Below, piece after piece: positions 1 to 64,000 of a stretch of DNA of 64,000 bases. The number at the start of each line of letters is the position of its first letter. The stretch's first letter is position 1. The stretch covers positions 24,055,300 through 24,119,299 of the forward strand of contig NC_086254.1 of the NCBI RefSeq assembly GCF_021018805.1, read 5' to 3'. A program made the position numbers and the translations under genes. The notes under the pieces were generated by a model, which made no database searches, was not told where the DNA came from, and worked only from the letters and a program-made list of their open reading frames with translations. Origin of the DNA: Prinia subflava. Taxonomy: Eukaryota; Chordata; Aves; Passeriformes; Cisticolidae.

Positions 1-159
1 GACATCTCCCACCTGAATGGTGAATCTGGTACCACACGTGGTTTGTGGAGAAACAGCTCAGGTGTAGTAAAGGAAATTTCTTTATTAATTTTCTGGGAAA
101 AGGAAAATTAAACAGTGGATGCAGCTCTCTTATTGCCTCTATATCTCTGCCTTGAATGC

Positions 160-315
160 AAAAAAACCCCAAAAAACCCCAACCAACCAAACCAAAAAAA
201 ACCCCCCAAAAAACCCAAAAAACCAACAACAACAACAACAAAAAAACCCAAAACAACAAAACAACCAAAAAAACCCAAAAAACCCAAAACAAACCCAAAA
301 AACCCCCAACCCCAA
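160..315. repeat. A/C-rich low-complexity block
   Basis: Runs of 5-7 A alternate with 3-6 C (AAAAAACCCC type) with CAA triplets in the middle. It explains the Gly/Phe and Lys/Pro open frames seen on both strands here. Confidence 0.9.
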
Positions 316-1586
316 GACATCCAAGAAGGATAAATAAGTGTAGGAAGAATAAAGCATTGTCCTCCTGGAGGTGCCTGATTTGAAGTCAACACTGCCTTAA
401 CTTGCAAAAATTGCCAATTAATTTATTTTTTTTTTCTAAAGAGACTTAACAGCAAAATCTAAATTCAGGCTAACAACTGGAATAAAAATCTCACTTTAAA
501 TACCTGAGATGGGTGTTGGTGATAACAACTAGGCTGCTGCATTAGTTTTAACTATCTCAGATTGCAAATTGAGATCTTTCAGGAGTACTTTGTGTTCTCT
601 TGTTGGCAGGGTAGAGCTCAACTGAACGTATTAAGAAGTCAGATATGAAAAAAGGACTTAGATAAATGTGGTCGATACATGGAGTCCAACGATAAATTGA
701 AAACAGACAATATTCCATAAAAACAGTGATTTGTCCCCAAACTCCCAATTCCAGTTAAAAACTAACATTGTATTTTTCACCTTTTATAGGAACTAACAGT
801 ACAATCCTGTGAAGAGTCATTTAGGAGTAAATTCAAGGTAAAAGAGAAGTTGAAAACGAGCTAACAATGTCAATTTTGGGTGACCTCCACAACACCTCAC
901 TGCCAAAGAATCTGCATTTATAAAATATCCAGTTCTCGGAGAAATGACAGGCAGAACCCCCCAAATTTGAAGTCTGCATGATCAGTAGTTGCTTAGGAAA
1001 TTCTTGGCAGCCGCGTGCAGTAAGAACAAAGCTACATCTGTGAACAACAAGCCTGAGGAACACGTCCTGCACACCCCTGAATTCTATTTCCAGCCTCCAG
1101 TGCAGACATTTACAAGAAATCCTGCCAGTAACCAGCAGCAATTTTAGTGCAATGTTTGTTCCCAAGTTCTTGAAGCACCTACTCTGTGGAAAGGACTGGG
1201 AATAGCAGCAACCATCTTTACCCTGTCTACAGCAATTACATTTTCTCCCCCTGTGAAGCTCAAAAAACGAGGCACAGACTGGAGGGAAAGTGAGGAAATT
1301 TCTTCTGAATTCTTCCCCTTTCAGCATATGGTTTAGTTTCAGTTTTTTCCAAGCTAGAACAATGTGCTGTACAGGAGACAAGATGATGAATGCTGAGTTT
1401 TGGGCTCAGTTAAAACAAATAACTTTCTCTAAAAGCACATGCTTTGTTTCAAAGTGACGTTTGGTAAAAGCCTCGGTGTCCATGTTGTGTTACATCACTG
1501 CAGCTCCCTGACTGACACACAGGGAGAAGAAAAGGAGATTTCCCTTAACCCTCACCTTGCCACAGCCCCTGTGTGCTCTGAAGGCA

Positions 1587-1905
1587 GAATTCAGGGTCCT
1601 TTTACATCATTTCTTAATCTCTTTGCACTAATCAAGGCAGTTACAAACTTAAGTGATGCTGAGAATTTTGGTTGTTGAGAATTAATAAAACACAATTTCC
1701 CACCAAGATTAACCCAAAAATGAGTTTTTCATGGTTTTCTTCACCAAGAAAGCTTTTCTGATGCTGGAATTCAGGTTCCTTTTACACCATCTCTTAATCT
1801 CTTTGCACTAATCGAGGCAGTTACAAACTTAAGTGATGCTGAGAATTTTGTTTGATGAGAACTCATAAAACAGAGACAATCCCCCACCAATATTAACCCA
1901 AGAAA
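1587..1905. repeat. Tandem duplication, 180-bp offset
   Basis: The segment beginning GAATTCAGGGTCCTTTTACA at 1587 recurs at 1767 with about 90% identity through CTCTTTGCACTAATC, AGTGATGCTGAGAATTTTG and a final ATTAACCCAA. The second copy runs directly into the 22/23-bp minisatellite. Confidence 0.85.
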
Positions 1906-2567
1906 ACCACAGGGGATTCACCCCATAAACCACGGGGGAACAACCCCATAAACCACAGGGGATTCACCCCACAAACTCCAGGGGATTTGCACCACAAACT
2001 CCAGAAAATTCACCCCACAAACTCCAGAAAATTCACCCCACAAACTCCAGAAAATTCACCCCACAAACTCCAGAAAATTCACCCCACAAACTCCAGAAAA
2101 TTCACCCCACAAACTCCAGGGGAACAACCCCATAAACCACAGGGGATTCACCCCATAAATCACAGGGGATTCACCCCACAAACTCCAGAGGGGAATCACA
2201 CCATAAACGACAGGGGAACAACCCCACAACCTCTAAAGGATTCACCCCACAAACTTCAGAGGATTCACCCCACAAACTTCAGAGGATTCACCCCATAAAC
2301 CACAGCAGAACCACCGCACAAACTCCAGGGGATTCGCCCCACAAACCATGGGGGATCACCCCATAAACCACGGGGGATCACCCCACAAACCACGGGGGAT
2401 CACCCCACAAACCACGGGGGATCACCCCACAAACCACGGGGGATCACCCCACAAACCACGGGGGATCACCCCACAAACCACGGGGGAACAACCCCACAAA
2501 CCATGGGGGATTCATCCCACAAATTCCAGAGGAATCAGCCCGGGGGAATCGCCCCACAAACTCCAGA
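1903..2567. repeat. Minisatellite, 22/23-bp unit
   Basis: Units alternate between CCCCACAAACTCCAGAAAATT type (23 bp, about 1995-2120) and CCCCACAAACCACGGGGGAT type (22 bp, about 2340-2510), with diverged units between. Roughly 28 units in all. Homogenised sub-blocks suggest recent local expansion. Confidence 0.92.
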
Positions 2568-5225
2568 GAAAGCTGGAACCAGAAGACCTTACCAACACCT
2601 TACTGCTGCCTCCTTGGGAAGCCACAAAAAGACCAAAAACACACCGAACACAAAAGTTTCCCCCAGAGGTGGCTGGGCACAGCTCTTACCTGCTCCTGTG
2701 AAGAGCCAGCCCCTGCTCCAGCAGCTCCTGGGAGCTCTGCCTCCCTTCCCCAGCCCCTGCAGAGGATTAAACCTTCTCATCACCTCCCAAATGAGCCCAA
2801 CTGGGCTGACCCCACTGCAGCCCTTAACCCCTTCTGGCACCTGCAGATCCTCCTCAGCAGATTAAGGGCAAAACCTCGTTTTTACCTGGCAGCTTTGCTG
2901 TGTTTGGACTGTGTGGAGGCAACAAAGTGGGAGGAGAGAGCCAAAACATTATTGTCAAGTGTAGTCACAATGGCAATAAAAGCCTTTGCATGGATTTATG
3001 GATTTATTTATTCTCGCTGGAATTAAATTTGTGTGCCTGTGTCTCTGGCAGGGCTCCCCCACTCACTGCTGGAAGCACCAAAGTCCTTCTGGTGTGGCCC
3101 AGTCCTGGGTTTTTGGGGTAAAGAGAATTTTTTGTATGATGCCTAAGACTGATTCTGCTCCATGACTGTGGTTGTGAATATTGATACAGCCTTTTGTGGC
3201 AATAAACAAGGAGTAATAAAGTAATCTAGCCCTGATTACTGAATTTGATGAAGGGTTTCTGAACAGGGCATTTGATAATTATGTGGCTTTTCAATATGTG
3301 AAGTGGTGGTTAAAAATAAAATTAAAAAAAAAAAAAAAAAAAACAGAAAAAAGACTGTTTCATCTCAATTTTACAAGCAACTTTTTCTCAAGCAATTCTT
3401 TTCCTTCACTTATGCAGCCATTGGCAGGACTCAAAAGCTGCAGAGAGAAAGTTTCCTGTGATGACAGAGTCCCAGCAGTCTGGGCTACTCCAGTTTAATT
3501 TACCAAAGTAATAAAATTTCAGCCTATACCAGCTCAGAATCTATTTCTCCAATGGACTCGAAACTGCTGACAGCAAAAAAAAGTGGAAACTCTGCAGCTT
3601 AATCCCCACTTCCCTCTTGTGTTCCAAACAACTCCAGGGAAGTAATCACAAACATCCCTGAAATCGGTGAACAAAGATGAGTCTGCAGAATTCTGCTCGT
3701 GTTTTAAATATCACTGGGGTCTGTCCTTATCACTCCCTGTGTGCCAGGAATAAAAAACCTTGCATAAAGGTGGGTGAAGGGGCAGTGCTGGATTCTGCAT
3801 CACCTGCTCACTTTGGGATGTGATAAAGAAGGAATTTGGACTTTGTTCCTTTCCGGTTTAAAGTCAAATCTCTGGTGCTTCCTGTGCAGGAGGTTCTTTC
3901 CTCTGCCCTTCAGCAGGTGACAGATTTAATAGGAAATGATTAAGTAAAAGCAAAGAGTGGTGATAAGAGGTTTATTCTTCTTCGAGGCGTTTGATAATTT
4001 GTTTTCAGAAAATGGCACTTCTTAAGGAATTTGTAAGCATCTTCAGCCTCGTCAGGGCTGCTGCAGAATTTCCTGTTTTTGTGTTCTCAGAACTGCTGAG
4101 CTGCTGAAGCTGCCAGTAAAGCCCAGGGCGCGTTATCCAGAAGAGGAGGAGCCTGTAACAAATCCAGATTCTGCACTGAGATTCTCAGAGTGTGTGACTG
4201 TGCAGAACCCAGAGCTATTCCAGCTCCAGCCTCACCACGGGTCAGAACCCACAGCCACAGCTGTGATTCCCTGCTAATAGAATTGATCATAATCTTTATT
4301 TGAAAATAACTGAAACACTCTTTCGGAGGTAACCACAGCAGCATGAAATCAGCAGATCTCACACCTCGTGCCTCCCTCTGAGAGCAGCCCTGTCTCACGT
4401 CTGGCACTCCCACACCCTGAGCAGCCACGGGGTTTGTCTCCCTGAAAGGGCTTAATTCAATTCAATCTCATGTTGTGTAGACAAAGCTGAATTTTATTTA
4501 TTTCTTTTTGTGGAGCCCGCTGGGTCTGACAACCCCAGTTCTTCTTTCACGCTGGGGATGCACAGGAGGCACAGGTCCTGCCCAGGTGGACAGGGAGGGG
4601 TTTGGATCAGGCTGGAATCACCACGGATTGGAATCCCTTTACAAGGCATGGGAATGCCAGGGAGGGGAGCAGAAAGTGCCATTAGAACAGAGAACCTTTG
4701 CTCTGTGCTCTCTGGGCACCCCAAACCTGCAGGTTTGCAGAACCCAGGGCAAAAATCCCACTGAACTGTGGGGGCTTCTCACCTCTGTCCTCTCTGATCA
4801 GTTCGAAACAGAATTCTGCAGAATTTACAGAATTCCCTCTTGCTTTTCAGATGTAATCTTCACTCAGATAAAGAGAGAATAACAACTATTCCCTCCACAG
4901 GCAAGGTTTGTCTGTGCTGATTTATGCCTTAATGTCACATCAATCACCAGAGCATGAGGATGTAAATAACAAACTTTGTTTGAAAATGGAAGCAGCAACA
5001 GATTTTTTGTTTCAAAGGATAAGTATTAGTTTATTTAAAGATAAGGATGTCAAAATATACAGTATTGTATCATTAGGATCAGTGTGGATTAAAATGTCAG
5101 GCCCACGGTTCCCTGTACAGGCTAGGATTGAACAGAAATCTTAATTTTCTGTAATATTTATTAACTACAGTTATTACAGGAGCCTAGTGAAGCACAGAGC
5201 TGCCGGAGCAGCTTTGATTTTGGTT

Positions 5226-5231
5226 TTTATT
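5226..5231 (-). promoter_or_regulatory. Candidate poly(A) signal for BCAS1
   Basis: AATAAA on the minus strand, about 830 nt after the stop codon. Another perfect hexamer follows at 5157-5162. Which one is used cannot be decided from sequence alone. Confidence 0.35.
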
Positions 5232-5532
5232 AGGGTTAATTACAAGTATGGACATAAACAGGTACCAGGGTGAACAACTAAGTTTCCTACGACCTAAGGA
5301 ACATTAATTCCCGGCTGGCAGGCACAGCCCGGCGTTAGGGGACGTGGGTGCCCTCTTGTGTCCTATTAGAACCTTAAATAGCTTTTAATTTGTTATCCCA
5401 CCTCGCCCGGCCCAGAGAGGAGCTGCCCCAATCAAGCCTTTGCATTTTAGAGTTTTAATTTCCATTAATAACCGGGGAAGCAGGGTTGGATCGCCACGGG
5501 CTCTGTCAGGGTTCAGCTCTAATTTCAGCTCT

Positions 5533-5690
5533 GTCGGAACCCCCCAGAAGTGACTCTGCTGGGTTTTTTTTGTTTTTCCCGTGAAGCAGAACGTGTGTCC
5601 AAGGGGATTTGTGGTGTCGGAACCCCCCAGAAGTGGCTCGGCTGGTTTTTTGTTTTTCCCGTGAAGCAGAACGTGTGTCCAAGGGGATTT
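5533..5690. repeat. 83-bp direct duplication in the BCAS1 3' UTR
   Basis: GTCGGAACCCCCCAGAAGTG and the following GTTTTTCCCGTGAAGCAGAA, ending in AAGGGGATTT, occur at 5533 and again at 5616, nearly identical. The block lies within the inferred BCAS1 3' UTR. Confidence 0.85.
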
Positions 5691-6063
5691 ATGATTTTCC
5701 TGGCTGCTCTCAAGCTCTCCCCAGCGGAGGATCCGCTGCCCGTGCCTCGCTGCCCTCCTTCTCCACGTGCTCTGTTTTTCTGCATTTACTGAATTCTCTG
5801 CCACCCTCGCACCTGCCTTACCCTCCCCTCCCCACGCTCCAAACCACCCACACCACCTCACTTTAAACACATTTCTTGGGATCTTCAGAGCTGCTTTCCA
5901 CAGGTGAGGAACAAACCCTGCCAATGACACCCTGCAGTGGTACCCCAGCATTTGCTTCAGCCTCGGGCGTTTGCCGGCAGCCCTGGGAGGGAAAAGGAGT
6001 CAATTCTGCTGCCAGGAGCCCCAGAGGGCAGCTGAGCCTCCCTTCAGCAGCCCCGGCTGGGCT

Positions 6064-6138
6064 TTACTTGGATTTGCCAGCAGGGAGGATGGACACGGGG
6101 TCTGTCTGCACTTCTGCATCCAGCATCCTTTTGGAGCC
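6064..6138 (-). CDS. BCAS1: BCAS1 coding exon 12, C-terminus and stop (residues 577-600)
   Basis: Reads GSKRMLDAEVQTDPVS then ILPAGKSK and a TAA stop at 6066-6064. Human ends GPKRMLDAQVQTDPVS then IGPVGKPK. The acceptor is CCTTCCACAG at 6139-6140, phase 0. The EVQTDP core resembles dynein light chain (DYNLL) binding sites, and human BCAS1 has been reported to bind a dynein light chain; that this bird protein does so is inference. The 3' UTR continues toward lower coordinates. Confidence 0.95.
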   Translation of the reverse strand, partial: GSKRMLDAEVQTDPVSILPAGKSK

Positions 6139-9100
6139 CTGTGGAAGGAGGGAGACACCTTTAGAAACATTTCCAAGTGTTTCAGAACGGCCAGCTCTGG
6201 AACTGTGCCTCAGACCTTTGCTACTGCATATTTCCCACTGATTTAATCTCCCTGCATCTCTTCATTTCCCCTTTATTTAACATGCACGGATACACGAGCA
6301 CCGTCTGCATCATGAGAACCACACAAACTCCCTGCCCCTGACTCTGCCTAAATGCGGGGGTTATTTTAATATAATTGTCTCAATTGGCGTGGAAACAATT
6401 GTTTTCAGGGCCTGGGCTCCCATGGCAGAGCCAGGCTGCTGCGTGTCTGTAGCATTGGAGTTCTGGCATAACTTTCTTTAAAATCTCCCTGCCCTGAACG
6501 CTTCACTGCAACCCTGCTAGGAGTCCTTCAGGCATGATGAATGGTGTATTATAGCCAGCCCAGCTCTGCTCTAGGTTAAAGGAACATTAAATACTTTTAT
6601 GCATGACAGGTATTCGACAATGTTGGAGTGATAAAGCTTTTTTTACACTGCAAACCTAATTCTGGGTTTGGAACCTCTCCAAGACACTAATCCAGCTTAG
6701 ATGAAGGAAATGTATAGCTCTAACCATACCAACTACATTTTTCACTAGCTGATAAAAACTTGGCTCTGGTTTGAGGTGCTTGACCTAATTTTGCTGGCCT
6801 TGAAGCTGCCAAAACTTCAGCAAAAGGGACCCACAAACAGCGTTTGAGGTCACTGTAACCACCGTGGGGTGTCAGTGCTGTTTGTAACCCAAATCGTGCC
6901 TTGCTGAGCAGAAAATGCAGCATGACAGAGCTAAAGGTGACTCTGTGCTTTCCCTAGGATAGGAACCGGGCAGAATGATGTGTGAATTGTCCTTTCCTGG
7001 AGATGTGAGCCACCACCTCAGGACGATTCTGTGTTACACGTGGAGAGTGAAAGGTCTCAACTTCCTCATGCCCTTCAGGGAAGTAAAAACAGCGAAGTTT
7101 TTACACTGATTAGGCTCCACCTCGCTGATCTTCTTTAAATGTTTCACCTTGGAGGATCTAAGTATGAAAAAGAGCAGCCAAAATTCATAATGGACTGAAA
7201 AATCTCATCTACAACTGATTGTAACCTTGTGCAGCTCCGCTGGCTGCAGTGGGTTTGTTCTGCTTCCCCTGATGCTGAGTTTGGAGGATGCTCTGGAGCA
7301 GAATAAAAGGGTTTGGCCATTTGCAGGTAGCAGCAAATCCCTCATTTATCCACCAACCAATGCTAAGTGAGTTGCTCATTCCAGATTTAACCTGAAACCC
7401 TAAAACCTCCACGTCAGGCAAAGAATTCCCACATCACAGGAGTAACGGGGTCTGCCAGCTCCACCTCCTGATGAAATCACTTCTGAACTGATCTAGGGAA
7501 TAAGGTGACACAAATTCCCTTTCTTCCTATAAAAGGGTGGAGGGAGGAGACAGGAGAGGAGGCTCCTTGGAGAGAATCCCCTTTTTGCCTCACTTAGCAC
7601 TCACTTTGCAGAGGTGACTTTATTTGCTCACTGCAGTCTCCTGCTGCACCCATTTTCAAGGCGCTGGCTGATTAAAGCAGGAAGATCAGGCTGGCTGATG
7701 ATTCTTGCTGAACTGGAATTTCCGAACCCGGTGTGAAAGAAAGAACTTTGTTCTGCCTTCTTTAATGGAAAAATCCCAGCCCTGCCCTGAATTTGGGAGC
7801 TCGGGTACCAGCAGCTCAAGGTTTTGTGACAGTGAATGTGCTGGTTTGGGCAGAGCATTTTGAAGTGCACACAAAGAAAAATCGTGGTACTGGAGCATTT
7901 CCCCCCAGATTTTGCTCAGGAGAAGCCTGGGTCAGTGCAGCACACTCTGATCTGAATAAATCCAAATACTTTCCATGTGCTGAGCACTCCCAGCTCCTGA
8001 CAGCTGCGCTATGAGTTATTCCAGCTCAGGAAACAATGTTATTAATCTTTTTCCCCCCTTTCTTTTTCTTTCTAATCTAATCTTTGAAAGACTCCCTAAC
8101 TACATTTGCTACAGCTTATAAATTAATCTCTTTTACCATAGGAACAACCTTATCTGTGCTCAAACCCTGCAGCAGGGCAGTGATGCTGTTTGCATCCATA
8201 AATGGCTCCAGTTGTAGCCAAAATTCCAGCATTTTTAGCCAAAATTCCGGCGTTTTTAGCCCAGGCTGGGTGAGCTGCTGGATCCCCTCTCCAGCATCTC
8301 CTGCTCCCATTTGATCAACAAAAAGCTGAATTTTTCTGCTGAGTTGTTCCCAGACAACTGAGCAGTTATCTTGAGATGGCAGTGCAGGCATTGGTTGGTG
8401 TGTGTGATCTGATGCTTTCAGATCAATGATTGCACATTCTGATCACCCAGGAGATGAGGAGATCATTTTTTTTAGGAATTGCAGAATGAGTTGCTTTGCT
8501 CTTGGTAATCTTGAGGATATTCAAAGACAGATAATAATTTTCCATGAGAGTTTTCCCTCATTGTTATGTGGTTTGCTGCCACTCTGAAGCACAATAAATT
8601 GACCAAATCAGCTTTACTGTTGTCAAAAACTCCTTTTTTTTAAGAGTTAATGGGAGAGGGAAGCTGCAGGAGCGCTCTCTGTAATTGCAGCAGAAGATAA
8701 GGGACTGCACAACCAAACTGAAGCCAGCAAAAAAAAAATAAATCCTACAGATCATCTGCACTTCCTCTCCATTATTCTGTTTAATTCCTCAAATGGTCTT
8801 TTTACCTCTCACAATCTCCTCCCTTGATCTAAAAGCTTTTCTTGCCCTTTCAATCTGAGCCACCTTTCCTGCCTCTCTCCCGTTCTCTTTCCTGAATTTT
8901 GGAGGTGTTTCCTCACTCCTTCAGATCTCCCTTTCTGGAAGAATTCTAAATTTTGTTTTTCATTAAACTCCACGAAGGAGTTTTGATTTTGATCCCCTCC
9001 CTTGATTCTGACCTCACAGGGATTTTGTTTGGCAGGGATGTCCCAGCTGCACCCCTCGGGGCAGGCGGGTTCCCCTGGTACCCCACTCCCCTCTCCCCTC

Positions 9101-9355
9101 AGGGACACCCTGGAATTTGCAGGATCATTGAGCCAGGGCAGGAACCCCAAACCCAGCGCTGGGGAACCAATTCCAGCTCTCCCTGGGCAAACCATCCCTC
9201 CTCAATCAGCCTGGACTCTCCTCCCTTTCCCAAACCCTGCTGCTCTTTAGCCCAAGCCCTGCCAGCAAAGCTGATGCACAAATCCCCCTCAGATCAAAGC
9301 CTGCGTGCTTCATCCAGCTGGAAAATGGCAAAAAAAGGAAAAGAAATGAACGTAC
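6139..9355 (-). other. BCAS1 intron 12
   Basis: 3.2 kb between coding exons 11 and 12. Unique sequence with small features only: a 22-bp duplication (8218-8262) and short A or T runs. No conserved coding exon recognised. Confidence 0.8.
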
Positions 9356-9604
9356 AAAGCCTTTAAAAAACCCTCCCAGGGACTGCCTCTTCTCTGTCCT
9401 CTTGTAGGAGGGTTCCTTGGTGTCACCGCCGTTCTGGACGGAGTCGGGCTCGGCTGCCGGCTGCTCCCGGGGCTCTGGCTGCTCCCTGCCCTTCTGCCTG
9501 CCCAGCTCCACCAGGCTCTTCTTGTCCTTGGAGCCCTCTTTGCTCCTCTGGCCCCCAGGGTCGCTCTCAGACGGGGCAAGAGGCTTCTCCGTGGGGTTTA
9601 AGGT
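9356..9604 (-). CDS. BCAS1: BCAS1 coding exon 11 (residues 494-576)
   Basis: 249 nt, phase 0 at both ends. Begins TLNPTEKPLAPSESDPGG, has the lysine-rich KEGSKDKKSLVELGRQKG (human KEGSSKDKKSAAEMNKQK), then DSVQNGG (human NSLQNGD), and ends KRTEKRQSLGGFFKGF (human EKRQQSLGGFFKGL). This is the best conserved part of the protein. The acceptor is CACCACAG at 9605-9606 and the donor is TTT then GTACGT at 9355. The GGFFKGF tail is again the aromatic/basic motif placed at the exon end. Confidence 0.95.
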
Positions 9605-12600
9605 CTGTGGTGGTTTCAAACAGGGGTTATTTTTAGTGGGGAATAGAAAGAGTTCAGAAGGAGATGCATAAATATGTTAGAGGGGGAAAAAAATTTAAAA
9701 AAAGAAATGAAAAGCCACCTGGCAGGGAGGAACCCTGCTGGCCAGCAGGTTTGGATTTACAGAGGTTGGGTGGGCTCAGGGAAGGGCTCCAGGGAGCTGC
9801 TGGAATTCCACGAGCAAAGACTGCGGGATGGAACAGTTCCTGCATGGAACTGCTGGAGCTGCTCAGGGAGGCAGAGCACAGGCACAGAACCCCACTAAAA
9901 TACCCCAGTGTTTTCACCCCAAGCTGGGGAAGCACCCAAAAAACACAAGGAAAAGATTTGAGAAAGGACAAAAATCAAAAGACCCCATAAAGCAAAGGAT
10001 GGAAACAAATTCCCTGTGAGTGAGCAACGCTCCACCCAAAATTTAACAGCACAGGGTTTGGCTGTGGGAGGCCAGAACATCATAGAAAATTTCATGTACA
10101 AGTGCAAAAGGAGAGACAGGAAATCTTCCGAAAAACCATAATCATAAAGCACCTGTCCAGGCCTGGAACTCAGAGGAGTTCAGGATATATTTGAAGTTCA
10201 CACAAGAAAAATCATATCTGGCAAACAGAGGACGAGACAATGAAATTGTTACTGTTTGGAAAGCAGTAAATGAGAGTGGTTTTGCCAGGAAATCTGTTTG
10301 CAAATAGGATTTTCTTCTTTCTCATGAAAAAAAAAAAAAAATAGACCCATATGGCTTTATTTATTACCATCATTAAAACAGCACAAATTTACCATGTTGA
10401 AAAGCTGGAAATCTCACATCTGCCCTCCGGCCGTGGCCCAAGCTTAGAGCTGTGTGTTTTTCCAGCTTTGGGAATTTTAGCATTAGTCTTGAAATATTTG
10501 GTGTTCTTCTGCAGGCCTGGGGTTATGTGCTCACACGCCAGGCTCAGCTTTCATTCAAAACAAAAACATTTTTAGATCTCATGATTTCAGAGAAAACCCT
10601 GAAAACAGAAACTCTAGAGAAACAGAATGCAAATACACCTCGTGTAGTTCAAAATAAAAAATGTTCGAGCCTGTCTAATTTTGGGGAAACAAGAATGAGA
10701 GGGGACAACAATCCTGCTGCTTGCCTTTTTCAATCTATTCACCTTTCCTCACTACCTAATCTTAAAAAACTTCCATGCTTAAATCACAGAATGCATTTAA
10801 TACATTCAGGCTTGACCAGGAGACTCAGCTCTTCCACTAAATATGACTTTTGGAAGGATTTCTTTTTCCAAAGACAGATATATGTGGGTAAATATTTCCT
10901 CACACCTGGATTTCTCTGCTCTTAGACTTAAAAATCCCAAAAAGGCAGCAACTTGCCTTTGTGCAGGAGAACGTGAAGGGGATCAGGAGATTTATAATTC
11001 ATCAGAGTTTATATTTTAGTTTATATAGTTTATAATATAGTTTATAATATTGTTTATAATATAATTTATAGTCCATCCAAGCAGACTCAGAGGGTCAGAG
11101 GAGAGCAGGGTGTGGGCTGGGGCTGCACACACCCCCCCCGTGTCCTGGCACCTGCAAATGGCACCTGGCAGTGCCCAGGGGTGCAGGAGCTCTCCCAGCA
11201 CAAGGATGGACAAAAAGGATGGACAAAAAAATAAAATTAATGTTGTCTCTGGCTCAGTTAAACCCGGGAGCTCTGAGCTGAGTTCCCCAGACCCTCCTGG
11301 CTGTGATTTCCTCACCTTTGCAAGGTGAAATTGCAAATGTTCACCTTCACTGCAGCAGCAACCACAGCCCTGGGGCTGAGCCCGACATGGCCGAGCTCAG
11401 CGGGGCCAGAGGAGCCTGGAACCCTCAGAAACGCTCTGTTAAATCTGTGGCTTTGCTCTGTGGGTGTAAAATTAGAATTTTCCTCCCCACACGTGCCTGA
11501 GACAGCGCTGCAGCCACAGCAGAGCCGTCCCCGTGGCTGAGAGCAGGTGGGGCTTTGATGTCAGGCAGACAAAACACTTCTTAAAAAATATTCATAATGC
11601 ATTTTCCAGGGGAAAAAAAAATAACCTAAACCCTATCAGATAATCTCCTGGAGGTGTTTCATATTAACCTTGAAAGGCAGGAAATTGGCATATTTGATAT
11701 TGATGGGAGCAGCTCAGGAAATGCAGAGCGAGGCCATGAAAAATGAAGATGTTAATGCTCCTTGCTCCCAGCAGTTTGCTTTGCCTCCCTCAACATGAGC
11801 AGTGCCACTGAAACAGAAAAAGAAAAATGGACAGTATTTTCCTGTTATCTTAGAGGAGAGCTTGGTCCCAGGGTGATTTTTAAGCCCAGGATTTCTGTGG
11901 GTTTCGGAGCGGTGCTGAAATTTCTGGAGGGTGCAGAGGGGCAGGGATGGGGAGAGGAGAAGAATCACAGCATTCCAGAGACACATTGGGATAATTTAAG
12001 GAAATCCTTTCAAAGAAATCCCCAAAAAAGGAAGAAGTCAGCAGCAGATTTTTCCTTAGGCTCCTCTGTGGAATAAAACTCTTCTACTTTACACCAGGGC
12101 AAGGGAGAGAAGGAGGAAGAGCAACAAACTGATTTACAAAAATGGAAGAAAGCTGGCTGCTCATTAAAACATTAAAATAAATGAGCTGCTCATTTCTTAA
12201 TAAAAGAAAATAGATCCAGGGCTGAAACTTTTGGTGTCTTACCCAGATCACCTCACAAAAGTCCTGTATGAAATAAGGATTAAGTGTCACAAGACAAGGC
12301 CCTTCTATATTTAGGATGCTTTTAGAGACATAATTCATAAAAATTAACCTTGGTGCCATCAGACGTTGTGAAAAGAGGAAGGGGGAGATATCATTTTACA
12401 GCCATTTCAGAAAGGAAATTCTGAAATGTCAGTTTTGAATACAACTTCAGTTTTCGTCTTAAAGGAACCTGTCTATACACAGAACCTTGTTTTATCTCTC
12501 ATTACCAAGAGATTAATTCTTCTGGATTAATTCATCTTCTCTTGCAGCAGATGAGGGTTTGGCTCTGAGATTAACAGAATTTGTATTTCTGATGAAAATA

Positions 12601-13193
12601 TTATTTTTGTGAAGCATTTTGAAAGCCATGGAGAATAGAATGCAAATACCACGCCCAAAGGTTGGGTTCTGATTTTATGAACACAGAACGAAAGAAGCAA
12701 AACCAGAACAAGAAACAAATATTTTCATGGCCTTTGTTACATTGCAGTGAACAGTTTTCATTCTCACTTTCACTTCTCTTTTGTAGAGTTTCCACCTAAA
12801 TGATTCTTTCCTCAGAAGAGAAGTAAATCAACAAAGTAAAAATAATTCTGTGTGTTTTTGGTTCCACTGCCTGAGCCAAGGTACTTGCAAAAAGTCAAAA
12901 AGCAACAAGAAGAGGAAGAAGACTAAATGTAAACCTATTAATTATTTTAAGAAAAGGAACACACCTGGAAAAAGGGTTTTTTTTCCTTAAGTATGATGTT
13001 GACTTCAAAATATTAATATTATGAATAGATAAAAGAAACAGAGAAGTTATGAGCAAATATACGAAGCTCAGTGAGTGTAGCATTTTTCTCAAAGACTTTT
13101 ACATTTTAAGAGGTTGAGCTGTGTGGAAGGAGGTGACGAGAACCCAACACCAGAGGATGAAGAAGTCCAGGCCAAAAATAAAGAGTCACTTAC
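9605..13193 (-). other. BCAS1 intron 11
   Basis: 3.6 kb, mostly unique sequence. An AT-rich TTTATAATATAG-type repeat lies at 11004-11072. No additional exon recognised. Confidence 0.8.
11004..11072. repeat. AT-rich tandem repeat
   Basis: Imperfect GTTTATAATATA units of about 14-16 bp in BCAS1 intron 11. Confidence 0.8.
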
Positions 13194-13259
13194 GCGGTGT
13201 GTGGGGCTGGGACCTGCTCCCTCTTCCGAACTGGGGGTCCCTCCATCACCCTTGAGTGA
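13194..13259 (-). CDS. BCAS1: BCAS1 coding exon 10 (residues 472-493)
   Basis: Twenty-two codons, SLKGDGGTPSSEEGAGPSP then THR, matching human SVKGDGGITHSEEING. The acceptor is TTATTTTAG at 13260-13261 and the donor is CGC then GTAAGT at 13193. Phase 0 at both ends. A 12-copy, 32/33-bp minisatellite lies about 210 nt upstream in the preceding intron. Confidence 0.92.
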
Positions 13260-13470
13260 CTAAAATAACAAAGGTCCTGTTTGAGGCGCTCAGTCAGGAG
13301 GAGAACCCACAGGAATGGGGCTCTGAAGGCGCTGCAGCAGCTCCACCTTGGAAATCTCCCCATCTCCAGGGCGGGTCCTGCTGGGTCTGCTCTGGGGATT
13401 GTCTCCTGTCAGTCAGGATTCCCACCAGGGCCTGGGCAGGGATCATTTCCTCCACTGAACACCCCAGCCC

Positions 13471-13859
13471 TGCTGCTGGAATTCTAGGAAAGAGCTTTTC
13501 CCTGCTGCTGGAACTGCTAGGAAAGAGCTTTTCCCTGCTGCTGGAATTCTAGGAAAGGGCTTTTCCCTGCTGCTGGAATTCTAGGAAAGGGCTTTTCCCT
13601 GCTGCTGGAACTGCTAGGAAAGGGCTTTTCCCTGCTGCTGGAACTGCTAGGAAAGGGCTTTTCCCTGCTGCTGGAACTGCTAGGAAAGAGCTTTTCCCTG
13701 CTGCTGGAATTCTAGGAAAGAGCTTTTCCCTGCTGCTGGAATTCTAGGAAAGGGCTTTTCCCTGCTGCTGGAATTCTAGGAAAGGGCTTTTCCCTGCTGC
13801 TGGAACTGCTAGGAAAGAGCTTTTCCCTGCTGCTGGAATTCTAGGAAAGGGCTTTTCCC
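13471..13859. repeat. Minisatellite, 32/33-bp unit, about 12 copies
   Basis: Unit TGCTGCTGGAATTCTAGGAA plus AGRGCTTTTCCC; a 33-bp variant has GAACTGCTAG in place of GAATTCTAG. Copies start at 13471, 13503, 13536, 13568, 13600, 13633 and so on. Lies in BCAS1 intron 10, about 210 nt upstream of coding exon 10. Confidence 0.95.
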
Positions 13860-15784
13860 TGTTTTCAGAGCCAAGTCTGTCCCACAGACCTAGTGGGACT
13901 CGCTCTCTATTTATCCACCCTACCAAGTGCATGTGCTGTGAATAATTAAAGCCCACTCAGCTTTAAAGAGATGTTTTATATTTTGTCATCAGCATCTGTT
14001 TAATCCTGATTTTTGCTTTCCAGTTTATTCCTGCAGTCCTTAAACCTCTAAATAATAATTCTCCTTGATTCCCACTCATCCCAGCCAGGACAATCCAAGC
14101 AGAGCCTGAGGCTGCAGCACTGGAAGGTCACTCAGAGCAAACCTTGACTCTCAAATACCTTTTTAAGGTGAAATCCCCTGTTTCCATCTAGATTTAAAAG
14201 TGAGAAACGCTTGTTTGACCAAACTGAGTAAACAGTACAAGCTTTGTGAGAATTAGGTTAAGCTTAAGTTACAATTAAGCTACAAAGGAGACAAGAGGAA
14301 TGAGGATTTGTGTTTCACGATGTGTTGGAGGGTTCATTGTGTTCTCCTGGGTGCCACAGAAGGCACAGAGAGCTCAGCAGCAAAGCGCAAAATAAACTCC
14401 AGGATTTCAGAGTGCCCAAATTTAAATGTCATTTCTCATTGCAGAAGTTCAGTGAAAACAATGAAAGGAGGTGACTTTTGTTCTAAATTTATCTCAGGCA
14501 GAATTGTGGTTTGCTGCAGCTCTACATTTGTAACGTGAGGCACAACCAGCCTGCTCCCACAGACGGGGTGACTGCAACTCAGACTGTCCTAAAAACCACA
14601 AAAATCAATCCCTGGCAGCAGCAGGAGAGAAAACAAAACCACTCCATGGCAATTCATGGCTTTTGTGGGGAAAATGCTGCTCCTGGGAGGTGCCACTGCT
14701 GGGCCTGGCCCGTGCTGGTGCTGGTGGAGCTTTATCTGTGCAGGAGGGGAGGAAGCTCAGTGTGGTCTGTGCAAACCCGGTCCGGAGTGCACCAAGATGG
14801 GCTGAGATAAGATCTGCCCTGCATTTCTGTGTTAGCAAATCCTCAAATACCTTCAGAAAAACAAAATTCTGCTCCAACAGCCATCAGTGTTACCTTTTCC
14901 CCTATAAACACCCCAAACCTGGATAAAAATAGCCCTGCTTTAGCCAACCTCTCTAACCCACCTCTTATTTTTATTATTATTCTTCTTATTTTTAACCAAA
15001 AATAACAGAGTAAAGACCTTGAGGTCTAGACAAAGCTCCCTCTTGCTGCCAGTGAGACGAGGATGGAACAACCCCAGGGATTTCTCTGCAGAGCACTGCT
15101 GACCTCTCATCCTTGCCTCTGTCACTTGGACTCGCTGCTGGCCAGGGATCCCAAAAAGCTTCCTGCAGTGAGCAGGGTGGATTGGGATGTTTTAAATGGA
15201 AGATGGGGACAGCCAAAACCCTGCTACGTTTCTGTGAATAGCTGTGACAAGATAAAAGGGTTATTCTCGATTCTAAATGCTATTTATTGCCTAGAAGCTG
15301 GATCATGTGGGGGAGTAGGGCAGCACAGGGACTGCAGATGGTTTGGGAGCAATCCTCCTTTGGCAGGCAGGATTAGATTTTATTTTCTGCCTTTCCCACC
15401 TGACGGACTTTTGCAGGAGTGAGTGCCGCCTTTCCTTTCACGTGCCAGTTTACCTAACCTGCATAAACTGCCAGAAAAACCTGTGGCACTAAAAACACAA
15501 CTCAGAGCCGGTGCAGGACAGGACACAGCACAGGGAGGTCTGACAGGGCCGTGGCCAGCGGGAGATGGATTTGGAGGGGTTTGGAGATGCGTTCCTCCAG
15601 GAGCATCCCACCGGGGGATGGGTGTGTAAGAGGAGCATCCCCGGTGTCGCCACCCCTGGAGCTCCCCGGGCCACCCGGGCGGGGAAAGGGCCACCGGAAC
15701 CCTCGGGACATTCCGGGAGGAGCCGCGAGAGGGAGATGCAGGACGGGGAATGCGCGGGGGGATGCGGGGAGGAGTCCCAGCGGT

Positions 15785-16437
15785 GCATCCCTGAGCACAG
15801 CGCATCCCTGAGCATTCCTGCGCACCCCTGAGCACCCCTGAGCATCCCTGAGCGCCCCTGAGCATCCCTGAGCACCCCTGAGCATCCCTGAGCACCACTC
15901 ATCCCTGCTCATCCCTGAGCCCAGCTCCTCCCTGAGCATCCTTGAGCACCCCTGAACACCCCTGAGCACCCCTGAGCACCCCTGAGCATCCCTGAGCATC
16001 TCTGAGCATCCCTGCTCATCCCTGAGCACCCCTGAGCATCCCTGAACACCCCTGAGCATCCCTGAGCATCCCTGAGCACCCCTGAGCACCCCTGAGCACC
16101 CCTGAGCATCCCTGCACATCCCTGAGCATCCCTGAACATCCCTGAACATCCCTGAGCACCCCTGAGCACCCCTGAGCATCCCTGCACATCCCTGAGCATC
16201 CCTGAACATCCCTGAACATCCCTGAGCATCCCTGAGCATCCTTGAGCATCCCTGAGCCCCCCTGAGCACCCCTGAGCACCCTTGAGCATCCCTGAGCCCC
16301 CCTGAGCCCCCCTGAGCACCCCTGAGCATCCCTGAGTATCCCTGAGCACCCCTGAGCATCCTGAGTATCCCTGAGCACCCCTGAGCATCCCTGCACATCC
16401 CTGAACACCCCTGAGCATCCCTGAGCATCCCTCATCC
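15785..16437. repeat. Minisatellite, 10-bp unit CCTGAGCAYC
   Basis: About 65 copies of CCTGAGCATC/CCTGAGCACC with variants such as CCTGAACATC and CCTGCACATC. Because 10 is not a multiple of 3, all minus-strand frames repeat GCSGMLRDAQ and stay open, giving spurious ORFs of 137-308 codons. The array begins about 70 nt past the donor of BCAS1 coding exon 9. Confidence 0.95.
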
Positions 16438-16505
16438 CTCCGCCCTCCCAGACAAAGGCAAAGTGTTTTCCAAGCCTCTCCCGCAGCCCTCCGAGCTGCT
16501 CTTAC

Positions 16506-16673
16506 CAGCTTAAAAAACTTCCTCAGGTTTGCCTTGGGCGTTTTGCTCTCGGCCCCGCGCGGTTTCACCTCGGCGCTCTCGGCGCTCCTGCTCTCGTCCC
16601 TGTCGGGAGCCGCCGCCTCGGGAGCCGCCTCTGCCTTCTCATTGCTCACGGCCTCTGCCTCTTCCGAGGAGTT
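16506..16673 (-). CDS. BCAS1: BCAS1 coding exon 9 (residues 416-471)
   Basis: 168 nt, phase 0 at both ends. Begins NSSEEAEAVSNEKAEAAPEA, is strongly acidic then mixed-charge, and ends KTPKANLRKFFKL. The human region with LKREESKPRTSLMAFLRQM is the positional equivalent, ending in the same kind of aromatic/basic motif. The acceptor is CACCCCAG at 16674-16675 and the donor is CTG then GTAAGA at 16505. A 10-bp tandem array begins about 70 nt beyond the donor. The coding sequence is GC-rich at third positions. Confidence 0.88.
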
Positions 16674-17077
16674 CTGGGGTGGGGAAGGAAAGTGGGAAAA
16701 GCCTCAGACTCCATCCATGAGGAGTTGGTTGATTTTTTTAAATTTTACAGTCAAACAGGGCATAAAAGCATCCTCAGCTTCACCGTGCTCTCCGTGTTGC
16801 TTCAGGAACTCAATTAATCCCAATTGAAAAGAAGTAAAGAAGTGTTAAAATCCCACCAGTTGATATAAGTGAAAGAAATAACCTTTCTTGAGTTGCTGGT
16901 TCCCAATCACAAGAATCTAGCTTTGATTACAATATAAAAATAATGAAAATGGAATTACACACAGCAGATGAGGCTAAAGTAAATCCAGTAAATATGAGAA
17001 AAATCATACTCAGGAATTTGCACCCAAAAGCAGAATTAAGACTATTTAAAACACACTACGGACACTATTAATTGCTG

Positions 17078-17235
17078 AAACATGGCCTTGGACACATCCA
17101 GAGATTGGGCAGCCACAGCTGCTCTGGGAATCTGTGTCAGGACCTCACCTCCCTCAGGGGAAGAATTCCTTCCCAACATCCCATCTGAACCCCCTCTGTG
17201 TCAGTTTGAAGCCATTCCCCCTGCCCTGTCACTTG
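17078..17235 (-). mobile_element. CR1 LINE 3' fragment
   Basis: Minus orientation. Recognisable CR1 3' region: GGGCAGCCACAGCTGCTCTG, then TCCTTCCCAACATCCCATCT, then GTCAGTTTGAAGCCATTCCC, in the order expected for a reversed copy. Non-coding, 5'-truncated remnant. Confidence 0.75.
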
Positions 17236-17828
17236 TTTGTTCTTATTTGTCACCACATTCTTTTATTTGGACTCTGCCAGGTTTATTGTGAACAATGAGA
17301 TTTCCTGTTCCCCTTTACAGCCGTTTTTCTGTGTGCTGTTTCTGTGCTCTCCCTTTCTGAGCAAATGAAATCCCAATTTATTTAGCCCTTTGTACAGAAG
17401 GCATCCAAGATATTTACTCAGTTTTCTATTACATCTTTCAGCTCTGTCACATTTTTAAGTTGCAGGCAACTCCACGTTCAGGAAGGGGGCTCACCATGGG
17501 CTCCTAGAGCAGCAGGAGAGGTTTTGCTTTGTTCCTGACTCCTCTTTTGTGGAAGAAACAACATTTTGGGGGTGGGGCAATGGGGAGAAGAATGATGAGG
17601 GAATAAATATTCCTTATCCCCCGCTGCCTGAGATGGCTGCAGCAGATCCCACCTCCCCATGGAGCTGTAGATTTAATTTATATTTATGAACAGCTTTGAG
17701 ATAATCAGTCTATAATAATTTTACTCTGGATCTCTGCCTACTCACACGTTCATATCATCAATTCCCCATCTCTTTGCTGGAAGGGAATGATTCAGAGCAG
17801 AGTGGGAGCAGTGGCTGAGCAAAGCAGG

Positions 17829-17884
17829 GCTCAGCTCCTGGATCTCTTGATGATCTTAGAGGTCTCTTCCAACCTCATTATTCT
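17829..17884 (+). mobile_element. CR1 LINE extreme 3' end
   Basis: TGATGATCTTAGAGGTCTCT followed by TCCAACCTCATTATTCTGTG is the classic CR1 3' terminus in plus orientation, leading directly into the ATTCTGTG tail repeat. Confidence 0.85.
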
Positions 17885-19434
17885 GTGATTCCGTGATTCC
17901 GTGATTCCGTGATTCCGTGACTCCGTGACTCCGTGACTCCGTGATTCTGTGACTCTGTGATTCTGTGATTCTGTGATTCTGTGATTCTGTGATTCTGTGA
18001 TTCTGTGATTCTGTGATTCTGTGACTCTGTGATTCTGTGATTCTGTGACTCTGTGATTCTGTGATTCTGTGATTCTGTGATTCTGTGATTCTGTGACTCT
18101 GTGATTCTGTGACTCTGTGATTCTGTGACTCTGTGACTCTGTGGTTCTGTGATTCTGTGATTCTGTGATTCTGTGATTCTGTGATTCTGTGACTCTGTGA
18201 TTCTGTGACTCTGTGATTCTGTGATTCTGTGATTCTGTGATTCTGTGATTCTGTGATTCTGTGACTCTGTGATTCCGTGACTCTGTGATTCTGTGATTCT
18301 GTGATTCTGTGACTCTGTGACTCTGTGGTTCTGTGATTCTGTGATTCTGTGATTCTGTGACTCTGTGATTCTGTGACTCTGTGATTCTGTGATTCTGTGA
18401 TTCTGTGATTCTGTGATTCCGTGACTCTGTGACTCTGTGACTCTGTGATTCTGTGATTCCGTGATTCCGTGATTCTGTGATTCCGTGATTCTGTGATTCT
18501 GTGACTCTGTGATTCTGTGATTCTGTGATTCTGTGACTCTGTGATTCTGTGACTCTGTGATTCTGTGACTCTGTGATTCCGTGACTCTGTGACTCTGTGA
18601 TTCTGTGATTCCGTGATTCCGTGATTCTGTGATTCCGTGATTCTGTGATTCTGTGACTCTGTGATTCTGTGACTCTGTGATTCTGTGATTCCGTGATTCC
18701 GTGATTCTGTGACTCTGTGACTCTGTGATTCTGTGATTCTGTGACTCTGTGATTCTGGGATTCTGTGATTCTGTGATTCTGTGATTCTGTGACTCTGTGA
18801 TTCTGTGATTCTGTGATTCTGTGATTCTGTGACTCTGTGATTCTGTGATTCTGTGATTCTGTGATTCTGTGATTCTGTGATTCTGTGACTCTGTGATTCT
18901 GTGACTCTGTGATTCTGTGACTCTGTGACTCTGTGGTTCTGTGATTCTGTGATTCTGTGATTCTGTGATTCTGTGACTCTGTGATTCTGTGACTCTGTGA
19001 TTCTGTGACTCTGTGATTCTGTGATTCTGTGATTCTGTGATTCTGTGACTCTGTGATTCTGTGATTCTGTGATTCTGTGACTCTGTGATTCTGTGACTCT
19101 GTGATTCTGTGATTCCGTGATTCTGTGATTCCGTGACTCTGTGATTCTGTGATTCTGTGATTCCGTGATTCCGTGACTCCGTGATTCTGTGACTCTGTGA
19201 TTCCGTGACTCTGTGACTCTGTGACTCTGTGATTCTGTGATTCTGTGATTCCGTGATTCTGTGACTCTGTGATTCTGTGATTCTGTGATTCTGTGACTCT
19301 GTGATTCTGTGACTCTGTGATTCTGTGACTCTGTGATTCTGTGATTCTGTGACTCTGTGATTCTGTGATTCTGTGATTCTGTGACTCTGTGATTCTGTGA
19401 TTCCGTGATTCTGTGATTCCGTGATTCTGTGATC
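17880..19434. repeat. 8-bp satellite expanded from the CR1 tail, about 194 copies
   Basis: Uninterrupted GTGATTCT/GTGACTCT/GTGATTCC octamers for about 1.55 kb. The octamer equals the CR1 3' terminal repeat (ATTCTRTG), and the array starts at a CR1 3' end. It produces a 576-codon minus-strand frame of SQNHRITE repeats that is not a gene. Higher-order patterns of ATT/ACT/TCC variants are visible. Confidence 0.95.
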
Positions 19435-19649
19435 TCATTGCCCCGAGGGGGCGGGTTGGGATCTCACTGCTGCATCCCAAGGGAGTTTTGTCTCTGCACT
19501 GGGATTGGTGGCACAGCCAACAAAAGCACCCTGGCACCAAATGCCAACCTCCAAAAAGCACTGCCCAGTTATATGAGGGTTTGTCAGCTATTCAGAGATG
19601 GAGTTGTTTGAAGTATTGGGGATTTTTTGCACATTTCTTCAGGAAATTC

Positions 19650-19905
19650 TTCCGCAGGACAAGGCGGAATGGCCTCACGCTGAAAGAAGGGACACTTAGG
19701 TTGGATATACAGAGGAAATCCCTCCCTGGGAGGGTGCTGAGGGCCTGGCACAGATTCCCAGAGCAGCTGTGGCTGCCCCTGGATCCCTGGAAGTTTTCCA
19801 GGCCAGGCTGGACGGGGCTTGGAGCAGCCTGGGACAGTGGAAGCTGTCCCTGCCCGTGGCATTGGATTGGCTTCGAGGTCTCTTCAACCCAAACCATTCT
19901 GGGAT
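19650..19905 (+). mobile_element. CR1 LINE 3' fragment
   Basis: Plus orientation: GGAATGGCCTCACGCTGAAA, GGTTGGATATACAGAGGAAA, CCCAGAGCAGCTGTGGCTGC, GGAGCAGCCTGGGACAGTGG and the terminal TCTTCAACCCAAACCATTCT are typical of the CR1 3' region. 5'-truncated. Confidence 0.85.
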
Positions 19906-21046
19906 TCCCTATTCTGCTTCTCCAGTAATTAACCAGTTTGCTGTGTGCATATAATTAAAAAGAACATGATTTTCCTGCAGTTGCATGGCAAGAGTTGCTT
20001 AAAATTCAAGTTTTTTAAGCAAACACATCTGCTTTTAAAGATCCCAGATCCCAGAGCAGTCTAAATAATGCTGCCTTGATCACCTCCCACCCTGGCCTGG
20101 CCTGCTTTCATCAGAGAAATGTGAAGCATCACATTTCTCTGCCCTGATCAGATATCTACAAGGCCTGAAAGCGGCTTTCCAACACAAATATTGGAAATTG
20201 CCCACTGTAATTCCCTATTAGTATTCCTCCTGGGAAAAAAAAAAAAAAGAAATGCTGGCACAGCAAATATTTGAATAACTGTTCTGAAAATTCTAGTGAA
20301 GACTGATCAGGAAATGGGGCAAATACAAAGTGGCTCCCAGCTGAGAAGCTGAATAAGGAATTTTTCATTTTCCCTTTCCATATTTATTCATGTGAGGCAG
20401 AGCAGCAGCATTTACTGCCACGTGTTGACAGGCACTTCATTAGCTGCACTTTGAAGTGAAAGCTCATCAGAAGATGGATATTTAAGAGACTGACTGGAAA
20501 GAGAAGCTGGAGCTGAATCCTGGATCTATTGAGTGTTGTGGTTGCTGTTTGTGAGTTATAAAACAAAGCTACTCCTGACTCTGAGTTCTCCACCTATCTG
20601 AGCTGGGATTCTCTGTCCTAGCAAAAGGACAGTGCATTGAATGCATCAGAAAAAGATAAATTCACTGCAGAACACTCCACAGACTCTTCAAACCAAGCTG
20701 AGTTTGAGGCCAACCTGTTGTCTTTTGGTTTTTGGTACATCTCATTTTCTTTAGTTTTAAGCTGACTGGGTCATCAGGGTCTTTCACCAAAGGAAATATA
20801 AAATATTATTCTGTGCCAAGAAAACTCGCTAAAACCACATCTGACTTTTTACAGGTAAAGGATTCAATGCTCAAACAGACAGAGTTGTTGTTTTTTCCTA
20901 ATTCTTAGGACCAAACTCAGTTCTCTCCTGCAGTTTTCTGAAGGGAATTTCTGCAAAAACCTTTGGTCTGAGCGTGATCTCAGACCCGAGACGTTCTAAC
21001 CCAGCAGAAGGGAGCTCGTTTGCCAAAGTCCAGGTTCCTGCAGTAC

Positions 21047-21247
21047 CTTTTTCCAGAAGAGCTTGCTCAGGGGCAGAGGGGTGGCCGGGCCCTTGTCCCT
21101 GGTGGCCTCGCGGGGGGGTTCGCTGGTCACTCCCTGCGGAGGGGCCGCAGCCTCGGGCGCTTTCGGGTTCTGCTTGGGCTGAGGCTCCTGGGCCTGGGGG
21201 ACATTCCTGTCAGCTTTTGCACAGGGGGCTGCAGGCTGCTCGGGGCT
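21047..21247 (-). CDS. BCAS1: BCAS1 coding exon 8 (residues 349-415)
   Basis: 201 nt, phase 0 at both ends. Begins SPEQPAAPCAKADRNVPQ, continues through a Pro/Gln/Ala-rich stretch (QEPQPKQNPKAPEAAAPPQG) and ends RDKGPATPLPLSKLFWKK, matching human KSGPTSLPLGKLFWKK at the exon end. The acceptor is GTGGTCCCCAG at 21248-21249 and the donor is AAG then GTACTG at 21046. The tail LSKLFWKK is a hydrophobic/basic motif repeated in variant form in other exons. The upstream intron carries a GGGAA-rich array (on the transcribed strand) ending about 88 nt before the acceptor. Confidence 0.92.
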
Positions 21248-21335
21248 CTGGGGACCACAAGGACAGGGCTATTGTGGAGAGCAAATCCAGCATCACCTGG
21301 GGCAGGTGAGCACCACCTCTCCCCACTCAGCTGCA

Positions 21336-22129
21336 TCCCTTCCCTTCCCTTCCCTTCCCTTCCCTTCCCTTCCCTTCCCTTCCCTTCCCTTCCCTTCCCT
21401 TCCCTTCCCTTCCCTTCCCTTCCCTTCCCTTCCCTTCCCTTCCCTTCCCTTCCCTTCCCTTCCCTTCCCTTCCCTTCCCTTCCCTTCCCTTCCCTTCCCT
21501 TCCCTTCCCTTCCCTTCCCTTCCCTTCCCTTCCCTTCCCTTCCCTTCCCTTCCCAAACCTTCCCAAACCTTCCCTTCCCAAACCTTCCCAAACCTTCCCT
21601 TCCCTTCCCAAACCTTCCCAAACCTTCCCAAACCTTCCCTTCCCTTCCCAAACCTTCCCTTCCCAAACCTTCCCAAACCTTCCCTTCCCAAACCTTCCCA
21701 AACCTTCCCAAACCTTCCCAAACCTTCCCAAACCTTCCCAAACCTTCCCTTCCCAAACCTTCCCTTCCCAAACCTTCCCTTCCCAAACCTTCCCAAACCT
21801 TCCCTTCCCAAACCTTCCCTTCCCAAACCTTCCCTTCCCTTCCCTTCCCAAACCTTCCCTTCCCAAACCTTCCCTTCCCTTCCCTTCCCAAACCTTCCCT
21901 TCCCAAACCTTCCCTTCCCTTCCCAAACCTTCCCTTCCCAAACCTTCCCTTCCCAAACCTTCCCTTCCCAAACCTTCCCTTCCCAAACCTTCCCTTCCCA
22001 AACCTTCCCTTCCCAAACCTTCCCTTCCCAAACCTTCCCTTCCCAAACCTTCCCTTCCCAAACCTTCCCTTGCCTTCCCTTCCCTTCCCTTCCCAAACCT
22101 TCCCTTCCCTTCCCAAACCTTCCCTTCCC
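21336..22129. repeat. CCCTT pentamer array grading into CCCTT/CCCAAACCTT mixed array
   Basis: Pure TTCCC pentamers from 21336 to about 21553, then mixtures of TTCCC and TTCCCAAACC to 22129. In the BCAS1 transcript this reads GGGAA/GGTTTGGGAA. It fills about 78% of intron 8 between coding exons 7 and 8. All six frames stay open, which explains the 286-407-codon ORFs. Confidence 0.97.
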
Positions 22130-22262
22130 TCGAGCAGAAGCAGCAGAAGACACAGCAAGCCCAGAACACAGATAAAGAAATTAAAACTCTCAGAGACTGA
22201 ACATGCCAGCCAGAATTCCCCTTTCCTTGCATTGCACAGATAATTCAACCCCTCCTACTCAC

Positions 22263-22298
22263 TTTGGTGTTGGTTGTCTGCTGGGTTTCTTTCGCAGC
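22263..22298 (-). CDS. BCAS1: BCAS1 coding exon 7, 36-nt micro-exon (residues 337-348)
   Basis: Twelve codons, AAKETQQTTNTK, resembling human SQETQGAGKNSK in the same position. The acceptor is GTTTCCCTTCAG at 22299-22300 and the donor is AAA then GTGAGT at 22262. Phase 0 at both ends. It is followed by a 1015-nt intron, about 80% of which is a CCCTT-type array, before the next exon. Confidence 0.8.
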
Positions 22299-22883
22299 CT
22301 GAAGGGAAACAAAAGACAAAGATGAGTCTGTCTGAGGCTCTGCAGTTCCACAGGCCAGGAATTGTGTCACCAATTATTTTATTTTATTAGTGAATGTGTG
22401 TGCAAGTCTTGGCTCCTGCAGTCATGGAAACTGATCCACTGGAAGAGTGGAGGGAATCCCAGGTCCCATCTTTGTACCTGCCTTGGTGCTGCATTCTTTG
22501 TGCTTGTAGTCCTCAATTAGTTCTTTAAAAATACAGATATTTAGATATGTATTGCCATACTCACATTCCCATCCAGCTCAGGTAAATCATTACAGAGAAT
22601 TTAAAGGCATGAACAGATTTTTCTGTGTCTGCAGCTTGCAGTGCTCAGAGCTGGGTGTTTTCCATGGGAATCCCACAGCATCGCCGGGGATTGTGCTCCC
22701 GTCCCCTTCCAGCAGGAGGCCTGGATTTCTGGGATCCAGGACAGGAATCCTGGAAACCAGGGCAGGGAACAGCCTTTGGAACTCGGGCTGCAGCTCTGCC
22801 AAGAGCAGCTCTCAGGTGCTGCACCCATCCTCTCACAGCTTTGGGCACGAGGGGGGATTTCCTTTGGTAAAAGCGTTCAGTGA

Positions 22884-23075
22884 AATCCTCCTGAGTCCCT
22901 CAGAATGCACAAACACAGGAGGAGCTGGTGAAATTCTGATTCCCTCAGAATGCACAAACCCAGGAGGAGCCACTGAAATTCTCCTGATTCCATCAAAATC
23001 CACAAACCCAGGAGGAGCCAGTGAAATTCTCCTGATTCCATCAGAATGCACAAACCCAGGAGGAGCCACTGAAAT
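22884..23075. repeat. Minisatellite, 45-48-bp unit, 4 copies
   Basis: Units contain CAGAATGCACAAACCCAGGA and GGAGCCACTGAAATTCTCCT; the CACAAAC core recurs at 22908, 22953, 23001 and 23049. Confidence 0.88.
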
Positions 23076-23227
23076 TCCTCCTTGGCCAGGGATGTTACCC
23101 TGCAGCCCTCACCCAGCAGAGCTCCCCCAGAATTACCTGAGCTGTACAGAAACCCCATCCAGCCCCCGCCTGAGGCCAGGCTCCAGCAGCCTGGCACAGA
23201 CTCCGGGCAGTTTTCCACAGAACACCT

Positions 23228-23316
23228 GAGATATTTTGCAGGTGAGATATTTTGCAGTGCAGGTGAGATATTTTGCAGTGCACATGAGATATTTTGCAGG
23301 GCAGGTATTTTGCAGG
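23228..23316. repeat. Short repeat GAGATATTTTGCAG
   Basis: Four to five copies of GAGATATTTTGCAGTGCAGG with length variation (14-22 bp). Confidence 0.85.
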
Positions 23317-25020
23317 AGCCAAGAACTTTTTTTTTTTTTTGTGATCAGCTCTGACAAACAACATCCAGAACGGGAGGTGAGAACAAGAGTGAGGATGCCA
23401 CGGGCTGGCTTCAGCATTAGTGCTGGAAGGGAGGGATTCACCCCTCCCTTCCAGGGGAAAATTCCAGAAATCAGCACAGTTACACCTCAAAATTAGCATG
23501 GAATGAAGGGAAATGTGCATGGATGGGAAGAGCATCACAAGCTGCTTCAAAGTTAGGATTTGGTGGCACAGGAGCCTGAAAAACAATGTTCCTGTTAACT
23601 CACAGCCAATCTGAGCTGTGTTTAGGCAGAGAAGTGGATTTTGGACATGCAGAGAAAGCACTGTCAGAGGAGACAGGCAAGAGTTTGAACACAAATATAT
23701 CTATTAAATGATCATTTCAAATAAAGGAATTGGTTATCTATCCATCCAATTCACACAGCATGGAAAGCACTGCAAATCTAAAGATACAAACTATATATAT
23801 ATATATATTTACTGGAAGTTCTAACTCCAGGGCTGGCCTCTGACATCCCTGCTCTGAGTTGAATTCCCACTTTTAATCAGCCTTAAAAGCAAATTGTTGG
23901 CACCATTTTAATCCCTCTCCTTGATTCCTAATAGGTCATAAATGATATCTCAGCTCCTGATTCTGTAGATTCACAAAGAAAACTGTGAAAATTATCGTAG
24001 AAACGAGAGAAGGCTATTTTAAAAGTGCTATTTTATAAAAAATATTTTACTGGTGTAAAAACTTACTGCTCTTGCATTCCTTCAAGATAAGTGTTGTCAT
24101 TCCAGGCAAAAAACTCCTTAAACGTCCATTAAATATTCCAGGGAATTTTCTCACTACAACTTATTGCAAGATTCACTGTTGGTACTGAATCTTTAAAAAT
24201 GCCAGCCAGGATTGCTTTTTACCAGGAAGGCTTAACTCATTATGAACAAGTAATTAATATTTTAATTTTATTAAGAAATGGAGCAGAGATCTCAAATTTA
24301 AGTTTTTTGGCAAGAACTGCACACTTAAATTCATTTGGAATATTATTATTCCTTCAGCAATGCAGATGACATTTTTTTCTCAAAAATGAAGTAGTGGAAA
24401 GAACATTTTTTGTTTTCAAATGTATTAAAGAATGGCCTGTGCCCTTGATCATAAAGCCCCCTACTCACCAGAAATTCTACGTGGGTGTCTGGAGGGAGAA
24501 TTAAATATTAATTATGTTCCTCCCCCACTGGAAGGGTCTCTGCTTCTGCATTCTCTGGGTTAAAAAGTTGCAATTCTCTGCTTCTCTGCCATGATTATCT
24601 TCAGAGAGTGCAGAAATCCCCAAATAGAGTTTGAGACTAAAAGTTTTGGGTGATTTCTGGGTTTTAATATAAAAGCTCACGTCCTCTGAAACAGCCATTG
24701 TCTTAACTGTGCGTTTTAAGCACTTTAAAGTACCCATCAAACCCAGATTTTTCCTACTTCAAACTAAAGTAGGACTAAAATAAAATAATTTTCTTATTTG
24801 TGGGGACAAATCCCTATTTCTGCAGGAAATTCCACGTTCCAGCTGCTGTATCAGATGTCCCGTTTTAGCCAGTTTTGATGCACATTAATGGAATAAAACC
24901 TGAACTGGGCTGAGCTCCCAAACCTCTCTGGTTCCAGGCTCTGCTCCACACAATCCATTGTTTGTCAGCACCTTGGATTTATTTTGGATTTTAGTGGGGT
25001 TTAGTCTGTGTTAGTAACGA

Positions 25021-25144
25021 GGGCAGGAATTGTCACAGGAATTGTCACAGGAATTGTTGCAGGAATTGTTGCAGGAATTGTCACAGGAATTGTGGCAGGA
25101 ATTGTCGCAGGAATTGTCGCAGGAATTGTCGCAGGAATTGCTGC
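25021..25144. repeat. 12-bp repeat CAGGAATTGTCR
   Basis: Ten copies of CAGGAATTGTCA/CAGGAATTGTTG/CAGGAATTGTCG. Begins about 190 nt beyond the donor of BCAS1 coding exon 6. The unit is a multiple of three, so it reads as CDNS repeats on the minus strand, but it lies outside the exon. Confidence 0.92.
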
Positions 25145-25337
25145 AGAACCCCGAGCTCACAGAGGGCCCAAGGAGAGGGAGGCTGCAGCTGGGGATGTTT
25201 CCATCCAGAAATGCTCCCCGGGGATCTCCAGAGCTCTGCACATCTGGCCAGATGTTGGGAAGGAGCTCCTCTCTCTCTCTGCCAGCAGCCAGCTGTGATT
25301 CCTCAGGGTTCTGCTGCTCCTGGACCTTCATACCGAC

Positions 25338-25472
25338 CTTGTGCCTAAAGAGTTTGCTAAAGGTGCCGTGGCCCAGCTTGGGGCTCTCTGCCTTCTTTTT
25401 CTTGGCTCCTTTGGAGGGGGATTCTGCCTTCGGGCCGGGCTGCCCCCCGGGGCCCTTCTCCGCCTTGGAGCC
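25338..25472 (-). CDS. BCAS1: BCAS1 coding exon 6 (residues 292-336)
   Basis: 135 nt, phase 0 at both ends. Reads GSKAEKGPGGQPGPKAESPS, then KGAKKKKAESPKLGHG, and ends TFSKLFRHK. It is lysine-rich, with the recurring aromatic/basic motif (FSKLFRHK) at its very end, much like LSKLFWKK at the end of coding exon 8. The acceptor is TTGTGCACAAG and the donor AAG then GTCGGT; both are weaker than those of the other exons, so this may be an alternatively used cassette (inference). A direct human counterpart is less obvious than for its neighbours. Confidence 0.8.
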
Positions 25473-25674
25473 CTTGTGCACAACAGCAGGGGCAGGTGAG
25501 GGTTTATTGCAGGTATTTGCTTTGTCAAAGACATTATTCCATCACTCACACACGTGGGGTTAAAGGAAATATTCCCTCTTAGCCCTGGACCAATTGTGGG
25601 TTTTTTTCCTGAGTGATTTCTCAGCTCTCCTCAGAGTTTCTTTCACATGAGCAGCAAAATAAAAGCCAAGGCAA

Positions 25675-25800
25675 TCCACCTGATTCCAAACCAGACCTGA
25701 TTCCAAACCAGACCTGATTCCAAACCAGACCTGATTCCAAACCAAACCCGATTCCAAACCAGACCTGATTCCAAACCAGACCTGATTCCAAACCAAACCA
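25675..25800. repeat. 17-bp repeat CCTGATTCCAAACCAGA
   Basis: About seven near-perfect copies; the variant ACCAAACCCGATTCC occurs once in the middle. Confidence 0.9.
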
Positions 25801-26424
25801 CAGCTTTCCTTCTAAAACCTCCACTAAACTGAAACCTAAATCCACAAACTTCTGTCGTTTCAAGCCATGAAGAAGCAATTTAGGATTTATAATTTTAAAA
25901 CAGGCAAATATAGAAACCTTTGGAGGAACCTTCAGTCTCTTTACTGCAGCATAATAAGGACTTCAAAACGTTTTATATAATGCATTATTTAGGAAAAGGG
26001 CAATGTGAATATTCATGATACACACTGCCTAAAATATTTCAAGCTTGCATTAATGTCCTTGAAATTAATTAATTAATTGTTCGAGGCTTTAAAGCAGGAA
26101 GATGCCTTTGGTTACCTGGCACGGAGGAGGAGGAAGGATTACCCCTCACTAATTCTCACTGAGAATTAAAACTGACCCTTTTTCCTGCAAAACTCTCACA
26201 ATTCCCGAGCGCAGAGTGACACAGGGTGAGCCCAGGGTCTGCCACGGGAGGGTCAGGTCAGGGGTTTGGGGCAGAGCTTGTCCAAAGAACCTCTGGGGTT
26301 GTGCAGGTGCCCCAGGAGCTGTGACAGAGGAGGGGACGGCCACCAAGGCTGGCACAGCAGCTGAGCAGAGCTGAGGCAGCGCTGGTGGGAGCCTGGTCCC
26401 ACACAAACAGAAAGTTCTGTCCCC

Positions 26425-26590
26425 CCAGAGGGTGCTGGGGCCCTGAGCAGGCTCCCCAGAGATCGTTCCCTGCTCCAGGGAGCCCCAGGAGCGCTCGGAC
26501 AACGCTCCCGGCGGGATTGGTGGGGTCTGGCAGGGCCAGGGGGATCCCTTGGGTCCCTCCCAGCTCCAGGATATTCCATCATTCTGTCAT
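26425..26590 (+). mobile_element. CR1 LINE 3' fragment
   Basis: AGAGGGTGCTGGGGCCCTGA, GCGCTCGGACAACGCTCCCG, GGGTCCCTCCCAGCTCCAGG and ATATTCCATCATTCTGTCAT follow the CR1 3' end order in plus orientation, with a degenerate tail. Confidence 0.75.
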
Positions 26591-26981
26591 TTGAGGGCAC
26601 AGCAGCCACCCAACAGCCCCACAGCACTGGGGAAAACTTAACAAAGCTTTGCCTTTAACACACAAGTTGGCTTTTTTAAGGAAAGAAAAAAAAAGATCAT
26701 TATTTCCTATCAGCCAAAAAATCTGGAGCTTTTCTGCCTTGAAGTTCCTAAGCATATTTCCCCTTTATTAAAGTACAAATACCATATCAGATAAAGGAAT
26801 TCCCAGTAAAAGAGAACTCCCACTTAATCTCCTGTGAGCAGTTTGCACATCCTGCAAATCACCTGGGTTTGTTTGCCCTGCCAGGTGTGCCAGCAAAGCA
26901 AACCCTCCCAGAATATTCCAAATTACAGCAGCAGTCACCTGGCACAGGGGCAGGTGACACAGTCAGGGATGGAACGGGGCT

Positions 26982-27052
26982 GTTTCCATCCAAACTGGAT
27001 TATTTCCATCCAAACTGGATTATTTCCATCCAAACTGGATTATTTCCATCCC
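26982..27052. repeat. 20-bp repeat TTTCCATCCAAACTGGATTA
   Basis: Three near-identical copies plus a diverged fourth (CCCAATCAGATTG). Confidence 0.88.
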
Positions 27053-27704
27053 AATCAGATTGTTCACCACCTCTGGGAAGAGCTGCAAGTGCTTTAATCA
27101 CTGCATTTTCTGCATGGCTTGGAAGACCTTCACCCCTATTTGATGATTTTCAGAGTTATTCAGAATTATTGAGAATAATTTTCAGTTATTCAGAATTAAA
27201 TCCCTCATGTACTCAGCAAGCTTGCTGCAAAGACTGATCATTGAATAGGACAAAAGAATAAAAAAATAGGAGAAACCCAAAAAATATTGTGACTTTCGTT
27301 AAAATCCGCATGGAAAAAACCCTTCCATTTTTAGGGTTTTATTCCTTATTTCTGAATAAAGTTTTTTTCAAGGCACAAGGAAAACTGTTCTATGAGGAAA
27401 CGGATTTTTTTTTTTTGTGGACTCAGAGATTTCAGTGAAATTTTAGATCAAGGACAAGTCAGAGTAATAACCAGAAGTGTTACAAATCATCACCAAACTT
27501 GCAGAAAACACAACAGATTTTGACTTTGGAACAGATGATATTGGGAATTGCACTGTTTAGTCTCTTTTTAATTTCAATTTATCCAAGGAAAAATATCTGA
27601 AATTACTTGAAATGATGACATCAGTTGGGGAAAAAACCAAAAAAAATGAAGAGGAAATCCCTGTGTGAAAAACACCAAAGACCAGAGAACAAGAAACTGC
27701 CTAC

Positions 27705-27749
27705 CTTGTCTTCAGAATCACTTTTGGCTTCAGCTTTGTTTGGGGAGAC
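27705..27749 (-). CDS. BCAS1: BCAS1 coding exon 5, 45-nt micro-exon (residues 277-291)
   Basis: Fifteen codons, VSPNKAEAKSDSEDK, nearly identical to human VSPNKAETKKDPEDT and of the same length. The acceptor is CTTTTAAG at 27750-27751 and the donor is AAG then GTAGGC at 27704. Phase 0 at both ends, so skipping or inclusion keeps the frame. Separated from the preceding exon by a 496-nt intron. The near-identity of so short an exon is among the best anchors for the gene identification. Confidence 0.93.
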
Positions 27750-28245
27750 CTTAAAAGAATTCGAGAGAAAACAACTCAGCCTTTCAAAGGATGGAAAAGA
27801 TACATTTGAAATCAGCAGGTTTTCTTTGCACAAAGGGAAAATACAAACATTGCTTCCCTCAAACGGGAAAATTTATAATGCAAATATTTCTTGAGAACAA
27901 ACTAATGGCTAAAATGAAAAACGCCTGGGTTGAATATTTGCTATTCAAGCTTATAATCAATGAATAAAGGTGAATTTTAGAGGTGGTACAAAAGGAATAT
28001 CAAGCTGAAAGTCTTCGAGACAGTTAAAAATCTGTGAGTATCAGAGAAGTGGAGTTTGCAGAGCAGGGGCACTCATTGATCATTTCATTTTCCACAACCC
28101 CTCACCTCACCCCTCCAGCACCCAGCACAGAGAACATGTGAAATAAATTCATATTTATTTATACATTACTTATACAGTTTTTTCAATCCCACGGGGGATT
28201 TTTGGAAGCAATGGAGACACAAAGAGATGGAGAGGCAGAACTTAC

Positions 28246-28392
28246 CAGTGTTTTGAGGAAGCTCATGACTGAGCCCTGTCCTGCAGCTGCCTGGGGACCG
28301 TCCTGCTGTGCCTGTGCCCTCCCAGGTGCTGCAGCCACCTGCTCACCTGCACAGTCCTGCCCAAGCTCCTTTTGGCTGCACTCATCTATCTC
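28246..28392 (-). CDS. BCAS1: BCAS1 coding exon 4 (residues 228-276)
   Basis: 147 nt, phase 0 at both ends. Reads EIDECSQKELGQDCAGEQ, then an Ala/Gln-rich stretch, and ends GQGSVMSFLKTL, matching human NNSIMSFFKTL exactly at the exon end. The acceptor is TTATTTTTTAG at 28393-28394; the donor is CTG then GTAAGT at 28245. The hydrophobic/basic tail MSFLKTL is one of the recurring motifs in this protein. The middle is acidic and Gln/Ala-rich with no predicted fold. Confidence 0.92.
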
Positions 28393-29640
28393 CTAAAAAA
28401 TAAATAACAGGGGGCAGAGGTTGCAGGCTGCCAGCTTGCCCGGTTCCCAGTGGAATGCAGAAGTGACTTTTGTGACTTGCTGGGAGTCACAGCAGCAATT
28501 CCAACCATTCCTGCCCAGCCCACGGCTCAGAACAATCCAGCATTTATCCCTCTCCTTCCCCTTGCTGCTCACACATTCAGCACTTGCTGCTGCTTGGGGA
28601 ACGTCGTTCTCAGCCACGACAAGCACAGGGCGAGCCCCAAACCCCACTGTTCTCTTTTGGAGGCTGAACTTGTGAAAAATGGGAGCAAACGCTGAGATTT
28701 TGGCCTTTGCCAGCCCCGTGTCTGAGTGCTTGGCTTCTGAGTCTCTATTTTGCCATGCCAGGAATCATTTTTATCTATCAAACGCACATCAAAAGAAGGA
28801 AAAAGGGAACAAATCAAAGTAATCCCCTTTGGCCAGATGGAGCTGCCTCTTCTCTTCATGGAATTACGGTTCCCAGAGCCCCAAAAAGTTTTCCAGTGCT
28901 CAAGCACTCACAAGTGGGTAATATTAAGATATTTGTTTTCTGTTTAGACACCTGGCCAAGGATTTGGTTTTAAAGATCACTTCTTGAACCAGTTTTGGAG
29001 AGTTTGGCACCTCTCACGCTGAATTTACCTTCCATTTCGGCCACCTTTGCCTTGAGCCTGCACAGGAAAACTCAACACAAGCATTGTGCAGCACAGTGAC
29101 ACCAAAGAGTGCCTCAATGACATCAAAGGTTTTTGCCCTGACCAACCCATTAAAGCTCAATGCTTTTTTTGGTGGGAAAAAAATAGGAAAAAAAGCATTT
29201 TAAAGATCCTTTCCTTGTGCTGGATGATTAAAACAGCACAAAAATTTTATAATATGGATTTCTTTCTGTCACCAGGGGAAGGAATAGACTTCAAATTCCT
29301 TAAAACTTCAGAGGGATCAGGAGAGCTGGGCGTGGGGTGGGCAGTGCCAGCAGAACCCAGGGAATTAAAGTGTGCACTGAAATGCCAGAAGGGACTTCTG
29401 GGCAATTCCCACCCACCAAGGTCTCCAGGCTGGCCCAGGAGCAGCAGAGCAGTGCTGGAATGCTCAGCAGGCTGCTCGAGGGTCTCTCACCCCTTTGTGC
29501 AGTGCCAGCCCCAGCACGGCCCCAGAACAATCTGTCCCTGCAGGACACGCGTGGCCACGCAGCCCTGGGTGGCATCCACACAGCTCTGGTGCCATGGAAA
29601 GTGCTGGCTCTGCTCCAGGTGCTAAAGGGACAACTGAGGC

Positions 29641-29687
29641 AGGAGCAGCAGGAGGAGGAGGAGGAGGAGGAGGAGGAGGAGGAGGCT
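29641..29687. repeat. GGA triplet run
   Basis: About thirteen GGA/GCA triplets, encoding Glu or Gly runs in shadow frames. Intronic. Confidence 0.9.
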
Positions 29688-32600
29688 GATGTGTTGCTGA
29701 ACAAAACCAGCTTCACAGCCCAAGAGCTTGGTGCCATCAAACTCTTTAGTGCTGGATGCTATCAAGAAAAAAACTGATTGGAGTTTTTTTGGGGTTTTTT
29801 TGGTGGTGATGGGGTTTGTTTGTTTGTTTGTTTTGTGGTGTTGGTTTTTTTTTATAATTATAGGCAAGCTCAAGCCCTGGTTTTGGGCTGCATTTCAGGA
29901 GAGAGCTGCACACAGCTCACACAGCTCTTTCCAGCACCTCTGGCTGATCCAGGACATCTCCCTGAAGAGGTCACACTGAAGAGAAAACCACTGCAGATCC
30001 TGAGAGCTGGGGCCATCCCCAAATCCCTGAACTCCACCTTCAGAGCTCAGCTGTGCCTGTTTGATGTGCCCGTTTCAATGCACCCTTTAACTCCCCGGGT
30101 TCTGTTGGAACACACAGAGCACATCCACACCCAGCTGTCCTGATCCCTCTGAAGTTTTAAAGCATTTAAAGTCAACTCCTTCCACTGGCGAGGTAAAGAA
30201 ATCCACATTATAAAATTATGGTGGCATTTTAATCACCCAGCACAGGGAAAGGTTCTTTAGAATGCTTTTACTCTGATTTTTCCCACTAAAAATGACCCTG
30301 CCCTGCTGGAGGATCCCTCTCTGTGATTCCCAAGCTGAGGCTGCCTTTGGCCACAGAGGATCCCTCAGATCTGGCCTTGGAAGGGGGCTCTGATCCATCC
30401 CGTGCTCCCATGGGAATATTCCTGCAGGAATAGCCCAGCCTGGGGCCACCAGCACAGAAATTGGGCATGGAGAGGGCACAGCCCTACAGGATCACGGCCT
30501 CAGAGCCACAAAATCACCACAAAAGCCTCTGTGGCTGCTCCCCGCTCAAACCCTGAGGGTAAAGAATGAAAGAAACCCCAGCAACAACAGGAGATCAGTC
30601 TTAGGAGTTAATAGATGCCATGTAAATGTTCAATTCATGTCTTTGAGAAGCTAAATTTGGGGGTAATAAACACCTTAAATATACTGTAGTTTCAGTTCAG
30701 TCATCAGGAAAAAAAAAAACCCCAAACATATCAAAAGAATGTATTCCTGCCAGCACTTTTGTTTGCATGAATCATGGCTCAGTGAAACATTTCAGGCATA
30801 TAATTTATCTTTTCTTTGGCTTACATAGTAAATGCTTCATGAATTCATGAATTCTGCCCTTGTTTTAATTATGCTGCGCTCTGAATGTAGTTTTGTAGAC
30901 CACAAAAATAAAGAGTGGCTCAGCAAACACAGAATGTTTGTGCAGCTCTTAAGCTACAACTGTGGAGCCTCTCTCTTACTCACCAGCAACGCTGTTTGTT
31001 TTGTCTTGGCACTCAGTGCAGGGAAACTTTGCTTTTAGCATTTTCAGATACTACAAGCCATAATCCACAAAGAAAAAAAAAAAAAAAAGACAGAGAGAGA
31101 GAGAGAAAAAAGGAGCTGTTGGCAGCGATATCTTGATTTTTAGTATGATTATTTGGTAACAGTTTGTAATTACTACAGTAACAGTAATTAAATTAGGCTT
31201 GGTCATTCTCCCATCCAAGAGGAGAATTGGAACTTCAGAGGGAACAGAAGGCAACTGTGCTGCAAGGCAGAGCCCCAGCCTTTGTTTTAGGGATTGAGTT
31301 GAATTTGGCACCACATTGCAGAGTTCAGCTGATGTATTTTCCCCAGAAAAGGTGCATAACTCCTCTCTGCCCCCACCATATATTCCTTTTCATGCCTGAA
31401 GAACCAAAGACAAAATTATAGCCCAAAAATTTGAGCGTAAGGTTAAAATTCCTCCCCCTGTGATCCAGATCTGTCATTTATTTGAACCCCGATTTTTTGA
31501 GTCCTCATGGTGCAGCTTTAAGCACACACCTAAGGGATGCAGAAGCATTTTTGATAACCAGAGCTGTCCTCAGGAATGTTCCTGGGTTTTAAAAGCTGCT
31601 GGGATCCTGCAGACACTCCCTGACAGACCCAACACCACCCACTGCCTGGGATTTCCAGGTTATTCCCATCAGGGACCTCCAGGATGTGCGTGGGTCCAAG
31701 GGGACTGGAGCAGAACTGCAGAGCAGTAGGAATTAATGAGAAATCCAGGTGTTATTGATGTAATAAAGCTTGATCTGGATGAGCACTGCTTCCCTGTTTG
31801 AGGTGGGAGAATGGTTTAGATTCCCTTCTGTCCCTGATCATGCTCATACAGCACTGCCTCACCTCAGCTTTCAACTGGACTGTTTGCCCCAGCAATGCTT
31901 AACCCTGAATTCTGGTTAAAAGTGCTCCAAATTGTTCTTTCCTTAGATTTTCACACCACTCCTCCAGCAGCACCAGCTGTGACCTTCCCCACCCCGTAAA
32001 TGAGAGCAGATTCACTGCAGTGACAGCACCATAGGAAATGAGAATTTGCCTTTTGGTGGGAAGAGAGACAATTCCTGCAAGCCACGGGGAAGATTTGTGT
32101 GTGACAGTAAAAATATCTGCAGGAATTCGGGGTGTTGGAAAGCTTCATTCTAAAAGGCTGAACACAGGATTCATTTCAAATTATCCACCCTGTTCTCCTT
32201 AGATGCTGAATGCCTTTATGGGTTCTTTAAATGCCCACCCTGAGCTGTCTGAAACACCAGGGATGGGAGCACTCCTGAAGGGCAGGGCTGGAAAATGAGA
32301 CTGCTTTTGTCTTAAAAATGAACCCTCAGAAAAATATTACAATGGGTAAATGTGTACAAGAAACGTGATCTTCAAATTTGAGAATGTCTATTTAAAATAG
32401 AGAAGACAAAGATTAAAAATAAAAGAATTTCAGGGCAACCTGCAATGCTGGCAGTGTAGGCAGTGAGTATCTCATGAGTTAAGTTCAACACTACCCAAGG
32501 CATCAGTGACCACTTATCAGTGACCACAATCTTATTTGTGAGACTGAATTGGCCAATAAAAGCAATTATTAAAATGGTATTTACACATTGTTTTTTCCCT

Positions 32601-33296
32601 CCTGTTCCTGACATCAGACAGGGTTTCAGTTTGATCACCAGTTCCTGTGTCCACCTCTCCAGCAGAGCTCAGACTTACACCACTATTCCCTTTCAGAGGA
32701 CGGGCTTTTTCTGTAGATAATTCCCTGAAAATTAATTTTATAATACCCTTGCTTAGATCAAATTCAGCAGGAAGTGCAAAATCTAAACTCAACTTTCAGC
32801 TCCTTTAACCAGAGCGCTCTTTCAGTTAAGATCCACAGTTTCTTATACCACATCCTCGTCCGGTAAAATCCTTTCTAATGAACCACCTTTCCTTGACTAA
32901 AACTCCACAATAAGCTGGAATATAAAGTTGTTGCTGCATAATATTCCTTTTTTTGAATATTCCTTTCCCTATTCTGATGAATAGGGTATCCAGTGTCTGT
33001 TGCTCGAGAAGTAGAACTATTTTAAAAACGGCACAAAACACACCAAAGAACTTTTAGAAAACTACCCCGTGCCAGACTCCAAGGACCTAAAGCACAAGAA
33101 AGAGTTTTAATTTCAGGTATTTTTGCTTTCATTTGCAGCTGGCTCTTCCTAGCAATTGGAGCTGTGCTGCCCAGCCCTTTCAGGGAATTATAAATTAAAT
33201 TAAACTGGAGGTGATGGAGTCATGAGACAGAGCTTCACTCCTTGGCCACAGGTGCCCCTTCCACGCCTCTGTCCCGCCACCCCTGGGCTGTCACCT

Positions 33297-33381
33297 GCGG
33301 TCATTTTAGGGTCATTTTAGGTCATTTTAGGGTCATTTTAGGTCATTTTAGGTCATTTTAGGGTCATTTTAGGTCATTTTA
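33297..33381. repeat. 10/11-bp repeat GTCATTTTAG(G)
   Basis: Eight copies alternating 10 and 11 bp, about 130 nt beyond the donor of BCAS1 coding exon 3. Confidence 0.92.
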
Positions 33382-33510
33382 CGGTGCCACACTGATTCAT
33401 TCCCACCCCCACGCGGAGCTAGGGGATGGAACTTGGATGAATCTCGCCAACATTCCCAAGAGTCTCCATTAGCAGAAATGAATTAATGGATATTTGATGG
33501 CAGCACTTGC

Positions 33511-34040
33511 CTTGCCCAGCGGGACCCCAGCGTTGGGTGCGCCGGCCGCGATGCCCCCGTTGGGAACGTCCAGCTCCTGCCTGCCCTCCTGAGGGTCCCC
33601 TCGTGTCCTTCCCTTGTGCTTCTCCAGCCTGAAGATCCTGTCCAAGAGCGTCACTTGTTTGGCCTTTGGGGCGGCCACATCCTGTCCCTCAGGTGTCTCC
33701 TCGAGCTCCACGTCCTGCAGCGGGGCCTGGCCCGGGTTTTTCTGGCTCTCCTGCCGGTCCGCAGCCGTCCCGGGCCGGTCTGTGCCCTCCCTCGGGGCTG
33801 TGTTCAGCCCGGTGGCATCGGCAGCGGGCTCTGCGGGGGCCGGAGGCTCCGCGGAACGCCCTGGCACAGCCCAGGGGAAGGCGAGCGCGGCGCGGGGCCT
33901 GGCAGCCGGCACAGCCCCGCTGGCAGCTGGCACAGCCCCGCTGGCAGCGCTCCCACCGGCCTGCCCACCTGCCCGGGCACCGCGCAGCTCCGCTGGAGGG
34001 ACGGCAGCGGCATCCCGGCCAGGAGCTGCCCTGGCATCCC
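33511..34040 (-). CDS. BCAS1: BCAS1 coding exon 3, the largest (residues 51-227)
   Basis: 530 nt, entering in phase 1 and leaving in phase 0. The first part is Ala/Gly/Pro/Arg-rich and contains an in-frame 21-nt duplication giving SGAVPAA twice (residues 84-97). A VPGR segment (about residue 108) matches PVPGR in human. The second half carries VTLLDRIFRLEKHKG (about residues 180-194), equivalent to human FFDKFFKLDKG, and it ends GVPLGK like human DVPAGK. The acceptor is CTCTGTTGCAG at 34041-34043, and it is the last copy of a 9-copy repeat of acceptor-like units. The donor is GGCAAG then GCAAGT, a GC-type donor in its usual strong context; a GT donor in frame is not available nearby. High GC and alanine content suggest rapid divergence. 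Confidence 0.9.
33901..33942 (-). repeat. In-frame 21-nt duplication inside BCAS1 coding exon 3
   Basis: Two adjacent 21-nt units differing at one base encode SGAVPAA twice (residues 84-97). Confidence 0.9.
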
Positions 34041-34700
34041 CTGCAACAGAGGGAGAAAGGAATTATCTCTCAGTGATGGGATTATCCTGGCCAGGATCCA
34101 CCCTGGAATGCCCTGGAATAGAGGGAGAAAGGAATTATCCCTCAGTGATGGGGTTATCCTGGCCAGGATCCACCCTGGAATCCCCTGGAATAGAGGGAGA
34201 AAGGAATTATCCCTCAGTGACAGGGCAGTGTTATCCCAGCCAGAAGCCGCCCTGGCATCCCCTGGAACACAGGGAGAAAGGAATTATCCCTCAGTGATGG
34301 AATTATCCTGGCCAGGATCCACCCTGGCATCCCCTGGAACACAGGGAGAAAGGAATTATCCCCAATTATCCCTCAGTGACAGGGCACCGTTATCCCAGCC
34401 AGGAGCCGCCCTGGCATCCCCTGTAACAGAAGGAGAAAGGGAATTATCCCTCAGTGACAGGACAGCGTTATCCTGGCCAGCAGCTGCTCTGGCATCCCCT
34501 GGAACACAGGGAGAAAGGAATTATCCCTCAGTGATGGGGCAGCGTTATCCTGGCAGCAGCAGTCTTGGCATCCCCTGGAACAGAGGGAGAAAGGAATTAT
34601 CCCCAATTATCCCTCAGTGATGGGGCAGCGTTATCCTGGCCAGCAGCTGCTTTGGTATCCGCTGGAACAGAGGGAGAAAGGGAATTATCCCCAATTATCC
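34041..34700 (-). repeat. Minisatellite of 3' splice sites, 72-87-bp unit, 9 copies
   Basis: On the transcript strand each copy reads GGATAATTCCTTTCTCCC, then a variant of CTGTTCCAG, then GGGATGCCAGGG. The plus-strand marker GGGAGAAAGG (one copy has an A as its first base) recurs at 34051, 34123, 34195, 34272, 34344, 34431, 34509, 34585 and 34672. The copy at 34041-34060 supplies the acceptor of BCAS1 coding exon 3, and about the first 30 nt of that exon also match the unit. Confidence 0.92.
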
Positions 34701-36167
34701 CTCAGCAGCGCAGCTCCCTCAGGGGGCTCAGCCTGTGCTGAGCTGCTTCGGACAGGTGGAGCACTCGGGAGCCCTGGGGCTGCTGCTCATCCCCCCGAGA
34801 TGATTTTGGCTCCCCTGCCACCCCTACACCCTGAAAACTGTGCAAATTTTACTCCCTGCACACTCCCTGACCCCTCACACTGTCAAAGGCAGCTGCCAGC
34901 CCCGTTTGGCACTACTCAGCCCAGTGGACAGCGAATTAAAATAGTGATATGGAAAATAAAACCACCCCAGTAAAACCGAGAGTGTTGTATATCAATATAT
35001 CACCCTCTCCTCTGTCAAAGCTAAAGAAACACAAGGAATGGAAAGCACCAGGACTGATCCCATTTCCTGGCTCCTACCTGCACTTCTCCTTTGCCTGCGG
35101 GTTATTTTAAGCCTGATTTGAATAGTGATAAATCACACCCGAGCCAGGTTTCTTACCCTTACATTTCTCTTTATGTTTTACATTTCTCCTCTTTACCCAC
35201 AAACCGTGGCTCAGAATCACATTTCCTCCCCCAAAATTCACACAAACCATTCCACATGTACACACGTGGCCATCAACCCCTTTTGATTTAAAAGTGTATT
35301 TTATGATTTTATAAAACACGGTTGAGGGGAAAACCCCTGGTATGGGATTCACAGAGGGGAAAAGGCAGCTCCTGCTTTACACAAAACAAAAGAAATAAGA
35401 GCTGTAAGAAAATGAATCTTGCTTGGATCTGTTTTGTGGCTGGGAGGCAGAACCACAGATGATGTGGTGTGAAACCCCAACTAAAAGGGGTCTTGTCAAG
35501 AAGTAAATCTTACAGCTCCCCCCAAGCCTCAGCTGCTCTTCCCTCCTTGGACTGGAATATGGATCTGATTTCCCTGTCAGTCATCACCACATTTCAGGGA
35601 TGAATTTAGATCTGTTTAATTATAACTGTGGAAAACTGACAGGCTCACACCGACTCGCTGAATTAGAACGGGAAAATTGTCAGTTTCAATGCAAAATTGA
35701 AATTGTTTCAAATTATAATTGTAATAGTCTAGTCAATATTATGCCTTTCACATTTTCCTTTAAGAGAAAGAAAACCCCAGATACCAAAAAAAAACTTGAC
35801 TGAAACACATCTTCCACACAGCACAGACCTTCACTTTGAAATTATTTGAGATAAGGAAAAGAGAAGAATTTTAGATCCCAGCTTTCCCTTGGATTTTCAC
35901 AGCAAAATTCCCCCAGCTCCCCAGGGATTCTGGATAATCCCACAAAGCATCAGCAGCTCCTGGGCTGATGTGTCTGTGTCCAGCAGGTTCTGTCCTCCCG
36001 TGGCAGCACCCAGGGGTGCTGGGCACACCCCTGGGAACACCCAGAGCAGAGCAGAGCCAGGGCCACGAGATTCCTTTTTCCACAGCCTCAATTCCGTGGC
36101 TGAGTGTCCCCACTGGACCCAGGCTGGTCCTGAGGAGCTGGAAGTGGGATTTTCCATAAAGCCCAGG

Positions 36168-36258
36168 ATCGTGGAATGGTCTGGGTTGGGAGGGACTTTG
36201 GGGACCATCCCATCCCACCCCTGCCATGGCAGGGACACCTCCCACTGCCCCAGGCTTC
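36168..36258 (-). mobile_element. CR1 LINE 3' end fragment
   Basis: GTGGAATGGTCTGGGTTGGG, AGGGACTTTGGGGACCATCC and CTGCCATGGCAGGGACACCT are the reversed CR1 3' end. Confidence 0.8.
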
Positions 36259-36986
36259 ACATGAAAAGAGGGATATAAGCTCAGCATTAAGAAAAGCAGC
36301 TGAACAAGTGGCAGCTCAAGAACCCACGGAGCTCCTTTCATCTCTGATTATCATGGAAGGGGTGGAAGCCCTGGAAGATGTCACTGCCTGGGCTCTGCTG
36401 GGTGTGTGCGGTGCCAGGACAGCTCCAGCTGCTCCCAGGAAAGTCAGCTCAGAGCCAGAGCAGATCCCCCCAGGCTGGGCTGGGCTGCTCCTCCCAAACT
36501 GAGGGAGAAAAGCCTTGAAATTCCAGTATTTAGGTGAAAAATGTGCGATATTGTTGTTTTTAAAGCCTTGTTTTTCCCAGATTTATTCCTCAATCCAGAG
36601 GCAGAATTGCAAAGATAAGCAAAACCCCCAAATTCTAGGCCAGGTCTTCGAGCAGATCAAAGCTGCTTGTTGTGACTGAGATTAAAAGCTGCTCTGAAAT
36701 GAAAATCAATACACAATTTACTGACTGCATTTCAGGCTACTCCTGCTCAGGCATTTGCCTTTCAGCTCTTTAACAAAAGGCAGTCACACTCCAGAAAATT
36801 TGTCTGTCTTCCCCCTTCCCTTCACCAGGATGTGTTAAAAAGGAAATTTTATTGGTTACACGAAGTCTCTCTTCTGTAAGAGCACACTCAAGGAGATTTT
36901 TTTCCCTGTAATTTGGCAAATTGGACCAACATTTTTTTCCTTGACTTAAGGAAAAAAAAAATAGAGAAGATCAGTGGTTAGTGCAA

Positions 36987-37045
36987 TATCACAGAATCCT
37001 GGAATAATTTGGGTTGGAAGGGACCTTAAAGCTCATCCCATTCCT
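36987..37045 (-). mobile_element. CR1 LINE 3' tail fragment
   Basis: ATCACAGAATCCTGGAATAA followed by TTTGGGTTGGAAGGGACCTT and AAAGCTCATCCCATTCC: a short reversed CR1 3' end. Confidence 0.82.
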
Positions 37046-38916
37046 TTATTTTGAGTACAAGCCAGCCACAAACAAATATTTTGCTTAGCCATGGAATTAG
37101 AGCCACACAGCACTTTTTTCTCTCCTGCTGTTCAGATAAACGTGGAGAAAATATTTTAATGGCCATGAAGAAACCATTTAGGGCTACAAGGCAACATTTG
37201 GCACCAGGAATTTCAGCAGTGCAGGGCAGCACAGGGTACAACAGCCCTGGGTGAATTTCTGCAGCAAATACTAATTCAAAATAAACCATTCCTCCTTCCC
37301 TAAAAAAAGAAGGAACACACTCATCCTTTTGCCATCTTGCTCTACCATTCCATGCAAATAAAGTTTATGCTCTAACAATCCTCTTGTTTCACTAATTTAA
37401 CTTGCATTGCTTTTTACCTACAGATTTCCAGAAATTAATGGGAACGGGGTGAGAGGAGCCAGCAGCAGGAATAGCCAAGATCATTCTCTAAAAACGTCCC
37501 TGAAATATTTCACATTTCGGGCACACGGAGCTGCTGCCATCAGGATTTGCTGAATAGGATTTATCCTGTGGGACAAAGGAGCTGCATCTTCACTCAGCTT
37601 TTCCCCTTTGTAGCTTTTTTAACTCCTTTGTAATTCCTTTTAGGAGCAGGTCGTTGTTTCAGCCTGCGTGGAATTACCTCCCAAACCAAACCTCACACGG
37701 GATTGTTCCTGCTTTATTCTCCTGCTGCATTTCTGCTCTGTGCAGTGCAAATCAGAGACACAAACTCCAGTTCCGACCTTCCCTCTTCACCTGTTGCTCA
37801 CCGAGTGCTTTTATCACTGAAAGGACAAAAATATTCCCTTTTTCCAGCTCTAGCTCCCCTAAAATCCTCACTTTATGCCCCAAACCTGCTATTCATTGCA
37901 GTATTTCATTTCAGAAATACTACCAGCTGTTTTCCATAGTAATAACTTCTGTCACTTTTATTTCTCCAACACCTGCATTACATTGTACAAACGTGGAGAT
38001 TTCAATTGTATCTCAATGATTTAAACTGCTTTTCAGCCAGGAAAAAAGTTAAAATACAAGAAACATCAACACAGAAAAGTCTAATTTTTCAACTTGCTAC
38101 TTAAACTGATTTAGCAATTACATTAATTAGCTAATCCATTTAAGTAAAGCGGTCCCATATGCTTCATTTTACGTATAAAGAATAAAATGTACATGTATTT
38201 TCTAGGTCTTCAGGCAGTGTAAATCATCTGGCTTTTATTTCCTCCTCAGGACTCTGCTGATTTGCAGCAGAAACAACACACAGAGACAGGCTTTGCTGGT
38301 GGACAACTGCCTAAAGTGACTTACAGTGGGATGGCACTGGGAAATTTGGGCCACGGAACAGGAACTGAGCTGTTATCAGAACCATCTGCACATCCCCACA
38401 CCAGCCTTTGATTATTTTAACCTAAATTTAGATTTTTTGTTTTTCAAGTGCCTTTGACAGACTGAGAGGGCTCTCTTAACAACAAATCATAAAGTAATTT
38501 TCTCAGCATTGAATTATAAAGAAATTTCTTTCCTTTATAAGACTGCAGAGGAATTGTTGGGGGTTATTTATTCTGAAAAGAGAAGAAGTGACAGAGGTGT
38601 GAACAGGGGTGGTGCTGCTGCTCAGAAAGGCCCCGAAGCCAGCAAGGGGAGGAGGGAGGAATTAAATTAATGAGGGGCTGAAAAACAAGAAGAGCCACGT
38701 GGCTGTGGATGAGAGTAATCGCCCTCGAATATGCCGAGATAACTTTAGGGGCCAGGGCAGAACCAAACCCCCAGAACTATCCACCAGCGTCCAGAGAACT
38801 TTGGAAAGAATTCCTTCTTTTTCTTCTTGTTGTATTTAAACTCTCCAGCTTCTGTAGAAGCGCATTTACGAGTAAGAGCTGGGACGTGGGTACATCCCCT
38901 AATTCAAAGCTGTGCA

Positions 38917-38982
38917 TTCATATTCATATTTATATTCATATTTATATTCATATTAATATTCATATTTATATTCATATTTGTT
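38917..38982. repeat. AT-rich repeat ATTCATATTTAT
   Basis: About five 12-bp units of ATTCATATTTAT with one ATTCATATTAAT variant. Lies in BCAS1 intron 3, close to the donor of coding exon 2. Confidence 0.9.
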
Positions 38983-39039
38983 GTGCCTTCAGTCCGTACC
39001 TCCCCGGGGCACTCCCAAACCCAAATTTCCAGTCCGTAC

Positions 39040-39121
39040 CTTCACCGTTCCCTGCCGGGGGAGGGTTCTGAGCAAACACCACAGATCCGTTCTGAACACC
39101 GTCGGGAGAGTCGGAGAGGGG
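39040..39121 (-). CDS. BCAS1: BCAS1 coding exon 2 (residues 24-50)
   Basis: 82 nt encoding PLSDSPDGVQNGSVVFAQN followed by PPPAGNGE, plus one base of the next codon. It aligns with the human segment around ALNGVPVVVSTHTVQ by position and by the pattern NG-x-V-V-V/F. The acceptor is GTTATTCCAG at 39122-39123 and the donor is GAAG then GTACGG at 39039; entry phase is 0 and exit phase 1. The acceptor is the last unit of a 14-copy tandem repeat (39120-39540), every copy of which has the same TTATTCCAG, so the true start could differ by one or more repeat units. Coding content after the acceptor differs from the repeat, which favours this boundary. Confidence 0.85.
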
Positions 39122-39540
39122 CTGGAATAACAAAAAACAGGGGTTTTAGGGCTGGAATAACAAAAAGCAGGGGTTTTTAGGGCTGGAATGACAAAGAGCA
39201 GGGGTTTTAGGGCTGGAATAACAAAGAGCAGCGGTTTTAGGGCTGGAATAACAAAAAGCAGGAGTTTTTAGGGCTGGAATAACAAAAAGCAGGGTTTTAG
39301 GGCTGGAATAACAAAGAGCAGGGGTTTTAGGGCTGGAATAACAAAAAACAGGGGGTTTTAGGGCTGGAATAACAAAGAGCAGGGGTTTTAGGGCTGGAAT
39401 AACAAAGAGCAGGGGTTTTAGGGCTGGAATAACAAAGAGCAGGGTTTTAGGGCTGGAATAACAAAGAGCAGGGGTTTTAGGGCTGGAATAACAAAGAGCA
39501 GGGGGTTTAGGGCTGGAATGACAAAGAGCAGGGGTTTAGG
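39118..39540 (-). repeat. Minisatellite of 3' splice sites, 30/31-bp unit, 14 copies
   Basis: Transcript-strand unit CCCTGCTCTTTGTTATTCCAG then CCCTAAAAC. The plus-strand marker GGCTGGAAT recurs at 39120, 39150, 39181, 39211, 39241, 39272, 39301, 39331, 39362, 39392, 39422, 39451, 39481 and 39511. It fills nearly all of the 479-nt intron 2, and its terminal copy is the acceptor of BCAS1 coding exon 2. Confidence 0.93.
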
Positions 39541-39600
39541 ATGTCAAGGGGGGCAGAATTGCACCGCAGCAGCCAGGGGAGGTGGGAGTGGGCTGCTCAC

Positions 39601-39669
39601 CTGGTAACTCTTCACCGTGCAGGTGCCACCATCCTCAGCCTCCTCTGGCACACCCGGGGTGTTCCCCAT
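39601..39669 (-). CDS. BCAS1: BCAS1 coding exon 1 (start codon, residues 1-23)
   Basis: Encodes the N-terminus, beginning MGNTPGVPEEAEDGG and ending VKSYQ; human BCAS1 begins MGN and has ETYQ at the same boundary. The ATG is at 39669-39667 in the context GAGCTATGG, with purine at -3 and G at +4. The MGN start with small residues following resembles an N-myristoylation signal, so the protein may be membrane-anchored (inference). The exon begins five bases upstream, after a CTCCCAG acceptor at 39675-39676, so an upstream non-coding exon must exist. The donor is CAG then GTGAGC at 39600, phase 0. Intron 2, which follows, is only 479 nt and nearly all minisatellite. Confidence 0.9.
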
Positions 39670-40382
39670 AGCTCCTGGGAGAGGAAAAAACCCAAATAAC
39701 CCCTCCTCTGTCATTAATGTGAGACAGCCCATGGGACAGGCTGTTCAAACCCCTGAAATCCCGAAATCCCCCCTGTCCTCCCGAGGCACCTGCCCCAGCC
39801 AGACTGACACAAACACATCGAGCTCAGGGACCGCAGCTGCTCCCCAAAAATGGCACAAACCCCCCAGCTTGATTCAGTGTCTGCTTGAATCTGGAAATTT
39901 GCTTTGTCCTGCACCCCCAAGGGCTGGTTTGTGCCAGGACACAACTCAGGCAGAGGATGGAGTATTTGCAGATTTGCTTCCTTTCTCACAGGTGCTATAA
40001 AATCTGTTTGGGGAGAGAGAAGCAAATTCTTATTTTTTTAAAAAAAATTGAATGATCTGTAGCTGATTCTCAGCCCCTGCAGCTTCCTGTTGATGCAGAT
40101 TTCCTCACACCGAGTGACTGCTCTGGAGCTGATGCAGAGCAGGGGCCACAGGCTATGATCTCTGGCAGATTTGGCTGCAGGGGGGCTCAGCCATTTCCTA
40201 AAATCCAGTTTATAATTCTCACAGAAACAAAACACACACAGCGGCCGTGTGGAATTTCCAAACGTCTTCACTCCCAAGAACTCTCTCAATGAAAGATGGA
40301 GATGAATGGGAGAGGGTTTCTGGCTAAAAATGGGAAAACTTGGGAAATGTGATCCCAAAACACCAAACTGGAGTTTGCTGTG

Positions 40383-40530
40383 GAACAGAGCAGCTGTGGC
40401 TGCCCCATCCCTGGCAGTGCCCCAGGCAGGGCTGGAGCAGCCTGGGACAGGGGAAGGTGTCCCTGCCATGGCAGGGGTGGCACTGGAGGGGCTTTAAGCT
40501 CCCTTCCACCCCGAACCACTCCGTGACATA
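40383..40530 (+). mobile_element. CR1 LINE 3' fragment
   Basis: CAGAGCAGCTGTGGCTGCCC, CTGGAGCAGCCTGGGACAGG, GGTGTCCCTGCCATGGCAGG and AGCTCCCTTCCACCCCGAAC are the plus-orientation CR1 3' end. Confidence 0.85.
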
Positions 40531-40796
40531 GAAAACATCCACGTGTGCTACTTCTGCCCTAATTTACAGAAAAATGACAGGTCAGTGCCACCTACAGACA
40601 GCTGTGAGCAGCGGCAGTGGTGACACAAACAGGAATGGAACGGGGCTGGCAGCGTTTGCAGCTGCCAAGAGGTGATGTCAGCTCTGCCTGTGCCAGCTCC
40701 TGCAGCTGATTGCTGTGCACACCGACAGCTCCAGCCTGGCACTCCCAGGGGATGGCTCTGCTCTTCCCAGAGTGCTCAGGCCTCTGTTTGTATGGT

Positions 40797-40905
40797 CAGA
40801 TACACTTTTCTCTCATTTCTATCACATTTTTCTCATTTTTCTCTCATTTCTCTCTCATTTTTCTCATTTTTCTCTTATTTCTCTCTCATTTCTCTCTCAT
40901 TTGAC
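40797..40905. repeat. Pyrimidine-rich TTTCTCTCAT repeat
   Basis: Irregular 10-12-bp TTTTCTCATTTCTCTC units; low-complexity polypyrimidine tract. Confidence 0.85.
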
Positions 40906-41004
40906 ATACCAAGTCATGAAGCTGCAGCTATTCAATGTTCAATTCAAATGCAGCAAAGAGGTTTTCTGGGAAACAAAAGGGCTCTCATGGTGGTTTGTGA
41001 ATTA

Positions 41005-41180
41005 GATGCTCAGGGAATTGCAGAAGGATTAGGTGGGAAGGGCCCTCTGGAGGTCGCCCACCTGCAGCAGGTGACACAGGAGCCCATCCAGGGGGGTTTG
41101 GGATGGCAGAGGGGGAGATCCACGCCCTCCCTGGAGCCCTCCCAGAGCTCTGTGGGAAGAGGCTCTTCCTCACATCATAA
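41005..41180 (-). mobile_element. Diverged CR1-like fragment
   Basis: ACAGGAGCCCATCCAGGGGG, TTTGGGATGGCAGAGGGGGA and AGAGGCTCTTCCTCACATCA resemble a reversed internal 3' CR1 segment. More diverged than the others. Confidence 0.55.
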
Positions 41181-42364
41181 GAGAAAAAATGAGAATTTTT
41201 ATAGGAGAAGACAAATTTTGAGGACTGAGAGAGGAAAAGAGATGATTCTGATACAAGAGCATTCTTCAAAACGAGAGGAAAGCCCTCAAAAGTCAGGAGG
41301 AGCTGGAGTAATTCCTATCCTTAGGTTTCCTTTCTGGGTACAGGTTTTTCACCAAGTCCCAAGGATTTCTCCTTGTGGGGGCTCCCTCAGGCCAGCTGGA
41401 ATCCAGCCCAGCTGGTTCCAAAAGGAACATGAACCTTCTACAGCTCTGAAACAATCCTGTTCCCAAATCATGCTCCACTGCTTCCATTGTAGTGCAGAAA
41501 ATAATTCAAAAGGAAAATAAATGTATTTTTAATTGGTTTTAATGTTATGTAGTCTGTAGTGTGCCAAGTTCAAGGCTTGGGAAAATCCTCCTTTTCCACT
41601 CTCACTCTCAAATCATTGTTTTGGTCCTGGCAGAATGGTAAAAACTTTGAAAATACGAGAGAAAATTACAGCAAAATCTGTGATCGCTGTGTGCTCCTAA
41701 AGGCAGCCAAGCCTCACCTTTCTGATGTATGGAACAGGCTGGAATATTGCAATTGTCCCTGTCTATTAATGCCAAAAGCCCACAATCAACTCCTCACTAA
41801 AACTTGCCATATGTTGTATTTAAACCCCAGAGAAAACAATCCATTTGCCTGCCCTCGGGACCCAGGTGAGCTCGAGGACGTGGCCACGTCCAGGGGGAAA
41901 AGCGGAATTTTCAGCTCTGCTCGATGTGGAGCAGAAAGGGGCTGATAACAGGATGGAATTCAGGAATTGTGCTTACCTTGAGCACAGCTCTGCCGTGTCC
42001 TGCGGGGAGAGGCACCAGGGACACGTGCTGGGAGCCAGGAGAGGTGGCTGAGCCCTGGGGAGGAGCGGTGGCACCGAGGGACAGCAGGGACAGCAGCAGG
42101 GACAAGGCTGGGATGAGTCACCTACACAAACAAGAAACACCCAGGAGCACCTCGAGTCCAGCCTGGCAGGGCTGGGCACGCAGGACACGCTGAGTGCCAG
42201 CCCTGAGGGCTCTCGGGGCAGGGTGATACCATTCCTGCAGCCACTCCACGCTCAGCCAAGTGCCAAAAGCAAAATAGTTCAAACATTCACGCCCTGGGCG
42301 CTCAGGGAGGGGACAGCTCCACAAAGCCACCAGGCCAGCAGGCAACCCCAGGTGGCTGGGGAAA

Positions 42365-42570
42365 GGCTGTGGCACCAGGCTGTGGCACCAGGCTGTGCCA
42401 CCAGGCTGTGGCACCAGACTGTCACCAGGCTGTGGCACCAGGCTGTCACCAGGCTGTGGCACCAGGCTGTGGCACCAGGCTGTGCCACCAGGCTGTCACC
42501 AGGCTGTGGCACCAGGCTGTGGCACCAGGCTGTCACCAGACTGTGCCACCAGGCTGTGGCACCAGGTTGT
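42365..42570. repeat. 13-bp minisatellite CCAGGCTGTGGCA
   Basis: About sixteen units of CCAGGCTGTGGCA, with 10/11-bp variants CCAGGCTGTCA and the occasional CCAGACTGTCA. Confidence 0.92.
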
Positions 42571-42804
42571 GTTCCCCATCCCGCTGTCCCCCCGCAGGGA
42601 AAGCCAGGGCACCGAGGGGGAAAGGCACAGCAGCAGCTTGAAGGCCCAAAAAAAAAAGAAAACAAGACCTGCAGGAGCCTCCAAGGTCCTCGAGCAGGGG
42701 AGCACGGGAGCAGAGCAGCAAAAAGAGAATGCAAAAAATGCTTTGGAAAAAGCAAAACCCAGGAAAAGCCAAAGCAGCAGCAGCAGAGCTGCACATTAGG
42801 GGAG

Positions 42805-42905
42805 GAAGGGGAGGAAGGGTAGGCAGGATAATAAAGGATAGGAAGAATAGGAAGGGTATAAAGGATAGAAGGGTAGGAAGGATAAGAAGGATAGGAAGGA
42901 GTTAC
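42805..42905. repeat. Purine-rich AGGAAGGATA repeat
   Basis: Degenerate 10-14-bp units (GGATAGGAAGAATAGGAAGG type), purines on the plus strand almost without interruption. Confidence 0.88.
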
Positions 42906-45216
42906 CTGGGGGAGAGGGGCCGGGACAGCCTCTGGGAGCCGGAGCTGCTCCAGGTGAGGTGCTGCTCACCCAGCCCCGGCAGCTCTGCCCCTGCCCCTGC
43001 TCTGCCCCGCAATCAGCCCAGGGAGTGCTCACAAACACTGGGTGCAAACACAGCCGGGGTGGAGCAGCCCCGTGCCCCTCCCCAGCCCTCTCCAGGTGTT
43101 TTCTGTTCTCTGGGCACCCAAACCTGCTCCAGGGCACCTCTGGACCCCTGGCTCTGGGGCAGCCCCTCACCACACTGCTCTGGGGATGGTGACGTGCTGG
43201 ACACCCACAAACCCCTTCCAACTTTTCCCAAAATTCAGAAAAACCCCAAAGTTCTTTTACTGGCGTGGCTGTTTGCTGTTGCCACCGTGGTTCCTAATCC
43301 CCCTGCAAAGTGTGCAGACTGACTAAGTGCTGATATTCCGAAGCCATTGTCACCATCTGCTGCTCCCTCAGGTGCGTCACGGCGCCCACGCTCAGGGGGC
43401 GTCTGCAGCAGGGAGAGATTTTTCTCAGCACCTCAGTCAATAAAACCTTTGCAAAGTGAGCTTTCCACAGTCAAAATCCCAAGAAAAATTCCCCCCAGGA
43501 TCTGTTTCCTGACTGACTTGCTTGCATCTTCCAGGGGGCACTGGTATTTCGGGGTGCTTTATGTGTTTGGGTATAATTCTGTTATTAATCACGACAAAGA
43601 AAGGGAAACAGATTTGTCACCAGGGTTGTGCTGGCTGTGGAGGGTGTCAGGTGCTCCAGGGATGATGAGGAAGCCGCAAGGATGGAAACAGAGCAGGAAT
43701 CTGCATCCAGCCCCTCAGCAGGGCGTGGGAAGGGAGGGGAGATCCTGATTCCCTCAGCGCTGGGTCAGGCACCTTCCTCGTTTTCTCCTTGGTGTAAATC
43801 CCTGTCTGCGACAAGCTCAGGTGATATCCCACGAGTTCAGTCTCAAAATCCCATCCAGAGGCAGAATACGATTGGGGAATGGTCCCTGGATTGTTCCTGT
43901 GGTGCTGGGAACAGAATTTATCCCTGGGCTGAGGCACAGGATCCCAGCCTGGCTGTGAAACCACTCAGCCTTGCAGTAATGATGGACTAATTGTATTTTT
44001 TAATTATTTTTTGGTCTTTCTCCTTGGTTAAAATATTATTAAGTAATTTTGAAATGCAAGATATAAATATTTAACTCTGGAAATGCTTCATTTCTGTAAG
44101 AGAAGGTCACTAAATTCACTACAAGTTTGCACCATATTTTGCCTTCTGTGGATCTGTTTGCTCCTAAAATGTCTTCAAATTCAGCCTTAAAACCTTAATA
44201 TTCCTCATGAAGGAAGTAATTTGGATTATCATGTCCTTCACCTGTGAATATAAAATAACAGCGCTCCTTTTCCTCAAAAAAAGGCTTTTCCTTGAACTGA
44301 GCTGTCCCAGTGAGCTTTATCCTGATTAATTTTTCCCAGTTGTGTAGACAATGAACCATCCATTCTTTCAGATGTCTTTCAACTCTTTAATAGTCTTTTC
44401 CAGTAATTTCAAAGCCATCCCATGTTTCCATCAAGGACAGACCAGAGGGCCACACGGCGAGTTTTGTTTTGCCAAACTGGGAATTATTTATCTGGGTGGC
44501 AGCCACAGAAAAATCTTCTCCAAAGCACAGGAAACTGTGGTGCTTTCATGATTTTTCAACCCTCAAAATGATATTTTTTCCTTCTAAAAAATCTCCAATG
44601 AAGCTGTCACCGAATAAATCTTCCTCCCCTGCAGGAAATGCTCATCTCGTGCATCTGACAGCTGCAGAAAACTTCCTGTTCATTAATGGCACAGAGCTCC
44701 CAACAATTATCAATGATTAACCAGCTTCTTTCATCGCTGTCCAGAACGAGAGCCAGGAGCATTCAAATATTGACAGTGGAGGAGCAGATGACTCCTGGTC
44801 TGTGTTTGCCTCTGTTTTTGCCACACGTGCTCTGGACGGGGCTGGTGTGAGGTGAGGGCTCCCACCTGGCTGCTGCTGCCGTGGTTTGCTCAGCAGAGCA
44901 CGAGGGACGAGCAGCACGAGGACGGGAGGACAGAGGGAACTGCTGGAGCAAAAAGCAAAGTTAGGGAAAGCTCCAGTGGAATTCTGACAGTTTGGAATTA
45001 AACAGAAATGAGGGTTTGGCTCAGCTTGGGTGTTTCGCTCTGAAGAGGATGGATGGGCTGAATCAGGGATTCCTTCAGATGAGAGAGGCCAAACATTGGT
45101 GTGGATTGATGGATCCTGGATCCACGGCAGGGAGAGCTGTGGGAGCCACCTGAACCCAGATCCAGATCTCTGAGATCCACAGGGTTCGGTTCTTCTCATG
45201 GAGCCTGCATCCCTCA

Positions 45217-45563
45217 AACACTGAGTGACACCTCTGGGGGTGACACAAACACCGGGTGACACCTCTGGGGGCCACACAAACACTGAGTGACACCTCTGAG
45301 GGTGACACAAACACCAAGTGACACCTCTGGGGGTGACACAAACACTGAGTGACCCCTCTGAGGGTGACACAAACACTGAGTGACACCTCTGGGGGTGACA
45401 CAAACACCGGGTGACACCTCTGAGGGTGACACAAACACCGAGTGACCCCTCTGGGGGTGACACAAACACCGAGTGACACCTCTGGGGGTGACACAAACAC
45501 TGGGTGACCCCTCTGAGGGTGACACAAACACCGAGTGACACCTCTGAGGGCGACACAAACACT
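45217..45563. repeat. Minisatellite, 31-bp unit, 11 copies
   Basis: Unit GTGACACCTCTGGGGGTGAC then ACAAACACCGA, with G/A variation (GGGGG versus GAGGG). Directly adjoins a second minisatellite at 45564. Three minus-strand frames stay open as Cys-rich artefacts. Confidence 0.95.
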
Positions 45564-45856
45564 GCTGCAGTGCAGGAGATTTGGGAAAGGAGAGAACGAC
45601 TGCTGCAGTGCAGGGGCTCTGGGGAAAGGAGAGAACGACTGCTCCAGTGCAGGAGATTTGGGAAAGGAGAGAACGACTGCTCCAGTGCAGGAGATTTGGG
45701 AAAGGAGAGAACGACTGCTCCAGTGCAGGAGATTTGGGGAAAGGAGAGAGCGACTGCTCCAGTGCAGGAGCTCTGGGGAAGGAGAGAACGACTGCTCCAG
45801 TGCAGGAGATTTGGGAAAGGAGAGAACGACTGCTCCAGTGCAGGAGCTCTGGGGAA
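45564..45856. repeat. Minisatellite, 38/39-bp unit, 8 copies
   Basis: Unit CAGTGCAGGAGATTTGGGAA then AGGAGAGAACGACTGCTC. CAGTGCAGG recurs at 45568, 45606, 45645, 45683, 45721, 45760, 45798 and 45836. Confidence 0.95.
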
Positions 45857-47056
45857 GCAGCCCCATCCCTGACCTCCCCGTGCTGCCCATGCCCCTCGGC
45901 AGCCCCTGGGTGAGGCTGCAGCCCATTCCTGTGCTCTGGCCCTGCAGCAGCTCCACCAAAGGCAGGGGGATCCCTGCAGAGCCACACCGGGGTGGGAGCA
46001 GCCTCTGGCTCACACTCTCCAGCTGGAGCTCCACGGGCAGCATTCCCTCATTCTGCCTCCCAGAGAACAGGGTTTGAGATGATATTTCAGCCTCGGGTTC
46101 CTGCAGACTGTGAGTCACAGTGTTGATGTAGGAAGGGAGCTGCTGATCTGATCGTCTCCTCTTCCCCCATCACAAAAATCCCCCAGGTTCCTGCTGCCAC
46201 TATTCTTTTATTTATACAGGGGGAGAATTACAGACTCTACACCAGCTATTTCTCCACGTGGGAGCTTCTAGAACAGATAAAAGGTTCCTGTGTCAGGACT
46301 GAGACAGAGAGTTATTGTAGACGTGGTGCCTCAGTGGGTGGAACAGGCATTTGAGCCACAATTATTCTCCTGTAGGAGCACTTTAAGGCTCTATCAAATA
46401 TGCAGCGATGATAACAATACTATGTCAAATATTCACTTCCTCCATGCAGCTCCTGCACAGCCTGGCTCACAGCTTTCCCCAGCTGCCTCAGCTTTGAGCT
46501 CCCTGGCTCTGCTTTCCTCTGTCAGTGCTTCACCCCTCCCCTTCCCAAGCCTGGAATACGGAAAATTTGAGGAGCTGCAGCTACTAAAAATAAAAATAAG
46601 TGAAAAAAAGTCTTCTTGTAAATGTGTATTTGATTCTTGCCCTTAGTGAGGAAGCAGCAGGTTCATGAGCATGGCCCTGCAGCACGGGGGTGATTTTTGG
46701 GGGTGTTGAATCCACGTGGGTCAGGTTTGGCTGTTCTCCTGTCCCGAGGAGGGGCCAGGCCAGGCTGAGCCTGCTCTGAGGATGGGCAGGGCTGGGGACA
46801 GCAGAGTCCCCACCCCAGGCTGTCCTGGCAAACTCCTGGTGCCACCTGGACACGGGCGAAGTGACGTCCCCACCCCTGCCCTTCTGCCGGGGGCTGCTTT
46901 GAAACCTTTGTCTCCCCACCCTCGTGGCTTTGGGCTGAGGGAAAAATCCAAATTTTCTCCTATTTTCTTCAGACTTCTCCCAAGAAAAGACATTGATGGC
47001 CTGGGGGCGCCTTGTCCTGGTGCTTGCTGCTCACCGGGGTCCCCTGGGAGGAGCCT

Positions 47057-47107
47057 CCCTGCAATTCCAGCTGCAATTCCAGCTGCAATTCCAGCTGCAA
47101 TTCCAGG
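47057..47107. repeat. 12-bp repeat CTGCAATTCCAG
   Basis: Four copies. Its complement CTGGAATTGCAG resembles the 12-bp repeat at 25021-25144. Confidence 0.9.
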
Positions 47108-48451
47108 GTTAAAGCTCCCCTGCAGCACGGGAGAGGCCCCTCAGGTCTCTGCGGGATTAGGGCAGCTGGAGCCAATCCTTCTCCCTGGAAAAACACAATT
47201 TGTTAAACTTGGAAAGTGGAAAGGCGAGGATGGATCCCCCTGATCCACGGAGGGGATAAAAGCTCTGCAGCCACGGCAGAAACTGAAATCTCAGCGAAAG
47301 GCTGCGAGGGATGGGAATTTGGGATCGTTTTATTGCTGCCCTGGCGATGGCTGTCCCTGGAATATCAGACAGGAGCTGTGCCAGCCCCTGGCTGTCCCTT
47401 CCCTTTGGAACCCACCCGAGCTCGGTGACCCCCGGGTTACTCAGCGAGTTCTGCATTCACTCCAGGAGAATTCCAGCTCTCCTGTCCTCCAGCACAGCTC
47501 CCTGGCGGGCAGAGACACTGCAGCATCCTCGGGAGAGACAAAACCGGGACTGCAGCAGGACAGGAGAGCTGGGAACCCTCCCGGTCCCTGAATCCGCAGT
47601 TCATGGCAAAAACCCTTCTTGTGGTTTTATTGATTCGGTGGTGCCGGGCTTTGAAAGCCTTTAGAAGTGTTTTGATAGGTTTGGGTTTAAATAAAATAAT
47701 TATCAGGGTGAGAAAATTGTCAGTGTTGGAAAACGAGGCAAAGAGGAGCTAGCAAATATTTAGAATTCATTGTGCAATTCGAGGATCTACAGCCTGACTT
47801 AACTCATTGGCAGGAAAATCAATAATGCCCAAATCCAACGGTATTCTACAGCTTTGAAGGGGATAATATTGTCAGGTAGGAACTTTGGGACTCAATTAAA
47901 TATTTTAAAGTATAAATCTTCAAGAAGTGGAGCTGTGCTTAAGAAGGCGAGGAACTTAAAAAACTCATTTTAACTCATCACATCTGAATTCAAAATTGGT
48001 TAAAAAAGTTTAAAATATTAGAATGTTTTTAGGGCTGATGCAGCTTGGAGCAGTTGCTCCTGGATTCAACCCAAATATCACTTTTTGAGCTTTAAATGGA
48101 GAAGATTCACCTCGTTTGAGTGCAGCTCTGCAGCAGTGACGCTCCTGAGCAGGACCCGACCTGTCCTCCATGGCCAAAGCTTGGGAATTACCATTCACAT
48201 AAAACATTTAATTTCCCTCTTTATTTTACGACTTGTAAAAAGCAATGACAGCTTTAAATGTGACCACATTTTCAGCATCAGCTGGCAGAGATGGCCGGGG
48301 ATGCTGAGGGATGCTCAGGGAAATTCAGGGATGCTCAGGAAAGCTTCGGGATGTTCCAGGATACTCAGGGATCCCCATGGAAGTTCCTCTGCACTCTGTC
48401 AGCAGGTGGCGGCGTTAAGCCGCGCTCAGCAAGGAGACACTAGATTTCTTC

Positions 48452-48739
48452 CCTTCCCTTCCCTTCCCTTCCCTTCCCTTCCCTTCCCTTCCCTTCCCTT
48501 CCCTTCCCTTCCCTTCCCTTCCCTTCCCTTCCCTTCCCTTCCCTTCCCTTCCCTTCCCTTCCCTTCCCTTCCCTTCCCTTCCCTTCCCTTCCCTTCCCTT
48601 CCCTTCCCTTCCCTTCCCTTCCCTTCCCTTCCCTTCCCTTCCCTTCCCTTCCCTTCCCTTCCCTTCCCTTCCCTTCCCTTCCCTTCCCTTCCCTTCCCTT
48701 CCCTTCCCTTCCCTTCCCTTCCCTTCCCTTCCCTTCCCT
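48452..48739. repeat. Pure CCCTT pentamer array, about 58 copies
   Basis: Uninterrupted TTCCC repeats of about 288 bp with almost no variants, followed by three ATTTACAATTTT units to about 48800. A second locus of the pentamer seen in BCAS1 intron 8. Confidence 0.97.
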
Positions 48740-50282
48740 CTACATTGATTTATTTACAATTTTCTTTACAATTTTATTTACAATTTTATTTACAATTTTT
48801 GATCCCTCATGTTGCAGCCCAAGCCTGCAGCTTTGGGCCCCTCAGTGTCCCCCTGCTGTGGTGACAGCTCAGAACTCCTGCACTTCTCCTGACGGGAGGA
48901 ATTCCCCCAGTCAATGGGAATTGAATTTGGATAAATGAATTTGGGGAAGGCTTTGCCTGGCTGGTTACAGGTGAGCAGTGCAGGAGCTTTGTGCCTTCCA
49001 AGCCTTTCCAGGTACTTCCAGCCTTTCCCCCTCCTTCAAAGGAATTTTCTGTCTGTTCTCCTGTCCCTGAGCCAAGGACAAGCCTGGCTGCTGAGCTGCT
49101 CCTGCCTGTGCACGCTGGCGCAGCTCAGACTGGAAGTGACATTTCTGCTCTTTAATTGCCTCCTCTGGAGAAAAGGAACCTTCTCAAGCCCTCTGGGTTT
49201 CCTCCACGCTGCCCTGGTGTGTTAAAGCACACAGGTTGTGGTGACTGAGGGGGGTTTGGCTGCACCAGAGCTCTTCTTGTCATCACAGCCTCATGAGCAG
49301 GTTTGTTTTTAGTATCTTGAGTAAAATCCTAAGCTCCAGCCATGAAAATAACATGTGGGTGTCAACAGGCCAAGGACATACTCATACATCCTTAAAATTA
49401 GGTTAGTCTTGTGATTGTCTTTTAAATAAAGAAACACAACCAAGAGAAGTCGATTTGAACATTGACATTTGGGTAATTAGGAGTAACTTAAACATTTCTT
49501 TAATATCAAATTTCTCTCTTTAGAGAGAACCAGCTGTTGTGATTGACTCCTACTCCAGCTTCATCCCTTTGTTCCCATTTTGAACAAAAAACCCCAATTT
49601 AGGCATGAAAAACCCTTCTGAAGATGCCTCTGTGCAGGCAGAGGTGGAGATGAATGCCAGCACACGGCTCAGGCTGGCTCAGGCCACACCACTGCCACTG
49701 TTTGCTCTGAACCAGCCTCATCCTCATGTTAGCTTCATTTTTTCTTCTCTCAGATCAAGTTTTTGTGTTGTTAAATTTGTTCCCCGGGGTCAGAGAGTCC
49801 GTGCTGGTGTTTTCAGGTGTGGTTAATGATTTAAGGTGACTCATATGTCAGGGCTCACTCACTCAGGCCTCACAACAAACCCAGCCGTGACTCAGGGAGG
49901 GTTTTTTATCTTTCTGTGCTCACAGAGTGCGAAGAGAAAGAGGAGTAACAGATATTTTAGCAGCTGTTTTTATTGGTGCTCCTACTATCTGTTTGTAACT
50001 CCGGCCCTTATCAGGGATAAGGAGCAGCTCTGGGCTCCTGCAGGTTTACAGAGGACACCTGGTTAATGTTTTTGCAGCTGGCATGTGACTCGCAGAGGGG
50101 ACACTCGAGGGACAGGGGAAGGACATCTCTGCACCGTGTGGCACCGCCGGGGTCGCTGAGTGCAGGAGGCAGAACCGTCCCAGGTCTCATCTGAACACGT
50201 CCAAAGCCCAGGGAAAGGAATCCACCCATTTCAGGCAGCTCTGGAAAGCACCTTCAGTGTGCACGGAGATAACGGGGGCAGA

Positions 50283-50905
50283 ACAGCAGAGCCAGGGCTG
50301 GGAGGGACAGCAGAGCTCATCCATCCATCCCTGCCACGGACAGGGACATTCCCACTGCCCAGGGTGCTCCAGGCTGGCCTTGGACAGCCACAGCTTCTCT
50401 GGGAATTCCATCCCACCCTGACACGGACAGGGACATTCCCACTGCCCAGGGCGCTCCAGCCTGGCCTTGGACACTCCAGGGGTGGAGCAGCCACAGCTTC
50501 TCTGGGAATTCAAACCCACCCCTGCCATGGACAGGGACATTCCCACTGCCCAGGGCGCTCCAGCCTGGCCTTGGACACTCCAGGAGTGGAGCAGCCACAG
50601 CTTCTCTGGGAATCCCATCCCACCCCTGCCAAGGACAGGGACATTCCCACTGCCCAGGGTGCTCCAGCCTGGCCTTGGGCAGCCACAGCTTCTCTGGGAA
50701 TCCCATCCCATCCCTGCCACACACAGGGACATTCCCACTGCCCAGGGCACTCCAGCCTGGCCTTGGACACTCCAGGAATGGAGCAGCCACAGCTTCTCTG
50801 GGAATCCCATCCCATCCCTGCCATGGACAGGGACATTCCCACTGCCCAGGGCGCTCCAGCCTGGCCTTGGGCAGCCACAGCTTCTCTGGGAATCCCATCC
50901 CACCC
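50283..50905 (-). repeat. Satellite made from an internal CR1 segment, 87/104-bp units, 6 copies
   Basis: CAGGGACATTCCCACTGCCC recurs at 50341, 50428, 50532, 50636, 50724 and 50828. Each unit runs through GCTCCAGCCTGGCCTTGGAC to CCACAGCTTCTCTGGGAATC, which is CR1 3'-region sequence in reverse. The 104-bp form has an extra ACTCCAGGGGTGGAGC block. It begins at a CR1 3'-end-like GGCTGGGAGGGACAGCAGAG. Confidence 0.9.
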
Positions 50906-51750
50906 TCACAGAGGAATCGCTTCCCCGTGGTGCTGAGCGGGGATCACAGAGGGAGTGATTTCCATCCGTCACTGTCCCCTGCTAGAGGCAGGCACAGCGG
51001 CAGCAGAAGCTGAGGTTTCGGTCAAAAAGAAAGAATGAGCTTTGAGTCAGAACAGAAATCCCACAGGAAAAATTGTGGGCGCATTCCTAAAATGAGATTT
51101 CTCCAGCAGGCATTAGTAACAGCCTAAATAATCTGTTCCAAAAATGTCACTTTTTGGAATGCTGGGGAGAGACAGGGACTGGTTTGTTTTTTTTTTTCCC
51201 AGGAAAAAATTGGTTGGGAATTCTCAAAGCATCTTCATTGCATTTGTGTGTCCTGCAAATTTCCCATGCAAACACTTCCGAAGGGTGACCCTGGCACTTC
51301 CCTGCCTCCGGATTTGGGGAGTTATAAATAACTGCTCGGAAGTCCTACACGTACCACTAGCTGGGTAATATTTACTGGAGGTCAGTGTGCAATGAACTCC
51401 TCAGGTAACGGAGTCCAGTGGACAATCATTGCCTGACACTTCAGTTTTCTATTTGGATCATTTGACCTTTTAATTGAGCACTTAACCTGAAAGTTTACAC
51501 AGTTCGAGGCCACTCTCAGAGGAGACAAAAACCCCCACTATTACATATATTCTTCTCCAAATTTCCAATGAAAGGGGAAACATGAGAAATTAGTTTTTCT
51601 GTGGCTGCTGGCTGTGTTGGAGCTCACAGGAGCAGGGCAGGGGCGTTTGAGCCCAGGGATTTCCTGGTGGGGCAGAGTGGGTCACGCACTGCCAGGGTGG
51701 GATGGGCTGCACCCGCTGGCCTCTCCTTATCTCAGGAGGATTCCAGCTGG

Positions 51751-52113
51751 GGGTTTGCTGTGCTGCTCAGGGTTTGCTGTGCCTGTTCAGGGTTTGCTGT
51801 TCAGGGTTTGCTCTGCCTGCTCAGGGTTTGCTCTGCCTGCTCAGGGTTTGCTCTGTTGCTCAAGGTTTGCTGTTCAGGGTTTGCTGTGCCTGCTCAGGGT
51901 TTGCTGTTCAGGGTTTGCTCTGCCTGCTCAGGGTTTGCTGTGCCTGCTCAGGGTTTGCTCTGCCTGCTCAGGGTTTGCTGTTCAGGGTTTGCTCTGCTGC
52001 TCAGGGTTTGCTCTGCTGCTCAGGGTTTGCTGTGCCTGCTCAGGGTTTGCTCTGCTGCTCAGGGTTTGCTCTGCCTGCTCAGGGTTTGCTCTGCCTGCTC
52101 AGGGTTTGCTCTG
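51751..52113. repeat. Minisatellite GCTCAGGGTTTGCTCTGCCT, 15-20-bp units
   Basis: About twenty units of TGCTCAGGGTTTGCTCTGCC with shorter forms TGTTCAGGGTTTGC. All three plus frames stay open (CSGFALPAQGLL-type), giving 228-267-codon artefacts. Confidence 0.94.
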
Positions 52114-52300
52114 GACACACAGCATGGTTGTATTCCCTGTTTTTCCCCAAGGCTGGAGGGATTTTTGGAGTCACTCAGCAAATCCTGCAGGGCTGGAGGG
52201 GGCACAGCAGTGCTGGGCTGTTCCTGCTGCTGTGGGGTGCAGCCTGCCTGCCTGCGAGGCTCCCTGGGCATCCCCAGCCTGCCCTGGTGCTGCAGACACT

Positions 52301-52349
52301 GCCTGGGTGCATGCCTGGGTGCATGCCTGGGTGCATGCCTGAGTGCCTG
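52301..52349. repeat. 12-bp repeat TGCCTGGGTGCA
   Basis: Four copies of GGGTGCATGCCT. Confidence 0.88.
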
Positions 52350-52518
52350 GGGGCTGAGCCTGGTCCCAAAGGGAATCCTGGTGCTTAGAGAAGCCACACC
52401 ATGATAAAATAGATATATTTCTGCTTCCCTGTGAACTTTCTGCAGCTCTGGTGGATCAGCCAGCTGCTGAAACAGGTTGTAACACTAGCAAGGAAGCAGC
52501 TCAGAGATTCAGAGACCT

Positions 52519-52648
52519 CCAATTCCAATTCCAATTCCAATTCCAATTCCAATTCCAATTCCAATTCCAATTCCAATTCCAATTCCAATTCCAATTCCAA
52601 TTCCAATTCCAATTCCAATTCCAATTCCAATTCCAATTCCAATTCCAG
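52519..52648. repeat. CCAATT hexamer microsatellite, about 21 copies
   Basis: Perfect CCAATT repeats. All six frames are open as two-residue repeats. Confidence 0.98.
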
Positions 52649-54631
52649 GTTTGTTTGGGGTTTTTTTCCCCACCCTTAATAGTGTCCAATAAAAGAGAAA
52701 GGATGGGAACTGTTTTCCTTCAGAGCAGCGACTGCTGAAGGCCAGGGCAGTGCTCTTACTCATGGGCAAGCCTGATAATCCCAGCAAATTCCCTCATCCA
52801 TCCTCCCAGGGGAATTCATCCCAGCCCAGATCACGCAGTTCATCGCTGCTCAGCAGGAGGAACAACCTTTTGCAATAAGTTCCTCCGGGCCAATCATCCT
52901 TTGCTACTGGCTTTTTCCTACCAGGTTGCCCAAGAACATTAAAGAAAATTCAGCGAGGTTTTTCACACTGCTGACTGCAGTGGTTTGTTTTTGTTGGCAA
53001 CAACAAACCCGGGCTTGAAAGTTTGTGCAACGTGGAGATGGGATGGGTGGGTGGGGGAATAACTGAAAATGCAAAAGCGAACTCAGGGTTTGGGGTGTGG
53101 GATTTAGGATGCTTCTGCTTTGGGTGGGACAGAGAGGGAGAGCAAAAGAGAAAGAAATTCAGCACAGAAGCTGAAAACTTTCAGTGAAATTGTAAAGAAA
53201 TGAGTTTGGGAGAAAATGTCTCAAAACATTTTCATGGCTAAGGAAGAGCAGTGGCTACAAAGATTTTACATCTCTGAATATTTGCAGTATCCTCTGCGTA
53301 AGCAAAGTGGTCTTGACTCAAGCCCTGCTGGTCAGAATCTCCACAGTTTCCCTTATTGACAGTTCTGGCTGAAAAAAACAGCAATTAACACAAAAAAATT
53401 AATGACAGCTTCTCTGCTAGAACAAACTCCTCGAGGTAAAGGCTGATGGAGCTTTAATGATCTCTCCAGAAAATGGAAATGGTCATTTCCAGCACAGCCA
53501 GCTGTTATTCTGGCATTTTAACCATCCCTGCCCACCAGGAAATGCTGAGGGTGGAAATCTTGCTCTGAGTGTTCCCGTGACAAAGAATATTTAACATGTC
53601 ACAGCAGGGAAGAGCAACCAGCCACTCTGTTTGGTTTTATTATCTGTCTCAATCCCGTCCAGTTTGGAAAATGTAGAAACAAAGAGCACTTTATTTCTCA
53701 TGTTATCATAAATATGGATTAATCCTCTGAACTTACAGGAAAGCTGAGGGTGCTGTGAGATCCAAAAGGGGGAAATCCACATGAGCTCATTACAATGCTG
53801 GCACTTTTCACCAATAATCATGATGTGCATGATCAAAAATAAACACGATGGGGTGATCAAAGCTGCTGCAATTCAAATATTATCCCTGGGGCAGAGCCAC
53901 GACCGGGTTCTGTTTCTTACTTAACCTTTCAAGTAAAAGCCCCATTGCTCATGAGTGTCTCAGTGCTCTGCAGCTCTCCTGGGCTGCTTTTCCTCCTGGT
54001 TTTGCTGCTCTGTCCCGAGGTCACACAGTGCAGGGTGCTGGGTACCACACTCGACACTGACTCCCACTTGTGCGCCGTGGTGGCATTTTGGGGTCACACT
54101 GTTGCCCGGAACGCAATAATCAACCACACAGAGGCAGAGGTCTTCAGTGAAAGCTGCTCCCCACCGAGAAAAAGAGGGCCAGCCTGTTTATTTCTTTCCT
54201 TTTATAATTTTGTGGGTCTGGAAGCACACTGGCTCTTGGGGTTACTACCCCTTCACCCCACTGGCCATGCCAGCTGTCAACTAACATTATTTTCAGGCTG
54301 GAAATATGTAAGCAAAGGACAGTGAACAAAAACAAGAAAGGTTGCTTATGTTCCAAAGCGTGAGAAAGTGAAAAACTGACCCTTAATATCGCAACAGTAG
54401 CTAAAGAACTGACTCCATCTTACAAGCAAGTAGAAGGCTTTAAAAAATCTCAGAAAAACCAGGGCAACATCACACCCCGACCTCATTCTCTTTACAGAGT
54501 ACCTTAAAATGGCCTGGATCTGTTATTCCTTCTGACATCATCATCCTGCCCTGCTTTTCGAACTCAGAACGGTTCCTAACGTGGTGATAGTTGGGAAATC
54601 CGGGGAAATGTGCAGCTGAGAGCTGTGAGCC

Positions 54632-54933
54632 TGCACCTCATCTGAGCCTGCACCCCCTGAGCCTGTACCTCACCTGAGCCTGCACCCCCTGAGCCTGTAC
54701 CTCACCTGAGCCTGTACCTCATCTGAGCCTGTACCTCACCTGAGCCTGTACCTCACCTGAACCTGTACCTCACCTGAACCTGTACCTCACCTGAGCCTGT
54801 ACCTCACCTGAGCCTGTACCTCACCTGAACCTGTACCTCACCTGAGCCTGTACCTCACCTGAACCTGTACCTCACCTGAACCTGTACCTCACCTGAACCT
54901 GTACCTCACCTGAGCCTGTACCTCACCTGAACC
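54632..54933. repeat. 17-bp minisatellite CCTGAGCCTGTACCTCA, about 17 copies
   Basis: Near-perfect units with GAGCC/GAACC variation. On the minus strand every unit contains CAGGTGAGGTACAGG, that is, CAG followed by GTGAGG, a good 5' splice-site consensus. Confidence 0.94.
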
Positions 54934-55034
54934 TGCCTCCTGCTGGCAGGAGGTGCCCTGGGCACAGCCCTGGGCTGCCCCTTTCCCTCACCCCCTGGAA
55001 CCCTGAGGGAGGAATCTGGGGCAGTTTGGCCGCA

Positions 55035-55400
55035 GCTCATCCCAGAACAGTTTGGGTTGAAGGAATCCTAAAGCTGATCCCAAACCACCCCTGCCATGGC
55101 CTGCACACCTTCCACTGCCCCAGGCTGCTCCAAGCCCTGGCTGGGGCACTGCCAGGGATCCAGGGCAGCCACAGCTGCTCTGGGAATCTCTGCCAGGGCC
55201 TGCCCACCCTCCCAGGGAGCAATTTCATCCCAAAATCCCACCTAAACCTCCTCTCTGTCAGTTTGAAGCCTTTCCCTGTGTCCTGTCCCTCCATCCCTAC
55301 AAATCATCTCTCTCCATCTTTCCTTTTGGAGGTCACCCCAGAGCTTCTCCAGGCTGAACAACCCCAATTTCCCCAGGCTTCCCTCAGTTCTGACACTCAG
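55035..55400 (-). mobile_element. CR1 LINE 3' fragment, longest copy in the window
   Basis: Reversed CR1 3' region in order: CAGTTTGGGTTGAAGGAATC, CTGCTCCAAGCCCTGGCTGG, GCAGCCACAGCTGCTCTGGG, GTCAGTTTGAAGCCTTTCCC, TCACCCCAGAGCTTCTCCAG and GCTGAACAACCCCAATTTCC. Truncated at its CR1 5' side. Confidence 0.88.
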
Positions 55401-58400
55401 CTGGGGACATTTCCCCTCAGGAGCCGCCAGCCCAGCCCGTGCCCCTCCTGCCTGTCCCTGCTCTGGTTTTGGTGTCTCTGCTAGAAAAGTTCTCAGCTTG
55501 AAGGTTTCCCCCTCACCCCATGCCCTGGCACTGGTTACTCATTAAACCCCCTGCTATTAATAGCAGGGCACAGGGTGGGAGTGCAGGTTCAGCCAGTGCG
55601 TTCTCCTACCCAGCCATGCCAAAAATAGACACACAAAAGTCCAACCCTGATGAAACTTTAACTATTTTTAGTAAAAAAAACCCACATACTATACTAACCA
55701 GCTGATCCTTGACACTCACGTCCGAATTCCTCAGAATGGAATAAATATGGACATTTATAGATGCCCGTAATTAACATTTACATGGAATAAATGTGTTCAA
55801 ACACACACCATCTGTTGTATTTACAGATTATATTTAATATCTCTTTTGGCTGTATTTAAAAATTAATAGATATATTTTTTTTTCCCCCTACTTTTCAGCT
55901 GGTGAGGTGAAATGAAGCCCAAGGATGTCTCAGTGCATTTTATTAACTGCAATCAGCGATGGGCTGGTGATGGACACAAGCTGAAGCTGCTCCCTGCAGT
56001 GCCTGCTCCTGTCAAACCGAGAAAAAACAGCCCAGGGAACGACAGGAATCGTGTGGGAGGGGGATTCCAGGAGGGAAGGGGAGGGATTCTGACAGGCTGG
56101 GATGAGCCCTGGGGGAGAATCGATGGATCCTGAATTCCTGACCCGTGGTACCAGGTAAATCTGGAAAGGTGCAGCACAAAATGAGAGCAGAGAGCTCTGA
56201 GAGGGAGCAGAGGAGGTGGAGTCCACCTGCTTTTGATACAGACAGAATTAACTTTGAGTTATGTGCTGCTCCCCGAGCTTTAAAGCTTTTATTATCAATG
56301 TCATATTTATGATTTCTGTGAGGAGATGAGAGGGTCCTGCACAGGCTGCTGGAAGTGGCTCAGGAGCAGCTCCCAGCACTGACGCTGGTCCCAGTCTGGC
56401 TCTCCTGCCAGAGAAGCAAAGCTCTGCCTCTGGATTAACAGAGTTAATTAACTGAAAATAAATCAGCCGACCCTGTCTGCACAGACACGGGCAGCAAGGT
56501 GGGGATGGTCACATATTTCTGAAAGTTTTAGTGCCATCCATGCACCAAAAAGGTTCAGCTTTTGGCAGGAGTGAAGTTTTCCTGCTCAGACCAAGATTGT
56601 CCAAGGTTTTCATTGAATGGTGCTGGTTTGGGCCTGATGCTGCTGTGCCTGAAGGTGTCTGGGTGGAGCTGCTTTCTAAAAATCAAAACATGCCATGAGA
56701 ATGAGGTGGTTTTCATGAAATGCCCTTTCAAAATGAAAATGAAGAGTTGTTGACATAATAACGCTGAAAACTGCAGGTTTGGAGCTTGACTGGAAGAAAA
56801 ATCTTTGTCATGGAAGAAGCTCTTGTAACAGCCCTGCTAATCTTAAAAACAACTCCAAGCTTTCCAAAAGAATAATTCCCATTAGATTTGCATCCAGCTG
56901 ATTCCCCTCTCTCAGACTTCTGCTATAAAAACACCTTCACTTCAACCAGGTTTCCAAGCATGGAAGAATTTTAAATTTCAGGATTGTCCAGAAAAATCTC
57001 AGCCCTGGTTCCCACTGTGCTTCAGCAGGGCTGGTGTGGGGCACGTGGCTGGCACTGTGTGACCCCCCTGCTTTCACCTTCCTCAGAAAATGTCATTTCC
57101 ACATCTCTGCCTGCCCAGGGGCTCTGAGTTCCCCCAGAAATTCCAGTTGCTCCTGCTACTGTTGATTTTGTGTTGTTTTATTTTTTTTCCTTTTTTTCCA
57201 TGGGTGTCATTGACTTCTATAAATAGCACGCTCCTCTCTCTCCAATGTCACAAATCTGTTTTGACAAAAAGAAAAGAAGAAAAAAAAAAAGAAAAAAAAA
57301 AAAGGATAAAAGGAAAAGTTTTCCAGTCTGGCAGGGCTTTGGGTGCCAAGCACAGCCCCAGAGGGGCTGGGAGGAAGCAGCAGCTTCCCGGGGGATGTTG
57401 AATATGCAAAAACCCCTCTGTATTTCCGAGGGCACCGGCCAGAACCTGCTGCTGCATCAAAGCACAGATCAAACGTTTGGCATCAGCCACGCACAGCTCC
57501 TGCAGGCAGCATAATGTGCTATTTTTAAACCTTTATTCCACTCATTTGTACCCACAGACAAATAAAACTTCCCCCAGTGCCGTGGTTATCTGTTGGCTCA
57601 GGTTCTCTGAGCAATGAATTTCCCTTTCAGTCCTGCCTGTGGGCAAGAGGAACTTTGCAAGGGTTATGAATCAGCTGCGTTTGGAGCTCCTGTCCTGTCT
57701 GGAAAATGTCTTGGGGCACACCTTCCCTGTTTTCCTTGCCAGGCTGCCCTCGGAGCCTGGCCCTGTGCTGGGAACTTGTTTGGCCTCTGTTCAGCAACAA
57801 AAATACCTTTTGCAATTAGTTCTTTTCCCGCTGGAACCAAAGGGAAGTCTCCTTCTGAGAGAGGTTCCTGCGTACTCAAAGTGAAATTTTAGTGTTTGGA
57901 ACAAAAAAACCTAAAATCCTGCTGGTTTGGGGTGGCTTAATTTCACTTTAATATTTAAGAACCTGAGGGGCTGCATCTCAAACTAAATTATTCAGCACCT
58001 AAATTTCTCTTGAGAGAGACCCTGGGGTGGTCCTGGCTCCTTGGGGTGCCCGTGGGGTGGTCCTGCCCTTTCCATCCGCCAGGTCCCATCCCCAGGCACC
58101 CCCTGGTGCCACATCCCTGCAGCGGTTCTGAGCCAGGAGCTGAGTCAGAGCAGCCCTGTGATCCCACTGACAGCAGCCCTGACAAAAAGGATTTTGTCTG
58201 GATCAAAGTCCCAGGATCCCTGCTCACGAAAGGGGGTGAAGGACAAGGGCTCATAATCAGTCTGTGAACCACAAAGTTCCTCGGGGTGCAATCTCCTCCT
58301 GCTTTTATTGCAGGCCAGAGAACCACACCTAAAAAATTCCCCCAGCTCCCCTCTCCTTTGGGATTGGTGTGAGCAGCTCCCAGGGCCCAGTTCTCCCCTT

Positions 58401-58766
58401 TCAGGGGGATTTCACTCCCGGTAATGAATTGTGTCTAAATGAAAGCATCATCTATAAAGAGGTCAAGAAATAAAATATCCTTACAGTTACGGGCTTGAAT
58501 TCTTCTTGTCACTCAATGGCTCTTTCTGCCCCCAAAAATCCTTTTCAATCTGCACACAAATAGGTATTTAATAGACAGGTAGGATGCACCACTCATTCTG
58601 GAACTAATAAAGCTGATAAAATGATATTTCACTACCCTGCAAATGTTTCCCTCAGCCTGCACTTCCCATCAGCCCTTCCAGGAGCGAGCACTGAGAGGTG
58701 AACTTTGAAATGTTAAATTTTCGTAGGAAATCCAAATGCCTGATCCCTTACGGAGCCAGATTGTCT

Positions 58767-58930
58767 TGAATCACAGAACCACTGATGGATTTAGATTGGA
58801 AAAGAGCTCCAAGGGTCCAACCTCTGCCCAGCCTCCACCTTGTCACCTAAACCAGAGTTCCACCAGTTCCCCAGTGGTGGTGGAAGCTCCCAATAAGAAT
58901 GTCCAGGGTGTCCAATTACTTGAGAACTTT
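58767..58930 (-). mobile_element. CR1 LINE 3' fragment
   Basis: AATCACAGAACCACTGATGG, GGAAAAGAGCTCCAAGGGTC, CAACCTCTGCCCAGCCTCCA and CCACCTTGTCACCTAAACCA fit a reversed CR1 3' end of a different subfamily from the other copies. Confidence 0.75.
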
Positions 58931-61900
58931 ATACCATTGACTGCATAGCAAATGTCTCCTGTTTTCTCCTCTGTGTTTATTTTATTTCAGTGCAGTGTGC
59001 TTTGAAGCTTTTCACTTGTGCTGAAATCCTGAAGGTTACAGTGGCAACGTGCATCGAAGATTTTCCTTCCCCTTGCGCTGACTTCAGGCCAGAGGGAAGA
59101 CAGGATTCTTCCAGAGCACCAAAACCTGGCACCTCCCAAACAGAGCAGAGGGTGGGGATGATCCCAATTATCCTGCACTGCCCAGAATATTGCTCCAAAC
59201 TCTTCCTTGTCCTGGCTCTGCTCCCGTTTAAAATGAGGAGTTTGGGCCCCAGCTGAGTTTCCTCCTGAGATTTCTGGTGTCCCTGCCAAGCCACCACAGC
59301 AGCTCTGGGCTCTGGGCAGGGGTGGCCTTTGCCCGTGGCTGGGCTGGCTCCTGGCTGACCCCTGAGCAGGTATCTGGGGACCTTTGCCCTGGAGAAAAAT
59401 GGGACAGAGCCTGGGCCAGGCATCGACCTCACCTGCCAAGCTCGCTGTGATTCCTGTGGTGGAGCTCAGATAACCAGAAGAGTTATCTGAGGGAGCCTGG
59501 AACCCCTTCTGCCTGAGGCCTCTCAAACATTTCCTTCCATTAAATTTGGAGAACCTTTTCCCTTTTGCACCTTGAGCCAACTCCGCGCTGCTGGAGGTGG
59601 ATCAGCAGTGAGGGGACAGGACCTGGAGCATTCCCCTCTCCTATCTCCTGTTTTTATGTGGAGCACAGGTCACAGCAGCATGAATCAGATGAGACTCTGA
59701 TTTCCTTCCCACTTTCGGGACACCTGAGTTGATAGTGGAGGGTAAAGTACCAGGGACGTGCAGATTCCAATTTGGGGTAATTTTTGTCCTCCTTTATTGC
59801 CCTGCTGTTGTCCTTGCCAGGAGCTGACTCCAGTGCCTTCCCTTCCCTTCCCTTCCCTGCCCGGAGTTCACTCAACACATGGAAAATCAGAGGCAAAGAG
59901 TTCCAACTTGTTGGGAGGAACATGCCCAAGGAAGCACAGGATAATTTCCCCTGATTATTAAATGCATTCCATTCCACACTTGTTTTGACATTGTCCCTCA
60001 GAGAAAAGTATTTTGTTTTATAGAGAGGCCTCTTTGTTGCTTTTCCTGTCAGGAATTATTGCTCCATAAGTGTTCAGCTCCATCCAAACTCTACAACCTA
60101 AAGTTCTCTAAAATTCCTTCTGGATCCAAGTCCTACAGCAGAAGTTTAACTCAGGTTGTTCCAAAGCCTCCAAGATCACAGAACTGAGATAAAAGAGTTG
60201 AAATTTGATGGAGTCCATCCTCTGCTAGCAAAGAATGTGGGAATAGAGGAGATAAAATCCATACAGGAATTGTACGAGGCATTAATGAAGTTCTAAGTGA
60301 ACAGACAAGAAAGGAAAACTCTGCTTTTCACTCTCTTCAGCTCTGATACTCAAAAATACCCAAGAATAAATATAAATGAACAAGCACAGTGCTCAGTTTC
60401 ATAATATAATATTCACACTTTTCTCCAAGCCTAGCCTGAAAGGAGACATTAAAACAATTTTTGAATGAGTCCACCCACACCTTGAGCTCTCAATGCTCAA
60501 GTTCTTGGAGGAATTCACACATCCAGGTAAGGGGTTAATGAGCTGCTGGTAGCTTCAATCTCAATTAACCTCTTGTTTCAATTACCTGAAGCCAAAACCA
60601 GCTTTTTCTGCTACAGCTACGACTCTTCCATGAATTTTCAAGACATGTGCCACAAAGGACTGAAAATGTCCAATTTCTCCTTTTCTAAGAAGTGATAATG
60701 CATTAAAAACCCACCCAGTGCAGTGCCACTGAACTAAAAATTAAACTTCACATCTTTAAAATGAGGCATGGGATAAACTATCTGAACATTTGTCCTGAAA
60801 TGAACTTCAGCAGTGAACAATTCACAGGATCCATTTTTTAGATTTTGGGGTTATTTTGATTAAAGCTCGGACAGAGATGTGAATTCTGCCTCTGGTGGTT
60901 GCGCACAAAGGCTCAGGGACAAACCAGAGCTTGGTGTGTCACTGATGAGGGCAGGGAGAGGTGCCCAGATCCCTGTGCAGGGCCTGACTCCAGCCTGGCA
61001 GGAGCAGAGCACACAGCAAACATTCCACACTGCCAGGCCTGAAGACTGGCATTCTTATCCATTAAAAAATTAAAAAAATAAATGGATTATTGGCTGCAAC
61101 TTTGCCTTTTCAATCCCAACATGCCCAAAGCCTGAACAGAATTTATTTCCTTTTGGACAGGTAAACCTTGCCCCCTTCCTGGCTGAGACAGGGAATGTGG
61201 AGAGCAATTAATTCAATTTGAATTGAGATCCAGCTGCCTTTCTCTGAGGAGTGACTGAGGAAATGATGGCAGGGAGGAGGTGCTGAGATGGAAACTCTGA
61301 ATGAGGGACTCGTTTCAAAGCAGCAAAGGACTGCTCTGGATTTATCCTGCTGGGCAAAAAGGTTTCCCAGGTATTTATTAATCTCAGGGCGTCCTGCTGG
61401 GTTTCTGCTCCGGAAACAGGAGGGAGAAGAGAGCTCTGCTGGTTTCTGAATGTGGAGGTCTGGCTTGGTCATTCATTGTCTGCGCAGATTGATAATTAGC
61501 TATTCCCTAAGTAAATTGCTCTGGACATTTACTGGGAGGTAGGAGATTAATGGAGCTCTTTGCAAACTGCAGGAACCTAAGGAGCTCCACAAATTCCGGA
61601 ACTCAATTTTCGGGGTCAGTGGTTATTGGAGTGCTGGTGACCCAGCAGAGAGCACAGATCTGTACTGAGTGTGGGCCTGACATTGGTCTGAATTTAGGCT
61701 TCAGGCTCTGCCACTGTCTGTGTGAAAGGCAAGCGAGCAACTTTCTCATGTTAGCCTGAGAAATCTTAAAGAGGAATTCAAACAAACCTTGGGAAGTGAA
61801 AAACTATCTGCAGGTGGTGTTTTTCCAACATGTTTACTGGAAAGAAATATTTACAAAAGAGTGTAGACGCTGAATAACCAATCATGTTCTTTGTACCGAA

Positions 61901-62708
61901 CTACTCTATAAAAGTAGAATTTAGAAGAATAAAGTTTGCTCTCATCTTTACCATCATGGAGAGTCATGTTGTTATTTCTGTGCCGTCCGAAAACCATAGC
62001 AACACTGAGCTTGTCCAGAACCCACCAAACCCTCCCTCAAAAACCCCTGCCTGGAGCTTTGGGTCCACTGCGTTTAAACAGCAAAAACCCCCGAGCAGCC
62101 CAGCAAACCCCAACCTGTGATTTACAGCCCGGCAGCAATCGAGGGTTTCGAAAGAGCTGATAACGGGGCTGGCAAGGTCAGGGCAGGGAGATAAGAGCTG
62201 CTCTGATTAAATCATCCTTGTGAGCAGTGAGGATGCCTGGAACCCAGCAAACTGCTGCTCCCAGCGCTCCTTCCTATTGGCACCGCTCCACGGGCTGTGA
62301 TGCAGAGAGATGAGCTGGTGATGCTGTAAAAAGAGCTTTGTGTGGGGATTTGTCCCTGGATTTTGGGTCGATCTCCACATGGACCCCTGGGGATTGATCT
62401 CCCACCCTCTTTGCTCTCAGTGTCACCCCCACCCTGCCAGGAATGGTGCTGAGGGATGCCATTTTTAAAATATGCATGATTTCTTCTGATTCTGCAGAAA
62501 TTCAAGCTATTTTCATCCTTCCTCAGAACTTTCTATGGATTTTATCCTGTCCCAATGGCAGAGAAATGTCCCAATCCCATCCCTGGGACCTTCATGCCAG
62601 GCAGAAACGTGTTCAGGCTGTGCCAAGGATGCAGAAGCCTCTTTTGTAAAAGTGCAAAGACTTTAAAATAAATAATGGAAGACTAATTCTAGAGAAAAAA
62701 AATAGAAC

Positions 62709-62714
62709 TCTTTA
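62709..62714 (-). promoter_or_regulatory. Candidate poly(A) signal of an upstream minus-strand gene
   Basis: Minus strand reads TTTTGTAAGAAAATAAAGAG followed by TTCTATTTTTTTTCTC, an AATAAA with a U-rich downstream element. The sequence above it (62715-63000) is AT-rich and UTR-like. By known vertebrate gene order the transcript could be CYP24A1, but no coding sequence is visible up to 64000. Confidence 0.35.
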
Positions 62715-64000
62715 TTTTCTTACAAAACTGCCTAGAAATATTCAGATAGTGCACAAATTGTTTCATACATTGTTCTGGGGGTACATTTACATGTCTGAGC
62801 AAAACAGAGGAGAACAAACAAACGAAAAACAAGAGACACACCAACAAATACTAAAAACTTACATCATTTCAACATGTAAAAAAATAAATTCAGGGTTATA
62901 TACGGAGATAAAGCTGTGCTTGAAACTACAAAAGTGTAAAACCAGTGGCCATAACAGCCAAAATCCAGCATTGCATGCAGGGCAGTGACAATTTGAACCT
63001 TCAGACATCGCAGTCTCCACCAGAAACAGACCCCTTGGGAATGTTTTGGGTCCCCATTTCCTGTGGAATTGTCCTTGGAAGCATCATTTTGTTATTGATC
63101 TCCTGTTAGGATCAGCGGCAGAGGCAGAACCCACGGGGTTCCAGTGGCTCAGGCCTTTCCATGCAAGGAAAGACCATTCTATTTTTACTATAAAAGTGGG
63201 ATAAAATGGGTTGTGCAGGAGCTGGAGGGAGGGAAATCCACGGGGAAGAGCAGAGGGTGTGTCAGGCACAGGACTGCAACTGCTCAAAGCAAAGCCACCA
63301 ACCCTGTCGGTGCCTTTGTCCCTGTTTCCCTCCCATCCAGGCAGTGAAGAATGCCAAGAAAATGTATTTCTGTCCTTATCCCCAATTCCCAGCCCTGCTT
63401 TAGCCTTTTTCCAGATCCCCAACCCCTTCTCATGGCACTGGTGACTCGAGGAGGTCTGAGGCAGTTTCCTCTCCCTCTCTGAGCTCCCAGGGCCAGTCCA
63501 GCCGTGCCTGGTCCCAGACTGGAGGCAGCTCTCCCCAAACTGGGCTTTAAACAACCTCCAGGGCTCCTCAGCTGCACTAAATCCCTGCATTTCCACAGGT
63601 CTATGAAAGCATTTGGTGCTTTTCTCTCTTTTTAAGCACATTTTCCCAATAAATCAGCCTGGGAGCTTCTCCTGGTGCTGTTCCTGGCTCAGCAGTGGCT
63701 CCAGGGATGTGGGGCAGTTCCTCCCTGGCTGCTGGAGCCTCCAGAGCTTTCACTTCCACAGCTGATCTCTCTCTCTTTTAAGAGGAGGCAGCAGCAGGGC
63801 TGTCCTTTATTTTCTGGAACCTGTATTGAACAAAAAAAGAATTTTTATAGTGATTATGTCAAAGCAAACAGCACTGAACAAACTTCAGTTAAAGGAGTGA
63901 ATATTCAGATTAGACTGGGAGATATCTTTTTCCTAGGTTCTTGGCTGACAATAAATTACCTTCCCCAGCATTGAAATGTCCTTGATTTCTAACTGGAGGA

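Follow-up and report, generated by a model that had tools for sequence, protein, structure and literature searches.

A probable mirage-type minisatellite across the boundary of intron 2 and coding exon 3 of BCAS1 in Prinia subflava

The tandem array that abuts coding exon 3 of BCAS1 in Prinia subflava is, very probably, a mirage-type minisatellite, that is, an intron 2/exon 3 boundary that was duplicated in tandem and expanded, with copies that serve as decoys while splicing goes to the last of them. The window (the whole stretch of DNA analysed here, 64,000 nucleotides, positions 24,055,300 to 24,119,299 of contig NC_086254.1) carries BCAS1, presumably a myelin-associated gene, with the minus strand as its coding strand, and the exons were mapped by tblastn with avian BCAS1 proteins. 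The features needed to follow the argument are listed here.

39601..39669, minus strand: BCAS1 coding exon 1 (MGNTPGVPEEAEDGGTCTVKSYQ), from tblastn and the Prinia proteins.
39119..39537, minus strand: first array, with fourteen acceptors (the last authentic) in 30-bp units, from Tandem Repeats Finder.
39040..39121, minus strand: BCAS1 coding exon 2, with the donor GT beginning at 39039, from tblastn and the reading frame.
34005..34705, minus strand: minisatellite of eight tandem copies of acceptor plus exon start, ending at the authentic boundary, from Tandem Repeats Finder, unit parsing, and alignment.
34575..34661, minus strand: outermost unit (unit 1), 87 bp, with an exon-like part that reads ADTKAAAGQDNAAPS, from alignment and peptide comparison.
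34113..34662, minus strand: eight upstream acceptors, most likely decoys, with scores near the authentic one and no open in-frame extension (0/8).
34041..34073, minus strand: authentic 3' splice site of BCAS1 intron 2 (CTGA branch-like site, pyrimidine tract, CAG), where exon 3 of P0008–P0010 starts.
33994..34040, minus strand: exon-3 start, the segment whose apparent older form is seen in the units (inner limit approximate), from unit/exon alignments and passerine peptide matches.
33511..34040, minus strand: BCAS1 coding exon 3 (530 nt), with a GC donor (GCAAGT) after it, from tblastn with avian BCAS1, the frame and donor context, and GVPLGKEIDEC in P0008.

A preliminary description, made from the letters of the DNA, had named the gene as BCAS1, and both the tblastn matches and the Prinia subflava proteins bear this out. 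Proteins P0008–P0010 (isoforms X5, X4, and X2; the X2 entry is a cluster of three sequences, of which one was compared) are identical, letter for letter, to exons 1–3. At the exon 2/3 junction they read NGE followed by GDARAAPGRDAAAV, exactly as the DNA does at 34041, which confirms that the unit at this position is the true acceptor plus the exon start.

Tandem Repeats Finder returns the array before exon 3 as four overlapping rows (34005–34691, 34012–34603 at two periods, and 34282–34705; scores 426–718) that jointly cover 34005–34705, and a 149-bp period also fits. Unit parsing agrees with the nine acceptor-carrying units originally described: nine near-identical 3' splice sites have their last G at 34662, 34575, 34499, 34421, 34334, 34262, 34185, 34113, and 34041, with spacings of 87, 76, 78, 87, 72, 77, 72, and 72 bp. 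The exact sequence TTTCTCCCT is present in eight of the nine acceptor copies, the copy at 34421 having TTTCTCCTT in its place, and CAG is found in all nine, each time with GGGATGCC-like sequence after it (units 1, 7, and 8 depart from it by one or two changes). Units 1–8 have pairwise identities of 0.83–0.96 and fall by alignment into two types, one of which (units 5, 7, and 8) possesses a 5-bp deletion and GGTGGATCC.

Each unit joins the end of an intron (a CTGA branch-like site, a pyrimidine tract, and AG) to approximately 40–46 nt that resemble the start of exon 3; in alignments of units with the exon, the likeness is limited to the first 40–46 of its 530 nt. The CTGA lies 29–40 nt before the last G in all nine acceptors, and at the authentic site its A is 29 nt ahead of that G.

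The array shows three features of a mirage repeat, namely a tandem, minisatellite-like structure, a unit that spans an intron–exon boundary, and a position abutting the authentic boundary in the same gene. In amphioxus, mirage minisatellites of Adh3 and the globin genes BflGb6 and BflGb9 are tandem repeats across an intron–exon boundary, with units of 10–160 bp, many of which keep splice signals, and regular splicing is reported to be undisturbed (PMC3087553, PMC3902484). The BflGb6 unit consists of an intron 3' end and an exon 5' part, its copies being 81–100% alike (PMC3087553, PMC3902484), and TnC and PGBD5 are given as further mirage genes of amphioxus (PMC3902484). The Prinia unit is built in the same way as that of BflGb6; the differences are that the host is a bird and not a lancelet, that nine acceptors precede exon 3, and that the neighbouring intron contains a separate acceptor array. 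By this analogy, the amphioxus mirage minisatellite is the closest known kind. A search of titles and the beginnings of abstracts in the open-licence literature found no boundary-spanning array in a bird among the papers listed, and no open-licence paper was found that treats BCAS1 together with a minisatellite.

A second comparison is with human genes in segmental duplications, where internal tandem repeats at exon–intron boundaries are reported to be able to alter splicing (PMC2812944). Minisatellite expansion at an exon–intron boundary is common to both; however, the human cases include repeats retained in the transcript or new introns, whereas the Prinia frames exclude in-frame coding use.

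The proposed course of events is as follows. A segment made up of roughly the last 30 nt of intron 2 and the first 46 or so nt of exon 3 would have been duplicated in tandem, and the duplicated boundary would then have expanded and been partly homogenised by ordinary minisatellite turnover. Splicing would go to the last acceptor, beside the real exon, as expected if the exon body and its downstream donor define the exon (exon definition). Transcripts that used an earlier acceptor would meet a premature stop and become candidates for nonsense-mediated decay. The duplicated exon starts would be free from coding constraint, and the outermost would keep an older version of the exon.

The stops themselves were observed. 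Exon 2 ends in phase 1, and reading on from acceptors 1, 2, 3, 4, 5, 7, and 8 leads to a stop after 21, 15, 47, 21, 16, 16, and 16 codons, respectively; use of acceptor 6 would lengthen the message by 221 nt and change the frame, with a stop inside exon 3 after 152 codons. The preliminary description had proposed that upstream acceptors might add repeat-encoded residues in frame, because it saw spacings that are multiples of three. Six of the eight spacings are indeed divisible by three, but its list left out 76 and 77, and because of these two values units 3 to 6 do not share the frame of exon 3. When the units are translated in the BCAS1 frame, as it had recommended, seven of the eight have terminated by codon 48, the remaining one terminates later and out of frame, and none provides an open in-frame extension. 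The repeat peptides LRDN and SLRDN are absent from all 127 BCAS1-like proteins fetched (120 among 986 matches plus seven from another search), and when a 54-residue reading frame from the repeat was searched against proteins, none of the 13 candidates had an E value of 1 or better. In-frame coding use of the alternative acceptors is ruled out for the present haplotype by the stop after every one of them, and as a general explanation of the array it is extremely improbable. The peptide LSPC occurs once among the 127 proteins, in Erythrocercus P0079, a model that begins inside the acceptor region.

Because the upstream acceptors are unable to add protein in frame, they are most likely silent decoys, a reading that also draws on the gene models: all three annotated Prinia models compared (P0008–P0010) join exon 2 to 34041. 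The locus is a ready-made setting for studying how a 3' splice site is chosen, with nine near-identical acceptors that each have a branch-like site and some exon-like sequence of their own and three models that use the last. Among the open-licence papers listed, nothing directly useful was found on how duplicated 3' splice sites compete. One candidate for what distinguishes the last site was RNA structure that hides the decoys. The predicted fold of the array region is more stable than those of 20 shuffled versions (z -4.82); however, the predicted unpaired probability at the authentic AG (0.14–0.24) is within the range of the decoys (0.07–0.61), and this candidate was rejected.

Models from other birds also vary at the same junction. 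Haemorhous, Poecile, and Ammospiza have paired models in which a single residue, located exactly at the exon 2/3 junction, makes the difference (e.g., NGEAGARAA and NGEGARAA in Haemorhous), which suggests a choice between acceptors 3 nt apart there. In NAGNAG sites, two acceptors 3 nt apart have one branch site and one pyrimidine tract in common. Such pairs, recognised at the protein level, resemble the Prinia array in that acceptors compete at one boundary and differ from it in that 3-nt spacing and single branch site and tract. Longer extra residues, not of repeat origin, precede the usual exon-3 start in models of Daphoenositta (P0089), Catharus (P0065), and Sylvia (P0036); these could reflect use of an upstream acceptor there, or annotation errors.

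Intron 1 (39600–39122, 479 nt) is filled to about 87% by the array at 39119–39537. Its unit reads CCAG followed by CCCTAAAACCCC..., and the exon reads CCAG followed by CCCCTCTCC, so the shared exon part is at most about 4 nt. Its units are essentially without exon sequence and lack the exon component of a mirage repeat, and we therefore regard it as an acceptor array and not as a boundary-spanning one. All 13 of its upstream acceptors read Pro-stop, with the stop at the second codon (open in-frame extensions, 0/13), and since the same TAA is found in every upstream unit, this is probably one inherited stop.

The uniform presence of stops raises another reading, in which upstream acceptors are used in a controlled manner, part of the BCAS1 transcript is thereby lost to nonsense-mediated decay, and the level of BCAS1 protein is adjusted through the length of the array. 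It can point to premature stops behind all eight upstream acceptors before exon 3 and all 13 in intron 1. It can also point to splice-site scores of 12.2–14.4 for the decoys against 13.65 for the authentic site, with four of the eight decoys above it, although the scoring matrix is approximate and valid only for ranking the sites against one another. A third point is the variability of the units, in which the mean pairwise difference is 0.055 in the acceptor (intron-derived) part versus 0.197 in the exon-derived part (permutation P 0.0017). Selection on the decoys could produce this contrast as well, but the units have a common ancestry and form two types, so the difference is no proof of selection. 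Against such control, stops are the default expectation in intron sequence and those of intron 1 probably trace to a single one, the Prinia models compared use only the last acceptor, and the authentic site is not distinguished by its predicted RNA accessibility. We consider this reading unlikely.

A broader form of the idea takes both introns together: as each of the 21 upstream acceptors in the two adjacent introns has a predicted strength near that of the authentic site and leads to a stop, array length may set how much BCAS1 transcript survives. This is quite unlikely, though if true, passerines would have a fast-mutating, length-based dial on the survival of BCAS1 transcripts.

We return to the mirage-type duplication and to the likeness between units and exon starts, which speaks for it. 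Four of the eight units (1, 3, 4, and 6) were translated in the exon frame and compared with 84 BCAS1 proteins, namely those among the 127 that begin with MG and so have complete N-termini; several isoforms per species are included, and entries are therefore not independent. The best ungapped match falls at the exon-3 start in 69, 67, 74, and 75 of the 84 proteins, respectively. Median best scores for the units are 32–39, and shuffled unit peptides (200 shuffles per unit, each against one random protein) have medians of 17–23, with single shuffles reaching 30–42. The proposal that the array amplified across an intron–exon boundary holds, given this agreement of the translated units with the start of exon 3 in passerines. 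The residues DN are encoded by seven of the eight units (all except unit 2) and stand at the exon start in 55 of the 84 proteins, where Prinia has DA. Protein P0002 also matches the outermost region directly (tblastn, 34674–34537, E 8.9e-6).

Exon sequence seems to have gone into the array, and its outermost copy seems to be a fossil of an older exon start, though the support from peptide comparison is mixed. Among the nine proteins compared, the unit 1 peptide agrees best with the corvoids, at 11 of 15 residues with Corvus and Oriolus against 7 of 15 with Prinia's own exon; yet it agrees with two suboscine exons at the same 7 of 15, and unit 3 is equally close (9 of 15) to Prinia and to the corvoids. 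The array may be older than the A-to-G change at the first exon residue, a history that one back-mutation could mimic. If copies of this kind do persist, boundary arrays may, as the comparison suggests, store older versions of coding exons outside selection and could help to date the expansion.

The reverse order, in which an intronic minisatellite came first and gave rise to the exon start, would account for the likeness and adjacency of exon and units and would suit a region dense in minisatellites. It is very unlikely, as the exon start is already present in the proteins of suboscines (VDAKASVARDNVAVSS) and corvoids (ADAKAGAGRDNAAVSS), and as the units have only that first stretch of 40–46 nt in common with the exon. 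Judged by the same proteins, the version seen in Prinia seems to be younger than the exon start itself. Small duplications within the exon occur at this point in Dicaeum (AAGRDTVAAGRDTVA; P0059) and Leptocoma (AAGREDAAAGREDAA; P0083), and they suggest a propensity for tandem duplication in this part of the exon.

One might also suppose that a dispersed repeat, either a transposon or a satellite, was inserted at the boundary by chance, since other acceptor-like minisatellites with no identified exon lie nearby, such as one located roughly 66 kb left of the window, with units of 50 bp. Yet the units match BCAS1's own exon, and in the 1.12-Gb genome the acceptor pattern has five exact matches, all inside the exon-3 array, with the pattern so strict that it catches five of the nine sites there and diverged copies elsewhere would escape it. 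Insertion of a dispersed repeat is thus highly improbable.

The preliminary description had found it striking that two adjacent introns of one gene amplified their acceptors. Both arrays do exist, but they differ in kind, and the coincidence is weakened because large tandem arrays are dense in the region. Arrays of at least 100 bp cover approximately 12.6% of the window, and the figures for the two 100-kb flanks are 6.8% and 10.1%; over the 264 kb that include the window, there are 70 of them, covering 9.5%. The BCAS1 span has nine such arrays (14.6% of its length), and two of its 11 acceptors lie within one. Circular-shift tests, for which arrays were merged by hand from Tandem Repeats Finder rows, give a probability of about 0.52 that at least two of 11 acceptors fall inside a large array. 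The stricter question, whether the sense 3' end of an array is near an acceptor, gives one match within 5 bp (P 0.033), two within 40 bp (P 0.021), and two within 60 bp (P 0.052), with distance tolerances picked after viewing the data. Arrays in two adjacent introns are, therefore, only mildly unusual.

In five arrays of the 264 kb, at least three acceptor-like sites share a strand, and the two BCAS1 arrays are the richest (nine and 14). Another acceptor-like minisatellite lies approximately 66.4–66.7 kb left of the window (L019:3322-3599; 50-bp, TCCCTGCAGGGATGCCACC-like units, 5.6 copies, six sites), and as it has no identified exon, acceptor-like minisatellites may lie away from exon borders too.

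The locus gives one reason to treat automatic gene models near avian minisatellites with care. A 10-bp intronic minisatellite after BCAS1 exon 9 (15802–16432) translates to RDAQGCSGMLRDAQG-like repeats, and the Copsychus BCAS1 protein P0006 has RDAQGCSGMLRDAQG-like residues, probably as an annotation artefact.

Two further observations concern exon 3. Intron 3 has an apparent GC donor at 33505–33510 (AAG/GCAAGT), in support of which the Prinia protein joins GVPLGK to EIDEC. Within the exon, an in-frame 21-bp duplication (33899–33948) encodes ASGAVPA twice. None of the four aligned relatives covering the stretch (P0001–P0004) has this duplication, and Anthoscopus P0072 seemingly has further copies of this repeat.
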